From NCBI GenBank assembly GCA_030688615.1, contig JAUYIZ010000158.1, forward strand, positions 1 through 44,979: a stretch of DNA of 44,979 nucleotides. Reading direction: 5' to 3'. Below, piece by piece: positions 1 through 44,979 of this stretch (positions are counted from its first letter, which is position 1; every line of letters begins with the position of its first letter). The notes beneath the pieces are model-generated. The model did not search any database. It was given only the letters and a program-made list of their open reading frames with translations, and was not told the DNA's origin. Position numbers and translations under genes: made by a program. The DNA is from Desulfobacterales bacterium. GTDB lineage: Bacteria; Desulfobacterota; Desulfobacteria; Desulfobacterales; JAUYIZ01.

Positions 1-165
1 AGTTCATTGTATGATTGAAATTACAAATACCAAACAATTTCCAATCACCCAAATTCAAAAATCCAAACGATGTCTCGTCCTGAAAGGCTTGGGTCATTGA
101 ATATTGGAATTTGAGATTTATTTGTAATTTGGTGCTTGGAATTTGTAATTTTAGACACAAAACGC
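1..165. repeat. AT-rich imperfect inverted repeat
   Basis: The left part (about 15-65) reads as short motifs of the kind ttacaaataccaaacaatt and caaattcaaaaatccaaa. The right part (about 95-155) carries their complements (ttggaatttgag, tttgtaatttggtgcttgg, aatttgtaatttt). Transcribed, it would fold into a long imperfect hairpin. I see no reading frame in it. It looks like a dispersed intergenic repeat rather than a gene. Confidence 0.5.
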
Positions 166-228
166 CATGGCAGTGCCATCTATCCCTGACCTGGCCCAAA
201 GGACCAGGTTTTCTATGTTTGAACAAAT

Positions 229-256
229 GCCCGGGGAGGGTTGCCCCTCCCCGGGG
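229..256 (-). terminator. GC-rich hairpin after the giant secreted-protein gene
   Basis: An 11-bp perfect stem (cccggggaggg paired with ccctccccggg) with a very short loop lies just past the TAA of the 1598-residue protein. No strong U run follows on the minus strand, so it may act as a weak terminator or only as a 3'-end stabiliser. Confidence 0.55.
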
Positions 257-264
257 ATAGAGTG

Positions 265-3200
265 TTAAAATTTGGGCCCGAAGTTGACGGTCACAGCGGT
301 GGCATCGCCAACCTTCTGGGGTCCGGTCCCGGGCTTCAGCTCATTGAGCTGCCAGACGCCGTTGTTCATCTGAAGCTCAAAGCCAAAACCGACCCCGGCA
401 ACCTTGTCCCCGCCGGGCAGCTCAAACTGGGGGCCGTTTTTCGTGTTGCCGACATCGTCGATCAGAAGAATTTCGGCCCGGGCGTTCTGTACCGTCAGGC
501 CGTACAGGTTGACGGGAATCGCAGCTATGATCTGCGCCGGGGTTAAATTGGCCAGAGCGTACTGCCCGTTGGCACCGCTCAGGGTCAACCCCAGCTCATA
601 GATGCTGCCGGGATCATGGACCGGCGGCGCGCCCGGAAACATTTCCGTCAAGCGGACCAGCGCCACCTTGCCCGTGCCGGTAACAACGATGTTGGCCGCC
701 TGGGCATTGAAGCTTCCCGGGTAAACGGCCGGATTCGTGTCGTTGTCCTGGGCGCTGAGCTGCCCGTTGATCCAGTTTTCAATCCCCGCCGGAAAACCAT
801 CCAGATCCTTGTCCAGGTTTCCGCCCGGCACCGGGATATTCGGGTTGCTGTCGTTCGGGTCGTCAAAAGAACCCGTGCCCGCCGGGATGCCGTCTTTGTC
901 CGCATCGATCTTCTGCTTGCCGCCGAAGTCGATCCCTCCAGCGCCGGGAACGGTGGCATCGTTGTCGTTGGGGTCTATGCCCTTGGGCCAGCCGTCGTGA
1001 TCGTTATCCAGGTTGCCGCCCTGCACCGGTTTGTTGGGGTCGTTGTCGTCCGGGTCGGCCGCACCGATCAGCCCGTCACCGTCCTTGTCCTGGCTTCCCC
1101 CGCTATTGGGCACGTTGGGATCAGAATCATTGGGATCAAACTGCGCCGGCACACCGTCGCCGTCGTTGTCGATCATCTGGAACTGACCCTGCGCCCAGGC
1201 GTCGTCGAAAACGTCCTTCTGGAACGCATTTTGGTCCAGCATGTCCGGGATCCCGTCCCCGTCCGAGTCCTGAACCCCCGCCTGCAGATTCCCGTTGCCG
1301 TCGATCAGCTTGTCACGGGGAATAATCTGGAGCCCCACGGCATCTCTTTCCACCCGGCTCACGCCCAGAATGTAGCTGCCCTGGTTCGCGGTGGCCACCA
1401 GCAGCATGGTCCCGGGCACCAGCTCTTTGACCGTGCCGTCAGCCACCGGCGTAACGGCCGCGACTGCCTGGGTAATCGTCAGGGTGCTCAGGCTGGCACC
1501 GTTGATGACCGACAGTGCCCGGTTGGACTTGCTTAAATTGGCATTGCGGGTGTCCCAGTTGGTCTCGTTGGCCCAGTACGTGTCATAGAAGTCCGCCAGC
1601 CACCGGACATCGGCCTTGCCTGCCACTTCGGCGTTGTGTCCGAATTTCTCCTGGGCCGGGGGAGACATCATGCCGGTTTCAAGATCCAGGTAATCGCCGG
1701 GGCGCAGGTCCGCGAACATCAGATTCGGACCGGGGCCGCCGCCGGCCCCCATAGCCGGACCGCCCATGAAGTTTTCCTTGGGGACCTCCAGCCGGCCATC
1801 AGAGCCCAGTTTGGCAAAGCCCATGTCGATCATGCCGTTGGGCTGGTTCTGGGAGTTTTTGTCCCACCAGCGCACCTCGATGAAATAATAGCCGTCGGCC
1901 GCATCCCGGACCACATAAACGGCATTGTCCTCTTGCGGCAGGGCAACCGAATCGCTCCAGCTCAGGGTAAAAGTGGCCCCGCCGATGGTAATCGGCGCTG
2001 TTCCCGCCAGTTCGGCCGGCGTGAACACATGGTCGATGACCGGCCCGGATCCCAGGCCGTGCTGGTGGTTCTGGCCCGTGCCCAGGCTGGCGATGCCTTT
2101 GCCCAGTCCGGCCGCAAGGGCCGGGTTGACGCTCAGGCCGTTCTTTGAAGTCCAGAACAGATCGGGCGATCCCTGGTTGGAGCCCGAAAACACGATGAAA
2201 GGCTTTTCCGTGTTGAAGTTGGAAAAATCAACCCCTTCCTTTTTCCCGTTGTTCGGGTCCTGGGGGTTCATGGGGTTGAAAAAGTGCTGATCGACCCAGA
2301 GGCTGATTCCGGGAAAACCCTTGGGCCCGCCCATGCCGGCCGGAGGCGGCAACATGATCTCGCCCATGTTCATGTCGGCCTGAAAACCGCCCACAAAGAA
2401 CGGGAAAATAAAACTGTTGCCGGTAAAACGGAACTCGTAGGGACGTCCCGCCGTAACATTGGCAAAGGTGAAGTTGCCGTTTTGATCCGTGGTGGCGCTG
2501 CCGGCGTCCTGTATGGCTTTCTGCGGATCAAAATACTTCAGCTGGATCCCCATGTTGGCCATGGCCGTGCCGTCGTAGTTCTTTACCTTGGCGCTGACCG
2601 TCACCGACTGGTTCTGGCTGACTCCGGAAACATTGGCAATCATGCCGGCTTCCATTTTAAACTGTTCCGGGTCCGGAATGCTCTGCAGCGCCTGGTGAAA
2701 GGCCTGCACCATGGCCTCGAACGCCGCGCCGTCGGTAATCTGGGCCCCGATCAGGCGGCCGATGATGTTGCTGGTCGTGCCGGGGCTCTCTTGCTTGGGC
2801 TCGAGCCACTTGGTGTTGTCAAACCTCGGCTCCACCCAGCTGATGCCGTTTTCCGACCTTGTCTTGAACCAGCTCTTGCTGTCGTCGACCCGGTAGTCGC
2901 GGTCGATGATCAGCATCATGAGCAAAAATGAAGTCTTGATCTTCAGCTGGGTCGAGGCGCTCAGAACCTGGCCGTAAAGCTCCGGCTCAATCGCGGCAAA
3001 AACACGCCGCGACAGGTTTTCGACCTCGCGCTGAAACTCCTCGCTGGACTGCACCAGGGCCTTGAAATCATCCCCGGTCTGCAGCCCCTGGAAAAAAGCG
3101 TCCATGGCCGCTTTCTTGTCCACGATGCCCGGGTCGTTCTGAATCTGGTGAACCTTCTGGTTGATCACCTTGTCGGCCATCCGCACGATGTAATAGTTTC

Positions 3201-5061
3201 TGCCGGCAATGTCGGCAGCGATCTCCTTGGGAGTGGCGCCCAGCTGCCCGGTCAGCTTGGAGATCAAGGCGCTGGCCGAAACATCGGCGCCGGTGCTGGG
3301 AGTCTGATCCTGGTTGCTGAAGATGGGAATGCCGTTGATCATCTGGACTCCCCGGGTCTTCCATACGAACTTGTCCTTGACCACGGACGCCATCTGGGTC
3401 AGGGTGGTGGTCCCGCCCGCTTTGGCGGCATTGGCAACGGCCAGCAACGCCGCATGGGACATGACCGGGCCGCCGTCCAGCGTGTGCTTGATCTGGAATA
3501 TCAGCCCGGGATTTACATTGGTGAATTTGTCCGGGGAAAGGTCAAGGGCCGGATCAATTTGCCGGAAGGCCCGGTCGTTGTACATCTGCACCCCGGGAAT
3601 CTGATTGTCCGGGACAGAAGGCGGCGTGGGCAGGAAAAAAATCACCTTCGGGCTGTCAACGCCGGCCTGGACGCCAAAGCCCAGGGAGGCAAAGAACTTA
3701 ATGAAATGCTCCATTTTCTTGGCATCATCCAGCACGGCCCCGGCGCCCAGAGTGGAGGCGTCCGACTCGGCCTTTTCGATCAGACGGCTTTCCATGCTTT
3801 CAAAAAGACCCCCGGTCCCCTTGTCAATCACCCTGTTGGCCAGATTTTGCACGTCCGGGACAAAGGTTTCATCCACCACATTGTTCTTGATGCTGCCGAT
3901 CTGCACGTCGGTCTCGACAAACTGGGTGAGACCCTGGGCCTTGACCTGGGTGGCGATCAGGTCGATAAAGGTCCTGGTGGCCGCCATGATCTCCTGGGTG
4001 ATCTGGATCTTGAACGTGCTTTCCACAAAATCCTTGACCTTCTGGGCAATCGCCGCGGTCAGCGGGTTGACATCCACCTGGCCTTTTTTCGTGTTATCGG
4101 TCGGGTCCAACAGGGCCCCTATCGCCACCTTCTTGGTGGGGTCGATGGGGCTGATGAACTCGGCGCGCACGATGACCGGTATCTGGGGCGGTATTTCCAC
4201 CTCGGGGGTAGCCGGATTGTCAAAATTCTCGGCAACAAAAGAATAATTGCCCTTGGCATCGGTCTTTACCTCGGCCAGGGGCTTTTCAAATTTCGTGTCG
4301 TCGGCCGCGTAAATCTTCACCGTGGCGCCCGGGGTCGGCGGCATCTCCACCGCGGTAGTTCCGGCCATCAGCCCGGCCGCGTACAGCGCGGCCCTGCCGG
4401 CCGTCACCTCTTCCTTGGGATAGGTGACGACACCGGCGATTACCGGAGGCTCGGCCACGACCTCGGTGGCGGCCGAGGCGTTGACCCAGAAGCCCTCGCC
4501 CGGACCGATGGTGGAAAGCTGCGCAAAGCCCTTGGAATCGGCATAGGTCCCGGCCGGGGATTCACCGGGCAGATAGACCGACCAGCTGCTTCCGGTCCAC
4601 TTCCATACGCTGGCAAATTTTGCAGCATCTGAAAAAAGAGAACCCACGTTGATGGAGTTGGCCGTGACCAGCCCTTTCAGGTTCCAGCCGGGCAACGTGG
4701 CGATCACACTGTCGGTCTGATCGGTGCCGCTGACCGTCAGGGGCAGACCCTTGGCGGCATTGACCCAGAAACCTTCACCCGGATTGAGGGTGGCAAGGGC
4801 TGCAAAGCCTTTGGACGTTGCATAGGCCGCGCCGCCGTCGGTCTCACCCGGCAGGTACACCGCCCAGCCGCCGTCTTTCCACTTCCAGACGCTGGTGAAA
4901 CTGGCAGCATCCGAAAGGGAAACGGCGGCCGTGATTTCAACCCTGGCGCTGACCAGGTTCCAGCCGCTGGACAGCTGGATCGTGGCCGCAGCGGAAAGCC
5001 CCGTAAACAGCAGGAAAAATACGGCGAAAAAAAGTATGCCTCTGAAATACATCTTACTCAT
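265..5061 (-). CDS. Giant secreted protein with GWNL/VWKW repeats and TSP3-like Ca loops
   Basis: 1598 residues, probably exported and surface-bound or released; no enzymatic domain recognised. Residues 1-26 form a signal peptide. Residues about 30-205 hold two copies of a module of about 85 residues (GWNLVSARVE, VWKWKDGGWAVYLPGE, KGFAAL, GEGFWVNA), also found at the C-terminus of the putative metalloprotease at 18672-20852. Two carboxypeptidase-regulatory-like beta-sandwich segments follow (about 210-300 and 800-880), the first containing DAKGNYSF and the second DQNGNFTF. Residues about 1262-1440 carry five or six DxDxDG calcium-type loops (DSDGDGIPD, DNDGDGVPA, DKDGDGLIG, DNDHDGWP, DADKDGIP), as in thrombospondin type-3 repeats. 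There is no C-terminal membrane anchor. The start is supported by a strong AAAGGAGGT site, and a sigma-54 promoter lies about 70-90 bases upstream. An adhesin or matrix role is inference. Confidence 0.85.
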   Translation of the reverse strand: MSKMYFRGILFFAVFFLLFTGLSAAATIQLSSGWNLVSARVEITAAVSLSDAASFTSVWKWKDGGWAVYLPGETDGGAAYATSKGFAALATLNPGEGFWVNAAKGLPLTVSGTDQTDSVIATLPGWNLKGLVTANSINVGSLFSDAAKFASVWKWTGSSWSVYLPGESPAGTYADSKGFAQLSTIGPGEGFWVNASAATEVVAEPPVIAGVVTYPKEEVTAGRAALYAAGLMAGTTAVEMPPTPGATVKIYAADDTKFEKPLAEVKTDAKGNYSFVAENFDNPATPEVEIPPQIPVIVRAEFISPIDPTKKVAIGALLDPTDNTKKGQVDVNPLTAAIAQKVKDFVESTFKIQITQEIMAATRTFIDLIATQVKAQGLTQFVETDVQIGSIKNNVVDETFVPDVQNLANRVIDKGTGGLFESMESRLIEKAESDASTLGAGAVLDDAKKMEHFIKFFASLGFGVQAGVDSPKVIFFLPTPPSVPDNQIPGVQMYNDRAFRQIDPALDLSPDKFTNVNPGLIFQIKHTLDGGPVMSHAALLAVANAAKAGGTTTLTQMASVVKDKFVWKTRGVQMINGIPIFSNQDQTPSTGADVSASALISKLTGQLGATPKEIAADIAGRNYYIVRMADKVINQKVHQIQNDPGIVDKKAAMDAFFQGLQTGDDFKALVQSSEEFQREVENLSRRVFAAIEPELYGQVLSASTQLKIKTSFLLMMLIIDRDYRVDDSKSWFKTRSENGISWVEPRFDNTKWLEPKQESPGTTSNIIGRLIGAQITDGAAFEAMVQAFHQALQSIPDPEQFKMEAGMIANVSGVSQNQSVTVSAKVKNYDGTAMANMGIQLKYFDPQKAIQDAGSATTDQNGNFTFANVTAGRPYEFRFTGNSFIFPFFVGGFQADMNMGEIMLPPPAGMGGPKGFPGISLWVDQHFFNPMNPQDPNNGKKEGVDFSNFNTEKPFIVFSGSNQGSPDLFWTSKNGLSVNPALAAGLGKGIASLGTGQNHQHGLGSGPVIDHVFTPAELAGTAPITIGGATFTLSWSDSVALPQEDNAVYVVRDAADGYYFIEVRWWDKNSQNQPNGMIDMGFAKLGSDGRLEVPKENFMGGPAMGAGGGPGPNLMFADLRPGDYLDLETGMMSPPAQEKFGHNAEVAGKADVRWLADFYDTYWANETNWDTRNANLSKSNRALSVINGASLSTLTITQAVAAVTPVADGTVKELVPGTMLLVATANQGSYILGVSRVERDAVGLQIIPRDKLIDGNGNLQAGVQDSDGDGIPDMLDQNAFQKDVFDDAWAQGQFQMIDNDGDGVPAQFDPNDSDPNVPNSGGSQDKDGDGLIGAADPDDNDPNKPVQGGNLDNDHDGWPKGIDPNDNDATVPGAGGIDFGGKQKIDADKDGIPAGTGSFDDPNDSNPNIPVPGGNLDKDLDGFPAGIENWINGQLSAQDNDTNPAVYPGSFNAQAANIVVTGTGKVALVRLTEMFPGAPPVHDPGSIYELGLTLSGANGQYALANLTPAQIIAAIPVNLYGLTVQNARAEILLIDDVGNTKNGPQFELPGGDKVAGVGFGFELQMNNGVWQLNELKPGTGPQKVGDATAVTVNFGPKF

Positions 5062-5132
5062 GTTCTACCTCCTTTATTTCTTTACCTGGCAAAACGTTAT
5101 TCGGCTTCAAAAAAAACACTACAGGTCTATAT

Positions 5133-5148
5133 AGCAACAAACGTGCCA
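5133..5148 (-). promoter_or_regulatory. Sigma-54 (-24/-12) promoter of the giant secreted-protein gene
   Basis: On the minus strand the sequence is TGGCACGTTTGTTGCT, an exact match to the sigma-54 consensus TGGCAC-N5-TTGCW. It lies 71-87 bases upstream of the ATG at 5061, so transcription would start near 5122 and leave a leader of about 60 nt. The NtrC-type activator encoded at 6250-7614 is the obvious candidate partner. Confidence 0.82.
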
Positions 5149-5356
5149 TAGAGCCAGGCAAAAAATATGACTCTTCTCCGATATCATGTGACAATATCCA
5201 TTTTAATCCTTCCCCGGCCCGCTTACGGGCATGGGCCGTGGCTGGAAAAAGGGGCCGGGGGTTCCGCCGGGCCCCGGAATACATTGGATATCGGAGACGG
5301 TTTAGCATCTTGGAGTTATTGTAGCAGATTTGAGCGCCAAAAAAAAAACAAATTTG

Positions 5357-5680
5357 TGTTCAATTCCCGGCATATCCGGGTGCGTCCCGGCGGTGTCTGT
5401 TGTAGCCGCCCGTTATTGACGGTTTCCTATTAACGCAGGTTCTCAATAACTTATGGTAAAAAGATATTTTTACGTCTTGTTGTCATTCCTGCGGAAGCAG
5501 GAATCAAGAATATTTTCGACTTGTTACTGATTGCGCCAAGGCTTTAGAAGCGCCCGCCTGCGCGTGAATGACGTGATGCCCCAGAACTTGTTTTTTAGGA
5601 GTTAAATGCGTAGGCATTAAGGGAAAATAATAAAATCGAGTGTTTAATTTCCGACACACCCGGACGCATCCCGGCGGGGT
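5357..5680. repeat. Pair of direct repeats in the long intergenic region
   Basis: Two diverged copies of about 40 bp lie at 5357-5396 and 5641-5680. Shared pieces are a gtt-c/t-aatt-c/t-ccg block, ccgg, gcgtcccgg or gcatcccgg, and cggcggtgt or cggcggggt. The 714-bp gap between the giant protein gene and the small Fis-like gene shows no convincing reading frame and holds these repeats plus the hairpin at 5485-5504. Confidence 0.45.
5485..5504. repeat. Small palindromic REP-like hairpin
   Basis: attcctgc-ggaa-gcaggaat is a perfect 8-bp stem with a GGAA loop, preceded by tgtc. This is the widespread 'gtcattcctgc...gcaggaatc' intergenic palindrome of many proteobacterial genomes. It is dispersed, with no coding function. 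Confidence 0.5.
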
Positions 5681-5775
5681 TTACTCAGACAACTTGCTGT
5701 TTTTAAAATAAAACTGCATATGTTCAATTTACGACAGGGTGAGGGGAAAATAGCAAAGGCGGGACGGGTCCGGAA

Positions 5776-5985
5776 CTAAAGAGGTTTTTTGATCTGGTAT
5801 TTATCCATTTTGCTGTAAAGGGTGCCTCTGGCGATATGGAGCAGTGCGGCAGACCGTTTCAGGTTCCAGCCTGTTTCCGACAGGGTCCGTAAAATCAGGG
5901 CCCTTTCCGCATCGGGAAGAGAGTGGTCCGCCAGTTCGAGGGCGATCTTATTTTGAGCCGGCTCTTTTATGGTATGCTGGGACAT
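5776..5985 (-). CDS. Small Fis-type helix-turn-helix DNA-binding protein
   Basis: 69 residues. Residues about 22-66 form a Fis/HTH_8 domain (ALILRTLSETGWNLKRSAAL then IARGTLYSKMDKY). This is nearly the same as the C-terminal DNA-binding domain of the adjacent NtrC-type regulator (KVLQETNWNLKQAAKEL, IARGTLYGKMKKYG). It has no receiver or AAA+ domain. The ATG at 5985 is chosen because AAGGAG sits nine bases upstream; an in-frame ATG at 6003 is less well placed. A perfect sigma-54 promoter lies at 6066-6081. It may have arisen by duplication of the regulator's C-terminus and could compete for, or modulate, the same sites. Confidence 0.75.
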   Translation of the reverse strand: MSQHTIKEPAQNKIALELADHSLPDAERALILRTLSETGWNLKRSAALLHIARGTLYSKMDKYQIKKPL

Positions 5986-6065
5986 ATTGGATAACTCCTT
6001 CAAACTCGATGCGGCCGACTTCCAAGTCTCCTGCCGCCGGGTTCAACCCGAATAGGAATACAATT

Positions 6066-6081
6066 TGCAATTTTTGTGCCA
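6066..6081 (-). promoter_or_regulatory. Sigma-54 promoter of the small Fis-like gene
   Basis: On the minus strand the sequence is TGGCACAAAAATTGCA, an exact TGGCAC-N5-TTGCW match. Transcription would begin near 6055, about 70 nt before the ATG at 5985. It is the second perfect site within 1 kb, in the same orientation as the one at 5133-5148. Confidence 0.8.
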
Positions 6082-6106
6082 GATCATCAGGGTTAAAGGC
6101 GCCGGT

Positions 6107-6140
6107 AACCGTTCACGGTTTACAGTTATCGGTTCACGGT
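6107..6140. promoter_or_regulatory. Palindromic repeats upstream of the sigma-54 promoter
   Basis: AACCGTTCACGGTT (6107-6120) is a perfect palindrome with arms AACCG/CGGTT. A related half (tatcggttcacggtg) follows immediately. They lie about 26-60 bp upstream of the -24 element and could be activator-binding sites, although similar gttcacggttta strings are also common dispersed repeats. Confidence 0.35.
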
Positions 6141-6249
6141 GTAAAAAAACAGGCATTAGAGGAGAAATATGGGGTCTTCTTTTGATGATTTAGAAGTTTG
6201 AAAAAAATGAGGAAAAACGTCTGTATTTTTGACTTTTGAGAAACCCGGG

Positions 6250-7614
6250 TCAGAATTTTTCGAATCCGTATTTTTTCATTTTGCCGTAAAGGGTCCCCCT
6301 GGCAATATCCAGCTCCTTGGCCGCCTGCTTCAAATTCCAGTTGGTTTCCTGAAGGACCTTGAGAATGATGACCGCTTCCGCCTCATGGAGCGACCGGGAA
6401 GAAATGGTAAATTTGAAAGGTTTTTTTTGCAACGACCCTGTCATGTCTTCAGGCAGGTCGGCCGGGGTGATGGCTGAACCCTTGCAGAAAATCATGGCAT
6501 GTTCCATGACGTTTACGAGTTCTCTCACATTTCCCGGCCAGTCATAGCGATTCAGCATCTCGATGGCCTCCCTGGAGATAGGGGGCGTTTTTTTTTCTGA
6601 CCGGTCACAATGGATTTTCAGGTAGTGGCGGGCCAGGATGAGAATATCGCCTTTTCTTTCCCTGAGCGGCGGCATGTGCAGGGAAACAACCTTGATCCGG
6701 TACAGCAGGTCTTCCCGGAAAAGATTTTCTTTGACCATTTTTGAAAGGTCTTTATTCGTTGCACAGATAAAGCGGGCATCCACCTGTAACGTTTGCGTGC
6801 CGCCGACCCGTTGAAAGGTTCCCGTCTCCAGCACGCGCAAAAGGGATGTCTGGGTGGAGGCGGGAATATCTCCGATTTCATCCAGGAAAATGTCTCCTTT
6901 GTCGCCAATTTCAAAGTGTCCTTTTTTTTGTGCCGTCGCCCCGGTAAAGGCGCCCTTTTCATGACCGAACAGCTCGCTGTTGATCAGTGTTTCCGTTAAA
7001 GCGGCACAGTTCACCTTGACAAAGGGGCCATTTCTGCGGGGACTCTTATAGTGAATGGCATCGGCGATAAGTTCCTTGCCGGTGCCGGTTTCTCCGGTGA
7101 TCAGGACTGTAGCATTGGCGGCGGCCACATTTTCAACTCTCTGGAAAATATCGAATATTTTCGGATCCTGGCCGATGATATTTTCAAAACGGTGCTTCTG
7201 TCTTTGTTCCTTGGCCGAAGGAAGACTTTTCAGCAAAGCGCTTTTCTGATCGGTGATCCTGGCCAGGATCCTTCTGATTTTTTTAAAATCAAAAGGCTTG
7301 AGCAGGTAGTCGTAAGCGCCCGCCTTCATCGCCTTGACGGATTCTTCTATAGCCCCCTGGCCCGTGATGAGCAGGACGAAGATATCGGGATATCGCGCTC
7401 TGATTTCATCCAGCAGCGTCATACCGTCCATTTGGGGCATCTGGACGTCGCTGATGACGATGTCGGCGGGGAAACCCGCAAGTTTTTGTAACGCGTCCCG
7501 GCCGTTGGAGGCGCTTTCAATCTCAAGCGCCTTTTCGGTCCGCAGGCCGGCCGAAAAAAGACGCCGGACGGCAGGGTCATCATCGACAAACAGTATTTTT
7601 GTTTTTGAAGGCAT
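6250..7614 (-). CDS. NtrC-family sigma-54-dependent response regulator
   Basis: 454 residues with the full three-domain layout. The receiver (1-120) has the acidic pocket D11/D12, phospho-acceptor D56 (VISDVQMP), T84 and K106 (LLKPFD). The AAA+ domain (about 143-375) has Walker A TGETGTGK (173-180) and the sigma-54-contacting GAFTGA loop (221-226). The Fis-type HTH is at about 410-452. It activates sigma-54 RNA polymerase when phosphorylated. No histidine kinase gene is adjacent, so it is an orphan regulator here. A sigma-70-like promoter (TTGACA, 17-bp spacer, TATTAA) lies at 7696-7724. Likely targets are the two sigma-54 promoters at 5133-5148 and 6066-6081 (inference). Confidence 0.95.
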   Translation of the reverse strand: MPSKTKILFVDDDPAVRRLFSAGLRTEKALEIESASNGRDALQKLAGFPADIVISDVQMPQMDGMTLLDEIRARYPDIFVLLITGQGAIEESVKAMKAGAYDYLLKPFDFKKIRRILARITDQKSALLKSLPSAKEQRQKHRFENIIGQDPKIFDIFQRVENVAAANATVLITGETGTGKELIADAIHYKSPRRNGPFVKVNCAALTETLINSELFGHEKGAFTGATAQKKGHFEIGDKGDIFLDEIGDIPASTQTSLLRVLETGTFQRVGGTQTLQVDARFICATNKDLSKMVKENLFREDLLYRIKVVSLHMPPLRERKGDILILARHYLKIHCDRSEKKTPPISREAIEMLNRYDWPGNVRELVNVMEHAMIFCKGSAITPADLPEDMTGSLQKKPFKFTISSRSLHEAEAVIILKVLQETNWNLKQAAKELDIARGTLYGKMKKYGFEKF

Positions 7615-7695
7615 TTTTTACAGACGAAAGATCCGAAACCGGCGATGGGATCATGTCAGGATCCGGTTCAAATTAACTCCAGAGATGACCCGGAT

Positions 7696-7724
7696 TTAAT
7701 ATATTATACTTCTTTTATTGTCAA
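7696..7724 (-). promoter_or_regulatory. Sigma-70-type promoter of the response regulator gene
   Basis: On the minus strand, TTGACA (7719-7724) is followed by a 17-base spacer and TATTAA (7696-7701), leading towards the ATG at 7614. Confidence 0.5.
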
Positions 7725-7786
7725 TCCTTAGATGTTATACTTAAGACGTAAATCAGCAGACAGCTTCCAAACATACAGGAGAAGCC

Positions 7787-8779
7787 ATGACGGCCGACCA
7801 TTCAATTTCCCAGGATAAAGAGGGCCAGGCGCTACTTTCCATCGTCATACCGCTGTTCAACGAAGCAGGCAATTTAACAAAGCTCTACGATGAACTCATA
7901 ACGGTTTTGCCTGCCATAAAGCTGCCCTGGGAAATTATTTTCTCAGATGACGGCAGTCAGGACAGCTCCTGGGAAGAAATCGAGCTGCTGCATGCAAAGG
8001 ACCACCGGGTAAAAGGGCTGCGCCTTTCGAGGAATTTCGGGCATCAATACGCCCTGCTGGCCGGATTATCCTGCTCCAGAGGGGATGCGGTTGTTTCCAT
8101 GGATGCTGACCTGCAGCATCCGCCTGAAATGGTGCCGAAGCTCGTGGCTGAATGGCAAAATGGCAACAAAATTGTTCATACCAACCGCCTGGATCCTGAA
8201 AATATTTCCTTTGCAAAAAAAATAACCTCAAAACTTTATTACAAGGTCTTTTCTTTTTTAAGCGGGGTGAAAATCGGGAGCGGGATGGCCGATTTTCGTC
8301 TTTTGGACCGCCAGGTTTTAAACAACGTCCTCTGTTTTCAGGAGGAAGGTCTATTTTTCAGGGGGGTTGTTCAATGGGTTGGACATAAAAATACGACGCT
8401 GGACTATGCCTGCCGGGAGCGTTTTGCCGGAGCCAGCAAATACACGCTCGGAAAAATGATTAAACTTGCCCGGACAGGGATCACTTCTTTCTCGACCGTC
8501 CCCCTGCGGATCGGGATATTCATCGGAATCATCACCAGTCTGCTGGCCTTCGGGGAAATGGTGTACGCGATTGCAGTCAAAATCTTTACAGACACGGCGA
8601 CCCCCGGATGGGCTTCGGCCGTTTCGATTGTTTCGTTTCTCTTCGGCATACTGTTTATCCTGCTGGGCATTGTCGGAGAGTACGTCGGCAGCATCCTGAT
8701 AGAAGTCAGACGGCGCCCCCGTTTCCTGATCACGGAGCAGGTGGGCATCCAAAACAAAATTCAGGATTACCGGTTCTGA
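7787..8779 (+). CDS. Family 2 glycosyltransferase, DPM1/GtrB-like
   Basis: 330 residues. The N-terminal GT-A domain (about 17-240) begins LSIVIPLFNEAGNL, has FSDDGSQD near 52-59 and the DxD motif SMDADLQHP (D106, D108). Two membrane spans follow (about 240-262 and 272-300), as in GtrB and bacterial dolichol-phosphate-mannose-synthase-like enzymes. Such enzymes move a sugar from a nucleotide donor to polyprenyl phosphate at the inner membrane, supplying GT-C transferases. Two large polytopic proteins that could use the product are encoded downstream. The ATG follows AGGAGAAGCC. The stop is only 13 bp from the stop of the convergent gene. Confidence 0.92.
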   Translation: MTADHSISQDKEGQALLSIVIPLFNEAGNLTKLYDELITVLPAIKLPWEIIFSDDGSQDSSWEEIELLHAKDHRVKGLRLSRNFGHQYALLAGLSCSRGDAVVSMDADLQHPPEMVPKLVAEWQNGNKIVHTNRLDPENISFAKKITSKLYYKVFSFLSGVKIGSGMADFRLLDRQVLNNVLCFQEEGLFFRGVVQWVGHKNTTLDYACRERFAGASKYTLGKMIKLARTGITSFSTVPLRIGIFIGIITSLLAFGEMVYAIAVKIFTDTATPGWASAVSIVSFLFGILFILLGIVGEYVGSILIEVRRRPRFLITEQVGIQNKIQDYRF

Positions 8780-8792
8780 TATGATTACTTTT

Positions 8793-11700
8793 TCAGCGGC
8801 CCTTGAGCTTTTCAGCAGCCTGCCTGCCGTACACCGTTTCCGGGTGCTCGGCCGCCACAGTTTTATAGGCCCACAAAGACAGCTTCTCCTGTCCTGTTTT
8901 TTCATAGCAAAGCCCCAGATGATAAAAAGCTTCAGGTATCAGCCGGTCTTTGGGGTATTGTTTAATGAACTTCTGGTATTGACGAATGGTTCCGGCGCAG
9001 TCCCCCTGCTTATAATAGCTGAGCGCGAGAGTCCCCAAGGCCAGGGGGGCGCCGGCAAAATCCGGAAATTGTGCGACGATTTTCTCAAAAATCGACCTGG
9101 CCTCCTCCAGGCGCTCGGCGTTGAACATCCTTACGCCCTCGGCCAGATATTCCCCGGCAGTCGCCCGGCGTAATGGCGGGGGCTGTTCCTCAAGCGCATG
9201 GTGCTCCCTGAGCCGGTCCCTGGCAAATCCGGCCCAGCGGGTTTCCGGGAAATTATCCAGGACCCTGCGCATCCTGGCAATTCCCTGCTGCTCCTGTCCG
9301 CTGCGGAAAAAACAGATTCCGGTATGATAGATGGCCTCAGGGACCCAGCTGCTTTTGGGGTAACGCAGGATCAGATCTTCAAAAGCCTGGACGGCCGCGC
9401 TGTCGTTGCCCTCCAGGAAATAAGATATGGCGATGTAGTAGGCCGATTCCCGCGCCAGGGCCGAATGAGGCAGAGTTTCCCTGACATGGCGGAACCCGTC
9501 CCGGGCCGCTTCAAACCGCCCGGCGTCTTTGTACTTTACACTCCGGTTGAAAATGCGGTTCGGGTCGGAAGTGTAGATATGGTAGCATATGCCGCTGACG
9601 GCCAGCCCTGCAAGGATCAGCGCAGCGACCGGGGCTGCGCGCCGGACCCGGGACCCGGGCTCATATGTCGGCCGGGGCGCCGGCCGGACCTGCACTCCCA
9701 GACGATCCGCCAAAGACGACCAGGCCGCAGGTCTGCCGAGCCGGAAAAGAGGAAGGTTAAGCAGCAGGACCAGAATGCCGATAGCGGTGAGCGCCTGTCC
9801 CAGCCGGTCCCACGGTCCCGGCCCGTAATAAAGCCGCACCTTGGGCTGCTTCGGATAGATAAGCATAAATGACGGGGAAACCAGAAAAACACGGTCAGCG
9901 CCCTGCACCTTCCAGTTTGGATGATACGTCATTTTGACCAGCAGCGGTTTATCGATGCAGTCGGTCTCGATGAGGATCTCCTGGTTTCCGACCGCCTCCT
10001 TGATGCCGCATTCTCCGGTGTCTACGGGGATGCGCGGGAGATTTTCAAGGCTGGCAGCTGCGGCCTTAAATTTACGGCCGGCCCCTGGCGCATCCTTGAC
10101 ACCCAGGACCAGGTGCACGTCCAGCAGATCATCACTGGCAAACCATTCATGCGCCACGCCCTTCCACGGCTTGCCCGAGAAAAAAACCGGTTCGAATTTC
10201 AGGGGAACAACGTAGCGGTTCCGGTTGGTGGTCAGCTCCCAGAGTTCGTAGGACCCGATGGTCTGCTTTAAACGGTACTGCGGAGCCTTCCGGATGGCCT
10301 GTTTAGCCGACGAACTTCTCAGGATCAGGTCCTTGACGTTAAACAGCTGCAACCGCTTGACTGCGCTGTGAAAATTCATGTTGGTATAGGTGTATTGAGG
10401 AAAAGGACGGGATTTGATGTGGGAAATCTCTGACTGTATATAAAAAACAAAAGGGGCGCTGATGGAGGCCTGCATGTAAAGTCCCTCCAGCGTTGCCCGC
10501 CCGGAAAATAACGGCAGCGATTCAAAGGCCCGGGTACTGCCGAAAACGCCGTGATCCGGAGAGTGTTCGAAAACCACCCGGGGGTCCTGAAAATTGCCTT
10601 TCAAGGCTTGATTTATATCCCGAAAGACAGGCCAGTCCGACTTGGCCTCAAAACCTTCATAGTTCCATTTGGCCCATCCCGGCGCGGGCCCCAATTGCCC
10701 GCCGGTCCAGACCATGGAGGCCGGCACCGCCAGGACCAGCAGCGCCCAGCTCAGGCCCCAGCGCTGCAAGGCCCGGCCTGACCATCCCAGAGCCATGGCG
10801 CCCGGCAAAACGGCCATCAGCTGCCCGTAAGGAACATAACGGATATCCACTACGCCCAGGCGGGGCGCAATGATAAAAAAAACCACCGAGACCGCCAGGC
10901 CGAACCAGAAATAAGCCAGCGGCACCAGGGCCTCTCTTGCGCTCCGGCGGTAAGTTGACAGCCCCCAGGCCAGCAGTCCGAAACTGCCCGCGCCGGCCAT
11001 CACGATCAGGGGCAGAAGGATGGGGGGAGCCAGCTCCTTGATCGAGTTGATGGTCCAGGCCAGGTGATAGGGCGTGGTGTATGGGGTGAATACAATGAGC
11101 GGCACCAGCCAAAATGCCAGCAGGCAAAACCCCAGCAGATAAACTTTGAGCAGGTAAACCAGACGTCCGACAAAGCCCCTGGAGGTCAGGAGCCAAAAAA
11201 TCGACACGGCCTCTGCAAAAAGAAGGGTGTATCCATGGCTGAAGCCCACCAGAAAGACGAGCGCGGCGTTCAGGATCACCCGGCGGTTGTCATCCATGGC
11301 TCCCCGGTAGAGGCTGCCCAAAAGAACAAGGGAAAGGGACATGCTGAGGCTGTAGGAGAACTCGCCGGCCAGCGTGCTGAGGATGTTGCCGCCCCACATG
11401 GAATTTGCCGGGTTAAATAGAAAGGGCAGCATCAGGGCCGCCCCGATGCCCGGTCCCGGGAAAGGGCATCGCAGCAGCCGCAGCATGAGGTAGGCGCCCA
11501 CCGGTAAAAAAAAGACCCCCATCAAAGTTACCAGCTTGAAGGCGACTTGAAGCGGCAGGAACAGATCCAGAAAGCACATGATCAGGAAAGGCAGCGGAAA
11601 ATAGAACTGCAGCATCGGGAACCCCGCATAGTTGCCCGGGGTCCAGCCGGTCACCCTGCCGGCCGGCAACAGCTCATGGCGAAGGTACTGGAGCGTGTAA

Positions 11701-12677
11701 TAATGGGAGGCGGTATCGCCGCCGGTGGCAGTGGTTTTGGTCAGCAGGTATTGGGGGCTCAAATTGACCGCGATGAAAATCAGCACAGCTGCCAGTGCAA
11801 GCAGGTCCAAGAGCAGCGGCAGCCCTCCTTTCCCCTCGTCAAAGGCCTTTACCATCCACTGCCTGGCCCCGGGACTCATCAGGGACAAGACAATCCCTGC
11901 CAGGATCAGAGCCGGCAAGGCAAAAATGACCGGCCATCTTTTGTGCGCCGGCCGCAATATCCCGGCGGCAGCCCTTTCCAGCGGAACATTAAGATTTGCC
12001 TGCGCCAGGTGATGAACTCCATCCAGATCGTATTCAGCCACGAAAAAAACACCATGACGGCGCCCCTCCCCCCCCTTGCGGCTGGAAAGCCGGAAACGCG
12101 CCTCGGCCTTGCCGTCTTTCAAAGATACCCGCCGGACCCGGGCATCGGCCTCAAGATCCTCGGAAAAATGACTGGTAATTTCAACTTTATCAAGGCGGGG
12201 GTCGCGGCCGGCCAAACCCACCAGGACCACTCCCGGCTTCTCTGCCTTGCGCAGTTCCGGACGAATCTCAAGCAACGGCTGCCCCCCGGAGCCCTGAATA
12301 TCCACAATGCCCAGCGCGGCGCTGGAAACGTTCGTATCGTCCGGGTGCAAATAGGACACCAGCACATAAAGCGGATAGGACCCGCGAAGATCAGGCGGCA
12401 GGGAAAAAGGCATTACGGCCTGCGCCGACTCTTCCGGAGCGATTTTTTCAGCCGCAAAAAGACGGTTACGCTCTTTCAGAAAACGGGCCTGAACCGAAAC
12501 CATGCGGGCCGTTTCCGTTCCGGAATTGGTGATCTTGACGGCCGCTTCCACCTTTCCGTGTAAAATGCGGGTGGAAGTTGTGATCGACAAAGTGATTTGC
12601 CCGGCCCGGGCGGGAAGAAGCCGGAAAAACAGACCGGCCGTAATCAGAAAGCAGCTTAAAAAAACGGTTTTCCTCAT
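8793..12677 (-). CDS. Large membrane protein: PTPS-related domain fused to TPR repeats
   Basis: 1294 residues. Signal anchor (1-22), an extracytoplasmic beta-rich region (about 25-255, CARDB-like), then a polytopic region (about 270-680) that reads like the '6-pyruvoyl-tetrahydropterin synthase-related' membrane domain (GDTASHYYTLQYLRHELLPAG, then GFPMLQFYFPLPFLI). Despite the name, this domain resembles GT-C glycosyltransferases. A soluble region and another span follow. The C-terminus (about 1040-1290) is TPR-like, as in YbgF/outer-membrane lipoprotein families (AYYIAISYFLEGN, YHTGICFFRSGQ, FYHLGLCYEKTGQ). The ATG at 12677 is preferred over an upstream in-frame start at 12761 because it begins the signal sequence directly. 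A role in surface sugar transfer is inference from domains and the neighbouring glycosyltransferase. Confidence 0.82.
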   Translation of the reverse strand: MRKTVFLSCFLITAGLFFRLLPARAGQITLSITTSTRILHGKVEAAVKITNSGTETARMVSVQARFLKERNRLFAAEKIAPEESAQAVMPFSLPPDLRGSYPLYVLVSYLHPDDTNVSSAALGIVDIQGSGGQPLLEIRPELRKAEKPGVVLVGLAGRDPRLDKVEITSHFSEDLEADARVRRVSLKDGKAEARFRLSSRKGGEGRRHGVFFVAEYDLDGVHHLAQANLNVPLERAAAGILRPAHKRWPVIFALPALILAGIVLSLMSPGARQWMVKAFDEGKGGLPLLLDLLALAAVLIFIAVNLSPQYLLTKTTATGGDTASHYYTLQYLRHELLPAGRVTGWTPGNYAGFPMLQFYFPLPFLIMCFLDLFLPLQVAFKLVTLMGVFFLPVGAYLMLRLLRCPFPGPGIGAALMLPFLFNPANSMWGGNILSTLAGEFSYSLSMSLSLVLLGSLYRGAMDDNRRVILNAALVFLVGFSHGYTLLFAEAVSIFWLLTSRGFVGRLVYLLKVYLLGFCLLAFWLVPLIVFTPYTTPYHLAWTINSIKELAPPILLPLIVMAGAGSFGLLAWGLSTYRRSAREALVPLAYFWFGLAVSVVFFIIAPRLGVVDIRYVPYGQLMAVLPGAMALGWSGRALQRWGLSWALLVLAVPASMVWTGGQLGPAPGWAKWNYEGFEAKSDWPVFRDINQALKGNFQDPRVVFEHSPDHGVFGSTRAFESLPLFSGRATLEGLYMQASISAPFVFYIQSEISHIKSRPFPQYTYTNMNFHSAVKRLQLFNVKDLILRSSSAKQAIRKAPQYRLKQTIGSYELWELTTNRNRYVVPLKFEPVFFSGKPWKGVAHEWFASDDLLDVHLVLGVKDAPGAGRKFKAAAASLENLPRIPVDTGECGIKEAVGNQEILIETDCIDKPLLVKMTYHPNWKVQGADRVFLVSPSFMLIYPKQPKVRLYYGPGPWDRLGQALTAIGILVLLLNLPLFRLGRPAAWSSLADRLGVQVRPAPRPTYEPGSRVRRAAPVAALILAGLAVSGICYHIYTSDPNRIFNRSVKYKDAGRFEAARDGFRHVRETLPHSALARESAYYIAISYFLEGNDSAAVQAFEDLILRYPKSSWVPEAIYHTGICFFRSGQEQQGIARMRRVLDNFPETRWAGFARDRLREHHALEEQPPPLRRATAGEYLAEGVRMFNAERLEEARSIFEKIVAQFPDFAGAPLALGTLALSYYKQGDCAGTIRQYQKFIKQYPKDRLIPEAFYHLGLCYEKTGQEKLSLWAYKTVAAEHPETVYGRQAAEKLKGR

Positions 12678-12732
12678 GTTAAGAGACCTTTGCAAAACGC
12701 CCCCTTTTGCCCGATTTCTGTGTCCGGCGCAG

Positions 12733-12761
12733 AATTTAATCCTCAAAATACTATTTGACAA
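12733..12761 (-). promoter_or_regulatory. Sigma-70-type promoter for the PTPS-related/TPR gene
   Basis: On the minus strand, TTGTCA (12756-12761), a 17-base spacer and TAAATT (12733-12738), about 55 bases upstream of the ATG at 12677. This also argues for that start, since the earlier in-frame start codon at 12761 would lie inside the -35 box. Confidence 0.5.
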
Positions 12762-12779
12762 GGAATTATTACTTGATTA

Positions 12780-12938
12780 GTGTCCGTCCATAAATGGCCC
12801 TTTTTGCGCCGGGCGGCCTTCTCCGCAGGTTTTCGGTTGCGGCGTACGACACGTACGCCTCTTTGTCAAATCCAATCCAATCCCGAACCTTTTCATTCAG
12901 GGTTCAATGAACCGGTTTTTAACAACACATCTAAATTG
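12780..12938. other. Open but probably untranslated stretch with a hairpin
   Basis: This stretch is in frame with the DUF2079 gene but encodes an Arg-rich, poorly structured sequence and is much more GC-rich than the gene. It contains the palindrome ggcgtac-gacac-gtacgcc and several gcggcc/gcgcc clusters. It looks like a GC-rich intergenic repeat; translation probably begins at 12939. Confidence 0.4.
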
Positions 12939-14972
12939 ATGACAGATACGATATCAGAAGATAAAAGATCTATCATTCAAACCAGTAAAAAGAATGATCG
13001 AACTGCACGCATTGCCGTTGGTTGCATGGTTCTTGTCTGGGGCCTTTTTTACGGGGTAAACTCCGTATTGAGAAACGAGAATTTCTGGTTTTCCGCCTAT
13101 GACGTGGCCAAACAAGATCAGTCGATATGGCTGCTATCCCGGTTCGAACCCCCATTTAACACCATCCGGGGGATGAACACCTTTGGCGACCATGCACACT
13201 TTATTTATGTTCTGCTCTGCCCTTTGTACTGGCTGCTGCCTTCCATTAATTTATTCCTTTTTTTGACACCCCTGATCAGGGGATTATCAGGCCTGGGTAT
13301 TTTTTTTATTGCCAAAGAAAAATTGAAGGGCAATCTCTTCGGGCTGTTTGCCGTGCTGCTGATGCTGTTAAATCCGGCCTTTGGAAATGTCAATCTGGAT
13401 CACTTTTATCCCGAAACCTGGGCCACCACCTTTCTTATCTTTGCGTTTTTCTTTTCAGCGGTTAAAACCAACTGGCGATGGTATTACACGCTTTTTTTGA
13501 CGGCGCTGCTTATGAAAGAGGACGTCTCGCTGATATTTTTCATGCTTTCCATTTATCTGTTCTTTTTTAAAAAAGAAAGAAAACATGCTGCCATCACGGC
13601 AATAATTTCAGCAGCCTACTTTATCCTGGCCGCCAAACTCCTTTCTTATTTTGCCGGCACCTATTCCGTATTCGCCAGTGGCGGGCAGATGGGCGGGATA
13701 CTGTCCAACGCTTTTAATATCAAGTTTTATTTGGCAAAAGCCACAGAACCTGTTTTTCTCGATTACGTGTTCAAGGTCGGCGCGCCGCTTCTTTTCATTC
13801 CCCTGGCAGCCCCGCACGTGTTGTTTATTTCTCTGCCCTCCATTATGGCGAATATGCTTTCCGGATGGCCGTACCTTAAAACAATTGACTACCACTATAC
13901 CATTTATATCACTCCTTTTTTATTTATAGCCTTTATTTATGCCCTGTCGTCACTCAAAAAGCATCTATATGCCGCCAGAGCCGGAAAAATTTTATTCACC
14001 GTTCTGCTGTTGTTGATATTTACCGCTACGATGATCGCCAACCTGACAGGCTCCAAAATACCTTTACCGCAAGTTTACCATGGAACAAAGGCCGATTTTC
14101 TTCACTATAAAACCAGCAGGTCAGTAAAGGAAATCCATGCGGCCTTAGCCCTGATTGACGACGTTTCGCCGGTCAGCGCAGATACATTTTTTGCGGCTCA
14201 CCTGGCGCACAGAAAAAAAATATATCAATTTCCGGTTCCCTGGTATCCGAACTATTACGGGGTTTCAGGAACCAGGCTGCCCGAAACTGAAAAAATAAAG
14301 TATGTATTCGTCAAGCATAAATTCTTGCAGGGCAGGGAAAAAGACCTCGTGGACCGGTTGATATCATTAAAAAAATATAAAGTGATATTCCGCGGCGGCG
14401 AAATAACACTTCTTGAAAAGAACCCCGCAGTTACCGGTAAGGACGATCAAAAGCCCCATCCCCCGGAAATGATCCTTTACGAAAATTTCGAAGGAGAATA
14501 CACCCGGGGACGGACTCAGGTTTGGTCCGGCAGCTTGGATTCGGACCGTTTCAGTACGGAAATGTTTGTAAAGGATAATAAGGAAACGACCGGCAGCTCC
14601 TACGAGCTTGTTTCTTCAAATGGCATGGATGCGGAATTTTATTTCATGGTGCCGGTGGAACCGAATCAGATTTACAGGTTTTCAGGTTGGATACACAATG
14701 GCAATGTAATCAATATCAATGCAGGGTTCTGGGGAAAATATTTTATTCAGCAGCTGAACAGACCCGGCGACTACAGGTTCGAAAGTGTCACTTCTGTCAC
14801 CAGAATGGAAAAATATAACGCCGGCGACAATAAGGGATGGTACTATCAAGAGGCAGTTTTTCACACAGCGCATGACACCAGGCAAATTAGAATCAGCGCC
14901 AGTTTCGCGTCATGGGGAAGTGCAAAAGGAAAACTCTATATCGACAACATGAAGCTGGAAAATTTGGATTGA
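12939..14972 (+). CDS. DUF2079 polytopic membrane protein with C-terminal jelly-roll-like domain
   Basis: 677 residues. After a short basic N-terminus there are about nine to ten membrane spans (residues about 20-410). They contain the DUF2079 signature near FSAYDVAKQDQSIWLLSRFE, the NTIRGMNTFGDHAHFIYVLL loop and the later NLDHFYPETWATTFLIFAFF. The family belongs to the GT-C-like group of predicted membrane glycosyltransferases. Residues about 510-677 form a soluble beta-rich region (VPVEPNQIYRFSGWIH, GKLYIDNMKLENLD) resembling carbohydrate-binding jelly-roll modules. The ATG at 12939 is preferred because homology-like sequence starts only after it. The gene is visibly more AT-rich than its neighbours, which may reflect transfer. 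It converges on the gene at 15073. Confidence 0.85.
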   Translation: MTDTISEDKRSIIQTSKKNDRTARIAVGCMVLVWGLFYGVNSVLRNENFWFSAYDVAKQDQSIWLLSRFEPPFNTIRGMNTFGDHAHFIYVLLCPLYWLLPSINLFLFLTPLIRGLSGLGIFFIAKEKLKGNLFGLFAVLLMLLNPAFGNVNLDHFYPETWATTFLIFAFFFSAVKTNWRWYYTLFLTALLMKEDVSLIFFMLSIYLFFFKKERKHAAITAIISAAYFILAAKLLSYFAGTYSVFASGGQMGGILSNAFNIKFYLAKATEPVFLDYVFKVGAPLLFIPLAAPHVLFISLPSIMANMLSGWPYLKTIDYHYTIYITPFLFIAFIYALSSLKKHLYAARAGKILFTVLLLLIFTATMIANLTGSKIPLPQVYHGTKADFLHYKTSRSVKEIHAALALIDDVSPVSADTFFAAHLAHRKKIYQFPVPWYPNYYGVSGTRLPETEKIKYVFVKHKFLQGREKDLVDRLISLKKYKVIFRGGEITLLEKNPAVTGKDDQKPHPPEMILYENFEGEYTRGRTQVWSGSLDSDRFSTEMFVKDNKETTGSSYELVSSNGMDAEFYFMVPVEPNQIYRFSGWIHNGNVININAGFWGKYFIQQLNRPGDYRFESVTSVTRMEKYNAGDNKGWYYQEAVFHTAHDTRQIRISASFASWGSAKGKLYIDNMKLENLD

Positions 14973-15027
14973 TCCGCATGGCAAACCAATCGTGAACCTT
15001 GGGAAAAGGGTCAATTCCATTCAAGTT

Positions 15028-15065
15028 AAAAAAGGGGAGAAGAAAAAATATCTTCCCCCCTTTTT
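15028..15065. terminator. Bidirectional terminator between convergent genes
   Basis: A-rich left arm aaaaaaggggagaag, A-rich loop, right arm cttccccccttttt. It gives a stem of about 14 bp ending in an A run on one side and a T run on the other, so it works in both directions. It lies between the stops at 14972 and 15073. Confidence 0.85.
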
Positions 15066-15072
15066 AATGGCG

Positions 15073-16614
15073 TTACGATATATCTTTACGCCGACGTCTC
15101 AGGTAACAGGCACCGCTCCATGCCAGCGCCATGAATGTCAGCGCCAGGATCATGACCGATAACCAGCTCAATCCGCTGAGCAGCATCATTTGACTGAAGC
15201 CGACCACCGGCAACAGAGCCGCTCTGGCCACCGACCTCAGAATTTCATGATCGGCAATAAACCTGGCTGCCGGCGGTGAGTACCGGTAATAGGTTTCAAC
15301 AAACTTCCTGCCCACGGAGTTGGTCAGAAGATAAATATCTCTGAACTCCCTGAGGATTTTGACGCCCGGTTCCATGATGGAACCATAAGCCGCCGTGGCG
15401 ATGAAGCATCCCAGATCGTCGCTGCCGCCGCCGGTTGACGGGTTGGAAGCTGCCACAAAGGAAGAAAGGTGATCGGTCAGGATGGCAACGGTATAGGTGA
15501 CCTGGCCGGATACCGGCTGGTTCTCCAGCTTGCCGATAATGGTCCCGCCCTTGAAAAAATTAGTTGTCGCGCCGTTAACAGTTCCAGTTCCATCTTTGCC
15601 GGCCAGCTCGACAAGTCCGTTTGCAGGCACAAAATAGACCGAGAAAAAAGGCGAATTATTCGAGGACCTCACGATCTGGAGCGTGACCACGATGTCTTTG
15701 TCAAAAAACAGGCTCGACGAGGAATTGCCCATGGTGAAAAAGACCAGATCCTTATCATTTTTCCATGTTGAGGAAAACTTTTCCTTTTGCGCATCAGACA
15801 GGTCCGCCAGTTTCGTGGCTTTGGGCGGCGAGATGACTCCGGTGTAGGCCTCGCCTTGCGCACTTCCCAGTTTTACCGCGGTGGCCGGAGGAAAGGTCGC
15901 CTTGATCACCGGGGCCGTTTTATCGACGATCGCCCCGGACTCCATGACCATTTCAAAGGCCGCCGGGGTTTTACCGCCGGCGCCCAGCGTGACGGGACCT
16001 GTAATCGCGGCGGCCGTTGCTTGATCCAGCGTGGAAACGTCCGTCGGAGCCGAAACCGCGGCCAGCCCGGCAAGGTTCAGCTTGGCAAAGTCGGTGATGT
16101 TCCCGGCCCTGTCCCGGGTGTTCAGGCTGCCGTTAAACAGCTTGCCGCCGAACACGATCAGATCCGACTGCGCGGTCTCGCCGATGGTGGCGGTGATGTT
16201 TACCAGGACCCCGGCGGTCGCGGCGGTCTGTTTGCCGGCATACAGATATATTCTGATCCTGGTGCCTAAATTTTCATAGAAAATAAATCCATCTTCCGTT
16301 TTACTGCTGTCCCAGGCAGACATCAGCGTCTTTAAGGCATTGAAATTCTTAACGGCGCTGGCGTCCACAAGTCCTTTGGGGAAAAGCGTTGTTCCTGCTG
16401 TGACTGTAACAGCTTCCAGCGTGGTAGCCCCGAAATCGAATATGAATTCTCCTGCCAGGAACTCACTGAACCCGGTGACATTGACAGGAATTGTAACCGT
16501 GCCACCCGTGGCTATTTCCGCCGGGTCGTCAATGGAAACCGTTACTGCGGCAAGACTCACAGAAACAGAAGCCATCAACAACATCAGCAGGACAGGTATT
16601 ATTTTTTTAAGCAT
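15073..16614 (-). CDS. Exported cohesin-like protein with CFI-box C-terminus
   Basis: 513 residues. Signal peptide 1-23. Residues about 24-170 look like a cohesin-type beta-sandwich ([20 protein letters not shown], then [15 protein letters not shown]), the fold that binds dockerins. A middle beta-rich region follows. From about residue 403 comes the CFI-box C-terminal signature ([20 protein letters not shown], then [15 protein letters not shown] and [16 protein letters not shown]), with a final membrane span and a basic tail (RRRRKD). This C-terminus is known from many exported deltaproteobacterial proteins and is thought to act in sorting or anchoring. AAGGAGGATTAA precedes the ATG. The gene lies 45 bp after the dockerin-protein gene, so the two are probably co-transcribed and may interact. 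Confidence 0.82.
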
Positions 16615-16659
16615 TTAATCCTCCTTATGACGTTCGTTTAGGGTTACGTTTCTGCAAAA

Positions 16660-17463
16660 TTAATTACATTCCTGGCTCAGATAACGTATGATCAGGGCTG
16701 CATCCAGAGCGTTCACCTGTCCGTCTCCGTTGATATCCATCCCCTTACTGGGAAGAGACTTCAAATCAGTACAGGTCGGCAGCGCCGGAAGTGTGGTCGT
16801 GGTCGTGGTCGGGGTGGTCGTGGTCGTGGTCGGGGCCGCCGTGGTCGTCGTCGGGGCCGCCGTGGTCGTGGTCACCACAATCACCGTGGTCGTGGTCGGG
16901 GCCGCCGTGGTCGTGGTCGGAGCCGTCGTGGTCGTCGTGGTCGGGGCCGCCGTGGTCGTCGTCGGGGCCGCCGTGGTCGTTGTCGGGGCCGCCGTGGTGG
17001 TCGTCGTGGTCGGGGCCGCCGTGGTCGTGGTCGTGGTGGTGGTCGCGGTGGCGGCCGCCGGTGTCGCCTCGGCTACATTTGAATACGTTTGTATCGTCAA
17101 ATTAAAGCCGCTGCCTGAAAAGTTACGGACCTTAAACTGATAGATCTTCCCATTCGTAAGGCCCGTCATAGTATAAGTCGCTCCAGTGGTTGTAACATTT
17201 TGGCTCTCAATTGCCGTAGTCGAAAATGTCCCGTCCGTATAATAAATCGCATAGCCGGATGATGCCTGATCTGCGGTCCAATTGAGGGTTACCTGGCCAT
17301 CGCCGGCGGTTGCCGACAGATTCGATATTTGGCCCAGACCGGCTACTGGCGGTGTGCCTTGTGGCCAGGTGTAATTCTCAGCGGCCTGGACACTGCCGGT
17401 GCTAAAGAACAGCAAAATCGCTATAGCTGAAAAGATTAAACATACGTTTTTGCCTGCGTTCAT
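16660..17463 (-). CDS. Exported FnIII / Thr-Pro-rich / dockerin protein
   Basis: 267 residues. Signal peptide (about 1-27, ending GSVQA), a fibronectin type III-like domain (about 45-135, LSATAGDGQVTLNWTADQAS), a low-complexity linker of TTTTTAAP-type repeats (about 140-225), and a C-terminal dockerin half-repeat with a calcium loop (DINGDGQVNALDAALIIRYL). Full dockerins have two such loops; only one is clear. The linker type is often O-glycosylated in secreted proteins. The start at 17463 is chosen because AAGGGAGGAG lies immediately upstream and the next residues are the signal peptide. The next gene downstream encodes a cohesin-like protein. Function unknown; a surface scaffold role is inference. 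Confidence 0.82.
   Translation of the reverse strand: MNAGKNVCLIFSAIAILLFFSTGSVQAAENYTWPQGTPPVAGLGQISNLSATAGDGQVTLNWTADQASSGYAIYYTDGTFSTTAIESQNVTTTGATYTMTGLTNGKIYQFKVRNFSGSGFNLTIQTYSNVAEATPAAATATTTTTTTTAAPTTTTTTAAPTTTTAAPTTTTAAPTTTTTTAPTTTTAAPTTTTVIVVTTTTAAPTTTTAAPTTTTTTPTTTTTTLPALPTCTDLKSLPSKGMDINGDGQVNALDAALIIRYLSQECN
16790..17050. repeat. Tandem low-complexity repeat coding the Thr/Ala/Pro linker
   Basis: Imperfect tandem units built from gtggtcgtggtc and ggggccgcc, read on the minus strand as ACC/ACG threonine runs alternating with GCGGCCCCG (Ala-Ala-Pro). Such an array is prone to slippage, so linker length probably varies between strains. The opposite strand is also open, but that is only a by-product of the repeat. 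Confidence 0.8.
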
Positions 17464-17479
17464 TTTCTCCTCCCTTTTC

Positions 17480-17645
17480 ATAAGTTGACAGATTTGTAAA
17501 AAGTCAAAATCAGCCGGCAAAGTTAAAAGCTCCAAATTCAAGGCGTGCAAATCCTAAAAAAGGAAGCATACTTTTCACACCCTGCATTGAGGAAGGATGC
17601 AACGCAACGCTGAAGTTGGACTTTTTACGAAGCCGTCATAAGTTA
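17480..17645. repeat. MITE-like palindromic element upstream of the dockerin gene
   Basis: The left end (taagttgacagatttgtaaa then aagtc) and the reverse complement of the right end (taacttatgacggcttcgta then aaaagtcc) match imperfectly over about 25 bp. This gives a 166-bp element with inverted ends and internal short palindromes. It starts 17 bases upstream of the dockerin gene's ATG, leaving that gene's Shine-Dalgarno outside, so it may supply or separate its promoter. The gacggcttcgtaaaaagtc end is typical of dispersed repeats in related genomes (recalled, not searched). Confidence 0.5.
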
Positions 17646-17823
17646 GCGTTCTAATATTGAAGTATATTATTATGATTTGTTCCGTTTCAACTCTCTGCCT
17701 CAACAGACCCGGCACGCTCCTGAAAATATTTTCTTTGAAATTATATAGAATGTCAAATCATTAGATTCCTTTTATATTAAAAACCGCGTCAGGTAAAGCG
17801 AAATACGAAAAAAAATGAAATTA
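17646..17823. other. AT-rich intergenic spacer, nothing recognised
   Basis: No reading frame, hairpin or promoter that I would defend. It follows the 3' end of the Pro-rich protein gene (minus strand) and leads into the MITE-like element. Confidence 0.4.
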
Positions 17824-18567
17824 TCAGTTTTTAAAAACAAACTTTCTTACAAGCAAAAAACATGCCACTCCGATCACCAGATAAAGAATGAGCCTTTTTA
17901 AAAAAATAAACGCGATGGAATCGCCAACCGGATCACCGGCAACCGTTTTTTCAGTATCCGGGGGTGTCCGCCCGGTTGTTTTTGGCTGAACCGGACCGGG
18001 CTCTATCTTCCTTCGGGGCGCCGGGGTTGGAGATTTTCCTTCCGGGGCCGCCGGTTGGGGTTTTGCGGGAACGGCGCTCAAAGAACCGGGGGGCGGACCG
18101 CCTGAGACCTCCGGAACCCCGGGGCGGGCAGCTGTTGGGGAAGACCTGGGTGCTCCTGCTCTTTTTTCAGCAGGTTCCCTGCCCGGCAAGGCGGAGTCGC
18201 CGGGCCCGGACGGATTTTGGACCTGGTTTTCGATAACTTCAGCGCCCCCTGCGGGTTGAATCTCCCTCCCGGGCCTGGGCGCTGACGGTTCAAAGCCCTG
18301 GCGCAATATCCCGGTTTCCCGTCTGATCAATTCATCCATCTTTTTCACATCAGGCGGCACGGATTCCGGTCCCTGGGACGTTTCCTCCGCCCGGCCGGGG
18401 GCCTGCCCGGGCATGGGCGGCATTTCGACAGGGTCAAATTTGGCGGACGGGGGTGGCGGCCCGGGAGAGGCGGCGTAGGCATTTATAGGCCTGGTTCCCG
18501 AAATGGAGAATATGCCCGCGAAGACGAGAATAATGATAAATGGTCTACCCGGGTTGAATTGGAACAT
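17824..18567 (-). CDS. Pro-rich exported protein with C-terminal membrane anchor
   Basis: 247 residues from the ATG at 18567. Signal peptide or anchor 1-33 (RPFIIILVFAGIFSISG), a long disordered Pro/Gly/Ala/Glu-rich region (about 34-215), and a C-terminal span (about 222-242, LILYLVIGVACFLLV) followed by RKFVFKN. An alternative GTG start at 18675 overlaps the upstream gene's stop as GTGA and would suggest translational coupling, but it adds 36 residues before the hydrophobic segment. It may work with the putative metalloprotease directly upstream. No family recognised. Confidence 0.65.
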   Translation of the reverse strand: MFQFNPGRPFIIILVFAGIFSISGTRPINAYAASPGPPPPSAKFDPVEMPPMPGQAPGRAEETSQGPESVPPDVKKMDELIRRETGILRQGFEPSAPRPGREIQPAGGAEVIENQVQNPSGPGDSALPGREPAEKRAGAPRSSPTAARPGVPEVSGGPPPGSLSAVPAKPQPAAPEGKSPTPAPRRKIEPGPVQPKTTGRTPPDTEKTVAGDPVGDSIAFIFLKRLILYLVIGVACFLLVRKFVFKN

Positions 18568-18671
18568 GTCTTTCAAAAAACCTTTAAAATTAGACGTATT
18601 AGAGCATTGCAACCGTACTGCTTGTTCTATACGATAAAAACCTTTACCCGTCAACGAGAAAAGAAAAGGTG

Positions 18672-20852
18672 TCACCGGGCCGGGTTGATCATCAGCTCGG
18701 CCGATTCTGTGCTGTTGATCCAGAATCCCTCGCCATAATAGATTTTTTCAAGCTTAACGAGTCTCCTGCCGTTGATGTAGTCTTGCAGGAAGGCGTCGTC
18801 AACCTCCGGGATGTAGACCTGCCAGACTTTTTGGCTGCTTTCATATTTCCACACGCTCTTACACCAGGGGCTGTTTTCCAGGGCCGTTACATCGAAAGCT
18901 TCCAGCGCGCTGATTCCCGCCAGATTCCAGCCCGGCTTGAGGGAAAGGGACCTGTCTGACAAGGATCGGGAAAATTCGACCTCGAGCCCTTCCTGTCGGG
19001 AAAGAATCCAGACACCATCGTCCATGCCGAACCCGGAAAGCCTGGCAAACCCCTTGGCCGAAATGTAAAGGGCTGTGAACTCATCGGTCTCATTGGGGAA
19101 GTTGACCTGCCAGCCCTGCCGGTCGCTGTCCCAGCGCCAGGCGCTTGTCAGAGAGGTCCGGATGGCCTCCAGTTCACCCTTGCCGTCCGACGGCACGTTC
19201 ACCAGGTTCCATCCGCCGGTGAACCGGGTGGCCACATAACTGTTGGCGTCATAGTTATAGACGAATTTCGTCTCGGCATCAAAGGCCTGGTCCGAGCCTG
19301 GCAGAATGACCACCACGACATTCACGGCTGTAAACAAGGTGTGATCTTTTTTGATGAAAACCCCCTGGGTGGCATTTTCCAGGGCAAGCGGAACCGGGGA
19401 ATGCAAAGCGCCGTCCTCGCCTTCGGGAACAATGAATACCCGCCACCGGGGTTGGGTGCCGCTGGCCAGGGAACCCTGCCCCTGGAAATTGAAAACCAGC
19501 CGATTGGCCAGGGCATTCAGGTCATTGTCTTTCAGCACGAAACGGATGTAATTGGTCCCGTAATACCCGGGAAGATAGGTGTAATCATCCACCCGGTCCG
19601 CATGCCAGGTTTCCGGAAGCGTGTCCATGGCAAATTTCCTTACCCGATAAACCGGGTAAAAAAGGCTTCCGTCCACATACGCGTTCTGGATATCCAGGTT
19701 TTTGAGGGCAAAACCGGTAAAAGCATCGTCAAAATCCTGGACGGCGTTGACGGTCTGCTCCTTCAGAAAACTGTGGATGGCTTTCCGCGGGTCTTTGGTG
19801 CGGGAGGTATGCTCCCAGATGGAGCGGATCACCCGGCTTCCGACCGGATCATCCGGCTGGTGGAAGTTTTCGGTCAGATATTTAAGGAAGAGAACGCCGC
19901 CGTACCGAAAATTTTGGTCTGAAGAAAAAAGGGACCGGTGCGGCAAATTGACCCAGTAGTTGACATATTGCCTGTAATCGTTCACCAGAGGATAGACTGC
20001 GTCTTCCATCCAGACGGCGCTGCTTTCGGCCAGCCAGTAATTCCCGCCCTGCAGCAGGTCATCGATCGGCAGGTAGGAAAACTGGATGGCATGGAAGAAT
20101 TCGTGCGCGAAGGTAACCTTCAGCGTATTTAGGTTCATATCATGATTCAGCACGATATAAGGCGCCCCGGACTGGTAAAAGAACGCGATGCCGTGGATAT
20201 TCTTCGGGAGGGTGATCCCCTGGCCGGGCTGGTTGGTATCGACGGCCGTGTTCACCACGCCGGTATCGGCGATGTAGACGTCAATATAGTAGTCCTCACT
20301 GCCGGCCGGCCGGTTAAAACCCATGGCAGCCACTTGCAGGGACCAGACTGTTTCGCAGATCCCCTTGCTGAAATCGGCCTTGACGGACGGGTCGTTTTTG
20401 TCATCGGGATCACTCCCGGCCAGTTTCTCTATATAGGTCGGGAAGCCGTCCTGGTCCGGATCAAGCCAGTAGGTGTAATAGGCGCTGGTCTTATTAACCT
20501 TGGCCGCATAGTCCGCGCCCCAGATAATCCTGCAATGACCCACAATCAGGGTCCTGGCCCCTTGAACGGTTTCACTGGCGGCGCTCCTGGAGAAGGCCAA
20601 CCGGGGATCGGCGGGTCGGACCAGGGGTTCGGGCAGATAGTAGCGGCCCAATTTGGACCTGGCCTCCCTGGAAAGCCGGCCCCAGTGTCGCGCGATGCGG
20701 GCCATTTCAAGGGTAATGCTCTGCCGGGTCTGCAGACTTTCAATGAATTGATCCACATCAAAAGTTTCCGGGTCAAAGGCGCGGGCCGCTCCGGGGGCCC
20801 ACACCCCGGAAAGCATTGGGATTACCCAGCAAAGTATCCTGATAAAGCGCAT
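18672..20852 (-). CDS. Putative secreted HExxH metalloprotease with GWNL/VWKW repeats
   Basis: 726 residues. Signal peptide 1-25 (ending ARA). A calcium-type loop DPDQDGFPTY lies near 130. At about 248-258 is FAHEFFHAIQFSY, a HExxH zinc-site motif followed by a Glu-containing helix (WLAESSAVWMEDAVYP), as in the MXAN_6640-type putative metalloprotease family. The last 180 residues hold two copies of the module seen at the N-terminus of the giant protein at 265-5061 (GGWNLVNVPSDG, AWRWDSDRQGWQVNFPNETD, then PGWNLAGISAL, VWKYESSQKVWQVYIPE, GEGFWINS). The gene lies 54 bp after the small exported-protein gene and touches the Pro-rich protein gene. Substrate unknown; proteolytic activity is inferred from the motif only. 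Confidence 0.78.
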   Translation of the reverse strand: MRFIRILCWVIPMLSGVWAPGAARAFDPETFDVDQFIESLQTRQSITLEMARIARHWGRLSREARSKLGRYYLPEPLVRPADPRLAFSRSAASETVQGARTLIVGHCRIIWGADYAAKVNKTSAYYTYWLDPDQDGFPTYIEKLAGSDPDDKNDPSVKADFSKGICETVWSLQVAAMGFNRPAGSEDYYIDVYIADTGVVNTAVDTNQPGQGITLPKNIHGIAFFYQSGAPYIVLNHDMNLNTLKVTFAHEFFHAIQFSYLPIDDLLQGGNYWLAESSAVWMEDAVYPLVNDYRQYVNYWVNLPHRSLFSSDQNFRYGGVLFLKYLTENFHQPDDPVGSRVIRSIWEHTSRTKDPRKAIHSFLKEQTVNAVQDFDDAFTGFALKNLDIQNAYVDGSLFYPVYRVRKFAMDTLPETWHADRVDDYTYLPGYYGTNYIRFVLKDNDLNALANRLVFNFQGQGSLASGTQPRWRVFIVPEGEDGALHSPVPLALENATQGVFIKKDHTLFTAVNVVVVILPGSDQAFDAETKFVYNYDANSYVATRFTGGWNLVNVPSDGKGELEAIRTSLTSAWRWDSDRQGWQVNFPNETDEFTALYISAKGFARLSGFGMDDGVWILSRQEGLEVEFSRSLSDRSLSLKPGWNLAGISALEAFDVTALENSPWCKSVWKYESSQKVWQVYIPEVDDAFLQDYINGRRLVKLEKIYYGEGFWINSTESAELMINPAR

Positions 20853-20906
20853 CGTTCGTCTCGGCCCATGGCTTTTAAAAAATTACCGGAACCTGCAAAA
20901 GGGCAG

Positions 20907-21338
20907 TTACTTTCCGGTTTGCAGCGGCTCAGTGAAATTATAGGTCATGTAAATCATATCGGTGGTATAATTACCCATAAAATCCTGGTACACATTGAAC
21001 AGGGCTTCCTGTAATGAAAGCTGTCTGCGGGGCCCGACCTCTTCCTTTAATTTTTTTTCAAAAAAAGCAATGGATGCCCAGGCGTCTTTTTTCAAGTCAG
21101 CCTTGACAGGCAAGGTGCCGATATCCTCAAATTTTATATTTTCATGCGTCAGCCGGCTGCCTGGCGGGATGAGATGGATGTGGCTGATCAGCTTCACCCT
21201 TTTTTTATCAAGGTACACGACTTCATAGTATTTTTTCCTGTTTTTTTGACTTTTTTCCGGGGGGCCCTCCGCATCCAGCAAAGAATAATTGCCCCAAAGC
21301 ATAAAAGACAGCATCAGGTAAAAAAATCTTGTCTTCAT
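20907..21338 (-). CDS. Small exported protein of unknown function
   Basis: 143 residues starting MKTRFFYLMLSFMLW, a clear signal peptide to about residue 20. The mature part is charged (KKYYEVVYLDKKRVKLISHI, FFEKKLKEEVGPRRQLSLQE) and ends with Tyr/Thr-rich sequence. No Cys for a lipobox was seen. GGGGATTT precedes the ATG; a longer frame reaching 21581 would overlap the dehydrogenase gene and is rejected. It is 54 bp upstream of the metalloprotease gene and so probably in its operon. Family not recognised. Confidence 0.62.
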   Translation of the reverse strand: MKTRFFYLMLSFMLWGNYSLLDAEGPPEKSQKNRKKYYEVVYLDKKRVKLISHIHLIPPGSRLTHENIKFEDIGTLPVKADLKKDAWASIAFFEKKLKEEVGPRRQLSLQEALFNVYQDFMGNYTTDMIYMTYNFTEPLQTGK

Positions 21339-21454
21339 AATAAATCCCCGTCGTTGTTGGTCGATATCGTAAAGACCAGAGTAAGCTGCCTGCCGGCATT
21401 GAGCAAGCAAAATCTTCAGCAGCGTCCTCGATTCCTTTTCCGCTGCCCCGGGGT

Positions 21455-22519
21455 TCAGGAAGTTGTGAAAATGACCCTGTGTCCGCCAAAGCGTTCCCGC
21501 CATCTGGGGATAACCTCCTTGTTGTAAACGTAGTCCGGAACCTCCCCCTTTAAGGCGGTCAAAACAGCCCGGTTTGACCACTCCCCCCCCGGCCTTAACT
21601 CGCCGGTGTCCGCAGAGGCCGACACCATGTGGGGTGACAACAGCACCCGGTGTCCCATCTTGAGCAGCGGGGAATCCGGGGCCAGCGGCTCGTCCTCGAA
21701 AACGTCCAGGCCGGCCGAGATCCTGCCCATGCGCAAGGCTTCCACCAGTGCCTTTTCGTCCACCACCGCGCCGCGGGAGGTGTTGACCAGGACCGCATCC
21801 TGCTTCATCAGGGCCAGCTGCCCGGCCCCGATCATGTGGCGGGTTTCCCTGGTCAGAACGACGTGCAGGCTGACGACATCGGATTCTTTCAGCAGCGTGT
21901 CCAGGTCAACCTGCTCCACATCGTTGAGAATAAAGCGCGAGGCCTCCACATAGGGGTCGCAGGCCAGGATGCGGACCCGCCACGGCGCCAGCAACTGGGC
22001 GAACCTGCAGCCGATCCTGCCCAGCCCCACGATGCCGACGGTAATGCCGGAATGACCGTCCCTTCTTTTTCCCAGACTTACGCACTGCAGGGCCCGGTCG
22101 CGCCATTGCCCCCGCTTTACAGCGTCGTCTTTCTCGCGGGTCTTTTTAAGCAGCGTCAGCATGATCCCCATGGTCCCTTCCGCCACGCCGATATAGGTGG
22201 CTTCCGTCGGGGCATGGGTCACCAAAATGCCTCTGTCCGTGGCGGCCTCAATGTCCACATCGTCCACGCCGACGGTGCTTTTGGCGATGATGCGCAGGTT
22301 CGGCGCGCTTTCCATGACCTTTCCTGTAATGGGGCTGCTCCGGATGGACGCGCCCGTGAGTGCGTCGGCGTCCCTGGCCATGATGCACATTTCATCCTCG
22401 CTGTTTCCTTGGGGCGTCAGCCATGACGCACTGCCGAAAACGAGCGTGCACCCGGCCTCCTCGATTTCGCGGGTGCCGCCGCCGGTGGGGGCGAACACAA
22501 AAACCCTGGGGTTCGACAT
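21455..22519 (-). CDS. D-isomer-specific 2-hydroxyacid dehydrogenase
   Basis: 354 residues, a usual length for the family (phosphoglycerate, glycerate and lactate dehydrogenases). The Rossmann nucleotide site is GITVGIVGLGRIGCRFAQLL (Gly165, 167, 170). Catalytic residues fit the family pattern: Arg249 (NTSRGAVVDE), Glu277 (DVFEDEP) and His297 (LSPHMVSA). It catalyses NAD(P)-linked interconversion of a 2-ketoacid and a D-2-hydroxyacid in the cytoplasm; the substrate cannot be told from sequence. AAAGGAGGAATAA supports the ATG. It is divergent from the molybdoenzyme gene, with a dispersed repeat in between. Confidence 0.93.
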   Translation of the reverse strand: MSNPRVFVFAPTGGGTREIEEAGCTLVFGSASWLTPQGNSEDEMCIMARDADALTGASIRSSPITGKVMESAPNLRIIAKSTVGVDDVDIEAATDRGILVTHAPTEATYIGVAEGTMGIMLTLLKKTREKDDAVKRGQWRDRALQCVSLGKRRDGHSGITVGIVGLGRIGCRFAQLLAPWRVRILACDPYVEASRFILNDVEQVDLDTLLKESDVVSLHVVLTRETRHMIGAGQLALMKQDAVLVNTSRGAVVDEKALVEALRMGRISAGLDVFEDEPLAPDSPLLKMGHRVLLSPHMVSASADTGELRPGGEWSNRAVLTALKGEVPDYVYNKEVIPRWRERFGGHRVIFTTS

Positions 22520-22612
22520 CGTTTTATTCCTCCTTTTCAGCTGAAAAAACCAAACTGCCGTGGTTCACTATAACCTTATATTAAATATTTTTGCGACTTT
22601 CAACGATACTTT

Positions 22613-22660
22613 TGAAGACCCTGCAGCAGGATGCGGGCAATGCGCTCGCTGTTGCGGTTC
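22613..22660 (+). repeat. Dispersed palindromic repeat, copy 1
   Basis: Reads tgaagaccctgcagcagg, atgcgggcaatgcgctcgct, gttgcggttc. Related copies lie at 39358-39380 (partial), 39432-39479 and 42430-42479. Its core can form the hairpin ccccgcag/ctgcgggg seen best in the other copies. It falls in the divergent gap upstream of the molybdoenzyme gene and explains the spurious N-terminal extension of that frame. Confidence 0.6.
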
Positions 22661-22755
22661 ATTTCGGTTGTGCACAATGCTGCTTGACAGCGACGGCAAC
22701 AATTATTTATCATTGCCCGAAATCCTCAACCAAAAAACAACAGGAGATCTCGGCC

Positions 22756-25122
22756 ATGAAAACAACGGTGCAAACGTACTGTCCCCAATGCAAATCCCGC
22801 TGCGGTGTGATCTGTGAAATCCAGGATGGACATCTGACCGGCATACGCAAGGACCCGGATCATCCCAACGCGGTGAATTTGTGCCCCAAGGGTCTGGCCG
22901 CTCCTGAACTGGTTTATCACCCGGAACGCCTGCGACATCCCTTGAAACGCACCCGGCCCAAGACGGATCCGGATCCGGGATGGCAGAGAATATCCTGGGA
23001 TGCGGCCCTCAACGAGATTGCCGAGCGGCTGCAGACCTGCAAAACGACCTGCGGGCCGGAGAGCGTTTTTTTCGGTCAAGGCGCCTCGGGAGGCACGCCG
23101 GCCAACGACTATCGCGACTGGGTGACCCGGCTGGCGCTGGCTTTCGGCAGCCCCAACGGCGGTCTGGGCACAACCCACATCTGCAACTGGCATAAGGACA
23201 GCGGGTCAAAATTCACCTACGGCACCCCTATTCCGACGCCGGACTTTGAAAATGCCCGGACCATCCTGCTCTGGGGGCACAATCCCTTTGCGACCTGGCG
23301 CAGGCATCTCGAAGAGATCAACAGGGCCCGGCGGCGGGGTGCAAAAATCATTATCATCGATCCGCGCCGCAGTGAAACCTGGCACAAGGGGGATTTATGG
23401 CTGGCGGTGCGCCCCGGCAGCGACGGCGCTCTGGCCCTGGGCATGCTGCACGTCATGATCGCAGAAGGGCTTTATGACCGGGATTTTACCGTCAACTGGA
23501 CCAACGCGCCTTTTCTGGTTCGCACGGACACGGGTAAATTCCTGCGGACAGCGGATCTGCCCGGCGGTTTTCCGGGGCATCATTATCTGGCATGGGATCC
23601 GGACCGCCAGGGGCCCCGGGCGTATGACCCTGCCGTCCGGCAAGGGTGGCAGTCCGCCTTGCCGGCCCTCCAGGGGAGCTTTACGGTGGCGCTGCAGGAC
23701 GGCAGGCAGGTGACCTGCAAGACCGTTTTTGAGCTTCTGACGGAACTTGTCGCGACCTACCCGCCGGAGAAGGTCCAGGAAATCACATGGGTGGCGGCAG
23801 ATCTGATCCGGGAGGCGACCCGCCTTTTCACCGGCAACGGACCGGCCTGCTACTACAGCTACAACGGCCTTGAGCAGCACACCAACGCCATGCAGACGGG
23901 CCGGGCCGTCAACATCTTTTTTGCCCTGACGGGCAACTTCGATGCGCCCGGCGGCAATGTGCTCTTTCCGCGCGTCAAGACCAACCCGGCACACGGAAAG
24001 GACCGCCTTCGTCCGGCCAAGCCGCCCCTGGGCAAACATGCGCGGCCCCTGGGGCCCGACAATGTCCAGGCAAGAGATTTCTATGAGGCCGTCCTGACGG
24101 GCAAACCCTACCCGGCCAAAGCCCTGATGGCTTTCGGCGGCAATGTCCTGATGTCCAACGGCGACACGGAACGGGGCAGAAAAGCCCTGGAGCAACTGGA
24201 TTTTTTTGTGCAGGTGGACTATTTTGAAACCCCGTCGGCCAGAATGGCGGATATCGTCCTGCCGGCCGCATCCCCCTGGGAGGCTTTTCTGCTTAAAACC
24301 ACCTTTGAAGGCGGCCCGCGCACCAGCACCTACCTCCAGCTCATGGACCGGGCCGTTGCGCCCTTTTATGAAGCCCGCGGGGACATCGACATCGTCTTTG
24401 ATCTGGCCGTCAGGCTCGGCCTGGCGGAAAACTTCTGGGACGGCGATATCGAAGCCGCTTTCAATTACCAGCTGGCCCCGGCCGGGATCACGGTTGAGGA
24501 TCTGAGAAAACACCCGGGCGGCCTTTTTGTTCCGGCGCCGGTTACTTATCAGAAATACAGGGAGCCGGCCGGTGACGGCAGGCTCCGGGGATTTCAAACT
24601 CCTTGCGGGAAAATGGAAATCTATGCGGAAACTTTTCTTGAAAACGGATTCCCTGCCCTGCCGGCGTATGTCGAGCCCATGATGAGCCCGGTCAGCCGGC
24701 CGGACGTGGCGGCCAGGTTCCCTCTGGTGCTGACCAACAAGAAGCTGTTAAGCTATTGTCACGGGCAGCACCGGGCACTGCCCGGCCTGCGTAAAATCGA
24801 TCCGGACCCTTACGTGGAAATTCATCCGGACACCGCCGCCGAGTTGCAGATCCGCGAGGGCGCCTGGGTGGCCCTGGAAACGCCCTTTAACCGCATCCGG
24901 GTAAAGGCCAGGTTAACCACCGGGATTCACCCCCGGGTGGTCTGCACGCAACACGGCTGGTGGCAGGGCTGCAGTGCCTTGAACCTTGCCGGTTTCGACC
25001 CTTTCAGCGATGCCGGCGCCAACGTCAACCGGACGATCGTCAATGACCTGGCCGACCCCATTACCGGGTCGGTCTCTCACAAGTCCATGCTGTGCGCCCT
25101 GCACCCGGTGGCGCCGTCATGA
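22756..25122 (+). CDS. Molybdopterin (DMSO-reductase family) oxidoreductase
   Basis: 788 residues. The N-terminal [4Fe-4S] site is Cys9, Cys12, Cys16 and Cys43 (CPQCKSRC, NLCPKG). Cys143 in HICNWHKD is at the place where this family supplies the Mo/W ligand. Further family segments are LLWGHNPFATWRRHLEEINR, IIIDPRRSETWHKGDLWLAV, YSYNGLEQHTNAMQTGRA, ADIVLPAASPWEAF and the C-terminal MGD-binding domain (LVLTNKKLLSYCHGQHRALP, CTQHGWWQGC). There is no Tat signal, so it is probably cytoplasmic. The Cys spacing resembles acetylene hydratase, but the Asp that follows the second cluster Cys there is Lys13 here, so that function is unlikely. The substrate is unknown. The ATG at 22756 follows GGAGATCTCGGCC. 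No Fe-S or membrane subunit gene is adjacent. Confidence 0.9.
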   Translation: MKTTVQTYCPQCKSRCGVICEIQDGHLTGIRKDPDHPNAVNLCPKGLAAPELVYHPERLRHPLKRTRPKTDPDPGWQRISWDAALNEIAERLQTCKTTCGPESVFFGQGASGGTPANDYRDWVTRLALAFGSPNGGLGTTHICNWHKDSGSKFTYGTPIPTPDFENARTILLWGHNPFATWRRHLEEINRARRRGAKIIIIDPRRSETWHKGDLWLAVRPGSDGALALGMLHVMIAEGLYDRDFTVNWTNAPFLVRTDTGKFLRTADLPGGFPGHHYLAWDPDRQGPRAYDPAVRQGWQSALPALQGSFTVALQDGRQVTCKTVFELLTELVATYPPEKVQEITWVAADLIREATRLFTGNGPACYYSYNGLEQHTNAMQTGRAVNIFFALTGNFDAPGGNVLFPRVKTNPAHGKDRLRPAKPPLGKHARPLGPDNVQARDFYEAVLTGKPYPAKALMAFGGNVLMSNGDTERGRKALEQLDFFVQVDYFETPSARMADIVLPAASPWEAFLLKTTFEGGPRTSTYLQLMDRAVAPFYEARGDIDIVFDLAVRLGLAENFWDGDIEAAFNYQLAPAGITVEDLRKHPGGLFVPAPVTYQKYREPAGDGRLRGFQTPCGKMEIYAETFLENGFPALPAYVEPMMSPVSRPDVAARFPLVLTNKKLLSYCHGQHRALPGLRKIDPDPYVEIHPDTAAELQIREGAWVALETPFNRIRVKARLTTGIHPRVVCTQHGWWQGCSALNLAGFDPFSDAGANVNRTIVNDLADPITGSVSHKSMLCALHPVAPS

Positions 25123-25152
25123 AGGGAGCCGCCGCGGGGGGAAATCTTTTCC

Positions 25153-25181
25153 TTGACTCCCGGGCGCTCCTTTGGCATATT
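25153..25181 (+). promoter_or_regulatory. Possible sigma-70 promoter of the solute-binding protein gene
   Basis: TTGACT (25153-25158), a 17-base spacer and CATATT (25176-25181), about 75 bases upstream of the ATG at 25257. The match is moderate. Confidence 0.35.
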
Positions 25182-25256
25182 AAGATTCGGAACAAGGCAG
25201 CTCCAGTCCCACCATTCCCCGTATCTTCACGTCTAATTTTTGAAAGGAGATGAAAA

Positions 25257-26372
25257 ATGAAACAGCTCCATGTCATCCAAATGGCCGCAATGTTGTTTTT
25301 GATTTTTCTGCCCTTTGCTCCCCGGGCCGTGACAGCCGCCGCCGATGCGCAACCGACCTGGCAGGCAACATGGGAACAAACACTTCAGGCCGCCCGGCAG
25401 GAGGGAAAAGTGGTCTTGTACACCACCGCCGGACCCAACATACGGAAAGATTTCACCCGCGCCATGAAGGACCGCTACGGCCTGGACATGGAGTTTGTCC
25501 CCGGCCGCGGGGCTGCCATGGTCAACAAGGTTTTAAGTGAGCGGCGGGCCGGCCTGTTCCTGGGGGACGCCTATATGAGCGGCAGCACTTCCACCATGGA
25601 CAAGCTGATTCCCCGGGGCGTCATGGATGTGCTGCCGCCGGAATACATCCTGCCGGAAGTGAGCGACCCGGGCAAGTGGTACGGCAACAAGCTGCCTTAC
25701 ATCGACAAGGAGCAGCGGCTTTTGGGTTTTCGCGGCAGTCTTTTCTGGGCTTTTACCATCAACACCTCCCTGGTCAAGCCCGAAGAAGTGGCTTCCTATC
25801 AGGATCTGCTCAAACCGGCTTTTAAAGGCAAGATCAGCATGGGCGATCCCACCATCCCGGGCGCGGCCAACTCCTTTGTCACCCTGGCGTCCGAATACCT
25901 CATGAGCCCGGCATACATCAAAGAGCTGGTCAAGCAGGAACCCTTTTTATCGCGGGATGAAAGGCTTGCGACCGAATGGGTCGCCAGGGGCAAGTACAGC
26001 ATCCTGATCGGGACCAAACCCGGCCCCATCACCGAATTTATCAAGGCGGGCTCGCCGCTTCTGCCCATCATTCCCAGGGAAGGCTCCATGATCGAGCCGG
26101 GGGCCGGCACCATCTCCGTCATAAACAAAAGGCCCCATCCCAATGCCACCCGGATCTTCATCAACTGGCTTCTTTCCAGAGAAGGCCAGCTCGTTTATTC
26201 CAAAGCGACAGGGGCCGAAAGCGCCCGGGAGGACGTCCCCAAAGACCATCTGGGCGCCGGACTGGTCCGGGAGCCGGGAAAAAAGTATATTTTCGGCGGC
26301 AGTGAGTTCCGCAAGATCGCCAACAGGATCGTAGCACAATCCAAAATTGACTTTAAACCGCTGATGAAATAG
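25257..26372 (+). CDS. Periplasmic solute-binding protein, ABC Fe3+-type family
   Basis: 371 residues. Signal peptide 1-29 (MLFLIFLPFAPRAVTA). The mature protein starts near a WEQTLQAARQEGKVVLYTT segment. It carries family blocks GLDMEFVPGRGAAMVNKV, SLFWAFTINTSLVKPEEV and PNATRIFINWLLSREGQLVY, as in iron(III)-type (type 1 periplasmic) binding proteins. The ligand is probably an organic acid or metal complex; it cannot be told here. GAAAGGAGATGAAAA precedes the ATG. There are no permease or ATPase genes next to it, so it is an orphan binding protein like its relatives at 37993-39117 and the fragment at 32066-32533. It may serve the preceding molybdoenzyme. Confidence 0.88.
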   Translation: MKQLHVIQMAAMLFLIFLPFAPRAVTAAADAQPTWQATWEQTLQAARQEGKVVLYTTAGPNIRKDFTRAMKDRYGLDMEFVPGRGAAMVNKVLSERRAGLFLGDAYMSGSTSTMDKLIPRGVMDVLPPEYILPEVSDPGKWYGNKLPYIDKEQRLLGFRGSLFWAFTINTSLVKPEEVASYQDLLKPAFKGKISMGDPTIPGAANSFVTLASEYLMSPAYIKELVKQEPFLSRDERLATEWVARGKYSILIGTKPGPITEFIKAGSPLLPIIPREGSMIEPGAGTISVINKRPHPNATRIFINWLLSREGQLVYSKATGAESAREDVPKDHLGAGLVREPGKKYIFGGSEFRKIANRIVAQSKIDFKPLMK

Positions 26373-26431
26373 CTGGCTTTCGACGGTCCCGCTCATCCTA
26401 TTTGTGAGTGGCCGCAAAAAAGAAATTTTCC

Positions 26432-26466
26432 TTGAAATGGTGGTCGGTATGATTTATTATCATACC
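26432..26466 (+). promoter_or_regulatory. Promoter and operator of the decayed toxin-antitoxin pair
   Basis: TTGAAA (26432-26437), a 17-base spacer and TATTAT (26455-26460). Over the -10 box lies a perfect palindrome GGTATGAT-ttatt-ATCATACC (26446-26466), just before the GGAGGTG ribosome site. This is the usual place for autorepression by a ribbon-helix-helix antitoxin. Confidence 0.65.
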
Positions 26467-26479
26467 GGAGGTGAAAAAA

Positions 26480-26722
26480 ATGGCAGCTTCTAAGATAGCC
26501 ATTACATTAGAAAATGACATATTGAAACGACTTGATCTGCTGGTAAAATCCAATTTTTTTCCAAACCGAAGCAGGGCGATTCAGGCGGCGGTGGCGGAGA
26601 AATTGACGCGCATGGAAAAAAGTCGATTAGCTCAAGAGTGCGCCAAACTTGACCCTGATTTCTAACAGTCTTTAGCCGAAGAGGGTTTTACATCGGAGTT
26701 GGAAGAATGGCCGGAATATTGA
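26480..26722 (+). pseudogene. Ribbon-helix-helix antitoxin cut by an in-frame stop
   Basis: Translation from the ATG at 26480 (GGAGGTG seven bases upstream) gives a typical RHH antitoxin start (IAITLENDILKRLDLLVKSN, PNRSRAIQAAVAEKL). After LDPDF a TAA (26663-26665) stops it at 61 residues. Beyond the stop, the same frame continues with QSLAEEGFTSELEEWPEY and a stop at 26720-26722, the normal toxin-binding tail of such antitoxins. The TAA is therefore a nonsense mutation in a gene that was 80 residues long. DNA binding could survive; toxin neutralisation should not. Confidence 0.8.
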
Positions 26723-26850
26723 GAGGCGGTATCTACTGGGCCGATTTAAATCCGGTAATTGGAAGCGAACAGGGCGGCTTACGCCCTGTTCTCGTTATAC
26801 CCGACTCGGTGTACAAAAACCTTCAGGATAGCTGGTGGCAGTTTCCCTGA
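26707..26850 (+). pseudogene. MazF/PemK-family toxin, truncated
   Basis: The ATG at 26707 overlaps the old antitoxin end by 16 bases, the usual arrangement. The frame gives LRGGIYWADLNPVIGSEQGG then LRPVLVIP, the N-terminal hallmark of MazF/PemK endoribonucleases. It then leaves the family after about 37 residues and stops at 47, where the protein should be about 110. The catalytic C-terminal part is missing, so it is a remnant. Confidence 0.8.
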
Positions 26851-26950
26851 TGGCCACCTCACTCCCATGGTTGAAGTCAAATGTTTGAGGATGGAAAAGG
26901 AACAAATATTTAATATCAGGGCCGTACCCCCCATATGGCCTAAGTTGTTT

Positions 26951-27082
26951 TTGGCGTGGCGGAAAAGTGTCTGACCACAGGTGGGGGGATTTTCAAGTGG
27001 CCATCCGGGGTTTAAAGAAACATGATCGATGTATATTTGCAGGGATATTCCAAAAATATTTTCCGGTGGTGCGAAATGTAAG
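26951..27082 (+). repeat. 132-bp repeat, left (plus-oriented) copy
   Basis: Begins ttggcgtggcgg and ends gtgcgaaatgtaag. The reverse complement of 31214-31344 matches it over its whole length, with one substitution near the start and one extra base in a G run. Flanking sequences differ, so these are the true repeat borders. It has no clear coding content; the ccacaggtggg...ttcaagtggcc block recalls termini of some insertion sequences (uncertain). Confidence 0.85.
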
Positions 27083-27528
27083 TTAGAACCGCTTTTTTGG
27101 CCCTTAAAAGAGCTTTTTAAGATTAGGGAGCACGCTTGTTGGCTTGTGTCCAAGATGTCGGGATTGGGAACGGGTATCGATATTCTGATAAGGTTACAAA
27201 AATAGCCTATGGGGAACTTAAATTTCTCCGATTGGAATGGGATTCGAGGATCATTATCCGAAAATTGAGTATCCACGGATCGATTTTTTCAAGAATACCG
27301 ATGCAATTCTTGATTTAGATGAGGACAGGATCTTTGAAAAGCCGGGCCAAAGCTGAGGTGAGCTCGGCCCGCCGGCCATAGGCTGGATTACCCGTACCGG
27401 TTGTCAATTCACCGAATCGCCTTAGAATTTCGCGACAGTTTTGCAATCTGAAAAAAACCCCTCCAATGCGTACCCCCGAGTGTGGACTTTCTTCAAAATT
27501 TCTTCAAAATAATCATTTTTTTCCCGCC
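27083..27528. other. Coding debris, no intact gene
   Basis: Three short protein-like stretches in different plus-strand frames follow one another. One is around 27138-27200 (ACWLVSKMSGLGTGIDILIR), one around 27190-27250 (AYGELKFLRLEWDSR) and one around 27244-27354 (EDHYPKIEYPRIDFFKNTDA, then ILDLDEDRIFEKPGQS and a stop). They look like the end of a single gene broken by frameshifts. The family is not recognised. Confidence 0.3.
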
Positions 27529-27566
27529 TTGACACCCATCCATTAACTACTATATTGTGTTATAAT
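27529..27566 (+). promoter_or_regulatory. Sigma-70-type promoter upstream of the C25 peptidase
   Basis: TTGACA (27529-27534), a 16-base spacer and TATATT (27551-27556), with a second TATAAT at 27561-27566. It lies about 200 bases upstream of the ATG. A partial inverted repeat (gttataatgt at about 27559 and its complement at about 27645) spans the leader. Confidence 0.5.
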
Positions 27567-27761
27567 GTCGAGCGTTATTCTACTATCGCATGGCCATGAC
27601 TGACAAGAGCTATACCGGCTTATGCCAGCCCGAGCTTAATAACATTATAACCCTATAATGAAAAGCAGCAAGGGCCCTGTCACGTACCCGCTAAAATGGT
27701 GGCGCGGTCTTTAGAATCTGAAGCAACTTGCTTTTCTATCGATTTTTAAAAGGGGATCATT

Positions 27762-28565
27762 ATGACCAAGCCTACTTTAAAAAAAATGAGAATCGCGCAA
27801 AACCTCACTCGAAAAAACCCTCTAAGTTCAACCATAGTCCTCCTATCCGCCGTGGGTATCTTGGCTATCGCCCTGTTCTTTGGTTTTTTGCAAGTTGGAG
27901 TGGTCAAAGACGTTTTAGCTGGCGGCAGTAAAGGAAAAATCCCCCGCGGCAACATGGGACCGGTGAAATCAGATCTCCAGCCTTCCCAGGCGGTATTGGC
28001 GGAATTCGATTCTTTGAAAAATCACCTGTTACAGGTGCTGGAAAGCGATTTTAAAAACGGGTGGCGGGTCAGCTTACTCAACCAACTGGAGCATTCCAGG
28101 AAGGAATACGAGCGGGGAGAGCCTTGCGAGGCATCCAGAAAGTTGAAAACTTATTTTGTGCTGTCCCACAATCTGAAACGCCACGGGCTCGTGGAACTAG
28201 GTGCGGAGCTACTATTTCGCGGGCAGTTACTGCGCGCAGAAATAATCGCCGCTCTTGGGGACGGAGAAACCTGTTCCGGTCAGGAACGCGTCGGGTCCCA
28301 GCCGGAGATCACGGTCCTGCATTCGGACAACACCGCTTTTGCGGCCACTGTGACATTTGGTGAGCCCCTGCAGTCTCCTGCCAGCGGGGGCGGCGAGCAC
28401 TTCGTGGAATTGATTTTTCCGGGTCTTGAGGTTGGAATCAGCCTGGGCGGCCATCAAGCGAACGGGCAGCCCGGCATTCCGGTTTTTCACCGGCTTCTTG
28501 CCGTGCCCATGGGAGCTACCGCCGTTCTATCGTCGCAAGTAAGACTTCCGTTCTTGAGCTGTTGA
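27762..28565 (+). CDS. C25 peptidase, N-terminal part (frameshifted from the rest)
   Basis: 267 residues. The ATG follows AGGGGATCATT. A hydrophobic export segment lies at about 24-46 (STIVLLSAVGILAIALFFGF). Residues about 190-262 read like the propeptide region that precedes gingipain-type peptidases (FVELIFPGLEVGISLGGHQA, GQPGIPVFHRLLAVPMGATA). The frame ends at TGA 28563-28565. From about 28535 the -1 frame carries on the same protein (VASKTSVLELLNLYPKQPSP), so this and the next entry are one gene with a single frameshift. No slippery heptamer is visible, so mutation or sequencing error is likelier than programmed shifting. Confidence 0.7.
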   Translation: MTKPTLKKMRIAQNLTRKNPLSSTIVLLSAVGILAIALFFGFLQVGVVKDVLAGGSKGKIPRGNMGPVKSDLQPSQAVLAEFDSLKNHLLQVLESDFKNGWRVSLLNQLEHSRKEYERGEPCEASRKLKTYFVLSHNLKRHGLVELGAELLFRGQLLRAEIIAALGDGETCSGQERVGSQPEITVLHSDNTAFAATVTFGEPLQSPASGGGEHFVELIFPGLEVGISLGGHQANGQPGIPVFHRLLAVPMGATAVLSSQVRLPFLSC

Positions 28566-30898
28566 ATCTGTACCCCAAGCAACCATCGCCTGTTGACGCG
28601 GGAGACTTCGGCGACCCGCCTTTCACAAAAGACAGCGAATCCTATCAAAAAGATGAATTATATCCGGCAGGGGCTGTCAGTCTACAGACAATCGGCAGGA
28701 TGCGCGATCTTAATATTGTCCAAATAACCATTTCTCCCGTGCAGTACAACCCCGTTAGGCAGGTTGCCGTTCTCAACGAAGAGGTGAATTTTTCTGTCCA
28801 CTTTGACGGCGGAAGCGGAGCGTTTGTAACCAGTCAGGCTCTTAATCCTTTTGAGTCATTCAATTCCCAGGTTCTCTTCGAGACCGCAGTGCTTAACGGC
28901 GATCAATTATTAAATAACGTTCTTCATGTTACACCCGGCAGCTCTTTTGGTGCAGAACTCATCATTATAACGGATCCAACCTTCCTCTCAGCGGCCAATG
29001 ATCTGGCTGACTGGAAACGCGAAAAGGGGATTGTTACCAAGGTGGTCCAGTCAGGCCCCTCAAGCGCCGGTGGAATCGGCGTTAGCAGGAATAGTATCAA
29101 GGCTTTTCTCCAGGACCGTTGGGACAACGATAGAATCCGGCCATCATATGTTCTATTATTGGGCGATGCAGAATTCATACCTCCCTGGTATCGCTCCACT
29201 CAGGGGAGCGCAACCACAGGCACCGACCTGGATTATTCGCTGCTATCGGGCAATGACCTTCTTGCCGATGTGGGTCTTGCGCGAATCTCTGCGGATACGG
29301 CCGAGGAAGCTCAAACTGTAATCGACAAGATCATTCAATATGAAAAATTCCCCCCTGCTTCCTCGCCTGATTTTTACCGCTCCATCAGCATCCCGTCATA
29401 TTTTCAATGCTGCCGGGAGGATGGCAGGAGAGGCAGAAGCAGCCGGGGGTTCATAGAAACAGCGGAATTTATTCGTGACGGGTTACTGAAAAAAGGATAT
29501 CTTGTGGACCGCCTGTATTATAGCGATACGAGTTATCATCCCGATTATAGCAAGGACGAAACTCCCCGGCGCTATCGGTACGGCTGGAAACTGCCCGAAG
29601 AAATTGGCCCCGATAGCGGTTTTTTCTGGGATGCCGGCCAGACGGACCTTATTGATATGTTTGAGGACGGCCGGTTCCTGGTGATCCACAGAGACCATGG
29701 CGGACCTTTGGAATGGACAAGTCCCACCTTCACTACCGGCACACTAGTTGCTACAAAAAATCAGAATTTGCTGCCTGTATTATTCAGTGTCAATTGTGCT
29801 TCCGGTTTGTTTGACAATGAAACCGCCGGCGGAGACTACAACACCAATGCAACGAGTATCTATCTGCTGGAGCGATTCTTGCGCAAGGACAATGGTGGTG
29901 CTGTCGGCGCACTTGGCGATACAAGAAACAGTCCGACCTGGGCCAATAACGCCTTGGCGCGGGGCTTTTCCGATGCTGTTTTTCCTTCCCTGATCCCCGG
30001 TTATGGGGATAGTACTTCAGTAAGGCGACTGGCGGACATACTCAATTACGGAAAATTATACATGTTTACTCAGGTAGGAATGCTCCAACTTGGGGACGTC
30101 GTCTTTCAGGCGACAGATGCCAGTGACAACAATATATTATGGCATGCTTTTGGCGATCCGACCCAGGAGATCTGGACCCAGGAACCCGAGCATCTTCCCC
30201 AGATATATACTATGGAAAATTTAAATGACGCATTACTGGTTTCTTATGAGACGGAAGGTGCTACGATTACCGCCACCCAGAATGGTATGCCCATCGGCCG
30301 CGCCAGCGTGGTAAATGGCCAGGCGCGCCTGACGTTTACTGGAGCGCCGGACCCTTTAAAACCAATCCAGATTTCCGCAAGCAAAGCAAATGCCATCAGC
30401 CGTCGGCTGACCCCGCCGACACCCACCGGCGGGCCGGACTTGATGGTTTCACTTTCCGGGATTGTTGCCATTCTGGGGGGCAATGATATCGCGGGCGACA
30501 TAATTGTGGAGGTATCCAACACGGGTGACGAACCTGCGCCCGGAAACGTTGACGATAACGGCGACCCTACCAATATCGGGTACGCCATCGATATCGTCCT
30601 TTCAACCGACACCGTGGTCCCAGAAGGGTTCGCCGGCATTCCGAATGGATCTTTTCATGAAGACCGCCTGTTGGTGGGCGGACGCATCAGCCGCACCCCG
30701 CAAATTCCGGCCGGGCAGACCATTACGCTGTCTTCAGACCCGCCCATATCCAGTGATATCGGCGGGGTGATCCCCCCCTTGGGCACCCCTCCGGGAAGCT
30801 ACTTTCTCTGTGCCCGCATTGATCCGGGAGACAGGGTTGCCGAAACTGATGAAAATAACAACGTAGACTGCATTCCATTGGAAGTGCTTGAAAATTGA
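28562..30898 (+). CDS. C25 (gingipain-like) cysteine peptidase with CARDB-like C-terminus
   Basis: The frame starts at a TTG that is probably not a real start; it continues the previous entry after a frameshift. Residues about 120-520 form the caspase-fold peptidase domain of family C25: ELIIITDPTFLSAANDLADW, ILLLGDAEFIPPWY-like YVLLLGDAEFIPPWY, the His motif VIHRDHGG (about 378) and the catalytic Cys motif VNCASGLFD (about 412). A beta-sandwich follows, then a CARDB-like domain (about 625-775, DLMVSLSG, VEVSNTGDEP, DPGDRVAETDENNNVDC). The whole protein would be about 1045 residues, exported by the N-terminal segment. It is probably a secreted or surface endopeptidase if the frameshift is not real; otherwise a pseudogene. 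The 132-bp inverted repeats flank it. Confidence 0.85.
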   Translation: MNLYPKQPSPVDAGDFGDPPFTKDSESYQKDELYPAGAVSLQTIGRMRDLNIVQITISPVQYNPVRQVAVLNEEVNFSVHFDGGSGAFVTSQALNPFESFNSQVLFETAVLNGDQLLNNVLHVTPGSSFGAELIIITDPTFLSAANDLADWKREKGIVTKVVQSGPSSAGGIGVSRNSIKAFLQDRWDNDRIRPSYVLLLGDAEFIPPWYRSTQGSATTGTDLDYSLLSGNDLLADVGLARISADTAEEAQTVIDKIIQYEKFPPASSPDFYRSISIPSYFQCCREDGRRGRSSRGFIETAEFIRDGLLKKGYLVDRLYYSDTSYHPDYSKDETPRRYRYGWKLPEEIGPDSGFFWDAGQTDLIDMFEDGRFLVIHRDHGGPLEWTSPTFTTGTLVATKNQNLLPVLFSVNCASGLFDNETAGGDYNTNATSIYLLERFLRKDNGGAVGALGDTRNSPTWANNALARGFSDAVFPSLIPGYGDSTSVRRLADILNYGKLYMFTQVGMLQLGDVVFQATDASDNNILWHAFGDPTQEIWTQEPEHLPQIYTMENLNDALLVSYETEGATITATQNGMPIGRASVVNGQARLTFTGAPDPLKPIQISASKANAISRRLTPPTPTGGPDLMVSLSGIVAILGGNDIAGDIIVEVSNTGDEPAPGNVDDNGDPTNIGYAIDIVLSTDTVVPEGFAGIPNGSFHEDRLLVGGRISRTPQIPAGQTITLSSDPPISSDIGGVIPPLGTPPGSYFLCARIDPGDRVAETDENNNVDCIPLEVLEN

Positions 30899-31007
30899 CC
30901 GGTGGATGAAGCCGACCTCGACCGCGGTGCAATCAAGGGAGTGCTCAATCACAGTGCTATGGGCGAATTTTCGATGACATGGCCCCAAAAGGGTTGCGAT
31001 TCCGCGA

Positions 31008-31158
31008 TTCGCGATTCCGGCGATTCCCGATTCCGGGTCGGACCAAGGCAACCGATTCCGGGTCGATTCCGGATCGGACCAAGGGGTCCGGGTCGGCCCG
31101 GGTCGGGTCGGACCTCGGCGCCGGGTCGGGTCCGCCGGGTCGGGTCGGACCAAGGCAA
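31008..31158. repeat. GC-rich degenerate tandem repeat
   Basis: First cgattcc-type units (gattccgcgattcgcgattc, cggcgattcccgattccggg), then gggtcggacc, gggtcggcccgggtcgggtc and similar units. This is simple-sequence expansion with no frame that looks like protein. It sits between the peptidase gene and the right copy of the 131-bp repeat. Confidence 0.65.
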
Positions 31159-31213
31159 AAGGTTGAAATGGTTCATGAAGTCGTAAAATCGATGCTCAAT
31201 ATGACACTTAGAG

Positions 31214-31344
31214 CTTACATTTCGCACCACCGGAAAATATTTTTGGAATATCCCTGCAAATATACATCGATCATGTTTCTTTAAACCCCGGATGGCCACT
31301 TGAAAATCTCCCACCTGTGGTCAGACACTTTTCCCCCACGCCAA
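31214..31344 (-). repeat. 131-bp repeat, right (minus-oriented) copy
   Basis: Reverse complement of the sequence at 26951-27082, about 98% identical by eye. The inner ends of the two copies are 4.1 kb apart. The outer side runs directly into a transposase remnant. A 14-bp piece of its inner end (cttacatttcgcac) recurs in direct orientation at 31632-31645. Confidence 0.85.
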
Positions 31345-31571
31345 TTCAAATGATAGGCATTGAGTTTCGGCAATATCTCCTCTAATTTCACAATGGCGTT
31401 CTGTATTTTTCTCTCTCTTCTGGCTTCATCCTCTTTCTGTTTTGAGCTGCTGTGAACAAAAATGATGCGGAAGCCTTCTTTCGTCCGTTTGCCCTCATGA
31501 TAGCACGGGGGTTTAGCACGGGGTTTAGCACGGGGGTCGGGCCTGGCACGGGGGCACGGGGGTCGGGCCAT
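31345..31571 (-). mobile_element. Transposase remnant, IS1634/IS4-like
   Basis: The minus-strand frame reads GKRTKEGFRIIFVHSSSKQK then EDEARRERKIQNAIVKLEEI and LPKLNAYHL. This resembles the segment of IS1634-family transposases in which the protein refers to a 'vhSs.k...ea.rrer...a...L..l' helix. It breaks off exactly where the 131-bp repeat begins. No DDE residues remain. Its upstream part is replaced by the low-complexity block 31497-31572. Confidence 0.5.
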
Positions 31572-31572
31572 A
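31497..31572. repeat. Short tandem repeat, tagcacggggg units
   Basis: Repeats of tagcacgggggt and cacgggggtcgggcc in tandem. A second simple-sequence block, different in unit from 31008-31158, lying on the other side of the transposase remnant. Confidence 0.6.
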
Positions 31573-31621
31573 GGAAGATATTGATATTGTAATTAAATCA
31601 TTTAAAAGTAGCGTCATATAA

Positions 31622-31818
31622 TACCTTAAAACTTACATTTCGCACTATGAAAAACGAGTTTCTGGGTTTATGTACGACTCTGCCGAAAGGCTGGGCCTCA
31701 ATTTATTGGAGAGGGCCAAATTGTGCTGGACAAAGCCAAATGCATTTGTTATGCATACGATGCATGAGGCTGTCAGAAGGCGCATAATACTTAAAGATTG
31801 CTCTAAAACGTAGTATTA
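31622..31818 (+). pseudogene. Unidentified protein fragment (C-terminal end)
   Basis: An open plus-strand frame with protein-like composition: YLKTYISHYEKRVSGFMYDS, AERLGLNLLERAKLCWTKPN, AFVMHTMHEAVRRRIILKDC, SKT and TAG. There is no start codon with a ribosome site. It looks like the last 65 residues of a lost gene. The family is not recognised. Confidence 0.3.
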
Positions 31819-32065
31819 CCAATTGATCGGGAAGGAATTCATTTGAAAGTACATTCGGTGCGTTGATATACTCACGTGTGGACGGGTGGACTTCACTTCT
31901 GATAGCTTCATATTTATTTTCGAACCCACAAAATATCAGACAGCCTCCAAACCTTTTATATGTCTGCGGTCGTTTTTCTCACTGGTATCCCCCAACAGGT
32001 GGAGGTGTCCGACCGCTTCCAATCAACTTTCGTTCAGGGCAATTGAAGAACCCCGCCTATCACTT
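31819..32065. other. Intergenic, nothing recognised
   Basis: AT-rich sequence without a convincing frame, hairpin or promoter on either strand. Confidence 0.4.
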
Positions 32066-32533
32066 TCACTTGGTCTTCTTTTTTTTCGACTGCAGAAATT
32101 TTCCTCCCGTATCCAGGACTATTTTCACCTCTTTTCTCAGCCTCTCGAAATCTTTGGTGAAATAGATTTCCAAAATTTTCGGGTCCCGCGTCGTATGAAC
32201 CTCGCGAATACCCTGTTTTTTGTTTTGCATGGAAATGTCATGCTCAAAGTTGCCGGGGTAGTACAAATTGCCTTCCCCGGATTCCTCTACAGTAAACTTG
32301 GCCCCCGCCGGGCTGGCAAGGAAAACGCCCACGAGTTTGGCGGCATTGGGATGCCTTGCCCCCTTTCGTACCGCCAGAGAATAATTTGAAACATCGGCAA
32401 AATCCAAGGCTTGAAATTCAGCCGGCATGCCTTTAGCTCGCGCGCTCATTACCAATTGGCTGCCGAGGATACAGAAACTGATTTCGCTGAGCAGATAGCG
32501 AGCCTGCATCTCGGCATATCCCCCCTGCTCTGA
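32066..32533 (-). pseudogene. C-terminal fragment of an ABC Fe3+-type solute-binding protein
   Basis: The frame reads (from just after the stop of the next gene upstream) GYAEMQARYLLSEISFCILG, FQALDFADVSNYSLAVRKGA, RHPNAAKLVGVFLASPAGAK, NLYYPGNFEHDIS and so on. These are the last 155 or so residues of a binding protein of the same broad family as 25257-26372 and 37993-39117. The N-terminal half is gone: the homology begins within a few bases of the TAG that ends the 715-residue gene. This is a deletion or recombination joint, not a functional gene, although an ATG at 32509 gives a 147-residue frame. Confidence 0.72.
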
Positions 32534-34681
32534 CTACTTCGCCAGCGGATCGGGCCGAAGCTGGAAGTGTACCACCAGCGGCTTTGAACCCTTGCCGCCT
32601 TCCATGAGCCACGGCGTCCGGTCACCGCTTGTCGTCCACAGTCCCCGGCCTTTCCAGCCAGAATTCGGATCGTCGATGCGCCCGTCGAACCCCTTGGCGT
32701 AGAAGCCGAGCGGGTACGGTACGCGCAGCGTGACCATCTGGCCGTCCTTGAGGGCAATAAGCCCGTCGTTGAGATTGCCCGTCGACATCGGCACGTCGTC
32801 CCCGAGCCCGAACGTGTTGTGCTGGTCGACCCAGGTGTAATAGCTTGATTCCGCGCTATTCTCCCCAATCCCTTTGAAGCCGGGGCCGGGGTACTGGTAG
32901 AAGGTCCATCCTTCGCGGCAATGATTGCCAGTTGCCTCTGGACCGTTGAGCGGCCCCTTGCACTTGCGGCGGTCGAAACTGCCCATATGACCGCTCCCCA
33001 GCGACACCCAGACAACGCCCTGCTTGTCGATATCGCCACCGCGAGGGCCGAACCCGGGCAGGGGGATGTTGTAGATTTCCGTAAGCGCGGTCGCCGGCGG
33101 GTTGGGGCCGGGATCGAGCCGCACGACCTTTCCTGTCCCGCCCTGGACTCCAGCGGTGCCCCAGACAGAGCTGTCGACCGGGCTCGGCATCACCGCGTAG
33201 AAGCCGGCGATGACCTGCTTATCCTTGGTGAGATCCACGGGGTCCTCTGGTCCGACATAGGAGTCTCGCTTGCCGTTGCCGTTGGTATCCAGGATCAACG
33301 CGGTCCAGCCCTGGGACTTTGCCGCGTCACCCGTTTCCAGAAACTCCTTGGTGTTTAGCCAGCCGACCACGGTGCCCCCGCCGCTGGTCCACAAGGTGTC
33401 GTTCGCATCGTAGCCGAACTGCAGGTGATGGGTCGAGAAGCAAGTATCGATCATCGTATATTTCTTCGTCTTCGGGTCAAACATGGACAGATGGCGGCTG
33501 CTCTTGCCCAGCGGAATCAACTTGGCCGAGGGATGGTCCGATCCCTCCTTGCAGGCACTGGGGTTGTTTTCGTTGCGCACCCGCGCCGCGAACCACACAC
33601 GCCCCTGGTTGTCGAACATCGGGTTGTGATTGCTGGTTTTACTGTTCCAAATCATTTCGTCGCCCCAAAAGGCCGAAGGCATCACCGGCTTGGCGATGGC
33701 ATGGCCCGCCCTTGCAACCTTAGTGCCTTTCATCGTAGGCGCTTCGAAGGCCCACGTCACATTCTTGACCGGGTCGAGCACGGGAATGGCGTCGGTGCTG
33801 AACTCCGGCGAGCCGTATAACGGGCCGAAGGCATTGACCGTCGGGTTCCGGCGATCGGTGGAGATCAGGTCGTGAAGGTAGTGCTTTTCGGTATGCCAGT
33901 CGCGCACGGTGACCACGATGTTGCGCTCCACGCCTTGCGGACGGGCCGGCTTGGCGTGGGGCAGCTCGCCCTTTGCCACGCGGTCGGTCCAGTCGCCAAA
34001 GTACTTGAACGGCATGCCGCCCAATTTGTCGACCAGGGCACCGGTCATTGCGCTGCCAGCCTGGCCGGACTGTACGCGGCGCCTCCAGCCTTCCTCCCCG
34101 GTGCCGAACGCCGCGGGGATCGTGCGGGTCGCAAGATTGCCCAGCTGATGACAACCAACGCAGCTGCGATTTTTCATGAACGCGAGCCAGTCGGTCTGCT
34201 TGATCTTGGCAGGTATGTCGCTCTTGCCACCGAACCGGCGCTTGTCCGGAATCTCAAGCATCGAGTACCAGTAGATCGCCGGATAGTACTGGGCGGCCGC
34301 CGCATCGTTGGGGGCAGCAACGGCTTTGAGGTTCACGATCTTGCCGGGCGCGCTCTCGGAAAAGGCCGAGTCCACGAGCCCATAGCCGCGTACCCAGATG
34401 TCGTAAGTGGCGTTCGGCAAATCAGGCAGGACGTAACGGCCGCTATCATCGGTCACGACGATCTTGATGAACCGGGTCCCGAGTTCTTTCGTCTCAGCGA
34501 TCACCCAGACACCCGCTTCAGGCCCGTTGGGTCCGGTGACAACGCCACCAATGTCGTCGCGGTCGATCGCGACATCCTGGGCTGTGGCCGACCCGAGGCT
34601 CACGGGCAGTGCGAATCCAGCAAGCACGGCGGCAAAAATGACCAACCTCGCAATTGTGTTACGAGCAGATTTTTTTAACAC
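32534..34681 (-). CDS. Exported CxxCH beta-propeller-like protein with regulatory-like domain
   Basis: 715 residues. Signal peptide 1-36 (ending ATAQ). Residues about 38-115 form a carboxypeptidase-regulatory-like beta-sandwich (GVVTGPNGPEAGVWVIAETK, DDSGRYVLPDLP). A haem c attachment motif CVGCH follows at about 176-180. The rest is a repeat-rich region with the look of a streptogramin-lyase-like propeller (DNQGRVWFAAR, DANDTLWTSGGG, KQGVVWVSLGSGHMG). Family members are annotated only as 'carboxypeptidase regulatory-like domain-containing'; a periplasmic c-type cytochrome-linked enzyme is plausible. GTG start after AAGGAAGGAAC. Base composition and style look more like alpha/betaproteobacterial genes than the neighbours, which suggests transfer. 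Confidence 0.82.
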   Translation of the reverse strand: MLKKSARNTIARLVIFAAVLAGFALPVSLGSATAQDVAIDRDDIGGVVTGPNGPEAGVWVIAETKELGTRFIKIVVTDDSGRYVLPDLPNATYDIWVRGYGLVDSAFSESAPGKIVNLKAVAAPNDAAAAQYYPAIYWYSMLEIPDKRRFGGKSDIPAKIKQTDWLAFMKNRSCVGCHQLGNLATRTIPAAFGTGEEGWRRRVQSGQAGSAMTGALVDKLGGMPFKYFGDWTDRVAKGELPHAKPARPQGVERNIVVTVRDWHTEKHYLHDLISTDRRNPTVNAFGPLYGSPEFSTDAIPVLDPVKNVTWAFEAPTMKGTKVARAGHAIAKPVMPSAFWGDEMIWNSKTSNHNPMFDNQGRVWFAARVRNENNPSACKEGSDHPSAKLIPLGKSSRHLSMFDPKTKKYTMIDTCFSTHHLQFGYDANDTLWTSGGGTVVGWLNTKEFLETGDAAKSQGWTALILDTNGNGKRDSYVGPEDPVDLTKDKQVIAGFYAVMPSPVDSSVWGTAGVQGGTGKVVRLDPGPNPPATALTEIYNIPLPGFGPRGGDIDKQGVVWVSLGSGHMGSFDRRKCKGPLNGPEATGNHCREGWTFYQYPGPGFKGIGENSAESSYYTWVDQHNTFGLGDDVPMSTGNLNDGLIALKDGQMVTLRVPYPLGFYAKGFDGRIDDPNSGWKGRGLWTTSGDRTPWLMEGGKGSKPLVVHFQLRPDPLAK

Positions 34682-34845
34682 GACCTGTTCCTTCCTTTTT
34701 TTGATAGCCTCTTCAGGAGTCCCCTCTCTTGAGCAGAGAATATCACACTTTTTATCTTACACGGGTGAAAAGTTCACCGGGTATTTCGGTTCCCAGATCT
34801 TTTTGGTGAGGCATAAAAAACTATTTTCCGGAATAATCCTGCTCT

Positions 34846-35454
34846 TTAAATCGGCCTTCTATCCAATGTAAAAATATCCGTCGTCCGGCAATAGATATTC
34901 CCTTCACCTAGTCGGCCGATGATTTTCGCCTTGATCGGATCCACTTTTCCATCCGTCAATATTTCATCCTGGATATGAACCAGTAGAATTTCCCCGAAAA
35001 CAATGCTGCTCATGCTGGGTTTTTGGCCCAACTCCAGTACCTGCATGAGCCGGCACTCCAAGCTGATAGGCGCCTCCAGTATGCGGGGGGATTTAATCTT
35101 TTCGCTATTTATCGCTGTAAGGCCGACTTCTTTCATTTCATCGATTCCCGGCGGATAATCGGCCCCGGCCTGATGCATGGTCTGGCATAGATCCTCATCG
35201 ACCAGGTTGACAACAAAATCGCCGGTAGATTCGATATTTCTGATCGTGTCTTTTTTTTTCCCTTTACGTCTGCCCGCTGCAAAAACCAACACCGGTGGAC
35301 TGGCCGTCAAACGGACAAACGCGCTGAAAGGAGCCGCGTTATATCTGCCCTCTGCATCCAGAGTGGAAACGAAGGCAATGGGCCGGGGGGTGATCAATCC
35401 GGCGAAAAAATGGTGAAGATCCTTTCGGGGCAAGGTGATCGGTTCAACTTTCAT
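34846..35454 (-). CDS. Flavin reductase-like FMN-binding protein
   Basis: 202 residues. It follows the flavin_reductase-like fold: LITPRPIAFVSTLDAEGRYN, AAPFSAF, the KKKDTIRNIESTGDFVVNLV block and SIVFGEILLVHIQDEIL near the end. Such proteins bind FMN and pass electrons from NAD(P)H to flavin or a partner enzyme. The ATG at 35454 is chosen because GGAGGTACCA is directly upstream; a start at 35466 would bury that site. It lies 86 bp downstream of the reductive-dehalogenase-like gene in the same direction, so it may supply that enzyme with electrons (inference). Confidence 0.88.
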   Translation of the reverse strand: MKVEPITLPRKDLHHFFAGLITPRPIAFVSTLDAEGRYNAAPFSAFVRLTASPPVLVFAAGRRKGKKKDTIRNIESTGDFVVNLVDEDLCQTMHQAGADYPPGIDEMKEVGLTAINSEKIKSPRILEAPISLECRLMQVLELGQKPSMSSIVFGEILLVHIQDEILTDGKVDPIKAKIIGRLGEGNIYCRTTDIFTLDRRPI

Positions 35455-35539
35455 TGGTACCTCCATCGGTTTGGGTTAAAATGACGGTTAGGATGCTTTC
35501 GTGGACATTGCCGTGACTATTTTTCGTGCAGGTGAAAAC

Positions 35540-36667
35540 TCACTTTTCTCCATCCGCTACTTTCAGATCCATCCACCACTGATTTTGACGTTTTGGTTTT
35601 CCGTATCCCATGATATCATCGGCCCAGACGGCAAAGTTTCTGAGCAGGGGAATGTTCCTCATGGTCCACCGGACCGATCTATGAAAGGGTGTGTACGGTT
35701 TATTCCAGGGGCAAACGTTGATGCATACGCCACAACCGACGCCTTTTTTATTTGCCCTGCGGTAAATGGTGCATTTTTTCACATCCATGGGCCAGGTTTC
35801 ATACCCGTTCCGGAAAATTTTATCTCCGGAGCTGATAGCGCCGGAAGGGCATTCCCGGGCGCACTTTTTACACTTGGCGCAAAAATCCTGGAGCCCGAAA
35901 TCAATGGGTCTGTCCGGAACCAATGGAAGATCCGTGGTCACCACCGCGGCTTTAAACCTCGGACCCAAAAAGGGATTGACAAGGGCGCCACCGATACGGC
36001 TCATTTCTCCTAACCCGGCCCAGAGCAGAACCGGCGGAATTACGATCTGGTTATTTCCTTGCATGTGTGCACGCGCCGGATAACCAAGCCTGCGGATGTA
36101 ATCGGCCAGCATACAGGCGATAAAACCTGAAGCAGTATAGGAGCGATACGCCATGGATGTGCTGATCCAGTCGTCACCGGTGCTTGCCTCTGAAGTTTTC
36201 CAGTCCTGATCAACCAAAATCGCAATGGCATATTTATGATTCAATTCAATAGGATCACCGGTTGGATTGCTGTACCTGTATACTGCATAGGGGGGCAATT
36301 TGCAGACGCCCACCAGGTCTGCCCTAAAAAAGTAAGCGGTCTCCTTGATGTGGCAGGTGATTTTTTCTGGATCGTCCGACTGGGGCGTCAGATTGACCAA
36401 AACATCACCATCAGCGCTTTTACGCAGCAATCCTTGCATGTTTTGCAAAACATCGGAAAGAGGATGCGTTGTATTTTTTGCCTTTGGATCATTGCCGAAC
36501 TCTCCGCGCCGGTATTTGTTAAAGCCGGCTTCCCGTTCATCTGCCCGTTGAATTTTTTCTTCGTTTATCCGGATGGTCGGTCGATCCACGCGCTTTAGTA
36601 TTTTGACCGGATAAGGATCCAAACGTTCGGTGTCTGACCCGCGCAAATAAGTTGTGATGCTGCTCAT
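35540..36667 (-). CDS. Reductive-dehalogenase-like (RdhA-type) double [4Fe-4S] protein
   Basis: 375 residues. The C-terminal half has the RdhA layout: GLGEMSRIGGALVNPFLGPR, TTDLPLVPDRPIDFG, a first ferredoxin motif FCAKCKKCARECPSGAI (about 260-276), and a second motif with the typical wide first gap (KKC-x12-CGVCINVCPW, about 300-325). The N-terminal half contains the corrinoid-domain-like GFIACMLADYIRRLGYPA region. There is no twin-arginine signal, so it should be cytoplasmic, like the non-respiratory dehalogenases, and no rdhB-type anchor gene is present. Epoxyqueuosine reductase QueG is a distant relative with a different second motif. AAGGAGGATTTTAA precedes the ATG. It may dehalogenate or reduce an aromatic; the substrate is unknown. 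Confidence 0.82.
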   Translation of the reverse strand: MSSITTYLRGSDTERLDPYPVKILKRVDRPTIRINEEKIQRADEREAGFNKYRRGEFGNDPKAKNTTHPLSDVLQNMQGLLRKSADGDVLVNLTPQSDDPEKITCHIKETAYFFRADLVGVCKLPPYAVYRYSNPTGDPIELNHKYAIAILVDQDWKTSEASTGDDWISTSMAYRSYTASGFIACMLADYIRRLGYPARAHMQGNNQIVIPPVLLWAGLGEMSRIGGALVNPFLGPRFKAAVVTTDLPLVPDRPIDFGLQDFCAKCKKCARECPSGAISSGDKIFRNGYETWPMDVKKCTIYRRANKKGVGCGVCINVCPWNKPYTPFHRSVRWTMRNIPLLRNFAVWADDIMGYGKPKRQNQWWMDLKVADGEK

Positions 36668-36913
36668 TTAAAATCCTCCTTATTGTGTCCTGTAACCCAA
36701 AAAGGTCATAGATCAACGGTAACAAGAGTTCTCGGGGAAAGTACAAAACCAAGCCATCAGAGGAACGTAAAAATACTTTAAAATAAAAGACAAAAGATCT
36801 TATCAAAACGAGGAGAGCGTGTAAAGATCCAAGAAAGGGGAGCTGCGGTCTAATAAATTTCGGGCAGCGGGACAAAAACCGTTTGGTATTTCATAAAACC
36901 CCAAGCTATCACG
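36668..36913. other. Intergenic, nothing recognised
   Basis: Leader of the reductive-dehalogenase-like gene on the minus strand and the edge of the IS630 remnant. No clear promoter or hairpin was found. Confidence 0.35.
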
Positions 36914-37115
36914 ATGAAAATCTCAGAAGCTGCAAACATTTTGTTGAGATATTCAGAAGGCATGCCGATCACCGAGATTGAAAAGGGGACTCAAGTAAGC
37001 AGGCCTACGGTTTACAAATGGATAGAGAAGGCATTGGCTATGGGGATCGATGAGGGCCTGAAAGACAAATTTCATCGCCCCAAAGAGCGGGTGATAACGG
37101 GCAGAAGATGGCTGC
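36914..37115 (+). mobile_element. IS630-type transposase remnant (N-terminal HTH)
   Basis: The frame reads AANILLRYSEGMPITEIEKG, TQVSRPTVYKWIEKALAMGI, DEGLKDKFHRPKERVITG: the helix-turn-helix N-terminus of IS630-family transposases. After VITG it runs into unrelated sequence, namely the opposite strand of the broken enzyme gene at 37118-37204. The catalytic DDE domain is absent, so it cannot move by itself. Confidence 0.72.
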
Positions 37116-37117
37116 GG

Positions 37118-37204
37118 GAACATCTTTTGCAATTCCCCAAGACCCGCACCGCGCCCCTCCGTGGATGGTTTCATCATACCCACAAGAAAATTTCCATCTT
37201 TCAT
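37118..37204 (-). pseudogene. 5' fragment of an AMDase-like paralogue, cut by the IS630 remnant
   Basis: From the ATG at 37204: MKDGNFLVGMMKPSTEGRGA, GLGELQKMFPQP. This aligns with the start of the intact gene at 37253-37975 (MKDGKYILGMMKPSSLGRGE, SSAEMSKMLPPN). After about 29 residues the sequence becomes transposase remnant. So a second copy of the enzyme gene once stood directly downstream of the intact one and was destroyed by an insertion followed by deletion. Confidence 0.75.
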
Positions 37205-37252
37205 TTCAGACTGCTCTTTTCAATAGTTGCATAAAAACAGAACCCGGTAAAA

Positions 37253-37975
37253 TTAATGGTCCCGCAGTAACCTTCCATAGCCCGGTGTCGGCGTTTTTAT
37301 CCCGATCAACCTTAGAGCCCCCCAAATTCCAGCCTGGGCACTGGCGATAACCGGCAAGCCGGTCTCCTTTTCCAACGGCTCAATGATTTCGCTAACCGGC
37401 CAAGCGGCACAAGGGATAAAGAAACATTCTGCATCAGGCGCCTCCTTAACTCCTGCCAGAGCGAGGTCATAAGGAACGGAGGCAGGCATTTTTGGGAATT
37501 CCTCAAAGGGGGCATCGGCCGTTTTTAGGCTGCTAACTTTAAATCCTGCATCATGCAGATAGGTTATGATCGACTGGTTTATATCATCCTTGAAAGGGGT
37601 TACCAGAACGATCCTTTTTGCCCCGAAGAGTCTTATGGCCGCATCGACACTGGTTTGTGAAGTGGTGGCGGGGATCGGGGTTACCCGGTTTATTCTCTCT
37701 ATGATCTTGGCATCAAATCCGTAACCGCCGGCCACAACCGGCGGTGTGCCTCCCATGCTGATCACATCAACGTATCTGGCCGCCAGTTCGGCTGCGACAT
37801 CTTCTATGCGGGAAAGAGCGGCGGCAAGTTGGTGGCCCGCCAGGTCTCGAATTCCTAAGGCCGCAGACGTGGTAGTGACATTAGGCGGGAGCATTTTACT
37901 CATTTCGGCGCTGCTTTCTCCGCGCCCCAACGAAGAAGGTTTCATCATTCCCAGGATATATTTGCCATCTTTCAT
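37253..37975 (-). CDS. Asp/Glu racemase-superfamily enzyme, arylmalonate decarboxylase-like
   Basis: 240 residues, family length. Two-fold alpha/beta layout. The first active-site loop is DVISMGGTPPVVAGG (Gly75, Gly76, Thr77) and the second is FFIPCAAWPVSE (Cys189). Racemases and maleate isomerase have a Cys in both loops; arylmalonate decarboxylase has Gly in the first and a single Cys (Cys188) in the second. The pattern here is Gly plus one Cys, so a cofactor-free decarboxylase is more likely than a racemase or isomerase (inference from known enzymes). AAAGGAGCG precedes the ATG. It starts 17 bp after the solute-binding protein gene, so uptake and breakdown of a malonate-like or other small acid is suggested. 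A broken paralogue follows. Confidence 0.8.
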   Translation of the reverse strand: MKDGKYILGMMKPSSLGRGESSAEMSKMLPPNVTTTSAALGIRDLAGHQLAAALSRIEDVAAELAARYVDVISMGGTPPVVAGGYGFDAKIIERINRVTPIPATTSQTSVDAAIRLFGAKRIVLVTPFKDDINQSIITYLHDAGFKVSSLKTADAPFEEFPKMPASVPYDLALAGVKEAPDAECFFIPCAAWPVSEIIEPLEKETGLPVIASAQAGIWGALRLIGIKTPTPGYGRLLRDH

Positions 37976-37992
37976 TCCGGTTCGCTCCTTTA

Positions 37993-39117
37993 TTACCTCT
38001 TTAAGTGTGCGTCGATGATTTCCTTAGCAACCTTTTTCATCCTGCCCTTGAAATTGATATACTCTTCGCTATCGTAGAATACCTTATCTCCAGGTTTAAT
38101 CATGAATGTAGGGTTAATCCCTTCTGAAGAAACATCTACCCGCATAACAGGCGCCCCTGTACCCTGGGAAAAAATGGTCTGACCTTCTTTTGTCAACAGC
38201 CAGTTTAAAAATACCGTTCCAGCATTGGGATGGGCCATGGTCTTGGGTATGGCTACCACTCCGTTTTCATGGGATGCACTGACTTCCTTCAGGGGGACAT
38301 CCGAAATAGGCGCGCCTATCCTCAAAAAATGTTCTACCGCTGAGCCCTGGGTGCCCAAGCCGATAGCGTACTTGCCTTTTGCTACGCTCTCAACCTGACC
38401 ACGGTAGCTCCTGGTAAGCACCACTTTTTGATCGGTTATTAGTCGCCGCAAAAATACCTTGGCTTCTTCCAGGCTCCACAGGCGGGTCAGGAATGAGAAA
38501 AAGGCATTTCCTGATCCCTGATTAGACGGATCGATTAAATTGATCTTACCTTCATATTCTGGATTCAGGGCATCTTTATAGGAGGTCAATTCTCCCTTTT
38601 TTATTAATGTCGTATTATACGTAAAATAGCGTTGGGCTTTCATTGTCATCGGAATGACCGTGTGTTCCTTATCCGGAAATGGGATCTGTCCGTCCGGCCA
38701 GGCTTTGGGGTCCAGGACTTCAGGGAGGATAAGGAGCGGTTCAATCTGGCCGAGAAGCCCCATGGGTTTCATGCTGGTCAGAAAAGTATTGGTTCCCTGA
38801 GCGATTATATCGGCCAGGTACAGTCCCGCCCGCTGTTCAGCCTGCATTTTGGGGATAATTTCCGACCCGCGGCCTGCGACAAAATCCAGATTAATGCCGT
38901 ATTTTTCTGACATAGCCTTGGAAAGGCTTGTCCTTGCTCTTGGGCCCCAGGAAGTATAGATGCGCACTACTCCTTCCGCTTTCCCTCGGTCCAGGAGGGT
39001 ATTCCATTTTTCTTCCCAAGGGGCCTTTCCCGATGCCATGGCTTTTGGGGCCCCTGCAACAAAACAGACCCCCAAGAGACAAACCAAACTCAGCCCAACG
39101 ATTAAGGTCTTTTTCAT
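37993..39117 (-). CDS. Periplasmic solute-binding protein, ABC Fe3+-type family
   Basis: 374 residues from the ATG at 39117 (CGGAGGGAAATGTT upstream; a longer frame to 39165 only adds residues before the signal peptide). Signal peptide 1-27 (LSLVCLLGVCFVAGAPKAMA). Family blocks: WNTLLDRGKAEGVVRIYTSW, YGINLDFVAGRGSEIIPKMQ, AEQRAGLYLADII, IPKTMAHPNAGTVFLNWLLT, KEGQTIFSQGTG. It is clearly related to the protein at 25257-26372. No membrane or ATPase genes are beside it. The next gene, 17 bp downstream, encodes the AMDase-like enzyme, which may act on the imported ligand. Confidence 0.88.
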   Translation of the reverse strand: MKKTLIVGLSLVCLLGVCFVAGAPKAMASGKAPWEEKWNTLLDRGKAEGVVRIYTSWGPRARTSLSKAMSEKYGINLDFVAGRGSEIIPKMQAEQRAGLYLADIIAQGTNTFLTSMKPMGLLGQIEPLLILPEVLDPKAWPDGQIPFPDKEHTVIPMTMKAQRYFTYNTTLIKKGELTSYKDALNPEYEGKINLIDPSNQGSGNAFFSFLTRLWSLEEAKVFLRRLITDQKVVLTRSYRGQVESVAKGKYAIGLGTQGSAVEHFLRIGAPISDVPLKEVSASHENGVVAIPKTMAHPNAGTVFLNWLLTKEGQTIFSQGTGAPVMRVDVSSEGINPTFMIKPGDKVFYDSEEYINFKGRMKKVAKEIIDAHLKR

Positions 39118-39357
39118 AACATTTCCCTCCGTGATAAGGTTGGCAGGACATTCCGTCATTCCCATTTTTTCAGCTTAGCCGAGTATCAAGACCGTTTTCA
39201 AATGCGGATTAATGGAACTTGTAAACTGTTCGGTCAATACAGAGGGCAAAGTTCAGCCCGGAAAATCCAACTATCAAAGAAGAGATTTAAGATCTATCGT
39301 TGTCTATCACGTAATAAATTGTCCCGCACTTAATTGTCAACTTCAATTTCTGAAAAT

Positions 39358-39479
39358 TGAGGACCCTGCAGCAAGCTTCAGGCATTCTTCGACCGATAGG
39401 ACTTCTTACCATTTTTTTGATTCGCTCGCGAGCCCCGCAGCAATCGGCGGGGAATACGCTCGCTGTTGCGGTTCAAAAA
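39358..39479 (+). repeat. Dispersed palindromic repeat, partial copy plus full copy
   Basis: 39358-39380 holds the start (tgaggaccctgcagcaagct). After 51 bp, a full copy at 39432-39479 reads agccccgcagcaatcggcgg, ggaatacgctcgctgttgcg, gttcaaaaac, with a hairpin ccccg/cgggg core. It matches copies at 22613-22660 and 42430-42479. The gap 39118-39357 upstream holds only the leader of the binding-protein gene, with nothing else recognised. Confidence 0.6.
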
Positions 39480-39589
39480 CTCGTCCGCAAAGCCTTGTTG
39501 CGGACTCAGACTGTTTGAGGTTTTACGCTTCGCATCAACAAGAAGCCTTCTCCAAGGGCGCCTCACATTTCAGCTTTTAATTAATTCGA

Positions 39590-39883
39590 TTAGATGACAG
39601 GACGAACGTGATTTTTCAACCAACCTGAAAATTTTGCGCGTGACATTTTCCCAGATGCAACCTTGATCATAACACTCTCCTGATCATCCACATCGGAAAC
39701 TATTTCATACCTGTTTAAAATTAGAAAAACCTCCATAGCCGCATGCCCGACTCTTTTGTTGCCATCTACAAAAGCATGATTCATTGCCGGCAAAAAACAT
39801 AGAGAAGCCGCTTTTGTGAAAATATCCGGATAAAGGTCTCTTTGATTGAATGTTTGACGAGGTTGGTTGACAGCCAAAACCAC
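39590..39883 (-). CDS. Doc/Fic-family toxin, N-terminally truncated
   Basis: 97 residues from a GTG. It contains the Fic core HAFVDGNKRVGHAAM, as in Doc toxins that phosphorylate EF-Tu, followed by VFLILNRYEI, and is preceded by QPRQTFNQRDLYPDIFTKAA. Complete Doc proteins have about 30 more residues before the QP-x-TF segment. Here that part is replaced by an unrelated reading frame (GEAHRFEIPEKNLRHIKGFA), and no Phd-type antitoxin gene is next to it. It is probably an inactive remnant, although the catalytic motif is intact. Confidence 0.75.
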   Translation of the reverse strand: MVLAVNQPRQTFNQRDLYPDIFTKAASLCFLPAMNHAFVDGNKRVGHAAMEVFLILNRYEIVSDVDDQESVMIKVASGKMSRAKFSGWLKNHVRPVI

Positions 39884-39889
39884 TGAAAA

Positions 39890-39955
39890 CCAGCCGTCTG
39901 CAAAACCTTTGATATGTCTGAGATTTTTTTCCGGAATTTCAAATCGATGGGCTTC
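39890..39955. repeat. Diverged repeat shared with 41465-41530
   Basis: Contains cgtctgcaaaacctttgata then tgtctgagatttttttccgg and aatttcaaa. The segment at 41465-41530 has cgtccgtaaaaccaatgatg, tctgagattgttttccgaaa and gaatttcaa. It marks the point where the Doc N-terminus was lost. Confidence 0.45.
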
Positions 39956-40073
39956 GCCTTTGCCCCCCCTAAATATGCTTTACATACGGAATGCTATTGA
40001 CATCAATCATTAACATATTGACATATAAAATAATTTAGCTTTAAAGTAATCAGTACATTCCCTTTCGACTCTA

Positions 40074-40231
40074 AGGGTTCACGCAAAAATTAATTCACAG
40101 TTTTAGGCGTTGAGGCGCCCGGATGGCAAGGCGCGAAAACGCTGGAATATCTGGATATTCCTAGTTTTCGCAACGCAGACAAACGGGATGCATCGGCGGA
40201 TAAAATGTGAAGTTATTTTTGCGTGAGCCCT
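40074..40231. mobile_element. 158-bp MITE-like palindromic element
   Basis: Terminal inverted repeats of 25 bp: left (40074-40098) begins agggttcacgcaaaaa, right (40207-40231) reads as its complement with 22 of 25 bases matching (agggctcacgcaaaaa when reversed). The interior has a second palindrome (gcgaaaac...ggaatatc...gatattcc...gttttcgc), so the whole element folds on itself. It has no coding capacity. It sits directly after the end of the UbiD pseudogene. A solo copy of the right end is at 42201-42225. Confidence 0.75.
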
Positions 40232-40260
40232 TAGCGCGCTCAACGACCAGCCGCACACGA

Positions 40261-41054
40261 TCATTTACGCATATTTTCTTTAGCGCGGGTACTATTTTTG
40301 CCGGACAGGCCGTATTTTTCCCAGTTTTCCTTCACACGTCTCATCGTTTCCCGATCGGGCATGCATGCGATCTCGAACTTGTCAGCATCGTACCTGGTGG
40401 CGTCGATTATCATCTTGGACGTTCTTGAGGTGCCCGTAGCCTTCGAACTTCTTCTCTATCGAGACGATGCAGTTGAAAGCCCCGCACCCACCTTCCGTCA
40501 CGTGCACCTTCTTGATCCCGGGGAGGGAAACGCTGCGGAAGATTTCAAGCTCGATAGGAATGCCCTTCAACTGGCAGTCTTCATGGGGGGGTTTGCCGAC
40601 ATAAGCGGCAAGGAAGATGGGGTTGTCAGGGTGCGGTGGAAGCAATGTGGACGACGGGGTCGCAGCCGAGGGCCAAGGCAACGGGTAAAGGTTCATTCGG
40701 CCTTTTGTTCCTGTGAAGCATGATGTGCCGGTAGGGAGCGGCCAGGATCCCCAAGGTATTACGAAGGACGGGATCGATCGGTTTCACAACCCTTCGCATC
40801 CAGTCCGTATGAAGATTTTCAGGCTCGCTGCCCAGAGCCATGGCATACCGTTTCCGGGAGGCAACCAGGTTGGTGACAATAGGAATGGACGAGCCTTTCA
40901 CATTTGAAAAGTACAGGGCAGGAACGTTCCGGTCAAGGGCCATCCTGCAAACGGCGCCGATTTCAAATCGGGGGTCTACCTCCACTTTTGTTCGAACCAA
41001 TTCTCCCTGCCCATCGAGGTATTCGAGGAAGCTGCGCAGATCATCAAAAGACAT
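40261..41054 (-). pseudogene. UbiD-family decarboxylase, decayed by deletions and frameshifts
   Basis: From the ATG at 41054 (AAAGGAGGATTTTTT upstream) it reads as a normal UbiD N-terminus (FDDLRSFLEYLDGQGELVRT, YFSNVKGSSIPIVTNLVAS, GILAAPYRHIMLHRN, LALGCDPVVHIASTAP). At about 40640 the frame shifts and jumps to a later block (HPDNPIFLAAYVGKPPHEDC, then GIKKVHVTEGGCGAFNCIVS), skipping about 100 residues. At about 40430 it shifts again and jumps to the C-terminus (KMIIDATRYDADKFEIACMP, RRVKENWEKYG), ending at TGA 40261-40263. Intact UbiD proteins have about 480 residues and use prenylated FMN to decarboxylate aromatic or related acids. This copy lacks the central active-site part. Confidence 0.85.
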
Positions 41055-41751
41055 AAAAAATCCTCCTTTTTGAAACGAAGCCCCTTGTATGATTCTCTCC
41101 AATTGGAGGCCGTCAGAATAAAATTTTTATTTAAGACATTCTTATCCGGGTTTGCAATAAAAAAGCAGACCCGGTCCAGAGCTATTTTTAGAAGTTTCTT
41201 TTCAACTGCGACCGGGAAGGTTGCCCCGGTGTCGCGGCTCAAAGGAAAGCAGACAGATTTAAGGAAAAATATCCGGGTATAATACACTCAAGGGAAGGGG
41301 GGGGCAAATGGAACAATTTCCCCGCCGCTATATGGTTTCAGGTTTATTGCAGAATACCTCTTGAAACTATTGTATTTCACGCCAGCCAGGATTGGTGATA
41401 AGGAACCTCCGCCGTGCCCGGTGGACAGGTTAAATAAAAGGCCGGTTCAGTAGTCTTACGCAAAGGCAAGACATCGGCCGTCCGTAAAACCAATGATGTC
41501 TGAGATTGTTTTCCGAAAGAATTTCAATTAATATCTATCGTCTTCCTTATTTCCAAAAAATCTCGAAGGCTTTTGGATGAATATACCTCCCATCATTAGC
41601 GATCGCCAGCCTATCATCAGCTGGAAATCGACATTTTTTCGGGCTGCGGTGGAATATCCGATGAACCTGCAGAACCGTGATACCCTAATTTATCTAAAAT
41701 GGTGAAATAAACTGCTGTAAAGAATTGTTTTGGACATTGGGAAAGTTGGAG
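41055..41751. other. Intergenic, repeat remnant only
   Basis: Contains the upstream region of the UbiD pseudogene (a ggtataatacactc string near 41275 could be a -10 box on the plus strand) and the diverged repeat at 41465-41530. A minus-strand piece reading ADVLPLRKTTEPAFYLTCPP (about 41420-41480) is open but has no start or recognisable family. No gene is supported. Confidence 0.35.
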
Positions 41752-42126
41752 ATGAAATTGAGCCCGAAGGAATTCGATCGGATCGTCAGGAGATCGATCC
41801 GCCGTATCCCCCGCGAAATCCGTCGACATTTGGATAATGTTCTGATTTCCGTCCAGAAGCGCCCCTCCCGCAAATTGCTCGCGGAAATGGGCCTGCCACC
41901 AGATCAGTCTCTCTTGGGTTGTTACCAGGGCATTTCCTTGATTGAGCGTTCTTCTCTGGACCAGCCGCTCTATCCGGACCGGATTCTGCTGTTTCAGGAA
42001 CCCATGGAGGAGATGTGCGACACCTTCGATGAAGTCGAAAAACAGGTTGAGATCACGGTGGTGCATGAAATAGCCCATTTCCTGGGTTTCAGCGAAGAAC
42101 GTTTATCCGAGCTAGGTTACGAATGA
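41752..42126 (+). CDS. Small zincin-like metallopeptidase-family protein
   Basis: 124 residues. The helix near the end carries TVVHEIAHFLGFSEERLSEL, a HExxHxxG zinc-site motif placed as in the small 'metallopeptidase family' (Zincin_1) proteins of 110-135 residues. The N-terminus is basic (KLSPKEFDRIVRRSIRRIPR), and there is no signal peptide, so it is cytoplasmic. The ATG at 41752 is used; a TTG at 41725 in the same frame has no ribosome site. Family members have no established substrate. It is the only apparently intact gene in this decayed stretch. Confidence 0.82.
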   Translation: MKLSPKEFDRIVRRSIRRIPREIRRHLDNVLISVQKRPSRKLLAEMGLPPDQSLLGCYQGISLIERSSLDQPLYPDRILLFQEPMEEMCDTFDEVEKQVEITVVHEIAHFLGFSEERLSELGYE

Positions 42127-42200
42127 GTTAGTGGATGGACACGAGTTAGGTGGGCAGGTCCTGCGGGATGTTGCCAATCACCGAACGCCCTGTGAACAAG

Positions 42201-42225
42201 GTGAAGTTATTTTTGCGTGAGCCCT
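42201..42225. repeat. Solo end of the MITE-like element
   Basis: Identical over 25 bp to the right terminal repeat at 40207-40231 (gtgaagttatttttgcgtga then gccct), same orientation. No partner end or interior follows. It forms the last codons and stop of the DUF2157 fragment. Confidence 0.8.
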
Positions 42226-42400
42226 AACACCTGATAGCCATAGGAACGGCGGGACAAATTGTGGTAATCCACACCATATCGGCAACAAATCTCTCCGGCC
42301 TGTTCTGTGGAGATAATCTCCTCCTCGGCCCAGGAAGCAACTTCCCGGCACAGATCATATTTCAAGATTCGAATCAGTCGCGTTGTACCTAACCTGAAAA
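42207..42400 (-). pseudogene. DUF2157-type membrane protein, N-terminal fragment
   Basis: The minus frame reads IRILKYDLCREVASWAEEEI, ISTEQAGEICCRYGVDYHNL, SRRSYGYQVLG. This is the cytoplasmic N-terminus of DUF2157 proteins, which then continue with membrane spans. Here the sequence breaks into the MITE end (LTQK, stop) right where the first span should begin. The 5' side also lacks a clear ATG with a ribosome site. Confidence 0.6.
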
Positions 42401-42429
42401 TAGTCCATCCGGGACAGGATGATGGTGAT

Positions 42430-42479
42430 TGAAGACCCTGCAGCAAGCTGCGGGGCTAGCGCTCGCAGTTGCGGTTCAA
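42430..42479 (+). repeat. Dispersed palindromic repeat, copy 3
   Basis: tgaagaccctgcagcaagct, gcggggctagcgctcgcagt, tgcggttcaa. The core cctgcag-caag-ctgcgggg forms a hairpin. Same family as 22613-22660 and 39432-39479. It lies downstream of the katG gene (minus strand) and could act as its transcript end, although no U run follows. Confidence 0.6.
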
Positions 42480-42574
42480 AACATCCGTCAGCTCGCAGCG
42501 GTTATCGCTTCCTGACCATCGGATTTACGGTTCAGAATACGCTTCAGAAGCCCTCAAAGACGTTTATGCTGCGA

Positions 42575-44979
<2,405 letters not shown>

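Follow-up and report, generated by a model that had tools for sequence, protein, structure and literature searches.

A predicted single-module cytosolic reductive dehalogenase and neighbouring genes that probably form two separate units in a Desulfobacterales genome

Four minus-strand genes lie close together at positions 34846-39117 of a DNA stretch of 44,979 nucleotides (the window) from a Desulfobacterales bacterium, a relative of sulfate reducers, raising the question of whether they serve one pathway. A preliminary description had read them as a possible uptake and breakdown cluster for a halogenated or carboxylated aromatic acid. All four frames were confirmed as open and intact, and the family assignments made in that description were borne out by profile searches. 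On the minus strand, the order is a solute-binding protein (SBP) gene, an arylmalonate decarboxylase (AMDase)-like gene, a 585-bp gap, a reductive dehalogenase (RdhA)-like gene, and a flavin reductase gene. The SBP stop codon is separated from the AMDase-like gene by 17 bp, and RdhA from the flavin reductase gene by 85 bp. The features of the region are as follows:

40382..41102, minus strand: upstream UbiD decarboxylase remnant (UbiD_N 82.6 bits and UbiD_C 24.8 bits, in separate frames)
37993..39117, minus strand: periplasmic SBP, SBP_bac_8, Fe3+/phosphonate-type fold, with a signal peptide (PF13416, 47.9 bits)
37253..37975, minus strand: AMDase-like protein, Asp/Glu racemase superfamily (PF17645, 125.9 bits)
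37112..37204, minus strand: 5' remnant of a second AMDase-like gene in tandem with the first (MKDGNFLVGMMKPSTEGRGAGLGELQKMFPQ; 55% identical to residues 1-31 encoded by the complete gene)
36914..37234, plus strand: IS630-like transposase, N-terminal fragment, helix-turn-helix part only (NF033545, 33.9 bits over positions 3-57 of 299; HTH_28)
36801..36841, minus strand: leader block common to the window RdhA and a decayed paralogue on contig C30 (93% over 41 bp)
35540..36667, minus strand: predicted single-module cytosolic RdhA, reductive dehalogenase catalytic core (TIGR02486; 375 aa)
34846..35454, minus strand: flavin reductase-like protein, RutF/NTA-monooxygenase-B group (PF01613, 84.9 bits against a gathering threshold of 27)

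The 585-bp gap was occupied by the truncated AMDase copy and by the IS630-like fragment, which extends into that copy on the opposite strand. The preliminary description mentioned neither and implied a single gene run; these contents divide the region into an SBP and AMDase-like half and an RdhA and flavin reductase half. No complete IS630 copy was present among the own-genome loci examined, and a 27-bp match on contig C318 was rejected as a transposase, the locus being restriction-modification-like. The upstream UbiD remnant kept its N-domain and part of its C-domain, and its central domain was mostly gone. An SBP remnant was also seen at 32066-32509; across 136 aa it is 53.7% identical to one of the SBPs of contig C30. 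A search of the window against Rfam gave no match.

Expression signals were then considered. A conserved leader and a Shine-Dalgarno sequence precede RdhA, and the leader block overlaps a weak sigma-70-like match (36825-36797), in a scan whose count of promoter-like sites was not above that of shuffled sequences. The promoter scan was at chance level and the terminator scan barely above it, with no signal above chance between the two halves. The sigma-54 search returned chance numbers and no site ahead of RdhA.

The RdhA-like protein scored 209.4 bits with TIGR02486, above the curated cut-off of 160.35 bits, and 318.8 bits by phmmer against the functional module of NpRdhA. Both 4Fe-4S motifs were found, CX2CX2CX3CP as CAKCKKCARECP and CX2CX3CP as CGVCINVCP. 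Furthermore, Y177, K239, and R302 aligned with NpRdhA Y426, K488, and R552, the Tyr/Lys/Arg active-site residues whose roles have been reported (PMC7565698). As had been claimed, the protein appeared to be cytoplasmic: no RR motif, and thus no Tat signal of the respiratory type, was found in its N-terminus. Its 375 aa contained no fused reductase domain. The neighbouring ORFs of 100 aa or more included no RdhB anchor gene, RdhB itself being below that size. The dN/dS values of the window RdhA against two decayed paralogue fragments were 0.27 and 0.15, indicating coding constraint. The AlphaFold model was of low confidence (mean pLDDT 57.7), and its Foldseek matches to NpRdhA simply agree with the sequence result. 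Judged by its sequence, the protein is a genuine reductive dehalogenase core with intact catalytic residues and a cytosolic location, and, as a vitamin-B12-type enzyme, it probably acts within the cell by removing halogens from aromatic compounds. Homology suggests both the bound corrinoid and the dehalogenase activity. The host has genes for B12 uptake: a cobalamin riboswitch lies ahead of a TonB receptor gene, and the contig concerned also carries ABC genes. A CbiA-like gene is present as well; CbiC was not found in the host.

Compared with known enzymes, the window RdhA resembles NpRdhA (Nitratireductor pacificus), BhbA (Comamonas sp. 7D-2), and JtRdhA in its two 4Fe-4S motifs, its Tyr/Lys/Arg set, and its predicted cytosolic location without a Tat signal. 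Its identity to the functional module of the catabolic RdhAs of the plasmid relatives is about 37-41%. However, NpRdhA and BhbA carry a vestigial duplication of the N-terminal cobalamin-binding domain, and NpRdhA and the fused plasmid RdhAs match twice, whereas the window RdhA consists of one module and lacks both the duplication and a C-terminal reductase. Single-module proteins without Tat signals are also known among Deltaproteobacteria, such as Desulfobacula (PMC6299228), and in Roseobacter, where the catabolic Ros_A3X954 (PMC13101508) is matched by PF13486, unlike the window RdhA. PF13486 likewise gave no match in the own genome or in the single relative scanned. Absence of the family as judged by this profile was rejected, since PF13486 was also silent in 14 of 14 control genomes and TIGR02486 detects the family. 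Within the pocket, NpRdhA S422, A419, M423, and K307 correspond to Ala, Thr, Tyr, and Asn, respectively. Because K307 contacts the substrate carboxylate in NpRdhA, its replacement by Asn weakens the proposal of a carboxylated acid. A CoA-ligase gene is a conserved neighbour in a related RdhA subclade, so an aromatic acid is still a possible substrate.

In the phylogenetic tree, the window RdhA grouped with the catabolic RdhAs: it fell inside a 16-row single-module clade, and the functional module of the BhbA-type enzymes formed the sister group (100/99). Members of the 16-row clade come from Desulfobacterota, Acidobacteriota, and Fibrobacterota and share 54-65% identity with the window RdhA. 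Their neighbourhoods were surveyed at 17 loci from about 14 organisms, and homologues of the SBP, AMDase-like protein, or flavin reductase were found beside none of them, even at an E value of 0.05. Most relatives stand alone with a divergent regulator (LysR or sigma-54), whereas the window RdhA is flanked by the IS scar and the flavin reductase gene. The nearest relative (65% identity, sister at 98/99) belongs to an Acidobacteria UBA2161/NP133 gene run (L004 and L006), which in L004 comprises two RdhAs, a symporter, NMT1-type ABC uptake genes, an SdhA-like flavoprotein, and a ferredoxin. A third locus, L005, binned as Dehalococcoidia, was not counted as independent because its proteins are 98.8-100% identical to those of L004/L006 and represent the same DNA. 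This run shares a stand-alone RdhA, uptake genes, and separate redox proteins with the window but has other parts in place of SBP_bac_8, the AMDase-like protein, and the flavin reductase, indicating that the combination of uptake, RdhA, and a separate electron carrier does occur.

We next weighed the reading of the locus as one uptake-and-breakdown pathway, in which the SBP would import a halogenated or carboxylated aromatic acid, the AMDase-like enzyme and then RdhA would act on it, the flavin reductase would feed RdhA, and the IS fragment merely landed inside an operon. The shared strand, the small gaps within each half, and the leader and Shine-Dalgarno sequence that keep RdhA expressible are consistent with this reading. 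So are the uptake genes beside RdhA relatives, namely, those of L004, a branched-chain-type ABC set downstream of RdhA in L041, and, on pBHB, a TTT-type SBP gene immediately ahead of bhbA. An SBP gene, different from that of the window, also directly precedes the broken RdhA copy on contig C30, so that this adjacency occurs twice in the genome. However, PF13416 has 97 matches in the genome, the window SBP included, so little weight attaches to an SBP neighbour. In addition, the four-gene set was found in no relative, neither at the 17 RdhA loci nor at 23 AMDase loci, and the IS scar splits the halves. The part of the proposal concerning uptake genes next to RdhA or AMDase-like genes thus stood, but its joining of four genes into one pathway was not supported, and their functional linkage is unlikely. 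A single pathway is, in our estimate, improbable, and very improbable in its specific form, in which an SBP-fed AMDase-like/RdhA pair would dismantle a halogenated aryl acid and the PF01613 flavin reductase, not a ferredoxin or fused reductase, would power a minimal one-module cytosolic RdhA.

The AMDase-like protein also argues against this pathway. It has the single Cys that had been described, with the C188 equivalent kept and Gly at the Cys74 position, and it shares with Bordetella bronchiseptica AmdA (3dtv; about 84 bits) the fold family, G74, T75, C188, and an adjoining transporter gene. However, 12 published AMDase features (PMC4996985), including T75, S76, Y126, G189, G74, C188, the pocket residues, and two motifs, were compared as identical or similar, and G74, T75, and C188 were retained. 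The dioxyanion-hole residues were changed, S76P, Y126F, G189A, and Y48L were found, the motifs LMGTSLSF/ILLSCGGL read SMGGTPPV/FIPCAAWP, and the NF052327 score was 121 bits against a cut-off of 225, placing the protein outside the AMDases proper. SBP or other transport genes lay near 13 of the 23 AMDase loci, a pattern already published (PMC4996985), and RdhA near 0 of 23. For the SBP, the longest ORF begins at 39165, but a start at the ATG at 39117, which a signal peptide follows, is more probable. Its top PDB relatives belong to the iron(III)-type SBPs, and no permease or ATPase gene was seen adjoining it.

The flavin reductase gene starts at 35466 or 35454, the latter being likelier as it follows GGAGG. 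Its product matches PF01613 flavin reductases, such as NTA monooxygenase component B and NbaA (4z85), over the whole length (110-123 bits), the best PDB relative being this 2-nitrobenzoate nitroreductase 4z85 (123 bits). The premise of a fused reductase module in the known catabolic RdhAs was incomplete, as the structural prototype NpRdhA lacks one and has separate ferredoxin partners (PMC10463259); a free-standing RdhA served by separate redox proteins thus has a precedent. However, the two flavin reductase paralogues elsewhere in the genome (42-45%) do not adjoin RdhA, and the loci examined show no PF01613 member next to an RdhA relative. The flavin reductase might instead belong with the SBP, AMDase, and UbiD material and serve another oxidoreductase or act as a nitroreductase, with RdhA alone an inserted newcomer. 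In L121, a locus from a different genome, an 8-kb stretch lacking RdhA carries genes for AMDase, SBP, PF01613 flavin reductase, MmgE/PrpD, AMDase, and UbiD. This group, the nitroreductase relationship, and the AMDase loci lacking RdhA fit such an arrangement, and L121 counts against the two halves as drawn here. However, the identities are low (32% for the flavin reductase and 22% for the SBP, of the PF13343/PF01547 type), a single locus may be due to chance, and the window gene directly follows RdhA, so we regard this arrangement as quite unlikely.

A decaying region, in which the genes have no current joint role and the window RdhA is the sole unbroken survivor of a family under loss, is very unlikely, since the RdhA frame and catalytic residues are kept, its dN/dS is well below 1, and the SBP and AMDase-like genes are intact, despite the two broken RdhA copies (contigs C30 and C125), broken UbiD, truncated AMDase, and SBP remnant.

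The IS scar, the truncated AMDase, and the lack of the four-gene set elsewhere argue that the locus is probably made up of two adjoining units and not one new pathway, and we consider it fairly likely that these came to lie side by side when an IS630-like element inserted and then decayed, leaving RdhA in a chance-like, IS-scarred neighbourhood. The SBP and AMDase-like genes, the latter formerly a tandem pair, would be co-transcribed for the uptake and processing of some organic acid, possibly once tied to the broken UbiD. The other unit would consist of the cytosolic reductive dehalogenase as a stand-alone enzyme, its gene perhaps sharing a transcript with that of the flavin reductase. RdhA most likely holds a base-off corrinoid and two 4Fe-4S clusters, and a ferredoxin or flavoprotein of the cytosol would be its electron donor. 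With its Tyr/Lys/Arg set, it may dehalogenate a phenolic or aromatic substrate at the ortho position, the product entering ordinary catabolism. Counted against the two-unit reading were the SBP and RdhA adjacency on C30, the low-confidence RdhA model, and the absence of a separating promoter or terminator signal.

The point of interest is thus the RdhA clade and not the four-gene cluster. The window RdhA is a further member of an already known kind of enzyme, and its clade consists of small, soluble, single-module RdhAs that have no Tat signal and carry neither the vestigial domain nor a fused reductase. Because PF13486 is silent on the window RdhA, its genome, and one relative, Pfam-based surveys may miss this clade. 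The Acidobacteria run, with its two RdhAs, SdhA-like flavoprotein, ferredoxin, and transporters, offers a testable candidate for the natural electron donor of the clade.

All four genes of the preliminary description were present as named on the minus strand in intact frames, and the domain models agreed with the families given. However, they did not form the unbroken run implied there: the 585-bp gap between the arylmalonate decarboxylase (AMDase)-like and RdhA-like genes holds two fragments that had been missed. In gene order, followed by a nearby broken gene, the features are:

37993-39117, minus strand: solute-binding protein (SBP), intact frame; PF13416 and related SBP models
37253-37975, minus strand: AMDase-like protein, intact frame; PF17645, 125.9 bits
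37204-37112, minus strand: beginning of a second AMDase-like gene (~31 codons), with 55% identity to the intact one
36914-37234, plus strand: N-terminal ~80 residues of a transposase of IS630-like type, cutting the second AMDase-like gene
36801-36841: leader block 5' of RdhA; recurs at a decayed RdhA paralogue (contig C30 of the host genome)
35540-36667, minus strand: RdhA-like protein, intact frame; TIGR02486, 209.4 bits
34846-35466 (probable start 35454), minus strand: flavin reductase, intact frame; PF01613, 84.9 bits
40382-41102, minus strand: broken gene for a UbiD decarboxylase, of which the N-domain and a portion of the C-domain are left in different frames

The gap segment has 43% GC, versus 48-53% in the flanking genes, and RdhA is preceded by its own Shine-Dalgarno sequence. 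Since 17 bp separate SBP from AMDase and 73-85 bp separate RdhA from the flavin reductase, each pair may be co-transcribed; linkage of the two pairs across the IS scar is doubtful. The most plausible reading of the four-gene "cluster" is a pair of neighbouring units that were either brought together or left together at this scar.

The host genome (4.78 Mb, 429 contigs, 92.9% complete, 6.2% contamination) encodes 97 PF13416 SBPs, or one per ~49 kb, and SBP adjacency is therefore weak evidence for shared function. The 45-kb window itself carries two SBPs (25257-26372 and 37993-39117) and one remnant (32066-32509). PF00528 permease domains gave only 37 matches, many paired within one fused permease. 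The SBP expansion in this genome is unusual, and most of its members seem to be orphans. Of the two SBPs in the window, the one at 25257-26372 follows a molybdopterin oxidoreductase (region 22591-26372); a 2-hydroxyacid dehydrogenase is encoded upstream on the opposite strand, and the set is possibly a second uptake-and-oxidation unit.

The RdhA-like protein was compared with NpRdhA (structure 4ras). The functional module of NpRdhA matched at 318.8 bits (phmmer); a second, weaker match fell on the vestigial N-terminal domain of NpRdhA, which the window protein lacks. Both Fe-S motifs are kept, and Y177, K239 and R302 correspond to NpRdhA Y426, K488 and R552 (counted along the 4ras chain), which serve in proton donation and binding of the phenolic hydroxyl (PMC7565698). 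The positions of S422, A419, M423 and K307 are all altered, so the substrate probably differs from that of NpRdhA. As described previously, there is no Tat signal in the sequence, and a fused reductase is absent. The AlphaFold model was weak (pLDDT 57.7), with NpRdhA as the first structural match. Two decayed paralogues, whose identities both lie within 85-86%, occur elsewhere in the genome:

C30:2045-2783: stops and deletions; directly behind an SBP gene and close to an adenine-deaminase-like amidohydrolase
C125:194-596: stops and deletions

The dN/dS values against these copies were 0.27 and 0.15, indicating that the RdhA sequence was under constraint. Among the 39 modules of a tree, an Acidobacteria RdhA was sister to the window RdhA (98/99), both within a 16-row clade of single-module proteins whose sister (100/99) was the BhbA-type catabolic RdhAs. 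Among the proteins tested, this clade is undetected by PF13486. The window RdhA is a real, non-respiratory dehalogenase and is probably functional.

In the host genome, a cobalamin riboswitch precedes a TonB receptor on a contig that also encodes transporters, and a CbiA-like gene is present; CbiC was searched for in this genome and not found. The host likely obtains corrinoid by salvage.

The preliminary description held that known catabolic RdhAs carry a fused reductase. This is true of BhbA and JtRdhA, whereas NpRdhA has no such fusion and is partnered by separate ferredoxins (PMC10463259). A flavin reductase serving RdhA as electron donor is possible but unsupported. The genome encodes six PF01613 proteins, and the two read most closely (on C336 and C317) are 42-45% identical paralogues not adjoining RdhA. 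PF01613 proteins usually produce reduced free flavin; the best solved relative of the window's flavin reductase is a nitroreductase. Locus L121 from another genome holds AMDase, SBP, flavin reductase, MmgE/PrpD, AMDase and UbiD within 8 kb and no RdhA. Together with the broken UbiD in the window, this set raises the possibility that the flavin reductase goes with the AMDase/UbiD side.

A ~50-bp, nearly invariant DNA block lies at 34751-34833 of the window (minus strand) and at C78:3593-3675 and C368:6885-6938. The three genes that it precedes are unrelated: 32534-34681, a FAD flavoprotein gene and an SBP gene. The block had no Rfam match or stable fold and was absent from viral contigs. The 32534-34681 gene (minus strand) encodes an exported 715-aa protein with a carboxypeptidase-regulatory-like domain and a CXXCH haem motif, for which no functional family was found.

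AMDase-like matches were rare (7/292 sampled same-order and 11/395 same-phylum genomes). In the window's AMDase-like protein, G74, T75 and C188 are conserved, but S76, Y126 and G189 are replaced by P, F and A, respectively. By the 12 criteria published for AMDases (PMC4996985), it is not an arylmalonate decarboxylase. A transport gene (SBP, TRAP, TTT or ABC) lay within about 3.8 kb in 13 of the 23 AMDase contigs read, and transporter neighbours have already been published for true AMDases (PMC4996985). Tandem AMDase-like genes recurred in L119, L121, L130 and L138, consistent with the truncated second copy in the window.

RdhA neighbourhoods of 3-20 kb were read in 12 same-order genomes, Acidobacteria, Fibrobacterota and a mislabelled Dehalococcoidia contig. 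At none of these loci was an AMDase, flavin reductase or SBP homologue of the window detected, even at E 0.05, so the four-gene set did not recur. Most relatives stand alone, next to a divergent regulator gene:

L042-L045: LysR gene divergent from RdhA
L046, L047, L049, L050, L052: GAF/sigma-54 activator divergent from RdhA

A CoA ligase close to RdhA in L043-L045 hints at an aromatic-acid substrate for that subclade. Uptake genes adjoin some relatives: in L041, a sensor kinase, a response regulator and a branched-chain-type ABC operon lie 3' of RdhA, and on pBHB a TTT-type SBP lies immediately upstream of bhbA. The Acidobacteria gene run L004:6506-16118 (also in L005 and L006) comprises, in this order and all on one strand, a Na+ symporter, two RdhAs, an SdhA-like flavoprotein, a ferredoxin, two ABC permeases, an NMT1-type SBP and an ABC ATPase. 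It is a candidate for a complete operon that covers import and dehalogenation and encodes its own electron carrier. Proteins of L005 (JASLZO010000001.1, labelled Dehalococcoidia) are 98.8-100% identical to those of the Acidobacteria contigs L004/L006, and this contig is probably mis-binned. The general idea of uptake genes with RdhA is therefore sensible, although the window's parts differ from those of its relatives. The finding is of moderate interest, which it owes to the RdhA clade and to the gene run in Acidobacteria, not to the four-gene combination.
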